64,000 nt of DNA from Shouchella rhizosphaerae (lineage in GTDB: Bacteria; Bacillota; Bacilli; Bacillales; Bacillaceae_D): assembly GCF_900142675.1 (NCBI RefSeq), contig NZ_FRBS01000005.1, positions 249,134-313,133 on the forward strand, in the 5' to 3' direction. A model generated the notes under the pieces. It made no database searches. It was given only the letters and a program-made list of their open reading frames with translations, and had not been told where the DNA came from. The position numbers and the translations under genes are program-made. Below, in pieces: positions 1 to 64,000 of the stretch; positions within the stretch are counted from its first letter, which is position 1; the number at the start of each line of letters is the position of its first letter.

Positions 1-441
1 CGGTTCTGTCATCGTTGCTGAACGGAAATCAACATTGTCTGGCAAAAGATGCAAACTCTCTTCCCGGGCAAGTACATACTCAGCGAACCCGCCATCTTGC
101 TGGGTACCAAGGCCTTTGCGCTCGCTGCAAAGGTTGTAGTCTTTCGTTTGGCAATAAGGACATTGCCCGCAAACGGAGAAAGTGGTTTCAGAGGTGACCC
201 GATCCCCTACTTTAAAAGATTGAACGCCAGGCCCGACTTCAACAATTTCTCCTGCAAATTCATGGCCAAGTGTTACCGGGAAGGCCACTTTATAATGGCC
301 TTCATACGTATGGATATCGGACCCACAAATGCCCGCATATTTGACTTTTATTTTGACTTGCTTTTCCCCTGGAGCAGGTTCGGGCTTGTTTTGGAGTTCA
401 ACATGTCCAAATCCAGGTGCTGTTTTTACTAATGCTTTCAA
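1..441 (-). CDS. Zinc-dependent alcohol/polyol dehydrogenase (GatD-like), partial
   Basis: N-terminal 147 codons of a medium-chain dehydrogenase; the rest lies beyond the left edge. The start is TTG at 441, six bases after AGGAGGG; no ATG fits. The sequence shows the catalytic zinc region (GICGSD, then GHEFAG) and the four-cysteine structural-zinc loop (CGQCPYC plus a later C), followed by GGFAEYV, all usual in sorbitol, galactitol-phosphate and threonine dehydrogenases. It begins 26 bases after the PTS IIC gene, so it is the last visible gene of that operon and probably oxidises the sugar-alcohol phosphate the PTS delivers. Galactitol-1-phosphate 5-dehydrogenase is the natural reading by context, but substrate cannot be told from this fragment. 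Confidence 0.85.
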   Translation of the reverse strand, partial: MKALVKTAPGFGHVELQNKPEPAPGEKQVKIKVKYAGICGSDIHTYEGHYKVAFPVTLGHEFAGEIVEVGPGVQSFKVGDRVTSETTFSVCGQCPYCQTKDYNLCSERKGLGTQQDGGFAEYVLAREESLHLLPDNVDFRSATMTEP

Positions 442-467
442 TTCTAGCCCTCCTACTTTTCGTAAAA

Positions 468-1727
468 TTAATCGAATATACCGAATAAACGAACGATTAT
501 CCAGTTAATCAGGTTGCCTCCTTGGTCAATGCTGGATATTTGTGCCGAATCTTCCGGCATTGTAAAGTTCCCTTCCATTGCCATTTGCGTAAATAATGGG
601 GCAACATCTGTGGCCAGATAAAGCGAAATCGCAATCATAATCGTTCCTACGATGACTGAATGGACGATATTGCCTCGAGCAGCGCCAACAATAAACGCAA
701 CAATAAACGGAATTGTAGCCAAATCGCCAAAAGGCAAAAGCGCATTGCCAGGAAGAATGATTGCTAAAGCGACTGTAATGGGCACTAAAATAAGAGCGGT
801 TGAAATAACAGACGGATGCCCGAGTGCGACGGCTGCGTCAAGACCGATATAAATTTCCCGGTCGCCAAAACGTTTATTCAGCCATTCGCGAGCCGATTCC
901 GATATTGGCAAGAGCCCTTCCATTAAAATTTTAACCATTCGTGGCATTAACACCATTACTGCAGCCATAGCAATGCCAATATCGATCACATCGCCAATGC
1001 CATAGCCAGCAAGCAAGCCAATGGCAGCACCGAGAACTAAGCCTATGAACATCGATTCTCCTAAAATGCCAAACCGTTTTTCAATCGTCGCTGGGTCAGC
1101 GTTCCATTTATTGACGCCTGGGAGCTTTTGCAGTCCTTTTACTAAAAAGATGCCTGGTGCATAGGAAATCGTGCTACCTGTGGCAATGGAAACCCCAGGC
1201 AAGTCATAAAATTCGCTCACCATCGGCGCCGTCCAATCGGCAATCTTTAAACAAATAACTTGAAAAATCACGGCTGCCAGCAAAGACAAAAACAAATTGG
1301 ACGTTGCCACATATACCATGGCTGCTGTAAACGTATAGTGCCAGAAATTCCATATATCGACGTTCATTGTCTTTGTCGTTTTTGTCACAAGCATAAGCAC
1401 ATTGACCAAAAGACCTAACGGAATAATAAAAGCAGCCACCATGGAAGCCCAAGCAATCGATGAAGATGCCGGCCAGCCTACATCAATAACATTCAGTTCC
1501 ACACCTAGCCGGTCAACCATCCCTTGTGCAGCCGGCCCTAGATTGTTGACGAGCAAGTCGACGACTAGAAAAATGCCGACGAAGGCAATGCCAATCGTTA
1601 ACCCAGACCGAAACGCTTTACCTGGTTTTTGCCCGAACAACAACCCTAATAAAAAGATAGCAACGGGCAAAATAACGGTTGCGCCTAAATCTAAGAACCC
1701 TTGAATAAAGTTGACAAACCCATCCAT
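468..1727 (-). CDS. gatC: PTS galactitol-type transporter subunit IIC
   Basis: Polytopic membrane protein of 419 residues with about ten hydrophobic segments, the size and pattern of the GatC/SgcC (EIIC-Gat) family. It forms the sugar channel and works with the separate IIB and IIA proteins encoded just upstream. The start ATG at 1727 follows AGAGGAGGA at good spacing. The gene sits 35 bases after IIB and 26 before the dehydrogenase, so the four genes are one transcript. The family points to galactitol or another polyol; the real substrate is not shown by sequence. Confidence 0.9.
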   Translation of the reverse strand: MDGFVNFIQGFLDLGATVILPVAIFLLGLLFGQKPGKAFRSGLTIGIAFVGIFLVVDLLVNNLGPAAQGMVDRLGVELNVIDVGWPASSSIAWASMVAAFIIPLGLLVNVLMLVTKTTKTMNVDIWNFWHYTFTAAMVYVATSNLFLSLLAAVIFQVICLKIADWTAPMVSEFYDLPGVSIATGSTISYAPGIFLVKGLQKLPGVNKWNADPATIEKRFGILGESMFIGLVLGAAIGLLAGYGIGDVIDIGIAMAAVMVLMPRMVKILMEGLLPISESAREWLNKRFGDREIYIGLDAAVALGHPSVISTALILVPITVALAIILPGNALLPFGDLATIPFIVAFIVGAARGNIVHSVIVGTIMIAISLYLATDVAPLFTQMAMEGNFTMPEDSAQISSIDQGGNLINWIIVRLFGIFD

Positions 1728-1762
1728 GACGTTCCTCCTCTTTTGAAAACACTCAGTTTCGC

Positions 1763-2047
1763 TTAAGCTTTAAGCGCTTCTAAAATTTCTTTTTTTGTTT
1801 GCTCCGTGCCGATGCCTGTTAAAAAAGAGCGGGCATTGATCACAGGGAAAGGAAAATCTGCTTGCGTCATCGCTGTTGTGACTAGCAAGTCAGCAGTATC
1901 CTTATGGCTGCCTACTTCCGAAATCTTGATCTGCACTAAGTTGACCTTTAAGCCGTTCTCTTTTGCCATTTCTTCAATCGCGCTATTTACCACTGTCGAT
2001 GTCGCAATTCCTGCACCACAAGCAACTAGAACTTTTTTTGTTTTCAT
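1763..2047 (-). CDS. gatB: PTS galactitol-type subunit IIB
   Basis: Small cytoplasmic phosphocarrier of 94 residues. The phospho-accepting cysteine is Cys10 in VACGAGIATST, the usual P-loop of IIB-Gat. It passes phosphate from IIA to the sugar in IIC. Two in-frame ATGs occur; the second (2047) is preferred because the upstream one lies only three bases from AAAGGAGG, while 2047 is nine bases away and overlaps the IIA stop as TGATG, a sign of translational coupling. Confidence 0.92.
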   Translation of the reverse strand: MKTKKVLVACGAGIATSTVVNSAIEEMAKENGLKVNLVQIKISEVGSHKDTADLLVTTAMTQADFPFPVINARSFLTGIGTEQTKKEILEALKA

Positions 2048-2538
2048 CAACATCTTCCTCCTTTAGCTTCTGTTCCTAAATGATCGAGAACGACCGTTTT
2101 GATTTCTCGTTTCGATGTTGCATACGCTAATTGTGTCATTGCTTTGTTGTTTTGAAATAACTTCATCAGTTGCTGCAAAATCGTTAACTGGGAATGGGCT
2201 TCTTCCATTGCCAACATAAAGACAAGTTTCACGGCTACTCTTTCTGAAGCCGTTCCGCCCATTACGCCAAATTCTACAGGTTCGTTTAACTGGGCAATGC
2301 TAATCGTCTTTTTGCGCACATGTTCAATATCCGTATGGGGAATGGCTACTGCCATCCCATCCATCGGCAAACCTGTGGGAAACTCATGCTCCCTCGCTAT
2401 CACCGCGCCAGTGAAACTTTTGTTTACAAATCCGTGGGCGACGAGGTTGTTCGACATGAGCTGTAGAACCTCTTCTTTATGTTTCGCATGCACATTGATT
2501 AAAATGGTACTCTCATCGACTAGCATGGTGACCTCCAT
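2047..2538 (-). CDS. gatA: PTS IIA component (fructose/galactitol class)
   Basis: Protein of 163 residues of the EIIA-Fru/Mtl/Gat fold. His68 in AVAIPHTD is the expected site phosphorylated by HPr. It feeds phosphate to the IIB encoded by the overlapping next gene. Two starts are possible: ATG at 2538 after TAGGAG, or ATG at 2526 directly after GGAGGTCACC; both have good ribosome sites, so the four-residue difference is unsettled. It begins 12 bases after the regulator gene, hence regulator and PTS genes form one operon. Confidence 0.9.
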   Translation of the reverse strand: MEVTMLVDESTILINVHAKHKEEVLQLMSNNLVAHGFVNKSFTGAVIAREHEFPTGLPMDGMAVAIPHTDIEHVRKKTISIAQLNEPVEFGVMGGTASERVAVKLVFMLAMEEAHSQLTILQQLMKLFQNNKAMTQLAYATSKREIKTVVLDHLGTEAKGGRC

Positions 2539-2550
2539 TTGCTTATTCTC

Positions 2551-4611
2551 CTAATCCTTTGAATAAAAAGATACGAGCTCCATTATTTCTGTCTCTGTTT
2601 TTGCTGCGATCAGCCGCTCTCGCGCTTCTTTTGAACCAGCAAGCTTAATCAACTGCCTTAATGCTCGGATATGTTGGTGCTTATCAATGGCTGCAATCAC
2701 AACCATGACATGAACCCACTCACCGTCTGAAAAAAGAACTGGTTTTCGCAAATGCAGTAAGCTCATCCCTGCCTCAATTGCGCCTTCCTCAGGGGAAGCA
2801 TGAGGAATGGCGATGTAGGGGCCAATAATGATGTATGGGTCCCGTTCTTTATTTGACATTAGCGCCTCCACATATCTCTGTTCAATTTTTCCTTGATCGA
2901 GCAAAGGTTGGGCAGCTAAAGACAACGCCTCTTCCCATGAAGGCGCTTCAGGGGCAAACGTGATTGAATCTGGTTTGATGAAGGATTGGAGATTCTGCTT
3001 TTCCTCTGCCTGGCCATCAGGCATTCGCTCTTCACGATTAGGAAAGAAATATTGCTGCAATTGTTTTTGCAACCCGCTTTCATCTGTAATCAAGGCATGG
3101 TTTCGGACAATCTCAATCACTGCGTTGACATTGAACTCAACAGGTGCATAGCCATAAACGTCCTCCATTACTTGGCGCCGTAGTCTTGCCCTGTCTTCTT
3201 TCTTTAACAATGAGCTAGTCATATAAAGCCTTTTGTTTGTTTCAAGAGGCGTTTGCGAGAACACCAGATCAAACGCCAAATCACACGTTTGGAATTCACG
3301 AACCGATAAAGAATCCAAAAATACAAACTCAGGAAAAAGCTCGCTTAACTCCTTTAACATAAAGCCAGACACCGAAACACCTTGCGGACAGACAACGATC
3401 GCTTTTATTTTTTTATTAATGCTCTCCCCTTGCCTCATCATCCAGGAGCCGATTAACATCGTCACATACATTTTCTCCGCCTCTGGCATCCGCTTCCCTA
3501 ATTGCCGTTCCAACGGTCCAAGGCTACGCTTGACTATATGGTGCAATTCCTTATATTCGTCAGGCAGGATTGGTTTGGCGGCTTCGACGGCTGTCAACTC
3601 ATATTTCATACGGTAGTACGCAGGCTTAATATGCTGAATCAACTTTTTCAACAGCAAGTCCCGTTCCTGCAAATAAATACAGGCGCTTTTTTCAAATAGC
3701 CTTAACACATCGGCCAATGCGGGCATTAAATCAGGCAGCTCCTCTTCCGCATTTACCCATTCAGTCCAATAACGGCTTGTCGTCAGCAAGTAAAGCGTTA
3801 CGAATAACCGCTCCTGCTTTGGCACGTCTTTTAGATGGCGGAAAATTTCCTCTGTAGCCTGGTACTCTTTCGTATCTGAGAGTTCATCGTATTCGATTGG
3901 AAACGGCGGCAACACATGTCCGATGCTAATTCGCTTTAAAACGAGCGTTAAAATATAAGGCATTGCCATCAGTTTTTCATCTGTAAATTGGATGCCTAGC
4001 TTCTGTTCGACTTTTTCAATGCAGGCATGGACTTCGCTGATTTCATGTTTTCCAATGTCTGTACCGATTTCAAGTTGCCGTCTGCCTGTCTGTGTTTGCA
4101 CGACCACTTCCGTTAAGTGAATCAGCAATTTGCGGATTTGCAGTTCTTTGCCTTCCAACAAGTAACCGTATTTCCGCGAATAGCGAACCACCAATTGGAA
4201 TGGCGTTACAAACTCCTGCACTTTTTTCAAGTCATTTAAAATGGTGTTTTTGCTGTAACCTAACTGGGAATGAAAATGGAGCAGTGACAGCTCTTCCTTT
4301 TTTGCTAACAGCATTAATAAAATAAAGTGGACGCGCTGCTCCTCGGTTAAAAACCCTTGTCCATTTGAATGCAGGCAATCTTGTTTCCCCGTAATCTTTG
4401 AAAAAACGGATTGATCAACAATAAAATGGCCTTGCCTTGTCCGCTCGATTTCAGGGATATGCTCCCTTTGCAGCCACTCATTGATTTTTTCAATCGCGTA
4501 GCTGATCTGCCTGCGGGTAAGTCCGTATTTCTTGGCGATCGTTGCGCTTGTGACTCGGCGATTGCTTGCGATTTCATTGAGTATTTGCTGGCTTCGACCA
4601 TTAAGTGTCAA
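2551..4611 (-). CDS. PRD-containing transcriptional activator (MtlR/LicR type)
   Basis: Regulator of 686 residues: N-terminal HTH (about residues 5-60), a second HTH-like segment, two PTS regulation domains in the middle, a IIB-Gat-like domain with cysteine in VVCPQGVS (around residue 410) and a C-terminal IIA domain with histidine in AIPHASPEEG. Such proteins are activated or silenced by phosphorylation from HPr and IIB and drive their PTS operon. The start is placed at TTG 4611, five bases after AAAGGAGGGG; the ATG at 4644, 33 bases upstream, has no ribosome site. It is first in the operon with gatABC. Confidence 0.87.
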   Translation of the reverse strand: MTLNGRSQQILNEIASNRRVTSATIAKKYGLTRRQISYAIEKINEWLQREHIPEIERTRQGHFIVDQSVFSKITGKQDCLHSNGQGFLTEEQRVHFILLMLLAKKEELSLLHFHSQLGYSKNTILNDLKKVQEFVTPFQLVVRYSRKYGYLLEGKELQIRKLLIHLTEVVVQTQTGRRQLEIGTDIGKHEISEVHACIEKVEQKLGIQFTDEKLMAMPYILTLVLKRISIGHVLPPFPIEYDELSDTKEYQATEEIFRHLKDVPKQERLFVTLYLLTTSRYWTEWVNAEEELPDLMPALADVLRLFEKSACIYLQERDLLLKKLIQHIKPAYYRMKYELTAVEAAKPILPDEYKELHHIVKRSLGPLERQLGKRMPEAEKMYVTMLIGSWMMRQGESINKKIKAIVVCPQGVSVSGFMLKELSELFPEFVFLDSLSVREFQTCDLAFDLVFSQTPLETNKRLYMTSSLLKKEDRARLRRQVMEDVYGYAPVEFNVNAVIEIVRNHALITDESGLQKQLQQYFFPNREERMPDGQAEEKQNLQSFIKPDSITFAPEAPSWEEALSLAAQPLLDQGKIEQRYVEALMSNKERDPYIIIGPYIAIPHASPEEGAIEAGMSLLHLRKPVLFSDGEWVHVMVVIAAIDKHQHIRALRQLIKLAGSKEARERLIAAKTETEIMELVSFYSKD

Positions 4612-4659
4612 TGCAGCCCCTCCTTTCAACGTCCATTCTATCATCGTTGCAACCTAAAA

Positions 4660-4673
4660 AGTATGCGCTTTCA
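4660..4673. promoter_or_regulatory. Possible cre (CcpA) site before the PTS operon
   Basis: On the minus strand the sequence TGAAAGCGCATACT matches 12 of 14 positions of the catabolite responsive element. It lies about 50 bases upstream of the regulator start, where CcpA repression of a PTS operon would be expected. Moderate match only. Confidence 0.4.
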
Positions 4674-4687
4674 TCACAACTTTACGG

Positions 4688-4700
4688 GCACAAATTGTGC
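4688..4700. promoter_or_regulatory. Palindrome upstream of the PTS activator gene
   Basis: GCACAAATTGTGC is a perfect inverted repeat (6-1-6) about 80 bases upstream of the activator start. Position and symmetry suit an activator-binding site for the PRD regulator, but this is only inference. Confidence 0.35.
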
Positions 4701-4728
4701 AACGTTTGGATGCGTACATCGTCATCAC

Positions 4729-4759
4729 AAAAGCCGGTTCTCTATGCGAACCGGCTTTT
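4729..4759 (-). terminator. Terminator of the metal ATPase gene
   Basis: Twelve-base stem AAAAGCCGGTTC with a seven-base loop and its complement, ending in TTTT on either strand. It follows the ATPase stop codon by about 45 bases. Confidence 0.75.
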
Positions 4760-4805
4760 CCCTCCCAATACGACCTCTTCTTTTCAGCTTAAAACTCAGC
4801 CGCCT

Positions 4806-6719
4806 TTACCCGTTTAGCAAACGAAGCCCATTTAAAATAACTAAAATCGTACTTCCTTCGTGGCCGATGACACCGAGTGGCAAATCCAACACTTGCATAA
4901 AGTTGGAAAGCACGAGCAAAAGGACAACGGCAATCGAAAAAACAATGTTTTGCTTCACAATACGGTTCATTTTTTTTGACCGCTTGATGGCGTCAGCGAT
5001 GTTGGGCAATTCATTCTTCATTAAGACCATATCAGCTGTTTCTAACGCTACATCGCTGCCGCCGCCCATCGCGACTCCTAAATCAGCCGCTGCTAAAGCA
5101 GGGGCATCGTTAATGCCGTCCCCTACCATAGCAACAGTTCCTATTTCTTGACGTATACGTTTAATTTCCTCCGCTTTCTTGTCTGGCATACAACGGGACA
5201 CATAACGGTCCACCCCGCTTTGTTCTGCAATTGCCTGCGCCGTTTCCTCTCCATCACCTGTCAACATCACAAGTTGAATTCCCTGTTTTTGTAATGCTTT
5301 CATGGCAGCAAGCGTTTCTGGGCGGATTTCATCCCTGAGCGCCAGCACACCGACAATGCCGTTAGTGTCTTGAATGAACACAACCGTTTTTCCTTCAGCC
5401 GCTAGCTTCTTCGCTACGCCATTTTGAAAATGTTCTGCTTCCTGCTCACCTACAAATGCAGCCTGGCCTACCCGCCATTCTCCATCATCAAATCGGCCTT
5501 TCACGCCAGCTCCAGGCGTATCTTGCACTTGGATGGGATTTAACAGCCTCGTACTGCCCTTTTCCTTCGCATAAGCAACAATTGCTTCTGCCAACGGGTG
5601 GGTAGAATGGTGCTCGATTGAAGCCGCATGAAGGAGGACATCATCTTTATTAGCGCCTTCTCGTAAAATAAAATCACATACTTCTGGTTTCCCTTTTGTC
5701 AACGTTCCTGTTTTATCAAATGCAATTGCTTTGATTTTGCCGGCATGCTCCACATGGACACCGCCTTTAAACAAAATGCCCCGTTTCGCATTAGCCGAAA
5801 TCGCCGATAAAACCGCTGGCATAATAGAAGCGACGAGCGCACAAGGCGAGGCAACCACAAGCAAAATCATTGCTCGATACCATGCATTCAGCCAAGTCCA
5901 GTCAAATAGCAAGGGTGGCAACAGCGCCACAAGCGCCACTGCGATTAACACCACTTTCACATAGAGTCCTTCAAAGCGCTCAATAAATAGTTGCGAAGGC
6001 GATTTTTCTTCTTTCGCCGTCTGTACCATGCGAATAATTTTTTGAACCATTGTTTCTTCCATCGGTTTGGTTATCATTACGACCACCGAGCCTTGCACAT
6101 TCAATGTTCCAGCAAACACCTCTTGCCCGACTGCTTTCGTAACAGGGATTGCTTCCCCTGTAATAGCCGCTTCATTTAAAGCAGTCATTCCTTCTATGAT
6201 GTTTCCGTCCGCTGGTACACGTTCCCCTGGCCGAATTAAAATCGAATCGCCAATTCGCAACTTCGCGGCTGGCACAATCGTTTCTTGGCCGCTTTCAAGC
6301 AGGACAGCTTCCTCTGGCTGCAATTTCATCAACGCCGAAATTTCTTTATGGCTTTTGTCCATTGTATACGTCTCTAGAGCACCGCTTAAAGCGAAAATAA
6401 AAATCAAGATCGCTCCTTCGGCCCAGTAACCGATTATAGCTGCGCCAACCGCTGCGAATACCATCAACATTTCCACGTTTAATTGTTTGTGTTTAAACGT
6501 CTCTTCCATGCCTTCCCTTGCCTTAGCATAACCGCCGATCATAAAAGCGCCGCAATATACAGGAATAGCAGCAGCGGCCAGACCGTAGCTGTCAAGGAGC
6601 CAGCCAACAACGATCAGCACACCTGATACAAGTGCTGCAAGTAGTTCAGCATGGTCCTTCCATTTCCCAAACCGGTTCCTCCGGTTGTTGATCACAAGTC
6701 TCTCTGTAGTGGCAGCCAT
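4806..6719 (-). CDS. pfeT: P1B-4 metal-exporting ATPase, PfeT/ZosA-like
   Basis: Heavy-metal P-type ATPase of 637 residues, likely exporting Fe(II) or a related divalent metal. Visible are the TGEAIPV actuator motif, SPCAL in the fourth core helix (instead of CPC), DKTGTLTKG phosphorylation site, GDGINDAPAL hinge, and HEGST in the last helix pair. SPC plus HEG(G/S)T defines the P1B-4 group, which includes B. subtilis PfeT (earlier ZosA). No N-terminal CxxC metal domain is present, also typical. The ATG at 6719 follows AGAGGGGATTACA; an upstream TTG (6740) lacks a site. The upstream region carries a perfect Fur box and a PerR-like sequence, which fits iron efflux better than zinc. Confidence 0.88.
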   Translation of the reverse strand: MAATTERLVINNRRNRFGKWKDHAELLAALVSGVLIVVGWLLDSYGLAAAAIPVYCGAFMIGGYAKAREGMEETFKHKQLNVEMLMVFAAVGAAIIGYWAEGAILIFIFALSGALETYTMDKSHKEISALMKLQPEEAVLLESGQETIVPAAKLRIGDSILIRPGERVPADGNIIEGMTALNEAAITGEAIPVTKAVGQEVFAGTLNVQGSVVVMITKPMEETMVQKIIRMVQTAKEEKSPSQLFIERFEGLYVKVVLIAVALVALLPPLLFDWTWLNAWYRAMILLVVASPCALVASIMPAVLSAISANAKRGILFKGGVHVEHAGKIKAIAFDKTGTLTKGKPEVCDFILREGANKDDVLLHAASIEHHSTHPLAEAIVAYAKEKGSTRLLNPIQVQDTPGAGVKGRFDDGEWRVGQAAFVGEQEAEHFQNGVAKKLAAEGKTVVFIQDTNGIVGVLALRDEIRPETLAAMKALQKQGIQLVMLTGDGEETAQAIAEQSGVDRYVSRCMPDKKAEEIKRIRQEIGTVAMVGDGINDAPALAAADLGVAMGGGSDVALETADMVLMKNELPNIADAIKRSKKMNRIVKQNIVFSIAVVLLLVLSNFMQVLDLPLGVIGHEGSTILVILNGLRLLNG

Positions 6720-6754
6720 TGTAATCCCCTCTCTTTTCAATTATTTTAACTAAT

Positions 6755-6769
6755 TGAGAATGAATATCG
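6755..6769. promoter_or_regulatory. Weak second Fur-like site
   Basis: TGAGAATGAATATCG matches 11 of the 14 half-site positions of the 7-1-7 Fur consensus. It lies in the untranslated leader of pfeT. Weaker than the site at 6855, so tentative. Confidence 0.3.
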
Positions 6770-6823
6770 TTTTCTCTATTTCATTTAAGTCCTTAAAAAC
6801 AGCTCTATATTCGTTACAAACTA

Positions 6824-6843
6824 AGTATAACATATAATTATAA
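6824..6843 (-). promoter_or_regulatory. Extended -10 promoter of pfeT with overlapping PerR-like box
   Basis: Reading the minus strand, TGTTATACT forms an extended -10 element (hexamer at 6829-6824) about 100 bases before the ATPase start. Overlapping it, TTATAATTATATGTT (6843-6829) has a perfect left half of the PerR box and a poor right half. A repressor here would block polymerase. No clear -35 is seen. Confidence 0.4.
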
Positions 6844-6854
6844 AGATTTTCTTA

Positions 6855-6869
6855 TGATAATAATTATCA
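6855..6869. promoter_or_regulatory. Perfect Fur box
   Basis: TGATAATAATTATCA is an exact 7-1-7 inverted repeat identical to the Bacillus Fur box core, with one more paired base on each side. Its centre is about 45 bases upstream of the predicted pfeT transcription start, a position fitting activation rather than repression. It could also act on the nucleotidyltransferase gene starting at 7043. Confidence 0.75.
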
Positions 6870-7042
6870 TTAAAATGTTATTCTATTTTAAAAATAAAGG
6901 GAGGCGAATGAAGAGGCATATAGAATGTGTGACTGTCGCAAACAACAACTTACATGCCGCCGGGGAGAGTATGTTTTAACTCTCATAGAGGAAAAAATGA
7001 CTTTCTCGCGAAGCATAGCAGTCAGAAAGGGAGGAATGCTTG

Positions 7043-8083
7043 ATGAAGGTATGGAAAGCCAAGGAAATTGCTCATGAATGGGTATGGGCGTATGCCGAGG
7101 GAAAAAAGTGGTTCAAAGGAGCTTATTTTAGTGGTTCCGCCGCTGAACAGGCAGATAATTCGTACTTGGCGCCTCACTCAGATTTAGACATCATGGTCGT
7201 CACGTCTTTTGAGGAGCCTCCTTTAAAAATCGGCAAATTTCGCTATAAAGGCGTTTTACTAGAAGTTTCTTTTATTCCTGAAAAGGCGCTGTCATCGGCT
7301 GAAGCCGTTCTGTCACACTACCATATCGCCCATGCCTTTCAGAACGACACGATTATTGTTGACCAAGAAGGGTTTCTCAAGCCTTTGCAAAAGGAAGTCG
7401 CACGCCACTTTTGCCAAGAACAATGGGTCAAGCGCCGCCTTGCCGATGTCCGTTCAAAATCGGAGAGAGGGCTAGAACAACTTCACGTTGAAAAACCGTT
7501 TCACGAGCTTGTCATGAACTGGCTTTTCCCGACTGGTGTCGTCGCCCATCTTTTTCTTGTCGCCGCCTTACGCAACCCTACTGTACGGCTTCGTTACTTA
7601 GCGGCAAAAGATGTGCTCACGTCTTACCAACTGGAGGACGTATATGAGCATTTGCTTCACCAATTAGGTTGCCAACACATGGATGCCAAACAGGCCAAGC
7701 GCCATTTAACGGCACTGGCCCATACGTTTGACATGACGGTAAAGCTGAAAAAAACAGCTTTCTTTTTTAGCTCTGACATTTCACTAGAAGCACGCCCACT
7801 GGCAGTAGATGGCACAGAAAAACTGATTGACGAAGGCCACCACCGTGAGGCCATTTTTTGGATCATTGCCACGTTTGCCCGCTGCCATCTGATATTAGCT
7901 GCAGATTGCCCAACTAGCCATCAAGCAGAACTCGGCTATTTTCAAGAAGCGTTAGCTGATATCGGCATTGCAAATCATGCTGATTTGTTAAACAAAGCCG
8001 CCTACACTCGTTCAACAATGGGAACGATGTGTAAAGCGGCTCTTAACATCCTAGAAAGAAATCCAGCTATTGTGTGCACGTAA
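7043..8083 (+). CDS. Nucleotidyltransferase-domain protein
   Basis: Protein of 346 residues. Near the N terminus, YFSGSAAEQADNS followed by HSDLDIMVV gives the GS...DxD signature of the polymerase-beta-like nucleotidyltransferase superfamily, the fold of aminoglycoside nucleotidyltransferases. The remainder is helical with no recognised domain. The true substrate is unknown; antibiotic modification is only one possibility. ATG at 7043 is eight bases after AGGGAGG. The gene is alone and divergent from pfeT, and converges on the hxlA end. Confidence 0.6.
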   Translation: MKVWKAKEIAHEWVWAYAEGKKWFKGAYFSGSAAEQADNSYLAPHSDLDIMVVTSFEEPPLKIGKFRYKGVLLEVSFIPEKALSSAEAVLSHYHIAHAFQNDTIIVDQEGFLKPLQKEVARHFCQEQWVKRRLADVRSKSERGLEQLHVEKPFHELVMNWLFPTGVVAHLFLVAALRNPTVRLRYLAAKDVLTSYQLEDVYEHLLHQLGCQHMDAKQAKRHLTALAHTFDMTVKLKKTAFFFSSDISLEARPLAVDGTEKLIDEGHHREAIFWIIATFARCHLILAADCPTSHQAELGYFQEALADIGIANHADLLNKAAYTRSTMGTMCKAALNILERNPAIVCT

Positions 8084-8109
8084 CGCCAATCCAATCGTCA
8101 AGAAGAACG

Positions 8110-8736
8110 TTACCCCGATGACGCTATTCGTTTTTTGATGTGCATCGCCGCTTCCTTTGGCTTTTCGGCTTTAGTGACCCCGCTGCCGACAATGATGACG
8201 TCTGGCCGGTATGGGAGAATCACTGGCAACGATTCAACCGTAACACCACCGGCAATAGCCGTTTTTAGTCCAGTTCCTTCGACTAACTGAAACAGCCCTT
8301 GTCCAAGCTGTTTATGCTGCTGTTCGTCCTTGCCGAGATGAAGCCCGACAAATGAAACGCCTTGTTCTTTCAATGCCTTCACTTGCTCGGTTTTGTCAAC
8401 GCCAAGGAGGTCAACCATCATTTCTTTGCCTTCTTGGCTGGCTACTGAAAGCGTCTCCGCAATGGTGGCAGCTGGAGCGAATGCCATGACCGTTGCGATA
8501 TCGGCGCCTGCTGCAAACGCTTGTCGTGCCTCGTGTTTCCCGGCATCGCAAATTTTCATGTCAGCAAGCAGCGTGTGGCGGGGGAACGCTTTGCGCATTT
8601 GCCTTACAATTTCCATGCCGTATTCTTTGATAACGCCAGTGCCTATTTCAATTATATCAATAGCGTCACTTGTATCTTCCACTAGCGCAAAACACGTTTC
8701 CCAATCAAGGCGGTCGAGCGCAAGCTGCAACTTCAT
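8110..8736 (-). CDS. hxlA: 3-hexulose-6-phosphate synthase-like (OMPDC superfamily)
   Basis: TIM-barrel enzyme of 208 residues, close in length and sequence to HxlA, which condenses formaldehyde with ribulose 5-phosphate. LALD (Asp8), EIG (Glu30) and DMKICD (Asp59, Lys61, Asp64) match the Mg-binding and catalytic set shared by HPS and 3-keto-L-gulonate-6-phosphate decarboxylase (UlaD). After His133 the sequence is HLGKD: Lys136 sits where UlaD, as I recall it, has Arg139 and ordinary HPS has a neutral residue. This leaves open a decarboxylase role. ATG 8736 follows AAAGGGG; upstream in-frame codons have no site. Last gene of the TRAP operon. Confidence 0.8.
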   Translation of the reverse strand: MKLQLALDRLDWETCFALVEDTSDAIDIIEIGTGVIKEYGMEIVRQMRKAFPRHTLLADMKICDAGKHEARQAFAAGADIATVMAFAPAATIAETLSVASQEGKEMMVDLLGVDKTEQVKALKEQGVSFVGLHLGKDEQQHKQLGQGLFQLVEGTGLKTAIAGGVTVESLPVILPYRPDVIIVGSGVTKAEKPKEAAMHIKKRIASSG

Positions 8737-8758
8737 GTCGATTCCCCTTTCCTCAATA

Positions 8759-9709
8759 CTAGCGTTCAATTCGTTCAAGCTCGCCGAGCTGCGCTTGCAC
8801 TTCTTCTAAATAAGGCAAGCCTTCGTTGTCCCCGACAATGCTGACGACCATCGAACCTATTGTGTTAGCAAATGCCAGCATCCGTTCAAGAGGCCAACCT
8901 TGGAGATACCCATACAACAGTCCAGCATCAAAGCCGTCTCCAGCGCCAACTGTGTCGACGACTTTTGTCGCCTGCACTGGTGCTGCCTCGACGACTTTGC
9001 CTTGATAACTGCCGACCGAGCCATTCTCTCCTCGTTTAATTGCTACTAAGTCTATCCCAAGCTTCGTCGTTTCAGCGATAATCTCAGTTGGGTCGCTTGT
9101 TCCGAGAATAATCTCCATCTCTTCATCGCCTGTGAGGAGAATGTCAACTTCTTGCAAAAGCGGGTACAGAGCAAGTCGCGCTTCCTCTTTGCTCCAAAGG
9201 CGCAGGCGAATATTGGGGTCAAACGCAACTTTTACGCCATTTTCTTTGGCAAGCTTGATTGCTTGCTTTGTCACTGCCATATTGCCAGTGGCAACTGCTG
9301 GGTAAATCCCTGTTAAATGGAGAATTTTCGCTTGTTGGAAATAGCTCGGGTTTAAATCCTCAGGCTTTAATGTCTCTGTTGGCGACGGATTGCGATAATA
9401 AAGAGTGCGTCCCGCTCCGTTTGCCATGATTTCTTTAAAGTTAAGCGATGTGGCATAGCCGTCGACTAATTTCGTTTCGCTGACGTCTACCCCTTCGCCT
9501 CGGGCAAATGTTTGAATATGCTGGCCAAATTCATCTTTCCCAAGCCGGCTAATCCAGCCTGTTTTTAAGCCTAGTCGTGAACAGCCAATTGCCACATTTA
9601 ATTCAGCTCCGCCAACACGGCGCTCGAACGAGTGGACAAATTTTAGTGGCCCAGTCGCATTTGGGCTAAAAGAGATCATTGCATCTCCTAGTGTAATGAC
9701 ATCAAACAT
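8759..9709 (-). CDS. kdgK: PfkB-family sugar-acid kinase, KdgK-like
   Basis: Carbohydrate kinase of 316 residues of the PfkB family. It has the N-terminal GGAELNVA sugar-binding motif (residues 33-40), DPNIR (164-168) and the catalytic GAGD at 255-258. DPNIR and the overall pattern are those of 2-keto-3-deoxygluconate kinases, which make KDPG in the cytoplasm. No KDPG aldolase is encoded in this operon, so it may phosphorylate another 2-keto acid. Its start overlaps the rpiA stop by eight bases, with the ribosome site AAAGGAG inside rpiA. The hxlA gene follows after 22 bases. Confidence 0.82.
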   Translation of the reverse strand: MFDVITLGDAMISFSPNATGPLKFVHSFERRVGGAELNVAIGCSRLGLKTGWISRLGKDEFGQHIQTFARGEGVDVSETKLVDGYATSLNFKEIMANGAGRTLYYRNPSPTETLKPEDLNPSYFQQAKILHLTGIYPAVATGNMAVTKQAIKLAKENGVKVAFDPNIRLRLWSKEEARLALYPLLQEVDILLTGDEEMEIILGTSDPTEIIAETTKLGIDLVAIKRGENGSVGSYQGKVVEAAPVQATKVVDTVGAGDGFDAGLLYGYLQGWPLERMLAFANTIGSMVVSIVGDNEGLPYLEEVQAQLGELERIER

Positions 9710-10388
9710 TGAATTCGTCTCCTTTTGTTATATGATGGATACCGTTTTTGCTTGCTACAATGGCTTCGCAAGCCATGTCCAAAAATAGGCCTGTTTCTAC
9801 GACGCCAACAAGTTTTTTCACCTTTTCATGCAAGCTATAAGGATCGCGAATGTTGCCAAAATCACAGTCAAGTATCCAATTATGGTTATCTGAAACAAAT
9901 GGGCTTTTGCCCGTTTGCCGCAAACTCGCTACACCGCCTAGCGCTTCAATCCGCATGGCTGTTGTTTCCCACCCAAATGGAATGATCTCGACTGGTAGTT
10001 TGAAAGCGCCCAACTCCTCTACAAGCTTGCTTTCATCGGCAAGTACGACGAGACGCTTCGCTGCTGCCGCTACCAGTTTTTCTCGTAAAAGCGACCCGCC
10101 GCCCCCTTTTAATAGCATAAGGCCAGGGGCAATTTCATCAGCTCCGTCAAAAGCGACCTCTAGCTTTTCCTTTGTTGGAAAATCGATGATGTGTATGCCA
10201 CATGCTTTAGCAAGTGCTTCCGTTTTCCGTGAGGCCGCCACAGCTTGTATGTTCAGCCCTTCTTTTGCTTTTTCTCCTAACACACGGACAAATTCAAACA
10301 CCGTTGAACCAGAACCTAGCCCGATCTTCATGCCATCTTTCACATACTCTGCAGCAGCTTCCGCCGCCATTCTTTTCAGCTGATCCAA
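9702..10388 (-). CDS. rpiA: Ribose-5-phosphate isomerase A
   Basis: Protein of 228 residues with all RpiA hallmarks: GLGSGST phosphate loop (residues 23-29), DGADE (81-85), KGGGG (94-98) and REK with the catalytic glutamate at 103. It interconverts ribulose 5-phosphate and ribose 5-phosphate. The start is TTG at 10388 after AGGAGGGG. Being inside a TRAP/kinase operon suggests that the pathway yields a pentulose 5-phosphate. It starts 16 bases after hxlB ends. Confidence 0.95.
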   Translation of the reverse strand: MDQLKRMAAEAAAEYVKDGMKIGLGSGSTVFEFVRVLGEKAKEGLNIQAVAASRKTEALAKACGIHIIDFPTKEKLEVAFDGADEIAPGLMLLKGGGGSLLREKLVAAAAKRLVVLADESKLVEELGAFKLPVEIIPFGWETTAMRIEALGGVASLRQTGKSPFVSDNHNWILDCDFGNIRDPYSLHEKVKKLVGVVETGLFLDMACEAIVASKNGIHHITKGDEFNV

Positions 10389-10404
10389 ATAAGACGCTCC
10401 CCTC

Positions 10405-10956
10405 CTATTCCAAATTGGCGTGACGCGCTTTCATTTCTGCCTGTTTTTCTTTTGTGAGCTTGACAACAATGGCATCTAATAACAGATGGATGCTTTGGTC
10501 AAATTGGTTACCTAAAGGCTGAATCGTTTTTGGTTCGTCGGGCTTTCGCTGTTTTGTTGCTGCCGGTACAAACAAACATGTTTCGCAAAGATCGCCGAAT
10601 TCTGTTTCCCGGTTTGCGGTTACAAGCATCACCTTGGCGCCAGCTTGCTTTGCTTTTTTTATAACCTGCCTAGCTGCGACTCCTGAGGCCGAGCCAGAAA
10701 CGAGAAGCAGGACATCGCCTTTACCAATGCTTGGTGTAATCGTTTCGCCGACGACGTACACCTCGTAGCCTCCATGCATTAAACGCATAGCAATTGCTTT
10801 GCCCATTAGGCCAGACCGGCCGTCGCCGCTAATAAAGATGCGCCGTGCGTGTTTAAACCCTTGGGCAATCGCCGCCAGCTCTTCTTCCTTTGTGCAGGAA
10901 ATAACCGTACTTATTTCCTCTACGCATGCTTGGGCCGTCTCTTTAAATGAGTCCAT
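10405..10956 (-). CDS. hxlB: 6-phospho-3-hexuloisomerase-like SIS protein
   Basis: SIS-domain protein of 183 residues. GDGRSGLMGKAIAMRLMH and the C-terminal RHANLE are near-identical to B. subtilis HxlB, which moves the carbonyl of hexulose 6-phosphate between C3 and C2. Two positions differ from HxlB as I recall it: the SGSGE loop is SGSASG (87-92), and the FEQ glutamate thought to be in the active site is Asp153 (FDQ). These may mark a changed substrate. ATG at 10956 follows AGGAGG by eight bases, 12 bases after dctM. Confidence 0.83.
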   Translation of the reverse strand: MDSFKETAQACVEEISTVISCTKEEELAAIAQGFKHARRIFISGDGRSGLMGKAIAMRLMHGGYEVYVVGETITPSIGKGDVLLLVSGSASGVAARQVIKKAKQAGAKVMLVTANRETEFGDLCETCLFVPAATKQRKPDEPKTIQPLGNQFDQSIHLLLDAIVVKLTKEKQAEMKARHANLE

Positions 10957-10968
10957 TTGTTCTTCCTC

Positions 10969-12252
10969 CTAGTATTCATTTAATAAACTTGGCAGCCATA
11001 ACGCCACAGCCGGCACAAACGCAACAATTAAAATCGCCACAAGGATGACCGCTACATAAGGCAATAAAGCAACTACTGAACGGCTAACAGACAATTTCGC
11101 TATTGAACTTGCCAACAGCATACATAGGCCATAAGGCGGCGTAATCATGCCAACGGCCAAGCACATCACGATGACAATCCCAAAATGAATCGGATCGATA
11201 CCAAGTGTTTGTGACGCTGGAAGGACGATTGGCACAAACAAAATCATTGCTGGAATGGCATCTAAAAACATGCCGACAAAGAGAAACAATAAAATGACAG
11301 CAAGCAAGAACAGGCCAGCACTTGAAAATGTCGAATCAAAAAATCCGGCAATCGCATCAGGTACACGGTAGTAGCTAAATAACCGCCCAAGAGCGCTTGC
11401 TGTCGCCAACGCAAACAACGTAAGAGAACTTAGACGGATCGTATCAAATATAATTTCCGGCATGTCCTTCCATTTAATGGTTTTGTAGACGAACATCGCT
11501 AAAATGAGCGCATACAAGCAGGCAATAATGGCCGCTTCTGTCGGCGTAACAAACCCACCGATGATTCCCCCTAAAATAATCAAAGGCGTCAATAAAGGCG
11601 GCACGCACTTTAGAAATTGCCGGCCAATTTCAGCGAGTTTAACACGCTCATGGCGGGGATAGTTTTGCCTACGAGAAACGAAGGCAACAAGAGCCATCAT
11701 CGCCACGCCCATTAAAAGGCCAGGAATAATGCCGCCGATAAACATTTGCCCGACAGAAACACTTGTCACACTGCCATACACGACCATTGGGATGCTTGGC
11801 GGAATCAGCAAGCCCATTGTGGAAGATGCCGCTGTTGTACCGACGGCGGTTGACTTGCTATAGCCTTCCTTCATCATGCTTGGAATCAAAATTTTTCCGA
11901 TGCCAGCTGTGTCTGCCTGTGCAGAACCAGAGATGCCGCCAAAAAACATCGACACCACAATATTAGCTTGAGCGAGACCGCCGCGAATGTGGCCGACCAT
12001 TGAAACCGCCAATTGGATTAAACGCTCTGAAATTTGCCCTTGGTTCATAATGTTTGCCGCTAAAATAAAGAGAGGCACTGCCAGTAGAATAAACGATTCC
12101 ACACCAGCAAACATCGTCTGTACAACAATTTGCAACGGCATGGCATCGAGAAGCCAGATGCCTACAAAAGCGACAATCCCAAGCGTAAACGCAATGGGTA
12201 CCCCTAAAAACAAGAGCACAATAAACAACAGCACTAAAAAGAGACCGATCAT
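10969..12252 (-). CDS. dctM: TRAP transporter large permease (DctM family)
   Basis: Membrane protein of 427 residues with about twelve hydrophobic segments. GISGSAQADTAGIG and LIPPSIPMVVYG are the two conserved DctM stretches. It is the sodium-coupled transport subunit that works with the small permease and binding protein encoded upstream. Its ATG overlaps the dctQ stop as ATGA. TRAP systems mostly move carboxylates, including sugar acids, which matters for guessing this operon's substrate. Confidence 0.95.
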   Translation of the reverse strand: MIGLFLVLLFIVLLFLGVPIAFTLGIVAFVGIWLLDAMPLQIVVQTMFAGVESFILLAVPLFILAANIMNQGQISERLIQLAVSMVGHIRGGLAQANIVVSMFFGGISGSAQADTAGIGKILIPSMMKEGYSKSTAVGTTAASSTMGLLIPPSIPMVVYGSVTSVSVGQMFIGGIIPGLLMGVAMMALVAFVSRRQNYPRHERVKLAEIGRQFLKCVPPLLTPLIILGGIIGGFVTPTEAAIIACLYALILAMFVYKTIKWKDMPEIIFDTIRLSSLTLFALATASALGRLFSYYRVPDAIAGFFDSTFSSAGLFLLAVILLFLFVGMFLDAIPAMILFVPIVLPASQTLGIDPIHFGIVIVMCLAVGMITPPYGLCMLLASSIAKLSVSRSVVALLPYVAVILVAILIVAFVPAVALWLPSLLNEY

Positions 12253-12743
12253 GCCGCATCACTTTCCTTTTTTAAAGAATGGGCGCCAATGTCTTCCACA
12301 GCATTGCCAATGGCAAAGGCCAACATCGCAAATCCAGATACAGGAAGGACAAGCCACAAGTATCCTTGCTGTAGCTCCGGCAGCGTGTTTACTGTCCACT
12401 CCCAAAACAAGTGCGTCAGCTTAGAGCCGTAAACGACCATAGCAGCACCGAAAGCACCAATCAACACGTGGCTGACCAATTTGGTTAAAAGCAACGGCAA
12501 GCCGGCAAGTTTTTCATACAAATAATCAATTTTAAAATGTTCTTGATGGCGGACCATGACAGCAGCACCTAAAAATACCGTCCAAATAAATGCATATGTA
12601 GCAATTTCCGCTGCCCATAAAATCGTGATCCCCGGTACGTAACGCGATAGCAGCTGTAAAAATATGCACACGACAAAGCCGACAAAGAACACCGCCGCAG
12701 CACGCATCAGCACCCATTCTAGACTATTTAAAAACGCCTTCAT
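12249..12743 (-). CDS. dctQ: TRAP transporter small permease (DctQ family)
   Basis: Four-helix membrane protein of 164 residues, the usual DctQ size, carrying the common RHQEHFKIDYL region between helices. It partners DctM. I place the start at ATG 12743, eight bases after GAAGGAGGG; the open frame extends 15 codons farther but these overlap the dctP end and have no ribosome site. It overlaps dctM by four bases. Confidence 0.92.
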   Translation of the reverse strand: MKAFLNSLEWVLMRAAAVFFVGFVVCIFLQLLSRYVPGITILWAAEIATYAFIWTVFLGAAVMVRHQEHFKIDYLYEKLAGLPLLLTKLVSHVLIGAFGAAMVVYGSKLTHLFWEWTVNTLPELQQGYLWLVLPVSGFAMLAFAIGNAVEDIGAHSLKKESDAA

Positions 12744-12759
12744 GATTTGCGCCCTCCTT

Positions 12760-13764
12760 CTAATCCGCCAAGGAGCGGATTCTTTCATAAAGTTCGGTCG
12801 CGCCTAATTGCGCTGCTGCTTTCTCTCTTACTTCTTCTGTCTGTTCAATTAATGGGTCGGTGTCGATTTCCTGGACAATTGCCCCCTCCTCCTCCAGCCG
12901 CTCAAGGGACTGTTTTGCCAGTTCCTTATCTGCTTGGCGGGCAGCAACAGTCGCTTCCTCTGCCGCTTCATAGATCGCCTGTTGCTCTTCTTTAGAGAAG
13001 CGCTCCATTACAATGTCCGATGTTAAAAAGAAACGTGTCGTATAATCATGGTTCGTTAACGTCAAGTAAGGCGTCACTTCATGATGGCTCGATTGATAAA
13101 TATTTGTAAAATCATTTTCCGAGGCATCGACAACCCGGTTTTGCAATGCTTGGTACATCTCATCCCAGGCCACACTTGTCGGCAGTGCCCCTAATGCTGT
13201 CCAACTATCCTGGATGGCAGGCGAGTCTTGCGTTCGAATGCTAACATTGCGCAAATCGTCTATATGAGCAAGTGGTGCTGGCCCATAGTATTGTCGTACT
13301 CCCGCTGTCCAATAGCCGAGCACTTGCAAGTTTGTGTCCCTTTCAATCAACTCGCTCATTTCTACGCCAATCTCGCCGTCAACAACGCGCTCCCAATGTT
13401 CATAGCTCGTGAACAAATACGGCAGCGAAAATAAGTCGACTTCACGCAATACTTGTGTCATAAACCCAGGCGAAATTACAGCCATATCAACCCCGCCTAT
13501 GGCAATGCTTTGCAACAGCATATCCTCATTGCCGCCTAGCGAGCCATTCGTATGAAGTTCTGCAGTCACAGCGCCTCCCGTCTTTTCCTCAACTGCTTCT
13601 TTAAACGCTTGAAAACCGACTGCGTATGGGCTATTCGCATCTAGTTGCGTCGCCAATATTAGCTTTTTCGGATCACCTGGATCGTTGTCCGCCGTCTCTT
13701 TTACGGCTCCACAGCCACTAAGCAATAAGGTGGCTGTCGCCAACAAAAACAGCTGTTTTCTCAC
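12760..13764 (-). CDS. dctP: TRAP transporter substrate-binding lipoprotein (DctP family)
   Basis: Exported binding protein of 334 residues with a lipobox LLLSGC (Cys18), so it is anchored outside the membrane. The region from about residue 35 (LILATQLDANSPYAVG) through VSIRTQDSPAIQDSWTALGALPT is DctP-like, including the arginine that usually binds a substrate carboxylate (R in SIRTQ). It starts with GTG at 13764 after AAGGAG, 19 bases behind the repressor gene. It delivers an acidic substrate to DctQM. Confidence 0.93.
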   Translation of the reverse strand: MRKQLFLLATATLLLSGCGAVKETADNDPGDPKKLILATQLDANSPYAVGFQAFKEAVEEKTGGAVTAELHTNGSLGGNEDMLLQSIAIGGVDMAVISPGFMTQVLREVDLFSLPYLFTSYEHWERVVDGEIGVEMSELIERDTNLQVLGYWTAGVRQYYGPAPLAHIDDLRNVSIRTQDSPAIQDSWTALGALPTSVAWDEMYQALQNRVVDASENDFTNIYQSSHHEVTPYLTLTNHDYTTRFFLTSDIVMERFSKEEQQAIYEAAEEATVAARQADKELAKQSLERLEEEGAIVQEIDTDPLIEQTEEVREKAAAQLGATELYERIRSLAD

Positions 13765-13783
13765 AAATGCCCACTCTCCTTCA

Positions 13784-14788
13784 TTAACAAGATTGCCTGC
13801 ACTTTAAGGTTGGCTGAAAGCGGTGAGTGCGAATTTCTGAATGTTTTTTGCCTCCATTGATTTCTTCCAGCAGTAGCTCAGCAGCTTTATGGCCCATCGC
13901 AAATGTCGGCTGAGCTACAGTCGTAATGGATGGATTAAAAAAGTCAGCAAACGTCACATCGTCAATCCCAATTAGTGCAATTTGTTCAGGAACATCGATT
14001 TTTTGTTGTTTGATCGAGCGCAGCAATTCATACAAAACTAGATCATTTCCGGCAATAACGGCTTCAGGCGGAGTTGGCAGTGCCAGCATGTCGGCAAGAA
14101 AATGGGGGGCTTCCTCTACTTGCCCCGCCGCAACATACGCTTCCTCATATTCGAGCCCTGCTTCACTAATTGCCTTCATAAAGCCGTCCCGCCGTTCCAT
14201 TCGCGGGGTAATTTCCTCTAAAAGCGGTGGGAGCACTAAACCAATTCGGCGGCGACCACTTTCTGCTAATGCATGGACTGCCAAACGCATCGCTTCTTCA
14301 TTATCGGCAAGCACAGCATTTACAGGGACACCGTGAATGAGTCTATCGATAAATACAAGAGGAAAATGAGCAGCGACGAGTCCATTAAATAACTCCTTAT
14401 TGTCGCTTGTAGGAAAAACGATCAACCCATCAACTTGCTTTGCCCGCAACATCTCCACGTACTTTTTCTCTTTCTGGGGGTCGTTATCTGCATTGCAGAC
14501 AATGACATGGACATCATAGGCATGACATGTATCTTCAATCGCACGAATCACTTCAGTAGAAAAACTATGGAGTATATTGGCGACAATGACGCCAATCGTT
14601 TGCGTTTTTTTCTGCCGCAAACTTCTCGCCACCGCATTTGGGCTATAGCCTAACTCATGAATCGCCTGTTCGATTCGGCTCTTTGTTTCTTCGCTCATAT
14701 AGTGGTAGCGTTTGTTGAGAAATTGCGATACGGTGCTTTTTGATACACCTGCAAGCTTTGCTACGTCTGCCATTGTGACGCTGGCCAT
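13784..14788 (-). CDS. kdgR: LacI-family repressor, KdgR-like
   Basis: Repressor of 334 residues: HTH at residues 4-25 (TMADVAKLAGVSKSTVSQFL), hinge LRQKKTQTIGV, and a sugar-binding core. The stretch NKRYHYMSEETKSRIE and the following IGVIVANILHSFSTE closely resemble B. subtilis KdgR, repressor of 2-keto-3-deoxygluconate use. It is first in the operon, so it is autoregulated; an inverted repeat and a cre-like site lie just upstream. ATG 14788 follows AAAGGAGG by six bases. Confidence 0.88.
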   Translation of the reverse strand: MASVTMADVAKLAGVSKSTVSQFLNKRYHYMSEETKSRIEQAIHELGYSPNAVARSLRQKKTQTIGVIVANILHSFSTEVIRAIEDTCHAYDVHVIVCNADNDPQKEKKYVEMLRAKQVDGLIVFPTSDNKELFNGLVAAHFPLVFIDRLIHGVPVNAVLADNEEAMRLAVHALAESGRRRIGLVLPPLLEEITPRMERRDGFMKAISEAGLEYEEAYVAAGQVEEAPHFLADMLALPTPPEAVIAGNDLVLYELLRSIKQQKIDVPEQIALIGIDDVTFADFFNPSITTVAQPTFAMGHKAAELLLEEINGGKKHSEIRTHRFQPTLKCRQSC

Positions 14789-14801
14789 TCAATTCCTCCT
14801 T

Positions 14802-14819
14802 TACTAAACCGATTTAGTA
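14802..14819. promoter_or_regulatory. Probable KdgR-type operator
   Basis: Inverted repeat TACTAAA-N4-TTTAGTA with CG at the centre, the shape of LacI-family operators. It sits 14-31 bases upstream of the repressor start, so binding would block the whole TRAP operon. Confidence 0.65.
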
Positions 14820-14845
14820 GTAAACTTAATTGCATTCTAACGTTT

Positions 14846-14859
14846 TGTAAGCGCTTTTT
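14846..14859. promoter_or_regulatory. Possible cre (CcpA) site of the TRAP operon
   Basis: TGTAAGCGCTTTTT matches 12 of 14 cre positions on either strand. It lies about 58 bases upstream of the repressor gene, next to the operator, and would give glucose repression. Confidence 0.5.
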
Positions 14860-14913
14860 CAAGTGAAAATATAAAAGTGCCTATAAAAAAGTTTTTCTTT
14901 ATAAAAAATTACT

Positions 14914-14960
14914 TTGACAGACAGAGCAATTAATAGTACGATTACTCCATCAGATAGTAC
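14914..14960 (+). promoter_or_regulatory. Promoter and direct repeat before the padR operon
   Basis: TTGACA at 14914-14919, a 17-base spacer and TACGAT at 14937-14942 form a sigma-A-like promoter. ATAGTAC occurs twice (14933-14939 and 14954-14960), once overlapping the -10, which may be where the PadR protein binds. Confidence 0.5.
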
Positions 14961-15020
14961 TCTATGAAGAAGAGTAATTTTCATTTTTATTGATTCGCTA
15001 AAAAGAGGTGATCCAACTAA

Positions 15021-15344
15021 ATGCGCAGTGATGTATTGAGGGGCCATATCGACTCAATCGTGCTTAGCCTATTAGCAACGAAGGATAGTTACGGCTACGA
15101 AATTTCAAAAGAGATCGCCCGTAAAACCGATGGCCGCTTTGAAGTAAAAGAAGCTACGCTTTACGCCGTCTTCCAACGGCTGGAGAAAAAAGAATTGATT
15201 GTATCTTATTATGGCGCCCGCTCTCATGGAGGCAAGCGCAAATATTATTCCATAACAACGTTAGGCAAAGCGTATTTGCGCGAAATAACGGTGGAATGGA
15301 ATGAACTAAAGTCAGTCATTGACCTATTTTTGAAGGGAGTTTAG
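15021..15344 (+). CDS. PadR-family transcriptional regulator
   Basis: Protein of 107 residues with the PadR winged helix: GHIDSIVLSLL at the start, KDSYGYEIS, LYAVFQRLEKKELI and the GGKRKYYSIT wing. Short PadR-s2 type with only one extra helix. It probably represses its own operon, which continues with two membrane-protein genes; the next ATG lies two bases after its stop. ATG 15021 follows AGAGGTGAT. Confidence 0.92.
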   Translation: MRSDVLRGHIDSIVLSLLATKDSYGYEISKEIARKTDGRFEVKEATLYAVFQRLEKKELIVSYYGARSHGGKRKYYSITTLGKAYLREITVEWNELKSVIDLFLKGV

Positions 15345-15346
15345 TG

Positions 15347-15775
15347 ATGAAAACAATCCGCAACCACGTTGACCATTTATTCCGCGATGTGCCAGAAAAC
15401 GAGGAAACTTTGTTAATGAAAGAAGAAATTATCGAAAATCTAGAAGAAAAAGTCGACGACCTCATTCGGGAAGGAAAATCACAAGAAGATGCCATCAATA
15501 AAGCGATTGTGGAGTTTGGCGATATTTCCGAAATCGAGCAAGCCTTTCAGGAAGAAGAAAGCAAACCGGCTCCACATTGGCTAAAAAAGTCGCGAGCGCG
15601 CTTAAATCTTGAATTCTCTTTGTGGGGAAGCGCCTTGCTTATTGCACTGTTCGCTTTCATTAATTATTACTATACCCCTACTGTCATCTGGTTCGTTTAC
15701 CCTACGTTTGCCGTGCTGTGGTGGCCGCTCTCACTCTTTTTCCATTGGCGCAAACAGAAAGGCGGGCACCAATGA
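15347..15775 (+). CDS. HAAS/permease-prefix domain protein with one 2TM unit
   Basis: Protein of 142 residues. Residues 1-65 (LMKEEIIENLEEKVDDLI, then GKSQEDAINKAIVEFGD) form the helical prefix domain commonly paired with PadR regulators. Residues about 90-135 are two membrane helices joined by a YTPTVIWFVYPTF loop and ending WWPLS, the same unit repeated five times in the next gene. ATG 15347 follows GAAGGGAG; a GTG three bases earlier is less likely. Its stop overlaps the next start (ATGA). Function is unknown; perhaps PadR-controlled envelope stress. Confidence 0.8.
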   Translation: MKTIRNHVDHLFRDVPENEETLLMKEEIIENLEEKVDDLIREGKSQEDAINKAIVEFGDISEIEQAFQEEESKPAPHWLKKSRARLNLEFSLWGSALLIALFAFINYYYTPTVIWFVYPTFAVLWWPLSLFFHWRKQKGGHQ

Positions 15776-16545
15776 TCGTTCTTTTTAATTTGGCGGCTCA
15801 TGTGTTTATTGGCGTTCTGTTTCTTATTAATTTCTTGACCACCCCTGGAGATTGGTGGGCCCTGTATCCAGCCGGACTACTGTTATTAAGCTCGCTCAGC
15901 ATTATGCTAGATAGAAAACTGGGTTATAAGCTTTATGCCTTCACAATGGCGACTGCATTCATCGTTTATTTAAGTTTTGTCAATTGGGTACAAACGCCCG
16001 ATTATCCTTGGATCTTGTATATTTGTTTCCCATTATTATGGTGGCCCCTTTCCGCCTTTTTTGGCCAAGCGAGCCGCTCGCTCTTTTTCGCAAGCATGGC
16101 GTCAAGTTCCATGATCCTATATTACATTCTCCTTAATATGTTTTGGGAAACCGGCTTTCCGTGGGCTCTTTTCCCGGCATTCATCCTCCTATGGTGGCCT
16201 TTGTCTATAGGCGTTGCCCGCCGCCCGCTTGCTTACGGGGTCCTGGGAACGCTCCTTTCATCTGTTTTTTTCATTGCTATGAACTGGATCACGACACCTG
16301 AAGCCATTTGGGCCATTTACCCGATCTTTGCTCTTATTTGGTGGCCGATGTCCATCGCTCTCTACAAAAAACCATTCGCCTTCTCACTGGCTGGCTCTGC
16401 CTTGCTCATTGTGTTTTTCGTAGCCGTCAATGTGTTGACAACACCCCTTACCCCTTGGGCGGTGTTTGTGATTTTTGCCGTTTTATGGTGGCCACTTGCT
16501 ATGTACGTTTACTGGCATAAACAGAAAAAGCGCCATTCGTTTTAG
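15772..16545 (+). CDS. Membrane protein of five tandem 2TM repeats
   Basis: Protein of 257 residues, almost wholly hydrophobic. A unit of about 48 residues repeats five times: a helix, then a TP-x(3)-W-x(2)-(Y/F)-P loop, a second helix and usually WWP(L/M)S. The first copy lacks WWPLS. The unit is like the 2TM domain family. ATG 15772 overlaps the previous stop; the frame is open farther upstream but within the preceding gene. No catalytic motif is visible. Its role is unknown, but co-transcription with padR suggests it is made on demand. Confidence 0.75.
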   Translation: MIVLFNLAAHVFIGVLFLINFLTTPGDWWALYPAGLLLLSSLSIMLDRKLGYKLYAFTMATAFIVYLSFVNWVQTPDYPWILYICFPLLWWPLSAFFGQASRSLFFASMASSSMILYYILLNMFWETGFPWALFPAFILLWWPLSIGVARRPLAYGVLGTLLSSVFFIAMNWITTPEAIWAIYPIFALIWWPMSIALYKKPFAFSLAGSALLIVFFVAVNVLTTPLTPWAVFVIFAVLWWPLAMYVYWHKQKKRHSF

Positions 16546-16552
16546 CAAAAAC

Positions 16553-16582
16553 AAAAAAAAGAGGCGTCCGCCTCTTTTTTTG
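16553..16582. terminator. Bidirectional terminator
   Basis: GAGGCG-TC-CGCCTC flanked by runs of A on the left and T on the right, between two convergent genes. It serves both the 2TM-protein operon and the M42 peptidase gene. Confidence 0.85.
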
Positions 16583-17650
16583 CTAGGTTGCCGGCCAAAC
16601 GACTGGGCGCAGTTCTTCTTTGCCCGTTAAGTTTGCAATAAACTGAACCAGCAACTCAATTTCTTGTTCCATATCTTGTTTCGAAACGACTTCACGGGGA
16701 GCGTGCATATAGCGGAGTGGCAACGATACGAGCGCAATCGGCACACCCTCGCCTGTCAAGCGCATGCGGTCAGCATCGGTGCCTGTGTTTCTAGGGGTCA
16801 GCTCGTATTGGACATCAATGCCTGCCTTTTTGGCTGTACGTTCAAGCAGCGCATTGATGTTGCGATTAATGGGCGCTCCTTTTGCCAACACTGGCCCGCC
16901 GCCGACTTTCACATCGCCGTATTTTTTGGCATTCACTGTCGGATAGTCCGTCGCAAAAGTGACGTCAAGGGCGATGGCGAGATTAGGCTTAATCCCTGCT
17001 GCGGCGAAGTAAGCACCGCCCAAATTGGTTTCCTCGTTAACTGTGCTGACAGCATACACGCCGACCTGAGGGCGTTTTTGTTGGAGGCGCCGCAATATTT
17101 CGGCAACCATAAAGGCACCGCTCCGGTTATCCAACCCCCTTGCGCTTAATCGGTCGCCAAGCAAATCGATTGCTCCATGGCTATAAACGGCATAATCGCC
17201 AATTTGTACATAGGCTTTTATTTCTTCAGCCGAAGTAGCCCCGCAATCAATGAAAAGGTCATCGAATGAAAAGTTATCGCCCGCGCCGCCATGGTGTTCT
17301 GCATTGGTGCCAAACACGCCCGTGACGTTGCCATTGCTGCCAAGTATCGTCACTTCCATGCCAAGTGCTGGTTTATGGCTAATTCCCCCTAGTTTTTCAA
17401 CGTATACAAAACCATTTTCATCAATCGCTTTGACTAAGAAGCCAATTTCATCGCAATGCCCTGCCAGCAGGACATTAAATGGCGCCCCAGGGTTCAGCGC
17501 GGCAATTGCATTTCCAGCTTCGTCCGTATAACACGCATCAGCAAATGGCGCAACGTAGGTAAGCCATTTCTTTTGAATTTCTGCTTCTAGTCCTGACGGG
17601 GAGGGCGTGGATAGCAACTGATGTAAAAATTGTTGTGCTGAAGATTCCAT
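16583..17650 (-). CDS. M42-family aminopeptidase
   Basis: Cytoplasmic metallopeptidase of 355 residues, often misnamed endoglucanase M. Metal-binding motifs are visible in order: AGHCDEIGFLV (His, Asp), LDNRSGAF (Asp), STVNEETNLGGA (catalytic and metal glutamates), ALDVTFATD (Asp) and a late His in PLRYMHAPREVV. These make the two-metal site of M42/FrvX/YsdC enzymes, which trim peptides from the N terminus. ATG 17650 follows GGAAGAGG. Single-gene unit, convergent with the preceding operon. Confidence 0.92.
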   Translation of the reverse strand: MESSAQQFLHQLLSTPSPSGLEAEIQKKWLTYVAPFADACYTDEAGNAIAALNPGAPFNVLLAGHCDEIGFLVKAIDENGFVYVEKLGGISHKPALGMEVTILGSNGNVTGVFGTNAEHHGGAGDNFSFDDLFIDCGATSAEEIKAYVQIGDYAVYSHGAIDLLGDRLSARGLDNRSGAFMVAEILRRLQQKRPQVGVYAVSTVNEETNLGGAYFAAAGIKPNLAIALDVTFATDYPTVNAKKYGDVKVGGGPVLAKGAPINRNINALLERTAKKAGIDVQYELTPRNTGTDADRMRLTGEGVPIALVSLPLRYMHAPREVVSKQDMEQEIELLVQFIANLTGKEELRPVVWPAT

Positions 17651-17802
17651 GAAAGCCTCTTCCTTCCTAATAAATAACGATCTTTTTTCATTTTACTAAA
17701 TGCGAACGTTAAAAGCGAATAGGCGAATCGTAAATCTAGTGAGTCGTTTGTTGAATAACGTGCTATACTACCAGTGGAACAATTACGTGATGAGGTGAAC
17801 GT

Positions 17803-18087
17803 ATGGTAAGCCGTGTAATGAAAGGTCTTGGCGGGGTATTTGAAGGCCTTTTGGCCATCCCCTTTTTTGGTGGACTGTTTATCCTATTGTCAGGTTACTC
17901 GCCTTTATGGTTCATGCTTGTCTTTCATATTGTCGGCCTTCTGTTGGCCGTTGCCTCGAACCGTGGCAAAGCAGGGCATATCTTTGGCATAGCGACATCG
18001 GTGATTGGCTGGATCCCGTTTCTGGGCTGGCTCTTCCATGTCATTACCGCCATTATATTGCTCATTGAAGCTGCAGTGGACCGCTAG
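17803..18087 (+). CDS. Small membrane protein
   Basis: Protein of 94 residues with three hydrophobic helices (about 15-30, 34-52, 61-88), GxxxG-like glycines between them and no charged catalytic residues. ATG 17803 follows GATGAGGTGA. A strong terminator follows directly. I do not recognise a characterised relative; similar short proteins are common in Bacillus. Confidence 0.75.
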   Translation: MVSRVMKGLGGVFEGLLAIPFFGGLFILLSGYSPLWFMLVFHIVGLLLAVASNRGKAGHIFGIATSVIGWIPFLGWLFHVITAIILLIEAAVDR

Positions 18088-18104
18088 CAAGGACTTTATC
18101 TGTA

Positions 18105-18136
18105 CGAAAAAAAGGAGGGGCCCCCTCCTTTTTTTG
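18105..18136. terminator. Bidirectional terminator
   Basis: GGAGGGG directly followed by CCCCTCC, with seven A before and seven T after. It lies between convergent genes, so it can stop both. Confidence 0.85.
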
Positions 18137-18460
18137 TTACAAACTTTGCGCGTAGCGTCTGCTTAGCTTTTTTTGATGAGCCGCGAATACATCTTCCAAC
18201 GTAAGGTCGTAATGGCTGGCAATCATGCTAATATTGCCAAGCACATCCCCTAATTCCTCAGCAAGCTGGCGGCGGTTCTCTTCCATGGTGGCAACTGTTT
18301 CATCTGGCCTGTCACGGCCAATTTCCAGCGCTCGGATTGCACGGGCAAGCTCTCCTGTCTCTTCCGACAAAAACCCCATGCGAATAAAGATTCCTAAATC
18401 GGCCCAGCCTCGTTTCTCATAATAGTTCGCTACCCAGTTTTGAAATTCGTTGCTATTCAC
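18137..18460 (-). CDS. MazG-like nucleotide pyrophosphohydrolase
   Basis: All-alpha protein of 107 residues. FLSEETGELARA and LAEELGDVLGN give the two-helix ExxE...ExxD metal-binding signature of MazG/dUTPase-like pyrophosphohydrolases, which clear unwanted nucleoside triphosphates. It starts with GTG at 18460 after GGGTGGT. Single gene between a terminator and the tag genes. The nucleotide substrate is not evident. Confidence 0.85.
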   Translation of the reverse strand: MNSNEFQNWVANYYEKRGWADLGIFIRMGFLSEETGELARAIRALEIGRDRPDETVATMEENRRQLAEELGDVLGNISMIASHYDLTLEDVFAAHQKKLSRRYAQSL

Positions 18461-18584
18461 GTCACTACCACCCCATATTTAGATTACAACTCACATTATA
18501 ACACTAAATATAGTGTCCAGGCTGTAGTCGTGCCATTATTGACAACTTCGTTCTAGTAAAAGGATGGCGTGTGTGAGCACAAGA

Positions 18585-19667
18585 TCATAGACTTCTATTG
18601 GAATCGTCGATTTTGCCAATATTGCTCCCTGCGTGTACTTCAGCGCCAACCGCTACTTGTTCCAACTCCTCACTGCCTGAACCATCCGTCAGTTGAGGCA
18701 CCACAAGAAAATAAGCAGCAGTTAAAAAGATGACTGCGAACACGACAAGCTGGCTAAAAAACCAAACAGCGCTCTTGACTGCTTGTTTGTCCCTCTTTGG
18801 CTGTACAATTGGTTGTGTTCCATCGCCGCCAGAACCTGCTTTTCCGTTTTCTTGCTCCTCGTATAAGGATGGGGCAAGGGAGCGCATTTCTTTCAATTCT
18901 TGCTTGTGTGCTTCTTTTTCTTCTTTGGAGAGCTTATTAAACCAGTTAATGTAGTCTTCGTACTGTTTAATGACTTCGTTTTTGTCGCCGAACTCCCGGA
19001 CTTCGCCATTATGAAGCCATAACACCCGGTCAGAGAGATTTTTGATCTCTTTTATATTGTGGCTAATGAACACGATCGTTTTGTTTTGCGCTTTAAACTC
19101 ATCAATTTTGTCTTTGCATTTTTGGTAAAACGTTTTGTCGCCAACGGACAATGCTTCATCAACAATTAATATATCGGGGTTTGTATGGGCAGAAATGGCA
19201 AACCCTAAACGGGATTTCATCCCTGACGAATAACTTTTAACTGGCTGGTCAATAAAATCGCCAATATCGGCAAATTCTTCGATTGCTGGCATCAGCTCTT
19301 CAATTTCTTTTTTGCTAAAACCATGCATTAAACATTTTTGCTCAATGTTTTCGTAGCCATTCAAATTTTTGTTTAAGCCGACATTAATGGCGATCAATGA
19401 TGTTTCACCATTCACCGTCATTTCGCCTTCCGTTGGCGGGATGACGCTAGCTAAAATGTTGGATATCGTCGATTTTCCTGACCCATTTATGCCGATGACA
19501 CCGATTGTCTCGCCTTCATAGACTTCAAGGTTTATATCTTTGAGGGCATAGAAGTCACGGTGCTGCTCACGGGTTTTCGGAAAGAACATCGCCTTTAACT
19601 TCTCGGTGTTGTTCCGATAAAGCGTATATTTCTTCGATACGCCCGTTAATATCATTTTCGGGTTCAT
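18585..19667 (-). CDS. tagH: Teichoic acid export ABC transporter, ATP-binding subunit
   Basis: Protein of 360 residues. The ABC domain (residues 1-245) has GINGSGKST (Walker A), [13 protein letters not shown] (signature) and [12 protein letters not shown] (Walker B), with the extended N terminus [13 protein letters not shown] typical of polysaccharide exporters. After a charged linker there is one membrane helix near residues 300-322 and a short tail. B. subtilis TagH has a much longer C-terminal extracellular part, so this is a short form. With TagG it exports wall teichoic acid. It begins 15 bases after tagG. Confidence 0.9.
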
Positions 19668-19682
19668 ATTTGCCTGCCCCCT

Positions 19683-20486
19683 TTATAAATAGTCGACAAA
19701 GCTGTTTTTAAATTTATAGAACACATGGGAACCGATGAAGCCAATTAACAAAATTCCAGACCAGAAAAAGGCCATATACGTCAAATCTTCATAAAACCAG
19801 CGCCCACCGATAAAGGTGTCCCGGAACCCTGTCATAATGTAATAAAATGGATTCATCTGCAAAATTGCCAACAACTTCTCTGGCATCGACGCCGGCACCC
19901 AGACAATTGGCGACAAGAAAAACAGCATCCGCATGCCTGCTTGTAAAAAATTATAGTAATCACGGATGACCGTCGCTATCGTAGCACTAAACAAGGTAAA
20001 TACATATAGGAACGCGTATAAGCACAACAAGTAATAAGGCAGCTGCAACAAATAAGCACCCGAAAAAACCGAGTAAATCACCAACACAATACCAAGAACG
20101 CCAAGCATGACAAAAAAGCTAATCGAATTACCGACAATAACAATTGACGGCAGCACGCTGACAGGAAACTTCATTTTTGACACCATATTGATTTTTTTGT
20201 GTATGCTATTTGACGCTTGCAGTACAGTAGGACTAATAAAAAACCATGGGATTAAACCGCATAAAAGCCAAACAAAAAACGGCGTGTCCCCCACATCTTT
20301 CCCTTGGCGAATCCCTAAACCAAAGATCACGAAAAAGACAACGACTTGCATGAGTGGGCTAAACAGTTGCCAGAGCGCCCCTAAGTAATGAAGCTGGAAC
20401 TTGCTCCTCTGCTCAAATGCAGCGAGGCGGAAAATAAGATGTTTGTTGTCGTATTGCTCTTTCAGCAATTGAAAAACAGCCTTCAT
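19683..20486 (-). CDS. tagG: Teichoic acid export ABC transporter, permease
   Basis: ABC-2 type permease of 267 residues with six membrane helices. LHYLGALWQLFSPLMQ and the late NPFYYIMTGFRDTFIGG are conserved in TagG and other O-antigen/teichoic acid exporters. The ATG at 20486, seven bases after AAGGAGT, is chosen over an upstream in-frame start (20543) that has no ribosome site and is not family-like. It pairs with TagH. Confidence 0.92.
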   Translation of the reverse strand: MKAVFQLLKEQYDNKHLIFRLAAFEQRSKFQLHYLGALWQLFSPLMQVVVFFVIFGLGIRQGKDVGDTPFFVWLLCGLIPWFFISPTVLQASNSIHKKINMVSKMKFPVSVLPSIVIVGNSISFFVMLGVLGIVLVIYSVFSGAYLLQLPYYLLCLYAFLYVFTLFSATIATVIRDYYNFLQAGMRMLFFLSPIVWVPASMPEKLLAILQMNPFYYIMTGFRDTFIGGRWFYEDLTYMAFFWSGILLIGFIGSHVFYKFKNSFVDYL

Positions 20487-20691
20487 AGCTTGTACTCCTT
20501 GATGGTAAATTAGCTGCACTTTTAGCAAAAACGCGTCAGCCAAGCTTTAAAACAATGTTCTGGCCTGTTTGTCAGTGCGCTATATTTATAGTCTTCACAT
20601 CCCTATATAATACCATCTACAAATCTCGAGCGCCATTATTGAAATCCGACAAAATTGCGGAAAACAAGCGCCTAGTTTGGACAATCATAAA

Positions 20692-20741
20692 AAACAGTGC
20701 TTTTGACATAGCACTGTTTCGAATGCAGCGCTTCGCTGCAT
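20692..20741. other. Two adjacent hairpins between tagG and the acetyltransferase gene
   Basis: AAACAGTGC (20692-20700) pairs with GCACTGTTT (20711-20719); four bases on, ATGCAGCG pairs with CGCTGCAT (20723-20741). Neither has a clear T run. They lie between two minus-strand genes and may end the acetyltransferase transcript or shape the tagG leader. The rest of 20487-20780 shows nothing else. Confidence 0.45.
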
Positions 20742-20780
20742 GTTCCGTTAACGAGCCTTTTTATCGGCATCTCCCTGTGT

Positions 20781-21569
20781 TCAATAAGCATACATCATCC
20801 ACAAGCCAATGTCAGAAAAACCAATTCGCTTATAGATAGCGCCTGCAGCTGGATTGTCATAGAACAAGCACGGCTCCTTGCCTTCAGCGATCAAGTCGCT
20901 ACAAAGCCTGGCAACGCAAGCACTCGCAAAGCCTTTTTGTTTGTGCGTCTTTAATGTTGCCACGCCAACAATCATGGCTGAAGCGGAATTTTCCGCAGTC
21001 GTTGATGCGCTAGAGACGATCTTCCCTTGGTCTTTCACATAAATCGCTCTTGCAAAACCAGTTTGTAAATGTTGGCGCTTTGTCTCTACATTCGTAGGCA
21101 AAGAGTCAGCAAACTCAGGAATTTGATCTAAAAATGTTTGTAAGGCTTCTGCATCGTCAGGCGTCGCTTTTTCCAGTTTAACCGGAATATCCGCTTCGTT
21201 GTATTCGACACGGGTGCATTTCGCATAATACATTTGCCGTTTTTGTTTATACGCAGGCAAATAAGTTGCCACTTCCTCACAAACAGATTTCAACCCAGAC
21301 ATCCGTTTAAACGAGTCGTCATTGATCATAATGTTTGCGAAAGCTTCTGCCGCAAACGGCTCTTTCCCATAAGGAATGTACGATTCATAGTATTTTAGCA
21401 AAACCGCGTTTAGCTTGCCTGTTTCATCAAATTCCCCCCACAGACGCTGGAAATCGGTTTCAAAGCCAAACGCCTCTATATCGCCAATGATAAATAAGTT
21501 TTCGGCCGCTTGCTGTTTCAAAAATGTTAAACAATGTGCTTTATCGTCTTGTGTTAACAATCGAATCAT
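20781..21569 (-). CDS. GNAT-family acetyltransferase
   Basis: Protein of 262 residues. The C-terminal half holds the GNAT fold: MIVGVATLKTHKQKGFAS is the acetyl-CoA site (Q/RxxGxA) and CLFYDNPAAGAIYKRIGF the final motif. The N-terminal half is a degenerate second GNAT-like domain. The start is ATG 21569 after GGGGAGG, not the upstream frame opening. The substrate is unknown. It is divergent from the P2-ATPase gene. Confidence 0.85.
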   Translation of the reverse strand: MIRLLTQDDKAHCLTFLKQQAAENLFIIGDIEAFGFETDFQRLWGEFDETGKLNAVLLKYYESYIPYGKEPFAAEAFANIMINDDSFKRMSGLKSVCEEVATYLPAYKQKRQMYYAKCTRVEYNEADIPVKLEKATPDDAEALQTFLDQIPEFADSLPTNVETKRQHLQTGFARAIYVKDQGKIVSSASTTAENSASAMIVGVATLKTHKQKGFASACVARLCSDLIAEGKEPCLFYDNPAAGAIYKRIGFSDIGLWMMYAY

Positions 21570-21741
21570 CGCTTTTCCTCCCCATACCGTTTTGTCTATT
21601 ATAAGGAAAAATCGTTTATCCGATAAGAAAAAGTCCAATAGTCTATAAGTTGGATCAAACTCATTGCCAAACGCGTTTTTGTCCTACCTGCTCATGCATG
21701 AAAAAAGACAGCCGTTACATAATACTAGGGAGGTGAAGCGA

Positions 21742-24402
21742 ATGGAGAATCAATGGCATGCGACGACAATTGACAATGTAGAAAGTGCGTTACATACAAA
21801 TCAAACGACTGGGTTAGAAACAAAAGAAGCAAATCGGCGCTTGCATGAAAATGGACGCAATGAATTGCCAGAGAGAAAGAAAGACTCAGAACTGAAAAAG
21901 TTTATCCTGCATTTTAACGATGTGTTAATTTATGTTCTTCTTGCCGCCGCCCTTATTACTGCTTTGCTTGGCCATTACATCGATACAAGCGTCATTCTCC
22001 TTGTTACGATCATTAATGCTTTTATTGGCTATATTCAAGAGAGCCAAGCGGAAAAAGCGCTATCTGGCATTAAAGCGATGCTTAGCTTAAGCGCGAACGT
22101 CCGCCGCAACGGAGAGCGCCTTGAAATGGAAGCGGCGGAAGTCGTTGTCGGCGATGTCGTTGTCTTAAGCGCTGGCGATAAAGTGCCAGCCGATATCCGT
22201 TTAATAGAAGCACACAACCTTCGGGTTGAGGAGTCGGCGCTCACAGGCGAATCGACGGCTGTTGATAAACAAACAGATGTTCTTGATAGAGATACTGTGT
22301 TAAACGACCGCACCAATATGGTATTCTCGGGCACGTCCGTCGCCGCGGGAAGTGGCGTCGGCATTGTCACGGCGACTGGCCCGGCAACGGAGCTCGGAAA
22401 AATCAATGAAGCAATGGCTGCTGTTGAATACACACAGACACCGCTCTTGCGCCAAATCGCCGCGTTTGGAAAAACAATTGCTCTTTTTGTCGTTGGCATC
22501 GCCGTCGTCATGTTTTTATTCGGCTACCTATTCCGCGGCTTTGCTGCTGGGGAATTGCTTTTATCGGTCATTGCCTTGGCAGTCGCCGCGATTCCAGAGG
22601 GATTGCCTGCGATTTTATCAATCATTCTAGCTATCGGCGTCAAACGGATGGCTAGACGAAACGCGATTATACGCAGCCTTCCTTCTGTTGAAACGCTAGG
22701 CTCTGTGTCTGTCATCTGTTCTGATAAGACGGGGACGTTAACAAAAAATGAAATGACGGTAACAACCGTAGAAACGACCACAGGCAGTTACTCGGTGACA
22801 GGAACGGGCTACGCCCCTGACGGCGAGATTGTCCCTAACGCTGAGACAGGCAATGAAGCGAGCCCTGTGCTAGAGCGCTTTCTTGCTTGCGTCCAAACAT
22901 GCAACGATGCCAGTTTGCGCCAAGACGACGATGGGCAGTGGACAATTGACGGCGACCCAACGGACGGGTGTTTTTTAACACTTGTACGTAAAACGACATT
23001 GGACTTGCCTCGTTATACAGTTGTTTCGAAAATCCCCTTTGATTCTGAGTACAAATATATGGCCGTATTAGCAGAAACAAACGGCAAGCGCGTGCTCTTT
23101 GTAAAAGGCGCTCCTGATCAAATTTTCGCCATGGCCGAACAAAACAGCGACGTTCCGTTTGACCGGGTTCATTGGGAAAAACAAATGTCTGCCCGTGCCA
23201 ATTCTGGCGAACGCGTACTTGCTGCAGGATACAAAGAAATGCCTGCTCAGGCAGACTCCATCGGCCATCATGATTTAGCTAAAGGAGTGACGTTTTTAGG
23301 TTTGGCCGGTATTGTCGATCCGCCAAGAGAAGAAGCAATAGCCGCCGTCCAGGCATGTAAAAAAGCAGGCATTCAAGTCAAAATGATCACAGGTGACCAT
23401 GGAGACACGGCCAAAGCAATCGGCAAACAACTTGGCATCGGCGACGGGGCAAAAGCCCTTACAGGCAAAGAGTTGGATCAAATGAGTGATGAAGAACTAG
23501 ACGAAGCGGCTACGAACACCCACATATTTGCGCGGACAAGCCCGGAGAATAAATTACGGCTTGTCAAATCGCTGCAAAAGCAAGGGCATATTTGCGCAAT
23601 GACAGGAGACGGCGTCAATGATGCTGCTGCCTTAAAGCGGGCTGATATTGGGGTAGCGATGGGCATCAAAGGCACAGAAGTGACAAAGGATGCAGCAAAG
23701 ATGGTTCTTGCCGACGACAATTTCCAAACGATTGTCCATGCTGTTGAAGAAGGACGCCGCGTCTACGACAATGTCAAAAAAACGATTCTCTTCATTTTGC
23801 CGACGAATGGAGCAGGGGGGATTTTAATTGTCGCGAGCATTTTTCTCGGTATGTCGATGCCGCTTACCCCTGTACAAATCCTTTGGGTCAATATGGTTGT
23901 CGCTATTACCGTTTCCCTTGGCCTTGCTTTTGAACAACTAGAACGAGGCGCTATGCAACGCCCGCCTCGAAATCCAAAAGCAAAGTTGCTTTCCCCCTAT
24001 TATCTTTTCCGGATTACAGCCGTTTCGGCTATGATTGGCATTGGCACGCTTTGGATGAATCATTTTATGCAAACGAGAGGCTACGAAGGCAGCACGCTAC
24101 AAACGATTATTTTGCAAATGTTTGTCATGGCGCAACTTTTTTACATGTTTAACTGCCGCAGCGAATTGGACTTTGCCTTCAATCGCAGCTTCTTCCAAAA
24201 CAAAGTTGCATTCGCTGTCGCCTTTCTCTTGCTTCTATTGCAGCTTGCCTTAACGTACATTCCGTTTATGAATACGGTCTTCCAAACAACGCCACTAACC
24301 GTCGGGCAGTGGGCGATTCCAATTTTAATGGGTTTGTTTGTGTTCACTGTCGTAGAAATCGAAAAGCGGATCACAAAAACGCTGTCGCAAAACTCTAGGT
24401 AA
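21742..24402 (+). CDS. P2-type cation ATPase lacking canonical calcium ligands
   Basis: P-type ATPase of 886 residues with ten predicted helices. Seen: TGES actuator motif, AAIPEGLPA in M4, [12 protein letters not shown] phosphorylation site, KGAPD nucleotide site and TGDGVNDA hinge. M4 has the PEGL glutamate, but M5 (TNGAGGILI) lacks the usual glutamate and M6 ([17 protein letters not shown]) lacks the NxxTD aspartate of calcium pumps such as YloB. It thus belongs to a bacterial PMA1/PacL-like branch whose ion is not settled; Na, K or Ca remain open. ATG 21742 follows GGGAGGTG. Confidence 0.85.
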
Positions 24403-24422
24403 GTCCTAGAGTTTTGCGACAG
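24382..24422. terminator. Long hairpin spanning the ATPase stop codon
   Basis: A perfect 18-base inverted repeat (24382-24399 and 24405-24422) with loop TAAGT. The stop codon TAA begins in the loop. On the minus strand it is followed by GCGTTTTTG, so it also ends the arabinanase transcript. Confidence 0.75.
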
Positions 24423-24472
24423 CAACAGGTTTTTCGAGCACTTAGGTGTCGGGATGAGGTCATGCAAGAGAA

Positions 24473-25966
24473 TCAACGATCTCTTTCGATTTGACTGCCC
24501 CAAATCGCGACACCTTCATCAGATAAGGCCGTAAAGGTCAGCATTTCCCTATTGGACACTGGGTCCCATTGGCGGATGAAAACGCCGTTATAGGTAGCGC
24601 CATTGATTCGCAACTCTACATCGTAATCGCCTGTTTTTTCCCACGTTCCTGTCACAGCGCCTGAAAGTTGCTTGTTCGTCTCTAAACGGATGGTTGTGGA
24701 CTCCTTGATGTCAGCCGTGATCTCCTTGCCATGATTAATGAACTTGTAGTCACCAACTACGTCTTCGTCTTCTATTTTAGCCAATGATTCCCCTGTATAA
24801 CGGTAAGGAGCTATGACTGGCCAACCTTTTTCATTCATCACCATTTGGTGTACACGAATTTCGTGTATTTCTCCCCGCCCAGGGAAACGGGTATGGAAAA
24901 AGAGAAAGACCTTTCCTTTTTCTTCATCATAGAAAACAGAATTGTGCCCAGGGGAAACGTAGCCTGTTCCCAAACTTGAACCTATTTCACCTGGCTCACG
25001 TTTAAAGAAGAAATTGCCCATTTGTTTGGCGCCAAATGGCTCAATCGAAGCATCATCAAAAAATGTGCCTGGTGCCCCTTTCGCGTCGCTCATGAAACGC
25101 CCTTCTGCATCGACATAAGGCCCCGTCGGCTGTTTTGCTCGTGCTACACGCATATTATAGCCACCCGTCGCATCTAGCCCGCCAAAAGTCAAATACAGAT
25201 AATAATAGCCAGTTGTGTGGTCATAATGGATGTAAGGGGCCTCAATCCGGCTATGGTTCCCGCCTGTTAAGTGAGTGCCGTACCCTTGCCCAGGCAGCGG
25301 AAATCCCGTGTCCGCGTCCATTTCCAAAATAAAAATTCCTCCCGAGTAAGAGCCATAGACCATCCAAAGCTTCCCTTCATGATCGAAGAATGTGTGGGGG
25401 TCAATCGCATTTGGGTGAACATTGGCATCGTAAATGGTTCCGTCTGGGCTTTCTTCTCCCCACATTCCTGACTTCAAAAACACGCCCAAATTTTTATAAG
25501 GACCTTCAATGTCATCGGCCACGGCAACCCCTAATGCAGACCTTGGGGCGTCCCCTTGGCACGCATTGTAATACATATAATAACGGCCATCTTCAAGCTG
25601 GATCACATCGGCCGCCCAGAGCGTATCGCTGTTTGCCCATTCAAATGCTTCTGCTAGTTCCTCATAAACATTTGGGATTAACGGATTGCCATTGTGGACA
25701 TGAGTGGAGATTTGCTGCCAATTCAATAAATCACTTGTTTTCGCTGAAGCCAAATGAGAACCAAATACATAATACATCCCGTCTGCTTGAATGACGGAAG
25801 GGTCATGGACAGACGCTTCTGTAAACGTCGGTGCACCGCTTATTAGTCGTTGTTTGTGAAACGCCTGGTTCTGTCGGCTGTCACCTGCTTGTGCAGGAGT
25901 GGCAATCGCCAAGATGAACATAAACGCTAGCAAGCTACTGAACAATCGCTGTTTGCCCATTCTCAC
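24473..25966 (-). CDS. Secreted GH43 endo-1,5-alpha-L-arabinanase
   Basis: Secreted enzyme of 497 residues with a signal peptide ending near ATPAQAG. The five-bladed propeller has the three GH43 acids in order: HDPSVI (Asp), AIDPHTFF (Asp that tunes the acid) and SRIEAPY (Glu, general acid). A C-terminal beta domain of about 100 residues follows, making it like B. subtilis Abn2 rather than the shorter AbnA. It cuts the arabinan backbone of pectin outside the cell. GTG at 25966 follows GGAGG by seven bases. Groups with the arabinofuranosidase gene downstream in the window. Confidence 0.9.
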   Translation of the reverse strand: MRMGKQRLFSSLLAFMFILAIATPAQAGDSRQNQAFHKQRLISGAPTFTEASVHDPSVIQADGMYYVFGSHLASAKTSDLLNWQQISTHVHNGNPLIPNVYEELAEAFEWANSDTLWAADVIQLEDGRYYMYYNACQGDAPRSALGVAVADDIEGPYKNLGVFLKSGMWGEESPDGTIYDANVHPNAIDPHTFFDHEGKLWMVYGSYSGGIFILEMDADTGFPLPGQGYGTHLTGGNHSRIEAPYIHYDHTTGYYYLYLTFGGLDATGGYNMRVARAKQPTGPYVDAEGRFMSDAKGAPGTFFDDASIEPFGAKQMGNFFFKREPGEIGSSLGTGYVSPGHNSVFYDEEKGKVFLFFHTRFPGRGEIHEIRVHQMVMNEKGWPVIAPYRYTGESLAKIEDEDVVGDYKFINHGKEITADIKESTTIRLETNKQLSGAVTGTWEKTGDYDVELRINGATYNGVFIRQWDPVSNREMLTFTALSDEGVAIWGSQIERDR

Positions 25967-26046
25967 TTGCAGTCCTCCTCAAATAAATTGGTCGGCACCG
26001 TTTCGTTTCTGACTTCATTACGAAATTTCATATTGGACGTGAAAAC

Positions 26047-26310
26047 TTACCATTTTCCGCCGTCTGGATGGGGACAACCTTTGTTTTGAAGCCTGGCAAC
26101 GTACTGGATCAACATTCCACTATGCCGGCACGTTGTTTCGTACACTAACGCTGAACATTGGCCGCATTGGCTGAGGCGCCGGAAATACTCCGCTGTTGTG
26201 GCCAAAGGCTCGTTTTCCCGCTCGCCATATTCTGCAATAAGCCGCTCCAAATCACTTGCGGTTAATCGCACACTTGCCTTACAGCCTTTACAAGGCGGTT
26301 CATTCATCAT
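26047..26310 (-). CDS. Small cysteine-rich protein
   Basis: Protein of 87 residues. Cysteines pair as CKGC near the start and CGQC in the middle, with two more near YETTC and KGC at the end, which suggests one or two zinc sites. No domain is recognised beyond short uncharacterised Bacillus proteins of this style. ATG 26310 (or 26307) follows AAAGGGGGA. It lies between the two arabinan genes on the same strand, but nothing ties it to arabinose use. Confidence 0.7.
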   Translation of the reverse strand: MMNEPPCKGCKASVRLTASDLERLIAEYGERENEPLATTAEYFRRLSQCGQCSALVYETTCRHSGMLIQYVARLQNKGCPHPDGGKW

Positions 26311-26347
26311 TGGCTCCCCCTTTCATGCATGTTCATAGCCTTTTTTC

Positions 26348-26383
26348 AAATCAGGGGCTTCCCTTTATTGGAAGCCCTGATTT
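26348..26383 (-). terminator. Hairpin after the arabinofuranosidase gene
   Basis: AAATCAGGGGCTTCC pairs with GGAAGCCCTGATTT with one bulged base and a seven-base loop. No long T run follows on the minus strand, so it may be a weak terminator or mRNA end stabiliser. Confidence 0.5.
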
Positions 26384-26391
26384 ATAAAGAT

Positions 26392-27888
26392 TTACGGCCT
26401 GATTGTTAATCGCAAAACAGAAGAAGGAGGAACATCTAGCTTCAGTTCCTGTCCACTGACAGATGTCGGCCCATACGCCACAGGCTCGACTTTATTCGGT
26501 TGTTCAAATGTGTTATGCGCATTTAACTCATTTGCTGTTAGCAGTTCGCCAGAAACGTTAGCAGCAGACAGCGGCTTCTCTATTCCTTCAAGTTTGAGCG
26601 CTAGTGATGCAGCATGGTTTGGATCAAGGTGGCAAATACTAATATGAATGGCTCCGTTGCTATCTTTTGAGGCTGTAGCTGTAATGGCTGGCAGCTCTTG
26701 CTCATCGTAGCGATACAAACCGGCATCTGTTTTGACTTCTAGCCTCGTCGCATCTTGATGGACTTTATACATATGAAACACATGGTAAGTTGGCGTGCGT
26801 AGCATTCGCTCTCCTTCGGTTAAAACCATCGCTTGGAGCACATTGACCATTTGCGCGATATTTGCCATGTGGACGCGGTCGTTATGCTCGTGGAAGATGT
26901 GGAAATGGACGCCCGCCACCAACGCATCACGAATCGTGTTTTGCTGGTATAAAAAACCTGGATTTGTCCCTGGTTCTACATCGAACCACGTTCCCCATTC
27001 ATCTACGATTAAGCCTACGCGCTTTTCGGGGTCGTATTGATCCATGATTGCTGAGTGCCTCGTCAGCAAATCATCCATACGAAAGGCTTTTTTCAATGTT
27101 TTAAACCATTGCGACTCATGCTTATCTAAGGCTGCGCCTTTTTCATTCCAGTTATCACCTGGCACCGTATAGTAATGCAAGCTTAACCCGTCCATTAACT
27201 GGCTCGCTTCCCGCATTAACACTTCCGTCCAGTGGTAATCGTCAACATTGGCTCCACCGGCAATTTTATAAAGCTTGTTGTTGCCGTAATTCCTAACATA
27301 CGTTTGATAACGACGATAAAGGTCAGCGTAATATTCGGCTCTCATATGACCGCCACAGCCCCAGTTTTCGTTTCCAACGCCAAAGTACGTTAAACGCCAC
27401 GGCTCCTTTTTGCCATTCTCTGCACGCCAATTTGCCATTGGCGATTCGCCGTCAAATGTCATGTATTCAACCCATTCTTGCATTTCTTGGACCGTTCCGC
27501 TGCCAACATTTCCGCAAATATAAGGTTCAGCCCCGAGCAGTTCACACAACCGCAAAAATTCATGGGTGCCAAAGTGATTGTTTTCAATGACACCGCCCCA
27601 ATGGGTGTTGACCATCCGTTTGCGGCTTTCTCTTGGGCCGATGCCGTCCTTCCAATGGTATTCATCGGCAAAGCATCCCCCAGGCCACCGCAACACCGGA
27701 ATATTGAGCTCTTTCAAGGCTTCAAGCACATCAGTGCGAATTCCGTCTGTATTTGGGATGGAGGAGTCCTCACCAACCCAGAGGCCTTCGTAAATACAAC
27801 GGCCTAAATGCTCTGAAAAATGGCCATAAATATGCTTGCTAATCGTTCCTCGTTGTAAATCTGTATACACTTTTACTTCTCGTTCCAT
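26392..27888 (-). CDS. abfA: GH51 alpha-L-arabinofuranosidase
   Basis: Cytoplasmic glycosidase of 498 residues, the normal AbfA length. [12 protein letters not shown] contains the general-acid glutamate and [12 protein letters not shown] the nucleophile glutamate of GH51; [21 protein letters not shown] is also conserved. It removes arabinose from oligosaccharides made by the secreted arabinanase. ATG 27888 is about nine bases after GTGAGG; an ATG 15 codons upstream (27933) is possible. An AraR-like box and cre-like site precede it. Confidence 0.94.
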
Positions 27889-27934
27889 GTTTTTCAGCCT
27901 CACTTTATCAATAATGGATGAAATCGCCGCCATT

Positions 27935-27967
27935 TGGCACCGCTTTCAAAAACTTGTACGAATAATC
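27935..27967 (-). promoter_or_regulatory. cre-like and AraR-like sites before abfA
   Basis: TGGCACCGCTTTCA (27935-27948) matches the cre consensus at 13 of 14 positions. Next to it, the minus strand reads GATTATTCGTACAAGT (27967-27952), close to the AraR operator with an intact CGTACAA core. Together they suggest arabinose induction and glucose repression. The remaining 27968-28357 holds no gene I can support; it is AT-rich with a short CCTTTTT/AAAAAGG hairpin near 28313. Confidence 0.5.
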
Positions 27968-28357
27968 TAGCGGCCAGCAGCATTGTCATAAAGAAATGTT
28001 CCACACCATTTTAAACACTTGGCCTTAAACAGCCGTTCAGCCCTATCGTTTTCCCTCCCCTTTTACGGAACAATACAAAATAGTGCACCTCCTCACACCT
28101 CTTTACGTTCATATTCCTTTAGCCACCTTTTTATTTACTTTTTATGGAAAATATTCAATTTTATCTTTAGTTTAAGTGTGTGTGAAAATACCGTCAATAA
28201 CTCGATAAAAGAATGTTACAAATTTATATGGATAAGATTCGTTTTAGTTCGTTTTGTTACTATCGTTCCCAAGGCCGTTTGGATTGACTTTCGCCAAGCA
28301 TTGCCTTAGCCTTTTTATCAAAAAGGATACTCGAATGAGCGGATAGGAGAAACGAAG

Positions 28358-29119
28358 ATGAAACGACAACTGCCTACTTGTGCCTGTGCGCTGTTATTTA
28401 TGATTGCAGGCTGTACCCCTTCTGGAACAAGCCCGGAAGCAGATGATGGGATTCATGTGATGGCGGCAGCGAGTTTGACGGATGCATTAACAAAATTAGA
28501 GTCTATGTATGAAGAACAAACAGGGGAAACACTTGTGATGAACTATGGTTCGTCTGGAAAGCTGCGGCAGCAAATCAATGAAGGCGCACCAGCAGACGTG
28601 TTTCTGTCGGCTTCTGTTGCAGATATGGAACAAGTGGCCAATGCCGACAACCTTGTTGACTCAGTAAATCTACTTGAAAACAAGCTCGTCCTTGTAGCTG
28701 CACCTGAAGTTGCCGACAGCCTTAGCGAATGGGATGACCTAACGAGCGCTCAATTGCGGGGCCTTGCCATCGGACAAACGGAAACAGTCCCTGCCGGTCA
28801 ATATGCGAAACAATCGTTAGAAACGTTAGGAATGTGGGATCAACTCGAAGAATCCTTCATTTTTGGCAGCGATGTCCGCCAAGTGCTTACCTATGTTGAA
28901 ACCGGGAATGCCGATGCTGGCCTCGTCTATCAAACGGATGCGGAAACATCGGATCAAGTGACGATTGTGGCAGAAGCTCCTGAACACTCACACGAACCGA
29001 TCTATTACCCAGTCGGGCTCATCAACGACAATGAAAAAGCTCGCCATTTTTATGAATGGCTGCAAACAGATGAAGCACTCGCCGTCTTCGAGGACTTCGG
29101 CTTTTTAGGAGCTTCCTAA
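28358..29119 (+). CDS. modA: Molybdate-binding lipoprotein ModA
   Basis: Binding protein of 253 residues with lipobox MIAGC. VMAAASLTDAL and NYGSSGKLRQQI followed by GAPADVFLSA are the oxyanion-binding segments of ModA; the C-terminal part has the usual VGLINDNEKA...YEWLQT. It catches molybdate or tungstate outside the membrane. ATG 28358 follows AGGAG. modB overlaps it by one base. Confidence 0.92.
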   Translation: MKRQLPTCACALLFMIAGCTPSGTSPEADDGIHVMAAASLTDALTKLESMYEEQTGETLVMNYGSSGKLRQQINEGAPADVFLSASVADMEQVANADNLVDSVNLLENKLVLVAAPEVADSLSEWDDLTSAQLRGLAIGQTETVPAGQYAKQSLETLGMWDQLEESFIFGSDVRQVLTYVETGNADAGLVYQTDAETSDQVTIVAEAPEHSHEPIYYPVGLINDNEKARHFYEWLQTDEALAVFEDFGFLGAS

Positions 29120-29784
29120 TGGCTGCAGAAGCATTTTGGACACCGATTTTCGTTTCCGTTCGTGTCGTATTAGTGGCGGGAGCACTTGCTTTTGTGGCTG
29201 CGCTCGTGGCAGCTGCTTTCCTTAAAAAAAGGCGTTTTCCAGGCAAGCTTGCCTTAGAGACAGCATTGATGCTGCCCCTCGTCTTGCCGCCTACAGTGAT
29301 TGGCTTTTTGCTGCTTGTTTTGTTTGGGCGCCGCAGCTTTATCGGCGCATGGTTTGAATCACTATTTGGCCAGCCCATCGTCTTTACTTATTTAGCAGCT
29401 GTCATAGCCGCTGCCGTTGTCGCGTTCCCGTTAATTTATCAAACGTTCGTCAACGGCTTTGAAGCAGTCGATAGCGACTTAGAAGAGGCAGCCCGGCAAA
29501 TGGGGGCAAGCGAATGGCAAGTTTTTTGGAATGTAACGTTTCCCTTATCTTCCAAAACAGTCGTGTCAGGGGGAATGCTCGGCCTTGCAAGAGCACTTGG
29601 CGAGTTCGGCGCTACCATGATGTTTGCCGGCAGTATCGAAGGCGTCACACGAACGATTCCAACAAGCATCTACATAGCAACAGAATCAGGAAATATGGTT
29701 TTCGCCTTTTATTGGGTTGCGTCTATTATTGTGTTCGCGTTTTGCCTGTTGGCGGCAGTACAGCGGTTAAAAGCAAAAAGCTAA
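29119..29784 (+). CDS. modB: Molybdate ABC transporter permease ModB
   Basis: Membrane protein of 221 residues with five helices and the EAA loop EEAARQMGASEWQVFWNVTFP that contacts the ATPase. LPPTVIGFLLL and RALGEFGATMMFAGS are typical of ModB. The start ATG is fused to the modA stop (TAATG). No modC follows; the next genes are on the other strand. The ATPase must come from elsewhere. Confidence 0.92.
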   Translation: MAAEAFWTPIFVSVRVVLVAGALAFVAALVAAAFLKKRRFPGKLALETALMLPLVLPPTVIGFLLLVLFGRRSFIGAWFESLFGQPIVFTYLAAVIAAAVVAFPLIYQTFVNGFEAVDSDLEEAARQMGASEWQVFWNVTFPLSSKTVVSGGMLGLARALGEFGATMMFAGSIEGVTRTIPTSIYIATESGNMVFAFYWVASIIVFAFCLLAAVQRLKAKS

Positions 29785-29800
29785 CCATTGATCGGTTAGC
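29780..29800 (+). terminator. Hairpin after modB
   Basis: GCTAACC and GGTTAGC pair around a seven-base loop; the first bases overlap the modB stop. No strong T run follows, so termination may be weak. Confidence 0.5.
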
Positions 29801-29878
29801 CTCATCCCAGTTTGTTATTATCGTCTAGTGCTTCTTCACTTATCGATGCTGTCTCATGAGAACACACACCGAAGTCTA

Positions 29879-29938
29879 GTAAAAAAGAACGGTTCGCTCA
29901 GCCTTGGTCATCAGTAGACAAGGCTTTATGAGCCGAAC
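29879..29938 (-). terminator. Terminator of the lia operon
   Basis: On the minus strand AGCCTTG pairs with CAAGGCT, extended by an outer GTTCG/CGAAC arm, then TTCTTTTTTAC. The stem includes the end of liaR. Confidence 0.6.
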
Positions 29939-30555
29939 AATTTTTCTTTTAGCGCATAGATCACAGCTTGCGTCCTATCTTCCACTTCTAACTTGGCCAA
30001 TATATGGCTAACATGGGTTTTTACCGTTTTAATCGTTATGTAAAGCTCTTCACTAATTTGTTGGTTGGTCTTCCCTTCCGACATGAGCTTTAAAATTTCC
30101 AATTCCCGTTTTGTCAGGGCTTGGTGTAACGGGACATTGGCGGTAAAAGCTGAGATCATTTGCCCTTGTACTTTGGCATCAAGCACCGACTCGCCATTGT
30201 ATGTTTTTCGGATCGCTTCGGCAATTTGCATCGCACTAGACGTTTTTAACACGTAGCTCGTAGCACCTGCCTCCAGTACAGGACGGAGCTTGTCACTGTC
30301 CACAAAACTTGTCACTACGACGATTTTTGCCTGAGGCCAGTTTGCTTTGATCTGTTTGGTGGCTTCGATCCCGTCCATTCCATCCATAACGAGATCCATT
30401 AAAATGACATCTGGCTTTAACTGAAGCGCCAACTTAACGCCTTCCTCGCCATTGGCCGCCTCTCCAGCGACATGGAGGTCTTCCTGGGTCGACAAGAACG
30501 CCGAAACCCCCATCCTCACCGTTTCATGGTCATCAACGATTAGCACTTGGATCAT
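29926..30555 (-). CDS. liaR: Response regulator LiaR
   Basis: NarL/LuxR-type regulator of 209 residues. Receiver: VDDHETVR acidic pocket, LMDLVMDGMDG with the phospho-accepting Asp near 55, and VTSF and VLKTSS later. The C-terminal HTH is LTKRELEILKLMSEGKTNQQI. It is activated by LiaS under cell-envelope stress and drives liaIH. The start overlaps the liaS end by 23 bases, so expression is coupled. Confidence 0.93.
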   Translation of the reverse strand: MIQVLIVDDHETVRMGVSAFLSTQEDLHVAGEAANGEEGVKLALQLKPDVILMDLVMDGMDGIEATKQIKANWPQAKIVVVTSFVDSDKLRPVLEAGATSYVLKTSSAMQIAEAIRKTYNGESVLDAKVQGQMISAFTANVPLHQALTKRELEILKLMSEGKTNQQISEELYITIKTVKTHVSHILAKLEVEDRTQAVIYALKEKLFGS

Positions 30556-31597
30556 CCTCTTCTCCTCCTTTTACGATCGGCACCTTGACCTCGACGCTTG
30601 TGCCCTGGCCTGGAACGCTAACAATCCGCGTTGTCGCGCCAATTTCTTCCGCTCGTTCTTCAATGCTGTTTAGGCCATAGCCACCTGTGTGTTCTTTGCG
30701 GTCAAAGCCTACCCCATCGTCTGTAATCTTTAAAAGCGCAAATTGGTCAAACTTGTCGTAGTACAAGCTAATTTCTTTTGCCTCAGCATGCCGCAAGGCG
30801 TTGGCAATCGCTTCTTGGGAAATACGGAAGAGCTGATCCTCAATGCCTGGTGAAAGGGGAGCGTCGGCAATCCGTACAGAAAATGATAGCGGATGCTTTT
30901 CGGCAAGGCTGTCTACGAGCTGTTCGACGCCTTCTTTAAAGGATTGGTCTTCCAATTGGATAGGCCGTAGTTGCAATAGCAAAGCGCGCATGTCATTTTG
31001 GGCGTCATTCACCACTTTTTCAATTTGCTCGCACCGTTTTTGCAGTGCTTCTATATCTTGATTTTTCCCATTTACAGCCGCCGATAAGAGCATCGATGCC
31101 GCATACAATTGTTGCGAGACCGAATCATGGAGTTCACGGGCGATCCTATTTCGTTCTTGTGATACGATTTCGCTTTTTAACTGGCTTTCTTTTTCAGCCC
31201 ATTGTTCCATCAATTTTTGTGAGCGATCTGCCTGCTTGCTCATCCGTCGTTCCATGTCAATAATCAAACTGCTCGCCTCTTTAAAATCGGCAGACATCTG
31301 ACCAGCTTGTTCTCGCCCTTTTTCCATATGGCCATCACTTAATTGTTGCAATGCCCCGCGAATATCATTCATTCCCCGCTTCCAAATGAGCATAGCAACA
31401 ACGTAAACAAGGATCGCAATCAACGTAAAAATAGCAACAAGCCACAATACAGGGGGAACATTGTAAAAAATAGGATCAATTTTTACAAATGACTCCCAAT
31501 GAAATAGCCCGATTGTAACAAAGTACCAGCTAATAAACCCAGCACAAACAGCCAAGATGCAGAATGTAAGGACGCCTACCTTTTGCATTGATTTCAT
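30533..31597 (-). CDS. liaS: Sensor histidine kinase LiaS
   Basis: Membrane kinase of 354 residues: two helices (about 10-30 and 48-72) with a very short outer loop, as expected of intramembrane-sensing kinases, a HAMP-like linker and coiled coil, then the HisKA_3 histidine in ERNRIARELHDSVSQQL. The ATPase domain shows NALRHAEA (N box), DDGVGF and GGYGLNSI (G boxes). It phosphorylates LiaR and is held off by LiaF. ATG 31597 overlaps the liaF stop by four bases. Confidence 0.94.
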   Translation of the reverse strand: MKSMQKVGVLTFCILAVCAGFISWYFVTIGLFHWESFVKIDPIFYNVPPVLWLVAIFTLIAILVYVVAMLIWKRGMNDIRGALQQLSDGHMEKGREQAGQMSADFKEASSLIIDMERRMSKQADRSQKLMEQWAEKESQLKSEIVSQERNRIARELHDSVSQQLYAASMLLSAAVNGKNQDIEALQKRCEQIEKVVNDAQNDMRALLLQLRPIQLEDQSFKEGVEQLVDSLAEKHPLSFSVRIADAPLSPGIEDQLFRISQEAIANALRHAEAKEISLYYDKFDQFALLKITDDGVGFDRKEHTGGYGLNSIEERAEEIGATTRIVSVPGQGTSVEVKVPIVKGGEEDDPSANR

Positions 31598-32313
31598 CGG
31601 TAAATCACCTCAATATCTCCTGCGACAAGGGATGTGTAGATCCGCAGCTTCCGCGGCGCCTCATCATATTGACTATTTTTAATGACGACATTTTGGTTAA
31701 AGCCCGTTTCTTCGTGGTCAAATACAACCGTTTGCCCGAAGATAGCGGAATGCTCAACAGATACGCCTGCATCATAAGGGACATACAGCTGAATACGGCC
31801 GATAAACCCGCGAACGATCACAATCGTGTCTCCTACTGGCAACACGGTATTTTCAAAATGGACATTCGTAGTACCAATGCCCGAAAGAATATTAATATTA
31901 TCACTGCTAAAAACTTGATCTTCAGCACGCTGATCGCCAAAGATCAAGTTTTTAAAAAACAGCGCTTTTTTTTGCCGCACAGCTTCACCCGTTGGTTGAT
32001 CGCCAATGTTGACATTCACCCGTCGCGGTTTACGCATTTTTCCCCAAAACAAATAAAGTGAATAAAAGAGCAAGCCGTATAGTGTAATGATAAAAAACGT
32101 AGAGGAGAACAACGTGAACACAAACATGATGATCCCGATATAAAAAGCAAAACGCCCTTTTCTGCGGCTCATTCGCTTTTGCCCATAATAAATAAAGCCT
32201 GCTGCAATGATTAGCATAATGAGTGGTCCAACACTTAATACCAATTCTAGAAGGGCAGCAACCAGCAAGGCAAAGAATATATAAGCAATAATGTCCGTTC
32301 GATTCTTTTTCAT
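31594..32313 (-). CDS. liaF: LiaS inhibitor LiaF
   Basis: Protein of 239 residues with four helices in the first 105 residues and a soluble C-terminal beta-rich domain (about 130-239; IGTTNVHFENTVLPVGDTIVIVRGFIG). This is the LiaF/VraT arrangement; it keeps the kinase inactive when no envelope damage occurs. ATG 32313 follows GAAGGGAGAG. Unlike B. subtilis there is no liaG between liaH and liaF; instead there is an intrinsic terminator. Confidence 0.92.
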   Translation of the reverse strand: MKKNRTDIIAYIFFALLVAALLELVLSVGPLIMLIIAAGFIYYGQKRMSRRKGRFAFYIGIIMFVFTLFSSTFFIITLYGLLFYSLYLFWGKMRKPRRVNVNIGDQPTGEAVRQKKALFFKNLIFGDQRAEDQVFSSDNINILSGIGTTNVHFENTVLPVGDTIVIVRGFIGRIQLYVPYDAGVSVEHSAIFGQTVVFDHEETGFNQNVVIKNSQYDEAPRKLRIYTSLVAGDIEVIYR

Positions 32314-32331
32314 TTCTTTGCTCTCCCTTCT

Positions 32332-32364
32332 AAAAAATGGCCCGCCTGCTAAATATAGGCGGGC
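32332..32364 (-). terminator. Internal terminator between liaH and liaF
   Basis: GCCCGCCT/AGGCGGGC stem (32340-32347 and 32357-32364), then CCATTTTTTA on the minus strand. It would let liaIH be made in large excess over liaFSR. Confidence 0.75.
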
Positions 32365-32443
32365 TCGTTTTATGACGCTATAAGACGGTAGACATTCGTT
32401 CGCGTCTTTCGTTGGTTGACAACCTCTATTATACTATAAGGCT

Positions 32444-33085
32444 TTACGGTGCAACATCGCTTTTTTTATCTAATTGCTGCTTTAATTCCTCAATTTGCGC
32501 ATCAAAACTAGGTTGTTTCTTCAGTGCTGCCGCTTCACTCTCTTCAGTTTGCTCGTTCTCGTCTTCTTCATACCCATCAAGATCGCCGTTCTCCTCTGCA
32601 TAATACGTCCATTTTGCCACATTTTTTTCAAGCTTGGCTTCTTCCGTGCGAGCAATAAAATCAAGCTGCATGCGGCGGATTTTTTTGCGGAGAAATTCCA
32701 ACTCCCGGCCTCGTGCTTCTAATTTTTTCACTCTTTCTTTTTGCTCTTCGTAGGAATCACTGTATTCACTTGCAAGTTCTTGATAAGCTGCCAATTCACT
32801 TTGTGCTTGAGCGATTAATTCTGCCACCCCGGCATTTTCAGCGATTTCTAATTGCTCCGCCCGTTTGCTGGCCATCTTTTTGGCGTCTTGCCACTCTTGG
32901 TAAAAGTAACGTTCTAGTTTACGCTGCTTTTCAATCGATTGTTTCCATAATTTCAACTGCTTGTCGAGTTTTTTTGATTCAGCTTCATACTTGCCATCAT
33001 CTGTTTGAAAAGGCTTGTCGTTACGATCAAGCACATGTTCAATGTCAGCTTGCACTTGTTCTTTTAGCTGTTTTAAAAAAGACAT
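32444..33085 (-). CDS. liaH: Phage-shock protein A homologue LiaH
   Basis: PspA/IM30 family protein of 213 residues, almost entirely coiled coil (about 25-190), with an acidic tail. FLKQLKEQVQADIEHVLDRNDKP is the start region of LiaH. It forms oligomers at the damaged membrane. The ATG 33085 follows AAAGGAG at about 11 bases and matches the family start; the frame is open 15 codons farther. It lies 28 bases after liaI. Confidence 0.9.
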   Translation of the reverse strand: MSFLKQLKEQVQADIEHVLDRNDKPFQTDDGKYEAESKKLDKQLKLWKQSIEKQRKLERYFYQEWQDAKKMASKRAEQLEIAENAGVAELIAQAQSELAAYQELASEYSDSYEEQKERVKKLEARGRELEFLRKKIRRMQLDFIARTEEAKLEKNVAKWTYYAEENGDLDGYEEDENEQTEESEAAALKKQPSFDAQIEELKQQLDKKSDVAP

Positions 33086-33113
33086 GTCGTTTAACTCTCC
33101 TTTGTTTTCTATA

Positions 33114-33410
33114 TTAAACCTCGAAATCATATTCCTTCATTTCTTTCCATTTCTCATAAAGCTTGACTAGCAAATAAAGAGCACCGACACCGATGATTCC
33201 TGGCAAGCTGCCAACCGCAAGGCATACGCCAATAAGCAAAATCACCCACCAGAGCACTTTCATAATTGTTTGGTTGTTTAGGGCAGCTTGGCGCCAACCA
33301 AAGTATGCCAATACTGCGCCTGCGCCTAGGCCAATGATCGCCCCTAGCGATGATAGCACTATGATTGCAAGCACAATGGCTGCAACGACCATCCATCCAC
33401 GTTTTGTCAA
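33114..33410 (-). CDS. liaI: LiaI membrane anchor
   Basis: Membrane protein of 98 residues with three or so hydrophobic stretches (7-40, 50-68, 70-83) and a basic tail, similar to LiaI, which recruits LiaH to the membrane. It starts with TTG at 33410 after an excellent AAAGGAGGTGA. First gene of the lia operon. I could not find a convincing LiaR operator upstream. Confidence 0.8.
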   Translation of the reverse strand: MTKRGWMVVAAIVLAIIVLSSLGAIIGLGAGAVLAYFGWRQAALNNQTIMKVLWWVILLIGVCLAVGSLPGIIGVGALYLLVKLYEKWKEMKEYDFEV

Positions 33411-33560
33411 TGTCGTTCACCTCCTTTGGTGTAAGTTCTGTCGTCCATACATTTATTGTAGACAGTTGCGCCGTTTGGCAAAACGAGCGGCAGATTGAAC
33501 TTCGTCTGCGACTAGAGGCTGAGACACGAATCAACTTTTTAAGGACACCCATTTACGAGA

Positions 33561-33594
33561 CAGAAAAAAACACTGTATGGAATCACACAGTGTG
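33561..33594 (-). terminator. Orphan terminator upstream of liaI
   Basis: ACACTGT and ACAGTGT pair around a ten-base loop; on the minus strand the stem is followed by seven T. No gene on that strand lies upstream of it. The rest of 33411-33735 shows no gene. Confidence 0.45.
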
Positions 33595-33735
33595 AAAGCA
33601 AATGAACACATACTAGATAAGAATCGAGCCATTCGGCAAAAACCCCATTAGACTTCTATCTATCAGCATTTGTTTGTTTATGGCAAAACGTGCGAATGTA
33701 CTGCTTGCCTTGCCTATGCAAAAAACGGAATCGTA

Positions 33736-33744
33736 CATATAGTA
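33736..33744 (+). promoter_or_regulatory. Possible sigma-K/sigma-E -10 element
   Basis: CATATAGTA fits the CATANNNTA -10 pattern of mother-cell sigma factors and lies 31 bases before the His/Asp-repeat gene. A matching -35 is not clear. Confidence 0.4.
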
Positions 33745-33774
33745 CTAGCATAGAACAGAAAGGGGGAATAAAAC

Positions 33775-34158
33775 ATGAGCTTTTACAGCTACTCAAGCAA
33801 CTTTGAAGATTTTTCCCATAAACACAAGAAACACAAAAAGCACGATAGGGACGACAGACACGACAAGTGCGATAAGTGTGACAGGCACGACAGACACGAT
33901 AAGTGCGATAAGTGCGATAAGCATGATCGACACGATCGACACGATCGACATCACAGGGACAAATGCGATTGCCATTCTTTCTTTAAACACATTGCCCGTG
34001 GCCAATTTGTCGTTGTCTTTCTAAAAGGCGGAGGCTGCGTCCGTGGCGAGTTTGTTGATGTCCGCAAAAACTTAGTGTTCTTAGCAAATTGTGACTGCCA
34101 CAAAAAATCAAGAATCGTAACCATTTGTTGCGATGACATCACTGCTGTCGAAACGTAA
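33775..34158 (+). CDS. His/Asp/Lys/Cys-repeat protein with Lsm-like tail, probable spore coat
   Basis: Protein of 127 residues. Residues 16-65 consist almost only of H, D, R, K and C in short repeats (HDRHDKCDKCD and variants), followed by CDCHSFF. The C-terminal 55 residues (GQFVVVFLKGGGCVRGEF, later RIVTICCDDITAV) look like a small beta-barrel of the kind found in coat proteins. The repeats could bind metal or crosslink. ATG 33775 follows AAAGGGGGA. A sigma-K-like element upstream suggests expression in the mother cell. Not a recognised named protein. Confidence 0.75.
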   Translation: MSFYSYSSNFEDFSHKHKKHKKHDRDDRHDKCDKCDRHDRHDKCDKCDKHDRHDRHDRHHRDKCDCHSFFKHIARGQFVVVFLKGGGCVRGEFVDVRKNLVFLANCDCHKKSRIVTICCDDITAVET

Positions 34159-34167
34159 GCAATCTTT

Positions 34168-34202
34168 AGGGCTTCTTGGCATTTGCCAAGAAGCCTTTTC
34201 TT
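34168..34202 (+). terminator. Terminator of the repeat-protein gene
   Basis: AGGGCTTCTTGGCA pairs with TGCCAAGAAGCC around a short AT loop and is followed by TTTTCTT. Confidence 0.8.
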
Positions 34203-34312
34203 GAGTGAATGAAATAAGCGTTTAACTTAGCTAGGATCACGGTGGGAACAAACTCTAAGTGTGCTAACCTTTTCCCTCTATGCATACAATGACAAAAAAG
34301 GGAGGAGTGTAC

Positions 34313-34921
34313 ATGAATACGTCCGTGTTGCAGTCACCTTCATTGAATTTAGCAGGCGACTCCACAAGAACACTTAATTACCAACGAGATCCGCAAAACT
34401 ATATTACTCAGTTGTTTGCTGCCCAACTTCCCGCCATCCCCACGGGATTTTTTAATGTCCATATGAGCGCAGGCATTGTGATCACGCCACATTGGCATAC
34501 GAACGCCTCAGAGCTTGTATTTGTCATTTGCGGCAAAGTACAGGCATCTGTTTTTAATCCATTCTCCCAAAAGCTGCTTACATACGAGCTTGTTCCTGGG
34601 CAAGCGGTCGTCTTGCCAAAAGGGTGGTTTCATTGGATTGTCGCTTTAACAGATGGAACTCATTTACTGACGATTTTTGATAAACCGACACCTGATATCG
34701 TCTACGGTTCTGACTTCCTTCGCTTTACGCCGGGCAGCATGATGGAGCTTGCTTATTGCGTCAATGGCAACGCCTATGAAAACGTAGTGGCACCGATTCA
34801 GGAATCGGTCATTCTAGGGCCGCCGACATGGTGCAACGAGAAAGGGCAGCATCCGAAAGGAACCGCCTCATACAAGCATTACTATACAGAACACCCTCAA
34901 CCGCAAACATACCGATACTAA
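34313..34921 (+). CDS. Cupin-domain protein
   Basis: Protein of 202 residues with one germin-like cupin. Motif 1 is TPHWHTNASELVFVICG (metal ligands His, His, Glu) and motif 2 VVLPKGWFHWI (His). It may be an oxalate-decarboxylase relative or a coat-associated cupin; the activity cannot be told. ATG 34313 follows GGGAGGAG; an ATG 11 codons upstream lacks a site. Single gene with a terminator on each side. Confidence 0.85.
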   Translation: MNTSVLQSPSLNLAGDSTRTLNYQRDPQNYITQLFAAQLPAIPTGFFNVHMSAGIVITPHWHTNASELVFVICGKVQASVFNPFSQKLLTYELVPGQAVVLPKGWFHWIVALTDGTHLLTIFDKPTPDIVYGSDFLRFTPGSMMELAYCVNGNAYENVVAPIQESVILGPPTWCNEKGQHPKGTASYKHYYTEHPQPQTYRY

Positions 34922-34942
34922 TCACGTTTGTTTTACAAAAAA

Positions 34943-34983
34943 AGCCTGTTAACCGCCGTTTGGTCGCTCCGGTTAACAGGCTA
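34943..34983. terminator. Bidirectional terminator
   Basis: AGCCTGTTAACCG pairs with CGGTTAACAGGCT around a 14-base loop; the minus strand then has TTTTTTT. It lies between the convergent cupin and glucanase genes. Confidence 0.8.
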
Positions 34984-34999
34984 GCTTGGCATTTACACG

Positions 35000-37723
<2,724 letters not shown>

Positions 37724-37772
37724 CTACTCTTTTTCGATCGCGATTCTAGCGACAAATGAAACGAATGTTACG

Positions 37773-38804
37773 TTACAGCAAAAGAGAAGCGGTTGTTTCA
37801 CGACCAATTAACTCAGGTTCGACTAAAATCCGGGCTGTACTTGCCCTGCCGGCAATAAAATCAAGCAACATCAATGCAGCGAGTCTCCCTATTTTCTCTT
37901 TATTTTGGCGGACCGTTGTAAGTGGCGGCTGCACGTATCTTGCAGCTAGCTGGTCGTCACAGCCAACAAGCGAGACATCGCCTGGTATCGATACTCCTAG
38001 TTCTTGCATAGCCCTCATAAAGCCAAATGCCATCAAATCAGAGGAAGAAAAAACAGCTGTCGGTTTCTGAGCGTTTCCCTTAAACAAGGACAAACCTGCC
38101 TCATACCCACTTTGTTCAAAGAAATCCCCTTCAATTACCCATTCTGGGCGGAGCGTCAGCCCGTATTCATGAATGCTTTCGCGAAACCCTTTTAGCCGAA
38201 TATTCGAAACAGCCGATTCGTTTGCCCCTCCAATGTAAGCGATATCACGGTGGCCTTGCAAATAGAAATAGTCGACAACCGATTGGGAAATTTTTTTGTT
38301 ATCGGTCATCACGTAGCCTGACTTTGGCCCATCTAATTGAATGTCCACGCCGATACAGGGAATTTCACTTTTTGTTAAATCCTCAATCGATTGCTGGACA
38401 TCTTCCCCAGCAATAATAATGCAGCCATCCACTTTATAATAAAGGCATCTGGCATAGAAATTTTCTTCCTTTTGGAATGTTTCATCGGAAAAAAACAACA
38501 AGTCGTACCCGTGCATGCCAATCGTCCGTTTAAACGCGTTGAGCACTTCAATAAAAAATGGGTGGTCAAAATCTGCATTTATCCGCCCTGCATAAACAAC
38601 GCCAATGAGCTTTGACGTTTTTTGCGCCAATGTGCGCGCAGAGTGGGAAGGCCGGTATCCTGCTTCTTCCATAATTCGAAAAACCCGTTCTTTTGTTTTC
38701 TGACTCACATCAGGGTAATCATTTAGGATTTTTGAAATGGTCGCTTGGGAAACACCGGCTTTTTTAGCAATGTCTTTAATCGTAATTGCATGGTTCTCTT
38801 TCAA
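37773..38804 (-). CDS. LacI-family repressor of beta-glucan use
   Basis: Regulator of 343 residues: HTH ITIKDIAKKAGVSQATISKI (7-26), hinge ARTLAQKTSKLIGV, then a periplasmic-binding-like core. It starts with TTG at 38804; its ribosome site AAAGGA overlaps the stop of the upstream permease stump, showing former co-transcription. Two copies of the same palindrome, before the glucanase and before the stump, are likely its operators. The effector sugar is unknown, perhaps a laminari-oligosaccharide. Confidence 0.88.
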   Translation of the reverse strand: MKENHAITIKDIAKKAGVSQATISKILNDYPDVSQKTKERVFRIMEEAGYRPSHSARTLAQKTSKLIGVVYAGRINADFDHPFFIEVLNAFKRTIGMHGYDLLFFSDETFQKEENFYARCLYYKVDGCIIIAGEDVQQSIEDLTKSEIPCIGVDIQLDGPKSGYVMTDNKKISQSVVDYFYLQGHRDIAYIGGANESAVSNIRLKGFRESIHEYGLTLRPEWVIEGDFFEQSGYEAGLSLFKGNAQKPTAVFSSSDLMAFGFMRAMQELGVSIPGDVSLVGCDDQLAARYVQPPLTTVRQNKEKIGRLAALMLLDFIAGRASTARILVEPELIGRETTASLLL

Positions 38805-38810
38805 ACGACT

Positions 38811-38955
38811 CTATCCTTTCACTGCGCCTTGCGTCAGGCTATTAATAAAGAAACGGTTGAATAGCAAAAAGATCGCAATGAGCGGAGCTGTTGCCCAAAG
38901 CGTGCCTGACATTATCATACCATAATCATTCACGTACGAATCATTAAGAGAACGC
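38811..38955 (-). pseudogene. 3' stump of a sugar ABC transporter permease (MalG type)
   Basis: The minus strand encodes, in frame up to a TAG at 38813, a tail ending GTLWATAPLIAIFLLFNRFF and then a short stretch finishing GAVKG. This is the C terminus of MalG-type carbohydrate ABC permeases (last membrane helix, then GAVKG). No start, EAA loop or other domain is left: just upstream are a LacI operator and promoter. It is the remnant of a gene whose rest has been deleted. Confidence 0.8.
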
Positions 38956-38956
38956 A

Positions 38957-39007
38957 AACGAAACCGGTTTCGGTAATAGTGTAAACGCTTCCTTTTCCAT
39001 TTGTCAA
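38957..39007 (-). promoter_or_regulatory. Promoter, cre and LacI operator of a lost transporter operon
   Basis: On the minus strand: TTGACA (39007-39002), an 18-base spacer, TACACT (38983-38978), then the palindrome CGAAACCGGTTTCG (38972-38959). A cre-like TGTAAACGCTTCCT (38980-38993) overlaps the -10 region. This now drives only the permease stump and the LacI gene. From 39008 to 39318 I see no gene. Confidence 0.7.
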
Positions 39008-39318
39008 TGTATAATTCCTATTCATTATCGCCTAGCCGTTTTTCCTCCTATTAGGCAGTACAGATGACCATTGAGATTGGCGACGGTGTCTAAACATTAC
39101 ACAGGCTCGCTTGTTCAATAGACGTACAGACGAGGACACTAGCCCTACCTTATATCCGTTCTTTCCGTCCTTTCCCACACGGCTTTTTTCACCTTTCATC
39201 GCTCATCCATAGGCTAATAAAAAGGCATTCCAAAGCTAAAAATAGTTCTACCCTTTGCAAGAGCGAATACGATTTTAAAGAGTCATTGTGTAGATTTTCC
39301 CAATTGTCGATGTATCCG

Positions 39319-39347
39319 TTTACAAATTTGTTAAAACAGGATATAAT
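39319..39347 (+). promoter_or_regulatory. glpF promoter
   Basis: TTTACA, 17-base spacer, TATAAT. A strong sigma-A promoter about 160 bases before glpF, leaving a long leader. Confidence 0.8.
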
Positions 39348-39387
39348 GCGGGGACAAGTTAAAGTGAGAGCTGATGAGCAAATGAGA

Positions 39388-39440
39388 GGCAGCCTTATAA
39401 CAGCGTCCTGCGCGACCCTGTGATTAAGGTTGCCCTTTTT
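39388..39440 (+). terminator. Leader terminator of glpFK (GlpP antitermination target)
   Basis: GGCAGCCTTA (from 39388) pairs with TAAGGTTGCC (ending 39434), with further pairing inside, followed by TTTTTT. A terminator between promoter and glpF is the known target of the antiterminator GlpP with glycerol 3-phosphate in Bacillus. Confidence 0.7.
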
Positions 39441-39507
39441 TATGCAAATGCAGTTTCGTTTCTTCCAATTTGGCTTTCGGCTTGACACTATGAAGGAGGT
39501 ACGAAAA

Positions 39508-40212
39508 ATGGCAGAAATCATGGCAGAGCTTATCGGCACTATGGTTCTTATCATTTTTGGTGCTGGCGTTGTCGCCGGTGTGACGCTAAAACAATCAAAA
39601 GGAGAAGGGGCAGGCTGGATTGCGATTTCGGTAGGCTGGGGCTTTGCAGTAGCGCTTGGCGTTTATGTGGCCGGCACTGTGAGTGACGCCCATTTGAACC
39701 CTGCTGTCACGCTTGGATTTGCTGCCATCGGACAGTTTCCTTGGGCGCAAGTACCTGGCTATATAATCGGACAGTTAGCCGGAGCCTTTCTTGGTGCCGT
39801 TATTGTCTTTCTTCATTATTATCCACACTGGAAGGCAACGGAAGATGCAGGAGTTAAACTGGGCGTATTTGCAACTGGTCCCGCGATTCGCCACCTCCCA
39901 GCCAATTTCTTAAGCGAATTAATTGGCACTGCTGTATTGGTATTCGGGTTATTGGCTATTGGCGCCAACACATTCAGCGAAGGATTGAATCCTATTGTCG
40001 TTGGCTTGCTCATCATTGCGATTGGCCTTTCTCTCGGGGGCACGACTGGCTATGCCATTAACCCAGCACGTGACCTAGGGCCACGCCTTGCCCACGCTTT
40101 ATTGCCAATTAACAAAAAAGGGCCATCCGATTGGGCTTATGCATGGGTACCCATTCTCGGACCATTTGTTGGCGGTATTGTTGGCGCTGTTCTTTATACC
40201 CTTATTTTCTAA
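39508..40212 (+). CDS. glpF: Glycerol uptake facilitator GlpF
   Basis: MIP channel of 234 residues with six helices. The two NPA boxes are AHLNPAVTLGF and INPARDLGPR; the Asp after the second NPAR is the mark of glycerol-conducting members. It lets glycerol diffuse in for GlpK. The ATG at 39508 is seven bases after AAGGAGGT; earlier in-frame ATGs (39430 onward) lie near the leader terminator and have no site. Followed by glpK after 18 bases. Confidence 0.95.
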   Translation: MAEIMAELIGTMVLIIFGAGVVAGVTLKQSKGEGAGWIAISVGWGFAVALGVYVAGTVSDAHLNPAVTLGFAAIGQFPWAQVPGYIIGQLAGAFLGAVIVFLHYYPHWKATEDAGVKLGVFATGPAIRHLPANFLSELIGTAVLVFGLLAIGANTFSEGLNPIVVGLLIIAIGLSLGGTTGYAINPARDLGPRLAHALLPINKKGPSDWAYAWVPILGPFVGGIVGAVLYTLIF

Positions 40213-41727
<1,515 letters not shown>

Positions 41728-41741
41728 ATTAAAAAAGACAC

Positions 41742-41776
41742 CCAGCACATGCAATCGCTGCATGTGCTGTTTTTTA
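41742..41776 (+). terminator. Terminator of glpFK
   Basis: CAGCACATGCA pairs with TGCATGTGCTG around ATCGC, then TTTTTT. Confidence 0.85.
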
Positions 41777-41929
41777 GCTTCCAATATACAACCCAATTGG
41801 GCGGCCTTCCACGTCTAACGGTTTCATCCCTTCCTTGCTCTCAAAATAAACCTGTCGCAACACAATGCCTTTATCGAGCAAGCCTTTGAACTTCTCTAAT
41901 ATCGCTTGTTCAGGTGGCTGAACGTCTAG
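41774..41929 (-). pseudogene. Start-less coding fragment after the SDR gene
   Basis: Directly after the SDR stop codon, the same frame stays open for 51 codons and encodes a protein-like stretch (for example GIVLRQVYFESKEGMKPLDV, ending GLYIGS). It has no start with a ribosome site and its stop lies inside the glpFK terminator. It may be the tail of a lost gene or a former extension of the SDR. I do not recognise the family. Confidence 0.4.
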
Positions 41930-42841
41930 TTAACGATAACCGCTCACATCTGCTGGCTTTCCAGCTTCTTGGACTTCGAGCAAATAGCGAAAACAATCTG
42001 GCTGTGAGCCATCGACATCGGTAAAGTGATAGACTTTTGCTAATTCCCCACTTGAAAGCGACTTGCCATTCCAACGGTGCCTGTCTCCATCGGCAGCGAG
42101 GGCCGTGATCGCCCTGCCGATAAAACGGGGTGTTTCTGAAATGGCGAAATGAGGATCTGTTTTCAGGCCGTCGCGCCACGTTTCTTCCGTGACACCAAAC
42201 ACCTCAAGCATCATTTCTGATCGGAGCCATCCTGGAGTGAGCGATACAGCCGTACAATGGTGCGGAGCAAGCTCGTGAGCAAGACCCTCGGCTATGCGGA
42301 TAATGGAACTTTTGGCCAAGTCATAAAACATCGAGAGGCGGTAATGAGTATCGTTGTAGGCTTTCGTTCCGTCTGTTACTTCGACCACAAGCCCGCCCTT
42401 TTGTTTAATTAACAACGGCAGCAAATAATGGTTTGTGATTAAATGAGTATCAATGGCTAGTCGCAACAGACGAAACCCTTTTTCAAGCGACAGCTCCCAA
42501 ATAGGAACATGCCATTCCGTCAGTAACTCCCCACCCCAAATATCATTCACAAGAATATCTAATTTGCCGTGGTCTGACTTGATTTTATTCGCTAACGCTT
42601 CCACTTGCTCTGGCACCAAATGATCGGTTTGGACAGCAATCCCTTTGCCGCCAGCTTTTGTTACTAGTTCAGCTGTCTCTTCAATCGTCTCAGGTCGGTT
42701 GTATTCCGACGTTTCTGTCCTTGTTGTTCGGCCAGTCACATAAACGATTGCACCGGCTGCGCCAAGCTCAACGGCAATCCCACGCCCTGCCCCTCGCGTA
42801 CCGCCAGCTACGAGTGCGACTTTGTTTGCTAAAGCATTCAT
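41930..42841 (-). CDS. Short-chain dehydrogenase/reductase
   Basis: SDR of 303 residues. Rossmann motif GGTRGAGRG near the N terminus, LVNDIWGG in place of the usual NNAG, and YDLAKSSI as the YxxxK active site. Longer than a classic SDR; the C-terminal part ending in GYR is typical of a small group of about 300 residues. Substrate unknown. ATG 42841, nine bases after AAGGAGG, is preferred over 42847, only three bases away. Divergent from a WYL regulator that may control it. Confidence 0.85.
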   Translation of the reverse strand: MNALANKVALVAGGTRGAGRGIAVELGAAGAIVYVTGRTTRTETSEYNRPETIEETAELVTKAGGKGIAVQTDHLVPEQVEALANKIKSDHGKLDILVNDIWGGELLTEWHVPIWELSLEKGFRLLRLAIDTHLITNHYLLPLLIKQKGGLVVEVTDGTKAYNDTHYRLSMFYDLAKSSIIRIAEGLAHELAPHHCTAVSLTPGWLRSEMMLEVFGVTEETWRDGLKTDPHFAISETPRFIGRAITALAADGDRHRWNGKSLSSGELAKVYHFTDVDGSQPDCFRYLLEVQEAGKPADVSGYR

Positions 42842-42932
42842 TTGCATATTCCTCCTTCCTCATGTATGTTTACTATATCCACTAAAGTTGACACCTAATG
42901 TCATATATAAAAAAGAAAAAGGCGTGGTTGAA

Positions 42933-43898
42933 ATGAGAGCTGAAAGACTCTTATCAATCGTATTGTTGTTGCAAAACCGAAAAATCATTTCGACAAAAGC
43001 ATTAGCCGAGGAACTTGGCGTTTCAGAGCGGACGGTCCACCGCGATATGGATGCATTAAGCAGTGCAGGCATTCCTGTTTATGCGGAGCGTGGAAAAACG
43101 GGAGGCTGGAAGCTTCTAGATGGTTACAGAACACAGTTAACTGGTCTAACAAAAGAGGAAGTAAAAACGCTGTTTCTTTCCCCACCAATCGACTTGCTTG
43201 GCGACTTAGGCTACACAAAAAACTGGCAAGAAGCGCGCGAAAAATTGCTGGCTTCTTTATCCTCTGCCACGTCTGTTGACTTTGCCGACGCACAAAACCG
43301 CATCTACATTGACGCTAGCACTTGGCGTGGCAAAAAAGAAACCGTCGAGGCATTCAGTTTGCTTAACCAAGGGCTGTGGGAACAGCGCGCCCTGTCTATC
43401 TCTTATGAAAAATACGGGTCTACTGCATCAGAACGTGAAGTGGAGCCTTTAGGGCTCGTCGCCAAAGGCAGCACTTGGTACTTGATCGCAGCTGAACAAC
43501 AAGAACTGAAAACATTTAGGGCGTCCCGGATTCGTTCGGCGCAGCTTTTGCCAAAGCGGTTTGAACGGCCAGAAAACTTCGATTTGGCCCGCTACTGGCA
43601 TGACTCAAAAAACGCGTTTATTCGAACACTGCCTTCCTATGAAGTTAACCTTCTCGTTGCCTATGAACAAAAAGATATGTTGCACAACTCAGGCCGTTAT
43701 GTCCGTGTGCTCGACCTCTATGAATCAGGCGAAGACGGCTGGCTAACTGCTAGGCTGTCTTTCGATACAAAAGAGGAGGCAGCAGCCTATATCGTTGGCT
43801 TCGGAAACAAGGTGAAAATGATTTCCCCGACCGAGTTAAAAGAACACGTTTGGATGATTGCCGAACAAGCCTTAAAAGCCCATGCTGATATTGGCTGA
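42933..43898 (+). CDS. WYL-domain transcriptional regulator (YafY/DeoR-HTH type)
   Basis: Protein of 321 residues. HTH at about 18-40 (STKALAEELGVSERTVHRDM) followed by GIPVYAERGKTGGWKL, then a WYL domain (about 140-220; REVEPLGLVAKGSTWYLIA) and a WCX C-terminal domain. Such regulators sense a ligand through the WYL domain. It is divergent from the SDR gene over 91 bases, hence likely its regulator. ATG 42933 has only a weak ribosome site; the frame is open upstream into the SDR promoter. Confidence 0.88.
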   Translation: MRAERLLSIVLLLQNRKIISTKALAEELGVSERTVHRDMDALSSAGIPVYAERGKTGGWKLLDGYRTQLTGLTKEEVKTLFLSPPIDLLGDLGYTKNWQEAREKLLASLSSATSVDFADAQNRIYIDASTWRGKKETVEAFSLLNQGLWEQRALSISYEKYGSTASEREVEPLGLVAKGSTWYLIAAEQQELKTFRASRIRSAQLLPKRFERPENFDLARYWHDSKNAFIRTLPSYEVNLLVAYEQKDMLHNSGRYVRVLDLYESGEDGWLTARLSFDTKEEAAAYIVGFGNKVKMISPTELKEHVWMIAEQALKAHADIG

Positions 43899-43984
43899 TC
43901 TCATTTTTGTTTTCGACGTTTTAAAAAGAGGAATTTGTGATATAGTTCTGTAGCACATGAACATCCAAGGAGGGGGACGAAAAC

Positions 43985-44605
43985 ATGCAGCTCCGTAAAG
44001 CAGTAGGGGTATGCGCAGCAGCAGGAATGCTGGTGGCGTGCGGAAATGACCAGATTGACTTGCCAGAAGAAGGGGACAATGGCATGGCTCCTGACAATGG
44101 CGAGCAAGAACAAGCCGACGCCTTTGCTGAATTAAACGACGAGCAAGGAAGCCGTGTGGGCGATGTTTCTTTTTTTGAACAAGGTGAAAACAAAACAAGG
44201 GTCGATGTGACTGTTGATGGGCTTCCTCCAGGATACCACGGCTTTCACGTCCATGAAGAAGCAGCCTGTGACGCGGGTAACAACGAAGGGCCTTTTCAAT
44301 CAGCAGGTGGGCATTTCCATGATGAAGACGGGGCGCATAGCGGTCATAGTGGCGACATGCCACCTCTCTATGTAAGCGAAGATGGCAGTGCCTTTTTATC
44401 GTTTACGACCGACCGCTTTACTCCAACTAATTTGGCAGATGAACGGGCTGTCATCGTCCATGCCGACCCTGACAACTTTGGCCACATTCCTGAACGCTAT
44501 GTAGCCGAAGGTGAAGAGGAAGGCGGCCCTGATGCAGATACGGAAGCTACCGGCGATGCTGGTGATCGGATTGCATGTGGCATCGTTGTCAGTGAGGCAC
44601 CGTAG
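43985..44605 (+). CDS. sodC: Cu/Zn superoxide dismutase lipoprotein
   Basis: Lipoprotein of 206 residues; lipobox MLVAC (Cys19), then an acidic linker to about residue 55. The SOD domain shows GFHVHE (two Cu ligands), GGHFH (bridging His), two more His in AHSGHSGD with the zinc Asp, and VIVHAD (last Cu His). Thus a full ligand set seems present, unlike the B. subtilis homologue YojM, which is known to lack part of it. The two disulfide cysteines are also there (AACDAG, IACGIV). It protects the cell surface from superoxide. ATG 43985 follows AAGGAGGGGG. Confidence 0.88.
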   Translation: MQLRKAVGVCAAAGMLVACGNDQIDLPEEGDNGMAPDNGEQEQADAFAELNDEQGSRVGDVSFFEQGENKTRVDVTVDGLPPGYHGFHVHEEAACDAGNNEGPFQSAGGHFHDEDGAHSGHSGDMPPLYVSEDGSAFLSFTTDRFTPTNLADERAVIVHADPDNFGHIPERYVAEGEEEGGPDADTEATGDAGDRIACGIVVSEAP

Positions 44606-44641
44606 GGCAATTGCGGCATCATTCGAACTTTATCTATCGTC

Positions 44642-44676
44642 TAAACGCCCGTTGCGTTTCCCGCAATGGGCGTTCT
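44642..44676 (+). terminator. Terminator of sodC
   Basis: AACGCCCGTTGCG pairs with CGCAATGGGCGTT around a four-base loop with one mismatch, then CTTTT. Confidence 0.75.
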
Positions 44677-44742
44677 TTTCGTGTAAATGACCGATACATC
44701 AGCTGGCATACAAGTTCGAGCCTGTTTGCCGTTTATATGAAG

Positions 44743-45582
44743 TTAGACAGATCGCTCAGCCGCCTCAACCGTATGTTTCAGCAACATTGAAATCGTTACA
44801 GGGCCTACACCGCCAGGTACAGGCGTGATCGCTGAAGCTCGTTGGGCGCATCCGTCATACTCACAGTCGCCAATATTGCCTTTATTGTAACCGGCATCGA
44901 GGACAACAGCCCCTGATTTTATCCATTCTCCTTGAATAAAGTTGGGCTTGCCGACAGCTGCAACCACGATGTCAGCCTTCTCGACAAAATCACTTACGTT
45001 TTCCGTGCGCGAATGGCAAATGGTCACCGTTGCATTGCGGTTCAACAACATTTGCGAAACCGGTTTTCCAAGAATCGGGCTGCGGCCAACGACAACAGCA
45101 TGTTTGCCTTCGATTGGCAACTGGTAATGGTCAAGAATAGCGAGAATCGCAGCCGGTGTGCAAGAGGGATAATGGGCAAAACCAAACGCATTTTGGGCAA
45201 AGCCTAGCGTTGTGACGCCGTCAACATCTTTTTCGATCGCAATTTCATCAAATGCAGCACGTTCATCAATTTGGCTTGGGACTGGATGTTGCAGTAAAAT
45301 CCCGTGGACGCTGCTGTCGTTGTTTAACTCGCGGATGACGGCAAGCAATTCCTTCGTCGTTGTCTCTTTAGGAAGCTCGATTTTTTTCGATTCAATGCCG
45401 AGGCGTTTGCAGGCATTGCCTTTCATCCGTACATACGTTGCAGAAGCGGGATCATCGCCAACAAGAATGGTCGCAAGGCACGGGCGTACCCCTTTTTGTT
45501 CTAAGGCTGCGACTTGCAATGCTAGTTTGTCTTTTATTCGTTTAGAAACGTCATTTCCATCCAAAATCATAGGCTCTGCCAC
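44743..45582 (-). CDS. folD: Methylene-THF dehydrogenase/cyclohydrolase FolD
   Basis: Bifunctional folate enzyme of 279 residues. SATYVRMKGNACKRLGI holds the catalytic YxxxK region (YVRMK), followed by QHPVPSQI, KDVDG and the nucleotide-binding VVGRSPILGKPVSQMLL; the end is PGGVGPVT. It converts 5,10-methylene-THF to 10-formyl-THF with NADP. GTG at 45582 gives the family start (MAEPMILDG); ATG at 45570 after TTAGGTGG is the alternative. Single gene; 45583-45819 holds no supported gene. Confidence 0.95.
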   Translation of the reverse strand: MAEPMILDGNDVSKRIKDKLALQVAALEQKGVRPCLATILVGDDPASATYVRMKGNACKRLGIESKKIELPKETTTKELLAVIRELNNDSSVHGILLQHPVPSQIDERAAFDEIAIEKDVDGVTTLGFAQNAFGFAHYPSCTPAAILAILDHYQLPIEGKHAVVVGRSPILGKPVSQMLLNRNATVTICHSRTENVSDFVEKADIVVAAVGKPNFIQGEWIKSGAVVLDAGYNKGNIGDCEYDGCAQRASAITPVPGGVGPVTISMLLKHTVEAAERSV

Positions 45583-45819
45583 CTAAAACCATCCTTTCTT
45601 TATTCGGAACATATAAGGAAGACTTCCTATTCTTCCTTTGCCCAGGCGCACGGCTTTGATCCGTATGCTCCCTTGTGGTTATCCACTTCGCGCCAGTCAC
45701 ATACAGATTCATGGTATAATTCGTTCCTATTGTAACACAAATGACGGGCGCTTAGATAAATATCCGAACAAATTTTACATTTTGGCAGATTTCGTCCGTA
45801 AATTCTCCCCTTCTTCCCA

Positions 45820-46743
45820 TTAATTACACGAGTGGTTGCATTGCTTTTCTTCGCCTTCCAGTTGAAGCGTTGTATGGTGGATCCCGAAACGGTCATGGAG
45901 AAGACGCTTTGCTGTTTTCAACAAGTCGTCGCGGTCAATACCGTGTCCAACGACTACATGTGCCGTCAATGCTGGAAAATCAGACGTAATCGACCATGTA
46001 TGCAAATCGTGGATGCTTAAAACGCCAGGCAGCGATTGCAATTCGTTTTTCACCTCGTCAACATCCACAGATGCCGGTTTGCCTTCCATAAGCACATGGA
46101 CCGAATCCCTGGTCACTCTGAAGCCACTGACTAAAATCAATGCCGCTACAAGCAGGCTGGCAATTGGGTCTGCTATTGACCAGCCGAAAAAAAGCATCAG
46201 GAGGCCGGCGGCAATTGCGCCCACAGAACCGAGCAAATCACCAAGTACGTGGAGAAATGCGCCACGCATATTCAGATTTCCTTTCACATCAGAACCGCGC
46301 ATAAGAATCCAAGCGACAATCATGTTGATAAGCAAACCGCAAACAGCAACAACAAGCATACCAACACTTGCCACTTCTGGTGGCTCGGCAAAACGTGTTA
46401 TTGCTTCGTAGATGATATAACCGGAAATGCCAATCAATGTTAAGCCATTTATAAATGCTGCCAAAATTTCAAAGCGCTTGTAGCCATATGTTTTCGAGTT
46501 GCTCGCTGCTCGTTCCCCGTATTTGAATGCGGCTAGTGCAAGCCCTAAGGCAACCGCATCGCTTAACATATGGCCAGCATCAGCCAAAAGCGCCAAGCTA
46601 TTTGTGAGGATGCCGCCAATAACTTCAACAATCATAAACAGGGTAATAAGCACAAAAGCAATCAGTAGCACTTTTTTATTGTTCGTGTGAATGTGGCTAT
46701 GGCCAACTCCATGAGAATGGCCGTGATCATGGGAATGTCCCAT
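45820..46743 (-). CDS. czcD: Cation diffusion facilitator CzcD
   Basis: CDF exporter of 307 residues with a His-rich N terminus (HSHDHGHSHGVGHSH), six helices, and the two HxxxD sites HMLSD (helix 2) and HVLGD (helix 5) that bind zinc. The C-terminal cytoplasmic domain has DLHTWS and HVVVGH. It exports Zn, Co or Cd in exchange for protons or potassium. It lies 11 bases after the czrA-type repressor and forms one operon with it. Confidence 0.94.
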   Translation of the reverse strand: MGHSHDHGHSHGVGHSHIHTNNKKVLLIAFVLITLFMIVEVIGGILTNSLALLADAGHMLSDAVALGLALAAFKYGERAASNSKTYGYKRFEILAAFINGLTLIGISGYIIYEAITRFAEPPEVASVGMLVVAVCGLLINMIVAWILMRGSDVKGNLNMRGAFLHVLGDLLGSVGAIAAGLLMLFFGWSIADPIASLLVAALILVSGFRVTRDSVHVLMEGKPASVDVDEVKNELQSLPGVLSIHDLHTWSITSDFPALTAHVVVGHGIDRDDLLKTAKRLLHDRFGIHHTTLQLEGEEKQCNHSCN

Positions 46744-46754
46744 CCTAACCCCTC

Positions 46755-47060
46755 CTAATCATGTTTGGCATGTTGGATCGTCTTTTCTAGTATTTCCATT
46801 ACATGCTCGTCTTCTGGCGAATAATACATGGCCGTTCCTACTCGCCGCGACTTTACCAACCGCAAATTTTTAAGAAAACGAAGCTGATGGGACACATTTG
46901 ATTGGCCAAGCGCCAACGCTTCTACAATCTCGCCAACAGCACATTCTTTTTCAGCAAGCAAATGCAAGATTCGTATCCGTGTTGGGTCGCCAAGCGCTTT
47001 GAATGTTTGCGAGACTATAAACAACGTTTCTTCATCTAAATCAACATAGTTGCTTTCCAT
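46755..47060 (-). CDS. czrA: ArsR/SmtB-family metal repressor, CzrA-like
   Basis: Winged-helix repressor of 101 residues with [20 protein letters not shown]. The C-terminal helix has the DxH...HxxH zinc site ([17 protein letters not shown]), the alpha-5 site of CzrA. Zinc binding releases it from DNA and turns on czcD. ATG 47060 is seven bases from AGGGGG; the ATG at 47066 is too close to it. Regulates its own operon through the inverted repeat just upstream. Confidence 0.93.
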
Positions 47061-47075
47061 CTCCATACCCCCTAT

Positions 47076-47095
47076 ATATGATTATATGTTCATAT
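47076..47095. promoter_or_regulatory. Probable CzrA operator
   Basis: ATATGA and TCATAT form an inverted repeat with an eight-base spacer, like the 12-2-12 sites of SmtB/CzrA proteins, 16 bases before the repressor start. Confidence 0.55.
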
Positions 47096-47196
47096 TATAA
47101 TTTAATTGTCTTTTTTTCAACCTATTTTTTTTACTATCCAACTGTGGACACCTATATTCCCATAAACGTGGACTTTGGGGGCAAAAAAACAAGCAT

Positions 47197-48102
47197 TCAA
47201 TCTTTAAAATGATTCAGCTTCGTAAAAAACTCCTGCAAAAATTCATAAAACAACTCTTCGGTTGGCAACAGCCCTCGCTCCGTCGGTGTAATGACTCCAA
47301 CGGTTCGCGTGACATTCGGTTCACTTAACGGGATTTTTACAGTTGAGCGCGGCGTATTGTCAACGAGTGTGACTTCCGGCATTAATGTGACGCCAAGACC
47401 AGCCGACACTAAGCCTTTTAACGCATCAATGTCGTCTCCTTCAAAAGCAATTTGCGGGACGAAGCCTATTTCGGAACAGGCATTAATGACAAGGTCCCGA
47501 AAAACAAACCCTTCAGGCAACAAAACAAACGGATCATTTTTTAAATCAAGCAAATTGATTTCGGCGCTTTTCGCTAATGGATGGTGTATTGGTAAAAGAG
47601 CGACAATCCTTTCTGCAAACAAAATTCGAGGGGTGATTTTCTTTTCTTCCATCGGCACTGGGCCAATCAGCGCCATATTGTAATCCCCTTTAATAACCCC
47701 GTCTATTAATTCACGATAAAGCCCCTGTTTGAGCTGGAATTTCGCTTCCGGGTACTGCTTTCGAAACGCATAGATCGCTGTCGGCAATGTATAAGCAGCC
47801 AAACTGATAGGGAAAGCAACGCGAATTGTTCCCTTTTTCGGATCGAGATACTCCTGAACTTCCCGTTTAGCATCATCAATCACATTCATAGCATGTTTAA
47901 TTCGCTCTAAAAAAATTTTACCGATTGGTGTCAATTTCACCCTCCGGCCTTCTCGAATAAACAAATCGACGCCTAATTCGCTTTCTAAATTAAAGATCTG
48001 TCTACTGACGGCAGACTGTGCGACATGCAAGGCCGCTGCAGCTTCGGTGACATGCTCCCGTTTCGCTACTTCCATAAAATATAGCAACTGTCTGATTTCC
48101 AT
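47197..48102 (-). CDS. gltC: LysR-family regulator GltC
   Basis: LysR-type protein of 301 residues; HTH VTEAAAALHVAQSAVSRQI. It matches B. subtilis GltC along its length (REHV.EAA..LHVAQSA, EYLDPKKGT, PEGFVFRD, GLVSAG.GVTL.PE). GltC activates glutamate synthase genes in B. subtilis and senses 2-oxoglutarate and glutamate. Here it is divergent from a glutamate dehydrogenase gene instead of gltAB. ATG 48102 follows AAGGGAG; the frame opens six codons earlier. Confidence 0.88.
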   Translation of the reverse strand: MEIRQLLYFMEVAKREHVTEAAAALHVAQSAVSRQIFNLESELGVDLFIREGRRVKLTPIGKIFLERIKHAMNVIDDAKREVQEYLDPKKGTIRVAFPISLAAYTLPTAIYAFRKQYPEAKFQLKQGLYRELIDGVIKGDYNMALIGPVPMEEKKITPRILFAERIVALLPIHHPLAKSAEINLLDLKNDPFVLLPEGFVFRDLVINACSEIGFVPQIAFEGDDIDALKGLVSAGLGVTLMPEVTLVDNTPRSTVKIPLSEPNVTRTVGVITPTERGLLPTEELFYEFLQEFFTKLNHFKD

Positions 48103-48268
48103 CGCAGCTCTCCCTTTCATTCATCTAAAAAAGGCATTAAATCCATCAGTTATTAATATTGATTAGATGATTCACTTAATTATAAAATACTTGATAGCAG
48201 ATAGCGAATCCTGTTTCAAAAGGGCAGTCTTCTATGCCAAGACCTTGAAAACGATTTCATTTCCATAG

Positions 48269-49684
<1,416 letters not shown>

Positions 49685-49704
49685 ACACATAAACGCCCAA
49701 CGAA

Positions 49705-49742
49705 ACAAGCAGCTTGTTTTGATTAAAAACGAGCTGCTTGTT
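49705..49742 (+). terminator. Terminator of gdhA
   Basis: AACAAGCAGCT pairs with AGCTGCTTGTT around a 16-base loop with inner TTTT/AAAA pairing; GGTTTT follows. Confidence 0.7.
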
Positions 49743-49801
49743 GGTTTTAAACTTTGGACGTTTTTCTCTTTGTGTGATAGACCCATTTTTAGTCAAATGG
49801 G

Positions 49802-50572
49802 TCAACGGTAAGCTGGGTTCCAGCGCAGCAGCCGCTTTTCGGCAAACGTTGCCAACGTATCTGCCAGCTTCCCTAAAAGCGCATAAAGGAGAATGGCTAA
49901 AATGATGACATCCACTTGCATAAACTCTCTTGCGTTCATCGACATATAACCGATTCCTGAAGTGGCGGCAATCGTTTCGGCAACAATTAGTGTTACCCAC
50001 ATCACGCCTAAAGCGTAACGAATGCCAACTAAAATGGATGGCAGTGCTCCAGGAAAAATCACTTTAGTGAATAACTTCCATTTTGATAATCCATACATTT
50101 TGCTCATTTCTAGCATATTTTGGTCAATCGAGCGAATGCCATGGAACGTGTTAATGTATACAGGGAACAACACACCGACGGCCACAAGAAAGATTTTGGC
50201 ACTTTCGCCTACCCCCATGTAAATGACGACAAGTGGAATTAGTGCAAGGTTTGGCACATTCCGCAACATTTGGATGGTACTATCTAAATACTTTCTTGAA
50301 AATGGGGATAAGCCATTGGCAATGCCAAGCAAAAGGCCAAGCCCGCCTCCTATGATAAAGCCTGCCAACGCTCGATAAAAACTGGTTGCCATGTGGCTAA
50401 CCAGTTCCCCATTCGCAATCATCCGCCACGCTGCTTGGACGACCTCCAAAGGGCTTGCAAGTAAATGGGAGAACAAACCGTAAACGCTCATAAACTGCCA
50501 AGAAAGGAGTAACAAGAGGGGCACAATCCATGGCGCTACTCCATCTTGGTACCATTGTCGCCAACTGTTCAT
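49802..50572 (-). CDS. ssuC: Sulfonate ABC transporter permease
   Basis: Membrane protein of 256 residues with six helices and the EAA-type loop (EMSKMYGLSKWKLFTKVIFPGALP), as in SsuC/TauC. The late ETIAATSGIGYM is also typical. It forms the channel for the SsuA/SsuB system. It is the last gene of the operon and its ATG overlaps the ssuA stop by four bases. Confidence 0.9.
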   Translation of the reverse strand: MNSWRQWYQDGVAPWIVPLLLLLSWQFMSVYGLFSHLLASPLEVVQAAWRMIANGELVSHMATSFYRALAGFIIGGGLGLLLGIANGLSPFSRKYLDSTIQMLRNVPNLALIPLVVIYMGVGESAKIFLVAVGVLFPVYINTFHGIRSIDQNMLEMSKMYGLSKWKLFTKVIFPGALPSILVGIRYALGVMWVTLIVAETIAATSGIGYMSMNAREFMQVDVIILAILLYALLGKLADTLATFAEKRLLRWNPAYR

Positions 50573-51528
50573 TCACTTTCCTCCTCTCGATCCCAGACAT
50601 AATCAACAATGGACACTTCATCTTCTAGCAAACCGATGGCCATTAAATCATCCGCCTGTTCTTGGAGGTCAAATACTGCCTCCTCATCAATAAAGTCAGG
50701 AACATGATCGAGACGGTTTAAAATGCCAATCCACGTATCTTGCGGCAATCCAGTCGCTTTCTCCATAATCGCTGCCGCCTCGCTTGCGTCGCTTTCAATC
50801 GTAGTCCCTACCCGTTGCAAAGCCTCGACATACGCCAGTACCGCTTCTGGATGTTGATCGGCAAAATCACTGTTGGCAAAGTAAAAGGATCGATAGGAAG
50901 CAAGGCCGTCCGCCGTCGCAATGATATGATTGCCTTTTTCTTCAGAGACAGCTAAATACGGATCCCATGTGACCCATGCATCTACATTCCCTTGTTCAAA
51001 AGCCAAATTTGCATCGGCTGGCCCTAGATACACAGGCTCTATATCTGCAAAAGTCAGCCCAACCGAGTCTAATGCTTTATACAACAAATATTGGGAGATT
51101 GATGCTCGGTTAAAGGCGATCCGCTTCCCATCTAAATCTTCCACGCGATCGATGCCTGAATCGGGGCGGACTAAAATGCCTTCACTGTAAGGGGCATTAT
51201 CCGTAGCGGCAATGTAATCGATCGGCTGCCTGTTGGCAATGGCATAAATGGAAGGCGTATCCCCGGCATTGGCAAGGTCTGTGCTCCCACTCCCTAATGC
51301 TTCAAGTGTAGAGCTGCCTGTATTAAATTCTGCCCATTCAAGGGAATAACCCAAATCAGCCATTGTCCTCGCGAACGCCTCATCTTCTTTAAGAGACAGC
51401 GTTAACGCTCCTTTCTGGTAGCCAATTGTCACCGTTTCGCCTTTCTCCGCTGCCGCGCCAGGGTCATTGCATGCCGCCAACACTACCGCCACCCCAAACG
51501 AAAGTCCAAAAACTGCCATCTTTCTCAA
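50569..51528 (-). CDS. ssuA: Sulfonate-binding lipoprotein
   Basis: Binding lipoprotein with lipobox VLAAC. The mature part (TVTIGYQKGALTLSLKE, GSTDLANAGDTPSIYA, GKRIAFNRAS, VDAWVTWDPY) is typical of SsuA/TauA. The start is uncertain: TTG at 51528 is eight bases from AGGGGG and is used here; GTG at 51537 would add three residues but touches the ribosome site. It follows ssuD closely and precedes ssuC. Confidence 0.88.
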   Translation of the reverse strand: MRKMAVFGLSFGVAVVLAACNDPGAAAEKGETVTIGYQKGALTLSLKEDEAFARTMADLGYSLEWAEFNTGSSTLEALGSGSTDLANAGDTPSIYAIANRQPIDYIAATDNAPYSEGILVRPDSGIDRVEDLDGKRIAFNRASISQYLLYKALDSVGLTFADIEPVYLGPADANLAFEQGNVDAWVTWDPYLAVSEEKGNHIIATADGLASYRSFYFANSDFADQHPEAVLAYVEALQRVGTTIESDASEAAAIMEKATGLPQDTWIGILNRLDHVPDFIDEEAVFDLQEQADDLMAIGLLEDEVSIVDYVWDREEESE

Positions 51529-51542
51529 CAATGTCACCCCCT

Positions 51543-52649
51543 TTAATGTGGTACGGCGTGGGATAGGCGCTCATTTACACGCGGGATCACGTCTGCGCCA
51601 ATTTCCGTTATCACTTCCAAATGGGGAAAACCGCGCAAAAGGACTTTGTCGAAGCCAAGACTGACAAATTCAACAACACGGTCAGCAATTTGATCTGCCG
51701 TGCCGACAAGGGCAATAGAATTGCCGGACAGTACTTGTGTCAATCCTGCCCACAAATTAGGGCCAATGACAAAGTTGTCTTTACGGCTCGCTTCCATCAA
51801 ATCATGAAGGCGATTAACACCGACAGAATCGCCTTTTGCCCTGTCCTGCTGTTTTTGTTCAAGGGCTTCTGGTGCTAAATGTTGAACGAGCGCATTCGCG
51901 TTTGCCCATGCTTCTGCTTCCGTTTTTCCGAGCACAACTTGAAAAGAAATGCTGTAGCTTGCTTGTCTGCCCGCTCTTGCGTAACGCGCTTTCATATCGT
52001 TAATTCGCTCCCGTGCTATTTCAAGCGGCTCGCCCCACATCATATATACATCAGCGACATTTGCCGCTACTTGTTTTCCCGTTTCCGAGGCCCCGCCAAA
52101 GAAAATTTTTGGACTGCCTGTTTGCTTTAATGCTGGAAACAACGTAGCGTTTTTTAACTCATAAAATTCTCCTGCGTGACTAACTTCTTTTTCTGAAAAT
52201 AGACGCTTCAACACATGGATATATTCTTCTGTACGACGATAACGGTCATCATGAGGCAAAAAATCGCCATAGCCAGCCAGTTCTTTTGGCGAACCGCCTG
52301 TGACAATATTCACTTGCGCCCTGCCTTCCGACCAATTGTCGATTGTGGCAAATTGCTTAGCAAACGTCGTTGGCGACATGACGCCAGGTCGAACGGCAAA
52401 TAAAAATTTCAATGATTGGGTGCAGTTAATCAAATTAGCAGCTACCGCTACTGAATCTAAACAGCCAGCGCCTGTTGGAAGCAATAGCGACGTAAAGCCG
52501 CCAGCTTCAGCTGCTTCGGCAATTGCCTTTATATAGGAAAAAGAAGGCTCACGCTGCGTTGTCCCTTTTGCCGTTGTCCAGCCAGCATTCCCAGTGGAAA
52601 TGCTAGTGCCATCTCCTGAAGTGGGTGCCATTGTAATAAACTCAACCAA
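51543..52649 (-). CDS. ssuD: FMNH2-dependent alkanesulfonate monooxygenase
   Basis: LLM-class flavin monooxygenase of 368 residues. It matches SsuD from the start (PTSGDG for PTHGDG), with PTGAGCLD, LKFLFAVRPGVMSP, HDDRYRRTEEY, FFGGASETG and ISPNLWAG-like IGPNLWAG. It releases sulfite from alkanesulfonates using FMNH2 from the SsuE protein. The likely start is TTG at 52649; its GAGG ribosome site is rather close. ATG at 52631 is the alternative. Confidence 0.9.
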   Translation of the reverse strand: MVEFITMAPTSGDGTSISTGNAGWTTAKGTTQREPSFSYIKAIAEAAEAGGFTSLLLPTGAGCLDSVAVAANLINCTQSLKFLFAVRPGVMSPTTFAKQFATIDNWSEGRAQVNIVTGGSPKELAGYGDFLPHDDRYRRTEEYIHVLKRLFSEKEVSHAGEFYELKNATLFPALKQTGSPKIFFGGASETGKQVAANVADVYMMWGEPLEIARERINDMKARYARAGRQASYSISFQVVLGKTEAEAWANANALVQHLAPEALEQKQQDRAKGDSVGVNRLHDLMEASRKDNFVIGPNLWAGLTQVLSGNSIALVGTADQIADRVVEFVSLGFDKVLLRGFPHLEVITEIGADVIPRVNERLSHAVPH

Positions 52650-52662
52650 TTCCTCATCCCCT

Positions 52663-53433
52663 TTAATTCGTTTGCTGCAAAAGCGGTTTCTCCGCCTGAA
52701 TGCCTAATAATTCATTTAAGATCGTTTCCTGAATGTCAGCAAAACCTGGCGCCGTTGGTACACGGGGACGTGGCAATGAAACGTCTTTCGTCATCACAAT
52801 TCTCCCCTCCTCAATCACGATGATCCGATCAGCAAGCATGACTGCTTCGCTGACATCGTGGGTGACGAGCAACGCTGTAAATCGATGTATAAGCCACAGT
52901 CTTTCAACCAACTGCTGCATCTCCATTCGGGTCAGTGCGTCTAAGGCTCCAAGAGGTTCGTCGAGCAACAGCAGTTTCGGTCCGCCTGCAAGAGCACGGG
53001 CTAGGGCAACGCGTTGTTTTTGCCCACCAGATAGTACAGCCGGCCAGTCATTGCCCCGACCATCCAAGCCGACATCTTTGAGAAGCGCCGCTGCTTGCCG
53101 TTGCCACTCTCCTTCGAGGCGGAGCCCAACGCCAACATTGGTTAGCACATTTTGCCACGGCAAAAGGCGCGAGTCTTGGAACATGAGACATGCTTGCTGA
53201 TTGATGCCGTCGATCCGTTCTCCATTCTGCCTCACTTCTCCTGAAGTCGCCGTTTCAAGCCCCGCCACGTGCCGCAACAATGTGCTCTTGCCGCAGCCAC
53301 TTTTCCCTACTACAGCAACAAATTCGCCTCCATGTATGGTTGCATCTATGCCTTGAAGAACGTTTTTTTTGCCAAATTGCTTGTAGAGCTGATCGATCTC
53401 AATTGCCGCACCGTGTTGCAATTCGGTTGCCAT
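52663..53433 (-). CDS. ssuB: Sulfonate ABC transporter ATPase
   Basis: ABC ATPase of 256 residues: GKSGCGKST (Walker A), [15 protein letters not shown] (signature), [12 protein letters not shown] (Walker B) and VTHDVSEA (switch His). Powers SsuAC. The start is put at ATG 53433, matching the family; the ribosome site AAAGGGG is about 11 bases off. The open frame extends to GTG 53466, which overlaps the preceding gene. Confidence 0.93.
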
Positions 53434-53458
53434 ATCCGTTATAAACCCCTTTCCTCTG

Positions 53459-53809
53459 TTAAACACTTGGGATAATTTCTTTTTTGGGCAGCTGGTCCGT
53501 CAAGGCAAGTGGTTGGCTGATGATTTGGTTGAATGGGACCGGACCAGGCAAAGAAATAAACGATAGCTGCTCTTTACGCGCAAACTTGTATGACTGTTCG
53601 CATAATGTTTCAGGCGGAGCTGCCAACGCATGGGCGCCCTGTTTAATAGCAAATTGGAGTGCAGCGGACCGTTTCCCCTCTTTTCGTTCTAAAGCTGGAT
53701 TAGAGTAATCGTTGTAGCTCTTCGACAAGCTATCATAAACACGCAGAACGAGCCCTTCTGTAATCGGGACAATGTCTTCTGATTCATTTAAAACAAAAGC
53801 GATTTTCAT
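53459..53809 (-). CDS. Small protein in the sulfonate operon, perhaps NifX-like
   Basis: Protein of 116 residues beginning [17 protein letters not shown], with a YDSLSK strand and [20 protein letters not shown]. The order of strands and the K-I-A start resemble the NifX/NafY fold (dinitrogenase cofactor-binding domain), but the match is weak and I do not claim it. ATG 53809 follows AAAAGGAGGAGG. It sits between the LLM monooxygenase and ssuB, so it likely serves organosulfur use. Confidence 0.7.
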
Positions 53810-53823
53810 AGCTCCTCCTCCTT

Positions 53824-55128
53824 TTAAACTTGATGTTCATGTAAACCGAGATGAGACCGTAATGTTTCCCCTTCATAATCAAGGCGGAACAGCCCTCGTT
53901 GTTGCAAAATGGGAATAACCTGTTCGATAAATGTTTCCATTAAGCCTGGGTAATAAGGAAACATCAAATTAAAGCCGTCTGCTGCTTTTTCCCGAAACCA
54001 TGTTTCCATGACATCTGCAATTTGTGTAGGGGAACCGCAAACAATATGGTGCCCTCTCGCCCCAGCAACACGCCGTGCCAATTGCAAAACAGTCAATTGC
54101 TCGCGGCTAGCAAGCTCGACAATTAGGTCACGCCTGCTTTGGTTGCCATTTGTAGGTGGCAAGTCAGCAATCGATAACGGTTGGTGAAGCTGGTTTCTCG
54201 AAAAAGATACTTTACCTAAGTAGTCTGATAAAAAAGCCAAACTCGTTTCCTCATCCAACAGCGACTGCAACTCTTCGTAAATCGCCTCCGCTTCTTCTTT
54301 TGAGTTGGCTGTTATCGGCGAAATGCCTGGCATCACGAGAACCTCTTCAGGCGGCCGCCCGGCGGCGGCGACTTGCTCTTTTACGTTACGGTAGAATCGC
54401 TTCGCCCCTTTTAAATGCTGTTGCGCTGTAAAGACAACCTCTGCGTATTGAGCTGCAAACTTAGTGCCATAAGTAGAGGAACCGGCTTGAATGAGAACAG
54501 GCTCCCCTTGCGGCAGCGCCGATGCATTTAAGGGGCCTTTGACTGAAAAATATTTGCCTTTATGATTGACGGCATGGACTTTGTTTGCGTCAAAGTAAAC
54601 CCCTGTTTGTTGATTTCGGATGACTGCCCCTCTTTCCCAGCTACGCCACAGTTTTTTGGCCACTTCGACGAATTCAGCTGCTCGTTCGTAACGCTCGGCA
54701 TGTGGCGGGTGAGGCAAATCGCCGAAGTTGTGCGCTTCCTCTTCGTAATAAGAGGTAACAATGTTCCAAGCAGAACGGCCATTACTTAAATGGTCGATTG
54801 ATGCAAACTTGCGGGCGATATGAAACGGTTCATTATAAGTCGTGCTTGCGGTAGCGGCCAATCCAATTTTAGCTGTCGTCATTGCCAGGGCAGACACGAG
54901 CGTAAGCGGTTCGAATCGCACCAACTCAGACGGATGGCTTTTTTCTGTCAAAGACAGGGCATCACTAATGAACAACATATCAAGCTTCCCTTTTTCAGCT
55001 AACAGAGCCACTTGTTTATAAAAGTCGATGCTTTCGTAGGCATCAGCTGCTGCTTTAGGGTGGCGCCAAGCACCAATGTGGTGGCCAGCCCCCATTAAAA
55101 ACACTCCAAGCTTCATCTTATTGCTCAT
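53824..55128 (-). CDS. LLM flavin monooxygenase of the NtaA/SnaA/DszA family
   Basis: FMNH2-dependent monooxygenase of 434 residues. Marks of the family: GAGHHIGAWRHP near the start, FISDALSL, STTYNEPFHIARKFASIDHLS, GRSAWNIVTS, QAGSS and a late GSPTQIADVMETWF. Relatives oxidise sulfur compounds such as sulfones or S-methyl amino acids, or chelators such as NTA. Context with ssu genes favours a sulfur substrate. ATG 55128 follows AAGAAGGAA; seven upstream codons are also open. Confidence 0.88.
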   Translation of the reverse strand: MSNKMKLGVFLMGAGHHIGAWRHPKAAADAYESIDFYKQVALLAEKGKLDMLFISDALSLTEKSHPSELVRFEPLTLVSALAMTTAKIGLAATASTTYNEPFHIARKFASIDHLSNGRSAWNIVTSYYEEEAHNFGDLPHPPHAERYERAAEFVEVAKKLWRSWERGAVIRNQQTGVYFDANKVHAVNHKGKYFSVKGPLNASALPQGEPVLIQAGSSTYGTKFAAQYAEVVFTAQQHLKGAKRFYRNVKEQVAAAGRPPEEVLVMPGISPITANSKEEAEAIYEELQSLLDEETSLAFLSDYLGKVSFSRNQLHQPLSIADLPPTNGNQSRRDLIVELASREQLTVLQLARRVAGARGHHIVCGSPTQIADVMETWFREKAADGFNLMFPYYPGLMETFIEQVIPILQQRGLFRLDYEGETLRSHLGLHEHQV

Positions 55129-55153
55129 AACGTTTCCTTCTTTTCTCATAAAT

Positions 55154-55699
55154 TTAGTTGGTTATAAAGGCCGACTGCGCCGTTTTTTGAGCGAGACGCA
55201 CTTGTTGTTCGAGTCGTTCATTCGCTTGTTCCATTAACACATATGTGCCTGATTCTTCTTGTTTTACGTCTTGATCGAGCACAAAAACACCGCTAAGAAT
55301 GGTGGTCGCGCCTAAGGCCGCTAAAACAGGCTTAAGTGCGTAGTCAATTGCAAGAAGATGGCCAAAAGTACCGCCAATAGCTATCGGCAAAACGATTTTT
55401 TCGGAACATGCTTTTTGAGGCAACAAATCAAGGAACGTTTTTAAAATCCCACTAAATGACGCTTTATAAATCGGAGTAAACACAACAATGGTGCTCGCTT
55501 GTTCCACCTTCTGCTTCGCCTGTTGTACCGCTTCGCTTTTAGGGTTTGCCGCCAATAAGTCATTTCCAGGCAACTCATGAACAAAGATTGTTTCCACTTT
55601 TTCGCCGTACTCAGCGAAAACAGAAGAAGCCTTTTGCCATAAACCGATCAACCTGGACTGTTTGCTGTTTCCTCCATATATAAATACAGTCTTACCCAC
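55154..55699 (-). CDS. ssuE: NADPH-dependent FMN reductase
   Basis: Flavodoxin-like protein of 181 residues. FIYGGNSKQSR is the FMN phosphate region, TPIYKASFSGILKTFLDLLP and IGGTFGHLLAIDYAL are conserved in SsuE. It supplies FMNH2 to both monooxygenases of the operon. It is the first gene; GTG at 55699 follows AAAGGGGGG. The 99 bases upstream hold the promoter region; nothing in it is certain. Confidence 0.9.
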   Translation of the reverse strand: MGKTVFIYGGNSKQSRLIGLWQKASSVFAEYGEKVETIFVHELPGNDLLAANPKSEAVQQAKQKVEQASTIVVFTPIYKASFSGILKTFLDLLPQKACSEKIVLPIAIGGTFGHLLAIDYALKPVLAALGATTILSGVFVLDQDVKQEESGTYVLMEQANERLEQQVRLAQKTAQSAFITN

Positions 55700-55798
55700 A
55701 CAATCCCCCCTTTAAATTAAAGTGAACCTATCGGATTAATAATACTATAACGAAAGATAACGCTTTTGTATAATTGAAAAAAATGAAGTTTCTATTCA

Positions 55799-56698
55799 TT
55801 ATTTTTGAATTGGTTCCTTTTCATATCGGAGGTTTTTTTGAAGAATGCTTTTAAGCGATGTCGCTACTCTGCCAAACGGTTTTGTTTTATTTTCCGCAAG
55901 ACCGACTAACAAATCTTCCTCAAACAGGCGGATCGCCTTCAAGACTGTTCCTTTTGGAGGAGGCATCACACAACGGATAGGAACCGCTGCTATCCCATAT
56001 CCGGCTTGAACATAATGCTTTAGCGCCAACATATTGCTTATCTCCATTCGATAAGTTGGCCGCAGTCCACGATCCCGCATTTGCTTTTCAATGTTTCTCC
56101 TGAATGGACACGCAGCTGTTGTAATTAACATTGGCTCGTTTTCCAACTGGGGCAATGAAATGTCCTTCTCATTAGCAAGGGGATGGGCATCTGGCATTAA
56201 TATGGCGACCTCTTCAGGAAATAGCGGCAAAAAGCCAACTGTCGTCGGCACATTCGCGGCTGTACAAATGGCCAAGTCAAGCTCATCGGCCTCAACCATC
56301 TCGATTAGCTTTCTGCTGCTTTCTATTTGGACGCTGACATTTACCCTCGGAAACTTTTTGTAAAACGGTGCGAGGGCGTAAGGCAAGCGATAGCTAGCTG
56401 CTGGTTCCATTGCACCAACCCGGATATGCCCAGCTTCTCCTTTTACTAATGCATCCATCCGTTCTTGTAATCGTTCAAATTCTTGAAGGAGCAAATCACC
56501 TTGTAAAGCGAGGAGACGTCCAGCCTCTGTTAATTGAAACGGCTTTCCACGTTCAATAAGAACCACTCCTAGCTCACTTTCCAGCTTTTTCATTTGCATC
56601 GTAATCGTCGATTGTGCGTAGGACAGCTCTTCTGCAGCTTTTTGAAAGCTGCCATGCTTGATAATCGTTTGAAAGGTCTTAATGCTTCTTAAATCCAT
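55799..56698 (-). CDS. LysR-family regulator of the sulfur operon
   Basis: LysR protein of 299 residues; HTH GSFQKAAEELSYAQSTITMQM and a co-inducer domain (LDLAICTAANVP, GYGIAAVP). It is upstream of ssuE on the same strand, 99 bases away. In style it resembles the B. subtilis YtlI/CysL group that controls sulfur-source genes. ATG 56698 follows AAGGAGG. TATAGTA and TACTATA repeats upstream may be its own sites. Confidence 0.85.
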   Translation of the reverse strand: MDLRSIKTFQTIIKHGSFQKAAEELSYAQSTITMQMKKLESELGVVLIERGKPFQLTEAGRLLALQGDLLLQEFERLQERMDALVKGEAGHIRVGAMEPAASYRLPYALAPFYKKFPRVNVSVQIESSRKLIEMVEADELDLAICTAANVPTTVGFLPLFPEEVAILMPDAHPLANEKDISLPQLENEPMLITTAACPFRRNIEKQMRDRGLRPTYRMEISNMLALKHYVQAGYGIAAVPIRCVMPPPKGTVLKAIRLFEEDLLVGLAENKTKPFGRVATSLKSILQKNLRYEKEPIQK

Positions 56699-56816
56699 AA
56701 CCACCCTCCTTACATCATATAGTAGCTTCACAAAACACACTATTCAAGTATATATTATCAATTTACTATACTATAAATAAGCGTCGTGGTTAAAAAACGG
56801 AAAACCCAGCCAACAT

Positions 56817-56855
56817 AAAAAAAGGCGAAATCGACTTCCCGATCGCCTTTCCTTC
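56817..56855 (-). terminator. Terminator of the sco gene
   Basis: On the minus strand AAAGGCGA pairs with TCGCCTTT across a 14-base loop and is followed by TTTTTTT. Confidence 0.75.
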
Positions 56856-56866
56856 CTCTTATCCCG

Positions 56867-57466
56867 TTACTTCACTGTCCGTTGGATGTCTGCTTTAATG
56901 TCACTTAAGTCAGAAGCCAACCCATCATAGATCCGAACAACTTTCCCTTCCCCATCGATTAGAAAAAACCGGGTGCTATGCAGAAAATCGTCTTCTGTTT
57001 TTTCAACAGGTGCTTTAAACGAATCCAAAGCAAATGCTTGAATCTCCTCTAAATCATAACCTGTTAGGAAATCCCAGTACGCATCGTTTACACCAATGTT
57101 TTCCGTATACCCTTTTAAATGCTCAACCGTATCGTTCTCTGGGTCAATTGAAAATGAAACAAACGACAAATCCAAGTTTTCGGCAATTGCCATATCTTGC
57201 AACTCTCGCATATTAGGGGTCATAATTGGACAAACGGTCGGACAAGACGTGAAAATCATGTCAGCCAACCAATAGTCCCCTTCAAAATCGCTTAGCGATA
57301 CTTCCTCCCCATTTTGATTAGTATAAGCAAAATCGGCAACTTCCAAATCTGCTTCGGTGGCGTCAAATTCGCTTTGCGCTCCGCCAATCTGGTAGATCCA
57401 TCCACAGGATGACAAAAGTAAAAGTGCTGCAAAAGACAATACAGACAAGTATAGTTTATTGGTCAT
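56867..57466 (-). CDS. SCO1/SenC-type copper chaperone lipoprotein
   Basis: Thioredoxin-fold lipoprotein of 199 residues; lipobox LLSSC. Copper site: FTSCPTVCP (CxxxC) and the distant His in LHSTRFFLID. SCO proteins load copper into the CuA centre of cytochrome c oxidase. ATG 57466 follows GAGGTGA. Single gene. The region 57467-57740 shows nothing else. Confidence 0.93.
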   Translation of the reverse strand: MTNKLYLSVLSFAALLLLSSCGWIYQIGGAQSEFDATEADLEVADFAYTNQNGEEVSLSDFEGDYWLADMIFTSCPTVCPIMTPNMRELQDMAIAENLDLSFVSFSIDPENDTVEHLKGYTENIGVNDAYWDFLTGYDLEEIQAFALDSFKAPVEKTEDDFLHSTRFFLIDGEGKVVRIYDGLASDLSDIKADIQRTVK

Positions 57467-57740
57467 AAGTTCACCTCGGATAACCTTTCATCCTGCACAT
57501 GATGTAAATCGCTTTCATCATAGTACAGTCTTGCTGGTTACGCAAGGGACCTGAACCATCTTCACATTTCTGTCAAATGAAAAGCCAAGTTGCCGTACTT
57601 ACCTAAGTGTGGACAACAACTAAACAGACGTCCGCTAAAAGGGCTTTGTACTTGTGGCGTGGCCGGTGTTTATAAGGGCAATTGGCGTTTGCTTGTAGTT
57701 ATGTGTTTTTAAAGCGAATGGAACACCGATGTTCTCATTC

Positions 57741-58418
57741 TTACATTTTTTCAATATAAACGCCCTCGTCTTGCTTCCATTCCATATAAAAAACGTCCTC
57801 GAATTTGTCGATCTGCTGCTGGTCAAGCTGTTTTTTGAGCCAGTTTTCGTTAAAGCCAGCTTTATGAAGGTTTTCCCAGTCAACGGCGCCATCATTAATA
57901 AACGTTACCGGCAAATAAACCGGTTTTTGAGGAACGTTTAAGTCTTCGTAAGTTGGTAGGTCGTACTGTGATTTCTTTAAAACACTAATGGTTCCATCGG
58001 TCTCTAAAATAGCGTGTTCGACCTCTCTGACGGAAAAAGCTTGTTGTTTACGCAACAAATGCTGAAGTTGGTTCATATCAAGTTTATTCTTTTTCATCTC
58101 GGCGCGATTTAAATGGCCATTTTGAATAATAATGGATGGGCTGCCTTCAAGAAGTTTTCGCGACTTCCGAAACTGCTGTGTGAGCCATTCTATAATATAA
58201 AGCAGAAGCCCCCATATAAAAATGGAGAACAGAATCGCGCCAATTTTGACTTTCTCATCATAGATGGCATTCCCTACAAGTTCCCCCAAAATGAGGGCTG
58301 AAATAAAATCAAATGGGGTAATTTGCGCAAACGATGTTTTTCCCATCACTCTTGTTAAAATTAGTAATGCAACTAGGCCAATTGCCAGTTCTACACTTGT
58401 TTGAAGTAGTTCTCCCAC
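57741..58418 (-). CDS. YetF/DUF421-family membrane protein
   Basis: Protein of 225 residues: three N-terminal helices (TSVELAIGLVALLILTRVMG, ISALILGELVGNAI, ILFSIFIWGLLLYIIEW) and two small soluble domains. ITPFDFISALILGELVGNA and QNGHLNRAEMKKNKLD are conserved in the YetF/YdfR family, whose members are linked to spores and envelope. I choose GTG 58418 after TGGAGGG; the frame is open 25 codons farther but without a site. Confidence 0.85.
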   Translation of the reverse strand: MGELLQTSVELAIGLVALLILTRVMGKTSFAQITPFDFISALILGELVGNAIYDEKVKIGAILFSIFIWGLLLYIIEWLTQQFRKSRKLLEGSPSIIIQNGHLNRAEMKKNKLDMNQLQHLLRKQQAFSVREVEHAILETDGTISVLKKSQYDLPTYEDLNVPQKPVYLPVTFINDGAVDWENLHKAGFNENWLKKQLDQQQIDKFEDVFYMEWKQDEGVYIEKM

Positions 58419-58502
58419 ACTATCCCTCCATAGATCGGTTCTTTTAACAGTGTGTGTCAAACAGGAAACCGTTATCCTTCTTTTTTTCTCCAAGAAAAAA
58501 GG

Positions 58503-58525
58503 AAAGGCGGCATGAAGCCGCCTTT
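58503..58525 (-). terminator. Terminator of the first SASP gene
   Basis: AAAGGCGGC and GCCGCCTTT around ATGAA; the minus strand continues CCTTTTTTC. Confidence 0.85.
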
Positions 58526-58543
58526 CAAGCCATCATATAGGGT

Positions 58544-58747
58544 TTAACGTTGTTGTCCGCCCATTTGCTGCTCTGCCATTTGAACGAGGCGTTTTGTGAT
58601 TTCACCGCCTACAGAACCGTTTGCACGGGAAGTCGTGTCAGCGCCAAGGTTTACACCAAATTCGCTTGCGATTTCGTTTTTCATTTGTTCAAGGGCTTGC
58701 TCAGCACCAGGTACAACCAAGTTGTTTGAACTTCTGTTGTTTGCCAT
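58544..58747 (-). CDS. Alpha/beta-type small acid-soluble spore protein
   Basis: SASP of 67 residues. [14 protein letters not shown] contains the GPR protease site (EIASE) and [18 protein letters not shown] the second DNA-binding helix. It coats spore DNA and is degraded at germination. ATG 58747 follows GGGAGGTG. A sigma-G-like promoter precedes it. Nearly a duplicate of the gene at 58885. Confidence 0.96.
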
Positions 58748-58771
58748 TGTTGTTTCACCTCCCTATAACAC

Positions 58772-58801
58772 TAGAATGACCATTTGCTAAAGAACTATGT
58801 A
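58772..58801 (-). promoter_or_regulatory. Sigma-G-like promoter of the first SASP gene
   Basis: Minus strand: TACATA (58801-58796), 17-base spacer, CATTCTA (58778-58772), close to the forespore sigma-G consensus. Confidence 0.7.
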
Positions 58802-58847
58802 TGAGTATTTTTATCCTTATTTATCCATTTGTCATGCTTATATAAAA

Positions 58848-58867
58848 AGGCGGCTAGTAAGCCGCCT
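58848..58867 (-). terminator. Terminator of the second SASP gene
   Basis: AGGCGGC and GCCGCCT around TAGTAA, then TTTTTAT on the minus strand. Confidence 0.8.
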
Positions 58868-58884
58868 ACGCCATGTGTATTGAA

Positions 58885-59088
58885 TTAAAATTGCTTGCCA
58901 CCGATTTGTTGTTCAGCCATTTGCACAAGGCGTTTTGTGATTTCTCCACCTACTGAACCGTTTGCACGAGAAGTGGTATCAGCACCAAGGTTTACGCCAA
59001 ACTCGCTCGCGATTTCATACTTCATTTGGTCAAGCGCTTGTTCCACACCAGGAACAAGCAAGTTGTTTGAGCTTCTGTTGTCTGCCAT
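58885..59088 (-). CDS. Alpha/beta-type small acid-soluble spore protein
   Basis: SASP of 67 residues, differing from its neighbour at only a few positions (for example YEIASE for NEIASE, VEQALDQ for AEQALEQ). Same protease site and DNA-binding helices. ATG 59088 follows AAGGAGGTG. It has its own sigma-G-like promoter and terminator, so the pair are separate units made by duplication. Confidence 0.96.
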
Positions 59089-59117
59089 ATCGTTTCACCT
59101 CCTTGGGTTTGTACTTA

Positions 59118-59148
59118 TAGAATGCCAAACAGCAAAAACGCCTATCCG
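59118..59148 (-). promoter_or_regulatory. Sigma-G-like promoter of the second SASP gene
   Basis: Minus strand: CGGATA (59148-59143), 18-base spacer, CATTCTA (59124-59118). The -10 is identical to that of the neighbour; the -35 is weaker. Confidence 0.6.
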
Positions 59149-59182
59149 AGGAATGATATGGAAAAGCACCATGATGAAAAAA

Positions 59183-59206
59183 CCCTCTGGCTTATAAGCC
59201 AGAGGG
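59183..59206 (-). terminator. Terminator of the RND pump gene
   Basis: Perfect 24-base palindrome (CCCTCTGGCTTA and complement), followed on the minus strand by TTTTTTC. Confidence 0.85.
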
Positions 59207-59214
59207 CGATCGTG

Positions 59215-62200
59215 CTACTTGCGCAAAAGTTTCCGGCGCATTTTCATTAACAATTCGTAAACAATCGGAACGATGACCAAAGTGAGCAAAGTTGAGCTTG
59301 TCAAACCGCCAATGACGGTAATGCCTAGCCCTTTCGAAATGAGCCCGCCTCCTTCAGCACCGATTGCAAGTGGAATCAACGCGCCAATCGTAACGAGGGC
59401 AGTCATCAAAATTGGACGCAGCCGAACGGTTCCGGCTTCCAAAAGTGCGTCTCTCGTGGAAAGGCCTTCTTTTTCCTTATGGATTACACGGTCAATCAGA
59501 ACGATTGCATTGGTGACGACAATGCCAATTAACATCAATATTCCAATCAACACTGAAATGCTAATGGTTTCCCCTGTCACAAACAAGCCAACAAGGGCGC
59601 CAATCACGATAAATGGCAGTGAGAATAAAATCGCAAATGGTGCAAGTCCACCGCCAAAAGTTACGACTAACACAAAGTAAACGATCGCAATCGCTACAAG
59701 CATGGCAATTCCTAACTGTGTAAATGATTCTTCGATATCAGCGGTTACGCCTCCAACTTGGACGTCAACCCCTTCAGGAAGCTCTAATTTCTCAATTTCA
59801 TTTAAAACAGTTGTGGAGACGCCAGCTACATCATCAGACAAAATTTTTGCCGATGCTTCCGCATAAATCTGCCCATCCCTTCTTGTAATCGTTGATGAAG
59901 ATGTACCTTCTTCAACTGAGACCAGATCGGCAATCGCTACTTGTGTACCAAGTTGCGTTTCCACTTCAACATCTGTTAGTTCTTCAAGGGAGCCATACTC
60001 TTCCTCATTTGTCGCAATGACCACATCAAGCTCTTCCCCATCTGCTTCCACTGTCGTTACGGCGTTATGGTCATCGACCTGGTACAGAGCCATGCCAAGC
60101 TGTGCTGTTGTCAAGCCTAGTTCACTCAATCGTTCTTGATCGACTTTCAGCGTGTACTCTTGGTAACGGTCAGCAATAGACGTTTCAGGATCGGCCAAGT
60201 CATCATGCTCCTCCAGAAGCGCTTTGATGTCTTCAACTGCCGGCTCAATGTCTTCTTCCGAATCACCAAACACCGTTACCGAAAATTCACTTGACCCTAC
60301 GCCTCCAGTCGCAATGTCTTGCCCAGTCCATGTGCCGTTTTCCGTTACTTCTTCTAACGCCTCGACAACGGCTTCTTTTTCTTGTGTAAAGCCTTCAAAA
60401 TCATCTTCATATTGAATGTAGAAAATCGCTGAATTATCTCCTGCCTGCATCATGGCCATCGATGAGCTTTGCGCCCCAAGGGAAAGTTGGAATACGTCAA
60501 TTCCCTCTCTGTCAAGGAGCACTTCCTCGGCTGCATTGACGTCGTTTTCTGCATCTTCAAACGTTGTCCCTGCATTAGGCGAATAAGTGGCAAAAACAAG
60601 CTTCTCTTCTTCCTCTGGCAGAAAGCTTACACCGACAAAAGGTGTAAGGAACAAGCTGCCTACTAACAGGGCAACAGCGATAAGCGAAGTGATGATTTTA
60701 TGGTTAAGAGCCGCTTCCAGTAGACGCCGGTAGCCAGATGCCAACTTGCCTGGCTTTTCTTCTTGCTTTTTATGTTTTTCAGGTGCGCCATTTTTAAAGA
60801 GCGAATTTGCCATCATCGGCACAACTGTAATAGCAACAAGCAAAGAGGCAAATAAAGCGAAAATAACCGTTAAGCCAAACGGAAGGAACAACTCTCCAAC
60901 CATTCCTTCGACAAGCCCGAGCGGCAGGAACACAACCGCTGTGACAATCGTGGAGGACAGAATTGGCTTAAACACTTCTTTCGTTGCATCTTGGATTAAT
61001 GCACGGCCAGACAGTTTTTCTTCTTTTGATCCCATACGCCTAAAAATATTTTCAACAACAACAATGGAGTCATCAATAACCCGACCAATGGCAACGGTCA
61101 TCGCACCAAGAGTCATGATATTCAAAGTAATGTCCAACTGCTGAAGCACAATTAAAGCAATAAATAGCGAAACTGGAATGGAAATAACCGAAATGACTGT
61201 CGTACGGATATTCCGCAAAAACAACAGAATGATAGCGACTGCAAACAGCGCGCCAAACAACGCTTTGTTTACCATCGTTGCAACGGATTCTTCAATCGGT
61301 TCCGCTTGGTCTGTTGTAATGGATAGTGACAATCCGTCTTCTTCAAAAGAAGCAATCGCTTCTTTTACTTCGTCCGCTACTGCGACTGTGTTGGCATCTC
61401 CAGCTTTAACAATTTCGATCCCAATGGCCGTTTGGCCGTTCGTTCTTGAAATCGAATTCGACTCATTGACAACTTCAATGTCAGCTACATCTTCAAGCGC
61501 AATCGTTTCAAGCGCAAGCTCAGGCATTTCTCCAGTCAGTTCTCCGCCTTCCATGCCTTGTTGCCCTTCAATCGGCCCGCTTCCGTCAGGCATTTCGCCC
61601 TCTGGCATTTGTGGCATTTCACTTTCAGGCATGCCGCCTTCAGGCAATTGCCCCATTTCTGGCGCCCCACCACCAGCAGGGATGGACGGAAGCTGCAAAT
61701 TCCGCAAGTCATCAAGTGTAGTCACCTTGCCGTCGATGACAACGGACTGTTCTTCACCTGAAAATGTATAAAGCCCCAACGGGAATCGCATCGATGATGC
61801 TTCCAACAATTGTGTAACGGTTTCTTCATCTAGGCCATGTTCGGCAAGTGCCTCTTCATCAAAAGTAACCTGCACTTCTTTTGTTTCTTGGCCTGCAGCG
61901 GTTACAGATTCAATTCCAGGTAAACCCTCTAGCTCAGGAATGATGTCCTGCTCAACACGCTCAGTTAGCTCCGTCAACGATGCGCCTTCTTCAGAAACGC
62001 TCAACGTTAAAATAGGAAAAGCACCAAAGTTGATACGGGATACAGTTGGTTCTTCAACCCCATCTGCAAATTCAAGTTGCTCAATCGCCTCTTTTGCCTC
62101 TGCTTCAGCCTCATCCATTTCCTTGCTAAATTCATACTCAATTTGAATCGAAGCGAAGTTTTCAAAAGAAGACGAGTTCACGGCCGATACGCCGTCCAAA

Positions 62201-62421
62201 TTTTCTACCGCTTGTTCAATCGGGATGGATACCTCATTGGCAACTTCTTCTGGCGTAGCGCCAGGATAAGCGCCTGATACCGTAACAACTGGTGCATCAA
62301 TGTCTGGGATCACTTCCCTGTTCATTGTCATCCCTGCATACAAACCGAAGACAATGAGCATAACTGTCAACAGCCAGACGGCAAACTTATTACTCATCGA
62401 AAACTGAATAATCGATTTCAT
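59215..62421 (-). CDS. swrC: RND-family efflux pump, SwrC/YerP-like
   Basis: Protein of 1068 residues with the RND layout: helix 1 at the start, large outer loop (35-385), helices 2-6, second outer loop, helices 8-12. Duplicated signatures are GAMTVAIGRVIDDSIVVVEN (with the proton-relay Asp pair in helix 4) and GIVVTNAIVLIDRV. It is the Gram-positive AcrB relative that exports surfactin-like and other amphiphiles. The first outer loop carries a Met/Pro/Glu/Gly-rich insertion at about 246-302. Likely co-transcribed with the 53-residue gene upstream and repressed by the divergent TetR protein. Confidence 0.92.
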   Translation of the reverse strand: MKSIIQFSMSNKFAVWLLTVMLIVFGLYAGMTMNREVIPDIDAPVVTVSGAYPGATPEEVANEVSIPIEQAVENLDGVSAVNSSSFENFASIQIEYEFSKEMDEAEAEAKEAIEQLEFADGVEEPTVSRINFGAFPILTLSVSEEGASLTELTERVEQDIIPELEGLPGIESVTAAGQETKEVQVTFDEEALAEHGLDEETVTQLLEASSMRFPLGLYTFSGEEQSVVIDGKVTTLDDLRNLQLPSIPAGGGAPEMGQLPEGGMPESEMPQMPEGEMPDGSGPIEGQQGMEGGELTGEMPELALETIALEDVADIEVVNESNSISRTNGQTAIGIEIVKAGDANTVAVADEVKEAIASFEEDGLSLSITTDQAEPIEESVATMVNKALFGALFAVAIILLFLRNIRTTVISVISIPVSLFIALIVLQQLDITLNIMTLGAMTVAIGRVIDDSIVVVENIFRRMGSKEEKLSGRALIQDATKEVFKPILSSTIVTAVVFLPLGLVEGMVGELFLPFGLTVIFALFASLLVAITVVPMMANSLFKNGAPEKHKKQEEKPGKLASGYRRLLEAALNHKIITSLIAVALLVGSLFLTPFVGVSFLPEEEEKLVFATYSPNAGTTFEDAENDVNAAEEVLLDREGIDVFQLSLGAQSSSMAMMQAGDNSAIFYIQYEDDFEGFTQEKEAVVEALEEVTENGTWTGQDIATGGVGSSEFSVTVFGDSEEDIEPAVEDIKALLEEHDDLADPETSIADRYQEYTLKVDQERLSELGLTTAQLGMALYQVDDHNAVTTVEADGEELDVVIATNEEEYGSLEELTDVEVETQLGTQVAIADLVSVEEGTSSSTITRRDGQIYAEASAKILSDDVAGVSTTVLNEIEKLELPEGVDVQVGGVTADIEESFTQLGIAMLVAIAIVYFVLVVTFGGGLAPFAILFSLPFIVIGALVGLFVTGETISISVLIGILMLIGIVVTNAIVLIDRVIHKEKEGLSTRDALLEAGTVRLRPILMTALVTIGALIPLAIGAEGGGLISKGLGITVIGGLTSSTLLTLVIVPIVYELLMKMRRKLLRK

Positions 62422-62462
62422 TTAGCGTATTCTCCCCTTCTCTCTAATTGCACTCCCTTATT

Positions 62463-62624
62463 CTATAACGGCCTTTCACAAACGGATGCGTCGACACCGA
62501 TTGATTTTAGACGTGAAACAATTTCTTCTAAAGAATAGGGTGGTGTTCTCGTTATTTCTCGAACATATGTAGTGGCTTGATTCGTCCAGAGGCCGCCGAT
62601 AAGCAATGTATATTTTCGTTTCAT
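62463..62624 (-). CDS. 53-residue protein upstream of swrC
   Basis: Small gene with a near-ideal ribosome site (AGGAGGGGG, three bases before ATG 62624). The protein begins MKRKYTLLIGGLWTNQATTY and has one potential amphipathic helix (SLEEIVSRLKSIG) and a single Cys near the end. It is neither a clear membrane nor a secreted peptide. It lies 41 bases upstream of swrC on the same strand and under the same TetR operators, so it may modulate the pump. No family recognised. Confidence 0.7.
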   Translation of the reverse strand: MKRKYTLLIGGLWTNQATTYVREITRTPPYSLEEIVSRLKSIGVDASVCERPL

Positions 62625-62659
62625 GTTCCCCCTCCTAAATGTTGCAGTCGCCTCATGAC

Positions 62660-62669
62660 TGACCGGTCA
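62660..62669. promoter_or_regulatory. TetR-type operator 1
   Basis: TGACCGGTCA is a perfect palindrome of the kind bound by TetR proteins, 36 bases upstream of the 53-residue gene; TGTATAAAAT just before it on the minus strand looks like an extended -10. Confidence 0.65.
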
Positions 62670-62770
62670 ATTTTATACACTTAATCTTAGTTGATTAAAC
62701 GTCAAAATACAACTGTGCCAACAATTTTACACAAAAAAATTTACAGAACCACAGCTTGAATTCCCCTTTT

Positions 62771-62786
62771 ATGACTGAGCAGTCAT
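62771..62786. promoter_or_regulatory. TetR-type operator 2
   Basis: ATGACTG-AG-CAGTCAT is a perfect 7-2-7 inverted repeat with the same TGAC/GTCA ends as operator 1. It lies 67 bases before the yerO start and suggests autorepression. Confidence 0.65.
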
Positions 62787-62852
62787 TTTTGATTGCTTTG
62801 TGGCCATCTAATCTGTTACGATAATGGCAACTCCGAGAGGATGGGAATAGGA

Positions 62853-63725
62853 ATGAACGAGAAAAAAACAACGATTATCGAAACGGCGATTCACTTATTT
62901 GCCGAAAAGGGCTACTTTTCGACGTCTATACAAGAAATCGCATCTGAGGCTGGTATATCAAAAGGTGCTTTTTATTTGCATTTTGAGTCAAAAGACAAGC
63001 TGCTTATCGACATTTACCGCTACTATTACGAAAAGATGTCGACTTTATTGGACCGGATTGAACAAAAAAAGTTAACGCCAAGGCGGGCATTTCAAACACA
63101 AATTGAATTTTTGTTTGCCGAGGTTTCGAAGCATAAAGAGTTTATTATCATGCATTTTCAAGAACAAGTGCTGCCCATTAGCCACGAGGTGCGACAGTTT
63201 GTGTACGAGAAAAAGCTCGAGCACTACAATTGGCAAAAGCGGTCATTGTTATCGATCTACGGACAGGAAGCGGAGCGCTATATTCCTGACCTAATCCTGC
63301 TGTTTGAAGGACTGAGTCATTCGCTTTTCAAGCTTCTGCTTCTTACAAAACATCCCCTTAGCCCTAAAAAGGCAGCAACTTATTTGCTAAGGCGGCTCGA
63401 TAACTTGGCAGAAGGGCTGGTTGCTGGGGGCGAAGAGCCGTTCGTCTCCGAACAGAGTCTTCAACAGTTAGACTGGCCCTGTTCAGGCAGCACCAAGGAG
63501 CAAGTTAAGCAAACACTTTCAGCGATTCGAAAACGATTGCCGACTTTGCACATCTCAGAGGAAAAAAAGCAAGAAGTCCTCGACGCCCTATCTGTATTGC
63601 AGGCTGAATTGGATAAAAAAGAGCCTAAAAAAATCATTTTTCAAGGCATGTTGGCAACGATGGCTACCGTTAAGGAGCTCCGTGAATTGTGCAACTGTGC
63701 CGCTAACCTGCTTGACATTCATTAA
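62853..63725 (+). CDS. yerO: TetR-family repressor, YerO-like
   Basis: Repressor of 290 residues, longer than most TetR proteins and close to B. subtilis YerO. HTH: IQEIASEAGISKGAFYLHFESKDKLL (about 29-54). The long C-terminal domain likely binds a pump substrate. It is divergent from swrC, as in B. subtilis. The start is ATG 62853; the ribosome site is weak (GAGAGG, 12 bases away), and ATG 62841 is possible. Confidence 0.88.
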   Translation: MNEKKTTIIETAIHLFAEKGYFSTSIQEIASEAGISKGAFYLHFESKDKLLIDIYRYYYEKMSTLLDRIEQKKLTPRRAFQTQIEFLFAEVSKHKEFIIMHFQEQVLPISHEVRQFVYEKKLEHYNWQKRSLLSIYGQEAERYIPDLILLFEGLSHSLFKLLLLTKHPLSPKKAATYLLRRLDNLAEGLVAGGEEPFVSEQSLQQLDWPCSGSTKEQVKQTLSAIRKRLPTLHISEEKKQEVLDALSVLQAELDKKEPKKIIFQGMLATMATVKELRELCNCAANLLDIH

Positions 63726-63797
63726 CTTTACGCAACCACAAGAGAATAGGTTTCATTTTTTTTACGAACATAAAGCCTGATCGCTGTCATGTTGAGA

Positions 63798-63845
63798 ACA
63801 TAAAATCCAAAGCAGGCACTCGCCAAATCGCTTTGGATTTTATGT
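63798..63845. terminator. Long bidirectional hairpin
   Basis: ACATAAAATCCAAAGC (63798-63813) pairs with its complement at 63830-63845. It lies between convergent genes; TTTTGC follows on the plus strand. Confidence 0.65.
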
Positions 63846-63864
63846 TTTGCACTATACGAGCTCG

Positions 63865-64000
63865 TTAGTCTTGAACGGTTTTGTTTTTAAAGAAGAAGCT
63901 TCTTTCACCGCCTCGTTCTAGTGGGCCATTTTTCATAATCACATAGGAAAGAGCGGCAGCTGCGAAGCCAATTGCGCCAATAACATGTAAAAAGACAAGA
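63865..64000 (-). CDS. C-terminal end of a small membrane protein, partial
   Basis: The last 44 codons of a gene entering from the right edge. One membrane helix (HVIGAIGFAAAALSYVIM) is followed by a basic tail KNGPLERGGERSFFFKN. Too little remains to name the family. The gene converges on yerO, with the hairpin at 63798 between them. Confidence 0.65.
   Translation of the reverse strand, partial: LVFLHVIGAIGFAAAALSYVIMKNGPLERGGERSFFFKNKTVQD

Follow-up and report, generated by a model that had tools for sequence, protein, structure and literature searches.

The locus raises the question of why two proteins that score as formaldehyde-fixing enzymes, one HxlA-like and the other HxlB-like, are encoded beside a TRAP transporter and a sugar-acid kinase in Shouchella rhizosphaerae. 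The window, that is, the whole stretch of 64,000 nucleotides that was analysed, carries on its minus strand (8110-14788) an operon with the order LacI-DctP-DctQ-DctM-SIS(HxlB-like)-RpiA-PfkB kinase-HxlA (Table 1). All eight genes of the kdgR-dctPQM-hxlB-rpiA-kdgK-hxlA order proposed in a sequence-only reading were confirmed, as were the overlaps, which measure 4 bases between DctM and DctQ and 8 bases between RpiA and the kinase. DctP is probably a lipoprotein, as judged by eye from the N-terminal LSGC.

Table 1. Genes and candidate regulatory sites of the operon (positions in the window)
Feature	Positions	Strand	Evidence
HxlA-like protein, HPS/KGPDC family, predicted 3-keto-6-phosphogluconate decarboxylase	8110-8736	-	TIGR03128 245 bits (HPS equivalog cut-off 200)
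PfkB-family sugar-acid kinase, predicted 2-keto-hexonate kinase	8759-9709	-	PF00294 1.4e-58
Ribose 5-phosphate isomerase RpiA	9702-10388	-	NF001924 269.8 bits (cut-off 192)
SIS protein, HxlB-like, predicted 2-keto/3-keto isomerase of phosphorylated acid	10405-10956	-	TIGR03127 203 bits (PHI cut-off 160)
TRAP large permease DctM	10969-12252	-	TIGR00786 (dctM) 415 bits (cut-off 268)
TRAP small permease DctQ	12249-12743	-	PF04290 3.7e-29, above Pfam cut-off
TRAP solute-binding protein DctP	12760-13764	-	PF03480 1.1e-64; family model 188.8 bits (cut-off 175)
LacI-family repressor	13784-14788	-	PF00356 + PF13377
Palindromic operator TAAACCGATTTA	14805-14816		Core kept upstream of LacI in relatives
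Promoter-like TTGAAA-17-TAGAAT	14834-14862	-	Motif match
Cre-like site, weak	14846-14859		One mismatch

The kinase and the regulator belong to the PfkB and LacI families, but the names KdgK and KdgR were not upheld. The kinase matched 22 NCBIfam models, each with a score short of the cut-off (the best, for KDG/KDGal kinase, at 221.5 of 400), and the same was true of the repressor and the 18 models that it matched. The best PDB relative of the kinase was the KDG (2-keto-3-deoxygluconate) kinase 1v19. Its score was 193 bits to annotated KguK and 203 bits to KDG kinase, so that it was no closer to KguK and neither name is established for it.

The single operator claimed for the operon proved to be real. 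Of 78 sequences (the window and 77 loci), 73 have its core AAA[CT]CG[AG]TTT in front of LacI, compared with a mean of 0.2 and a maximum of 3 in shuffles. The PtxS site published for 2-ketogluconate, TGAAACCGGTTTCA (PMC5902321), matches this core (AAAYCGRTTT). The cre site that had also been claimed turned out to be weak, since the window contains 7 matches with one mismatch against 3.2 expected; upstream of LacI such matches occurred in 11 of the 78 sequences (shuffled mean 0.84) and exact ones in none of them. The promoter-like site is likewise weak when taken alone, because there are 11 such sites in the region and 9.1 were expected.

The gene-neighbourhood search that had been suggested showed that the core of the operon recurs. 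Among 80 TRAP-type loci kept from a genome scan, with genes counted on the HxlA strand and within the fetched flanks, the kinase, SIS, LacI and DctM genes were each present in 78 and RpiA in 36 (43 when either strand was considered). A 6-phosphogluconate dehydrogenase was found in 1 of the 80; both counts are as expected if the product were ribulose 5-phosphate.

The neighbours of the HxlA-family genes pointed to the metabolism of 2-ketogluconate. A control set of 59 fetched HxlA-family loci in Bacilli was divided according to whether or not Arg follows Asp8 in HxlA, giving 33 loci of the window kind and 26 of the HPS kind. PfkB kinase, KguT, KguE, DctM or UxuA was encoded in the fetched stretch of 33/33 window-kind loci versus 0/26 HPS loci. 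Many of the former are 2-ketogluconate (kgu) operons, in which HxlA and SIS are accompanied by KguT (61-67%), KguK (48-58%), PtxS or LacI and, often, KguE, and KguD was found in none of the 59 loci. Five kgu operons (L190, L192, L219, L220 and L221) have the window-type operator before kguE as well as a homologue of the window LacI, with 45% identity in L219 and 48-50% in the other four; the same operator also precedes the UxuA-type operon L146. In three Lactobacillales plasmids we found the arrangement KguE-permease-kinase-HxlA-SIS-aldolase together with LacI, the SIS gene being annotated as 6-phospho-3-hexuloisomerase and the kinase having annotated KguK as its best match among the references tried.

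KguT loci numbered 27 in 398 Bacilli genomes (E<=1e-100). An intact HxlA/SIS pair was present in 15 of them and a damaged one in 2 (an in-frame stop in HxlA of L276, decay in L269), and a single locus, L270, had KguD without the pair, along with a KDPG-family aldolase. The remaining 9 have neither KguD nor the pair, which, like the finding of just one KguD locus, counts against the reading proposed below.

According to the pathway that we propose, DctPQM would import a 2-keto-hexonate, most likely 2-keto-D-gluconate, and the kinase would phosphorylate 2-ketogluconate to 2-keto-6-phosphogluconate; the SIS protein would shift the carbonyl from C2 to C3, giving 3-keto-6-phosphogluconate, which the HxlA-like protein would decarboxylate to ribulose 5-phosphate and CO2, and RpiA would convert the ribulose 5-phosphate into ribose 5-phosphate. 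The pair would act as PHI and HPS in reverse on a substrate with a carboxylate at C1, the series fructose 6-phosphate, hexulose 6-phosphate, ribulose 5-phosphate plus formaldehyde being paralleled by 2-keto-6-phosphogluconate, 3-keto-6-phosphogluconate, ribulose 5-phosphate plus CO2. It would replace KguD and 6-phosphogluconate dehydrogenase, with an equal net reaction and without NADP. What the sequences show is the gene order, its conservation, the separate clade, the distinct active-site letters, the kgu neighbourhood and the shared operator; the TRAP ligand, the effector and all of the catalytic steps are inferred.

The conversion of a 2-keto-hexonate to ribulose 5-phosphate, already suggested for this operon, thus gains support from the presence of the same kind of HxlA and SIS proteins, apart from HPS, in kgu operons without KguD. 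As far as sequence comparison can indicate, the operon is likely to encode a decarboxylative pathway of the 2-ketogluconate type that is fed by TRAP. Also probable, if a little less so, is a general redox-neutral decarboxylative 2-ketogluconate pathway spread over Bacilli with KguT, a gluconate-symporter-like permease or TRAP; it would consist of a PHI-family 2-keto-6-phosphogluconate C2/C3 ketol-isomerase and an HPS-family 3-keto-6-phosphogluconate decarboxylase from a clade apart from HPS, both of which curated models can name as formaldehyde enzymes, as happens in the window.

The same reaction logic might serve a different substrate, the KguT form acting on 2-ketogluconate and the TRAP form on a further 2-keto-hexonate that shares its C4-C5 end, or on a mixture with KDG. 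The tree allows for this, because the TRAP-type HxlA proteins formed a subclade of their own (SH-aLRT 97) that was sister to the kgu-type subclade (98). The nearly equal scores of the kinase against KguK and KDG kinase agree with it, as do the genes added to the operon in some relatives (LDH2, MDR, UxuA and SDR in L088 and L106, LDH2 in L096 and L126). We nevertheless consider a different substrate unlikely. In 7 of the 80 TRAP-type loci a KguE homologue lies 92-268 bases from LacI (same-strand in 3, divergent in 4), and kgu operons share both the operator and a relative of the window LacI. What counts against the favoured reading is that the window genome gave no KguE match, in a search without positive control, and no close KguT, and that 7 of the 80 loci have KguD-like genes in their fetched flanks, at 4-9 kb from HxlA; these genes are 29-50% identical and belong to a common dehydrogenase family.

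A conventional HPS/PHI role for the HxlA/SIS pair, in which formaldehyde would be captured or detoxified by enzymes caught in a sugar-acid operon, is far less probable. In its favour, both proteins exceed their NCBIfam equivalog cut-offs, and a second HPS is missing from the window genome, where just one further OMPdecase-family gene is present, a stronger match taken as pyrF. Against such a role, all 46 rows of the window kind fell on one side of a branch with an SH-aLRT of 98 (quick tree method), and 9 of the 15 family genomes holding the window kind have an HPS-type gene alongside it; the sugar-acid neighbours described above are absent from the HPS loci, and none of the eight operon genes is a formaldehyde gene. 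The active-site letters are also distinct. The window HxlA has Arg after Asp8, Gly in GTG and Lys at the UlaD R139 position, where HPS has Leu/Glu, Pro (GTP) and Tyr/Leu/Thr/Ile, respectively. Letters outside the definition of the two kinds were split too, with GT[GS] in 33/33 of the window kind versus GTP in 27/27 HPS-type copies, which all had Tyr as well; the Lys was found in 81/81 aligned TRAP-type rows and in only 25/33 of the wider set (I in 5, V in 2 and L in 1 of the rest), which counts against the proposed pathway. In PHI, the Glu of the P[ML]G..FE motif and the GET after SGSG have a catalytic role. The window SIS reads FDQ, with Asp in place of this Glu, and SGSASG, with GET lost; the Asp was present in 79/79 aligned TRAP-type rows and 28/28 window-kind copies of the control set, and the HPS-type copies had Glu in 24/26, the other 2 being unreadable.

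The sequence-only reading was right that the window operon (8110-14788) has no KDPG aldolase, but the idea that HxlA, HxlB and RpiA stand instead of one did not prove general. That reading had named a KDPG aldolase lying with the conserved genes in related genomes as evidence against its pathway; 54 of the 80 loci have such a gene, and in 52 cases it is no more than 400 bases from a core gene. We do not take this to refute the pathway, because L270, a kgu operon of the KguD type, also carries one and because 26 of the 80 loci, 3 of which end at contig ends, show none. The aldolase has no step in the proposed route. It would have one if TRAP imported KDG, the kinase made KDPG and the aldolase split it, HxlA and SIS being accessory; in Bacillus velezensis, a UxuA operon that lacks HxlA/SIS has the same operator, a kinase homologue (49%) and a LacI (50%), so that the regulator and the kinase may answer to KDG, and a KdgF-like cupin was found in 18 of the 80 loci. 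We regard this as the least probable reading, given that the kinase and SIS are far more constant than the aldolase, that KDG, having no C3 hydroxyl, cannot undergo a C2/C3 carbonyl shift, that L096 and L126 hold a second kinase with KDG-kinase-like letters beside the aldolase, and that the two KDPG-family aldolases of the window genome are encoded away from this operon, one of them in a galactonate operon.

Should the decarboxylative pathway be true, it would contain two new enzyme activities within one short route and would add to central metabolism an NADP-free way from sugar acids to pentose phosphate. Genes that score as formaldehyde-fixing enzymes would then be something else, with the usual labels hiding the route. 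In searches for natural formaldehyde-fixing enzymes, such proteins could be separated by two residues, the Arg that follows Asp8 in HxlA and the Asp of SIS.

With HPS/PHI (HxlA/HxlB), the pair shares its protein families, the DxKxxD letters and scores above the NCBIfam cut-offs; it differs in its separate clade, in the Arg, in having GT[GS] rather than GTP and Lys rather than Tyr, and, in SIS, in the Asp and the missing GET. 6-Phosphogluconate dehydrogenase (Gnd) passes via 3-keto-6-phosphogluconate to ribulose 5-phosphate and CO2, as the proposed route would, but it starts from 6-phosphogluconate and needs NADP, whereas the operon has no dehydrogenase. UlaD/SgbH, the 3-keto-L-gulonate 6-phosphate decarboxylases of the E. 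coli ula and yia-sgb operons (the yia operon has a TRAP transporter and a kinase), resemble the HxlA-like protein in suprafamily, in the predicted decarboxylation of a 3-keto acid 6-phosphate and in a basic residue at 139. However, they lead to L-xylulose 5-phosphate with UlaE/UlaF, while the product predicted here is D-ribulose 5-phosphate with RpiA, and at the UlaD E112, R139 and T169 positions the window protein has Asp, Lys and Ala, the Lys being basic like the Arg of UlaD. From the kgu operon (ptxS-kguE-kguK-kguT-kguD) the window operon differs in having TRAP instead of KguT, which gave no match in the window genome at 1e-30 with a query that matches in 27 of 398 genomes, in the lack of KguE, for which a search without positive control found no match in that genome, and in the HxlA-like and SIS proteins that occupy the place of KguD. 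The two are alike in their kinase superfamily and LacI-type repressor, and relatives with the same kind of HxlA and SIS hold KguE, KguK and KguT themselves.

All eight genes that the sequence-only reading had placed in the operon were found, closely packed (coordinates are collected in the table), with short overlaps between DctM and DctQ and between RpiA and the kinase. Profile matches corresponded to a LacI repressor, DctP, DctQ, DctM, RpiA and a PfkB kinase, and the SIS and HxlA-like proteins scored above the cut-offs for HxlB (6-phospho-3-hexuloisomerase, PHI) and HxlA (3-hexulose-6-phosphate synthase, HPS), respectively. As outlined in PMC8879981, HPS makes hexulose 6-phosphate from formaldehyde and ribulose 5-phosphate, and the combined action of HxlA and HxlB leads to fructose 6-phosphate. 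The HPS/PHI pair working in reverse, with a carboxylate replacing the C1 hydroxymethyl group, is the basis of the route proposed here, all of whose catalytic steps are predicted: 2-keto-6-phosphogluconate would be converted to 3-keto-6-phosphogluconate, which would then yield ribulose 5-phosphate and CO2. The only other gene of the OMPdecase family in this genome, which scored higher than the HxlA-like gene, was taken to be pyrF. Neither a match to KguE nor a close KguT was found in the genome. A 347-aa open frame convergent to the operon had counterparts at the equivalent place in L033, L034, L035, L037 and L046 (homologous loci); the L034 homologue had no NCBIfam match.

Coordinates of the operon and of features observed in homologous loci
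Locus	Coordinates	Strand	Feature
Window	8110-14788	minus	Eight-gene operon
Window	7040-8083		347-aa protein, nucleotidyltransferase-like by eye
L033, close relative of the window genome	4068-5765		Extra open frames (442 and 111 aa) between SIS and RpiA
L129, Planococcus sp. CPCC 101016	14521-17620		HxlA, SIS, TRAP and cupin, then 6-phosphogluconate dehydrogenase, RpiA and a KDG-kinase-like kinase, in one gene run
L145, Variovorax paradoxus plasmid	6051-13178		SIS protein and its neighbours
L046	7142-7760		Damaged HxlA copy, in two pieces
L269	6086-8505		Damaged HxlA copy, a remnant
L276	3461-4066		Damaged HxlA copy, in-frame stop

A scan of the contigs of genomes gave 164 relatives, of which 80 TRAP-type loci, belonging to Bacilli by title, were kept (contig ends shorten L078, L080 and L132). 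The gene-neighbourhood search suggested by the earlier reading bore out the arrangement: within the fetched flanks and on the HxlA strand the kinase, SIS, LacI and DctM genes were each present in 78 of the 80 loci, DctP in 77 and DctQ in 74. RpiA was found in 36 loci on that strand and in 43 on either strand. Other genes on the HxlA strand were a 2-keto-3-deoxy-6-phosphogluconate (KDPG)-family aldolase (54), a KdgF-like cupin with KdgF among its PDB relatives (18), LDH2 (4), UxuA (2), a DHDPS-family enzyme (2) and 6-phosphogluconate dehydrogenase (Gnd, 1), while the counts for Gfo/Idh/MocA (16), SDR (6) and MDR (5) include weak matches of large families. The presence of RpiA in 36 loci and of Gnd in only one fits ribulose 5-phosphate as the product. 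Beyond the operon core, at 4 to 9 kb from HxlA, the flanks of 7/80 loci contained genes resembling KguD (29-50%), which belongs to a common dehydrogenase family.

Several observations do not fit the proposed route: the lack of matches to KguE and a close KguT in the window genome, the kinase scores and the variable Lys at the UlaD R139 position (both described below), and the aldolase, for which the route has no step. The earlier claim that the pair stands "instead of KDPG aldolase" held for the operon of the window, which has none, but not for its relatives, most of which carry one, and two genes of this family were present elsewhere in the window genome: one shares its operon with genes for an IclR-type regulator, a kinase and a galactonate dehydratase, and the other has no neighbour that matched any query used. 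Use of a single transporter and kinase for both 2-keto-3-deoxygluconate (KDG) and 2-ketogluconate would explain the aldolase, and such a parallel role agrees with L096 and L126, in which the aldolase adjoins a second kinase, and with L270, which has KguD as well as an aldolase. A KDG operon as the whole story was rejected, since the aldolase is optional and HxlA/SIS are not, and a C2/C3 shift is impossible on KDG. The L096 and L126 operons contain two PfkB kinases, one by HxlA/SIS and a KDG-kinase-like one by the aldolase, as well as LDH2 and a DHDPS-family enzyme. Sequence scores of the window kinase did not separate KDG from 2-ketogluconate. The letters Asn for Tyr89 and SP for SA set apart the second, KDG-type kinases of L096 and L126; they were dropped as a substrate discriminator and are not diagnostic, because the kinases of the UxuA-containing L088 and L106 also have the TRAP-type letters. 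The aldolases of TRAP-type loci mostly showed EITAETP (Glu in 51/55 rows) and a Thermotoga-type aldolase EITFTVP; judged by sequence, their substrates may differ.

Two kinds of HxlA were distinguished. Relatives of the window protein were found in 26 of 41 genomes of the family (its own included), the window kind (52-100% identity) in 15, a second kind (35-43%) in 20 and both in 9. LacI, kinase, HxlA and SIS occurred together in 13 of the 14 window-kind loci fetched, the exception (L036) having no kinase; all six second-kind loci fetched had HxlA and SIS, one had an RpiA homologue, and the other window genes were unmatched. In the window kind, Asp8 is followed by Arg, the Pro of the HPS GTP motif is replaced by Gly or Ser, and an HPS Tyr is mostly replaced by Lys at the site of UlaD R139, a position that varied among the UlaD entries 1kv8, 1xbx and 1xby and that has a role in decarboxylation. 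Its SIS partner has Asp at the PHI Glu position and has lost the GET motif. In the aligned rows of TRAP-type loci, Arg and Lys were each present in 81/81 and the SIS Asp in 79/79.

As a control, 59 HxlA-family loci, chosen among the matches listed in a class-wide search (the 20 best-scoring and then selected lower ones, some sharing a genome, with three from G093), were sorted by the residue after Asp8, giving 33 with Arg and 26 with another residue. L229, a stretch of 2 bases, was excluded from this set. At least one of PfkB kinase, KguT, KguE, DctM and UxuA was present in 33/33 Arg loci (24, 13, 14, 10 and 6, respectively) and in 0/26 of the others (Fisher 2.5e-17, which overstates the significance, since related genomes do not supply independent loci). 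Some of the 26 had generic matches to SDR, MDR or short or full 6-phosphogluconate dehydrogenase, with single matches to LacI, cupin and Gfo. KguD was absent from all 59 loci. Two features not used in the sorting divided in the same way: GT[GS] in 33/33 Arg versus GTP in 27/27 non-Arg HxlA copies, and the SIS residue, which was Asp in 28/28 with the Arg kind and Glu in 24/26 of the HPS kind, the other two being unreadable. The Lys at the UlaD R139 position was weakened on testing and is not universal in the window kind (25/33, versus Tyr in 27/27 of the HPS kind). In a tree of 87 rows, made by a quick method and with several long branches, a single branch (SH-aLRT 98) set all 46 Arg rows apart from the rest. 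Within them there were two subclades, TRAP/UxuA (97) and kgu/Lactobacillales (98). An ordinary formaldehyde-fixing pair, to which the profile scores alone would point, was rejected on the separate clade, the gene context and the residue letters.

Six loci with HPS-type pairs (L202, L204, L206, L213, L214 and L234) had nearby a short gene resembling 6-phosphogluconate dehydrogenase, 37-39% to its counterpart in L145. The SIS protein of L145 (39% to that of the window, PHI-position Glu kept) adjoins this short gene, an ABC sugar transporter and a gluconokinase, HxlA being unmatched.

A link to kgu operons was found upstream of one TRAP-type operon (L064), where a TIM-barrel protein matched proteins of Enterobacterales at 37% and 34%, one of which carries the annotation 'Epimerase KguE', and was identified as a homologue of KguE. 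KguE homologues lay 92-268 bases from LacI in 7/80 TRAP-type loci. The two genes share a strand in L064, L077 and L085 (the KguE homologues of the latter two being 57-59% to the L064 protein); in L075, L082, L098 and L107 they are divergent, and the KguE match is only 34%. In Tetragenococcus halophilus, Lacticaseibacillus paracasei and Loigolactobacillus coryniformis, plasmids carry KguE-permease-kinase-HxlA-SIS-aldolase, preceded or followed by a LacI gene. Of the references compared, annotated KguK gave the best scores with their kinases (238-267 bits). In regions fetched from a 398-genome search of the class, operons that combine KguK (48-58%) and KguT (61-67%) with a PtxS or LacI, and often also with KguE, carried HxlA and SIS and lacked KguD. 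Replacement was evaluated in the 27/398 genomes with a KguT match at E<=1e-100: 15 loci had Arg-type HxlA and SIS, every one in open frames; L276 had SIS and the interrupted HxlA; L269 had a broken kinase and an HxlA/SIS remnant; L270 had KguD, the rest of the operon and an aldolase; and 9 had neither KguD nor the pair. KguD and the pair were together in 0/27, a single KguD locus being available. The KguD-like genes in the flanks of 7/80 TRAP-type loci speak against such a replacement.

Concerning regulation, the operator proposed earlier was corroborated, its core lying upstream of LacI in 73/78 sequences (shuffle mean 0.2), but the accompanying cre site was weak in the scan, as were promoters and terminators in the operon region. 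The window-type operator was also found upstream of kguE in L190, L192, L219, L220 and L221, whose LacI proteins are 45-50% identical to that of the window, with a second copy before hxlA in L192, L220 and L221. The core of the Pseudomonas PtxS site for 2-ketogluconate, given in PMC5902321 as TGAAACCGGTTTCA, fits AAAYCGRTTT. In Bacillus velezensis the window-type operator also precedes a UxuA-type operon that lacks HxlA/SIS. Because of that operon, and because LacI-family sites commonly resemble one another, the operator does not fix the effector. The operator search of the window genome gave 3 places versus 5 for a reversed control pattern, and a wider regulon is therefore not claimable.

The ascorbate route of E. 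coli, which leads through L-xylulose 5-phosphate, was considered and dropped, RpiA occupying the place of UlaE/UlaF. No description of the proposed decarboxylative pathway was found in titles and abstract starts among the matches listed from open-licence PubMed Central, where no paper contained both 'ketogluconate' and 'hexuloisomerase'. The usual route, as given in PMC5902321, takes 2-ketogluconate to 6-phosphogluconate by KguK and KguD. The reference operon of Klebsiella aerogenes has the arrangement PtxS-KguE-KguK-MFS-KguD. Gnd gives back the reducing equivalent after KguD, so that both routes arrive at ribulose 5-phosphate by the same overall conversion. The proposed route would be a kgu-type pathway in which the reductase is replaced by a decarboxylative pair of known suprafamilies.
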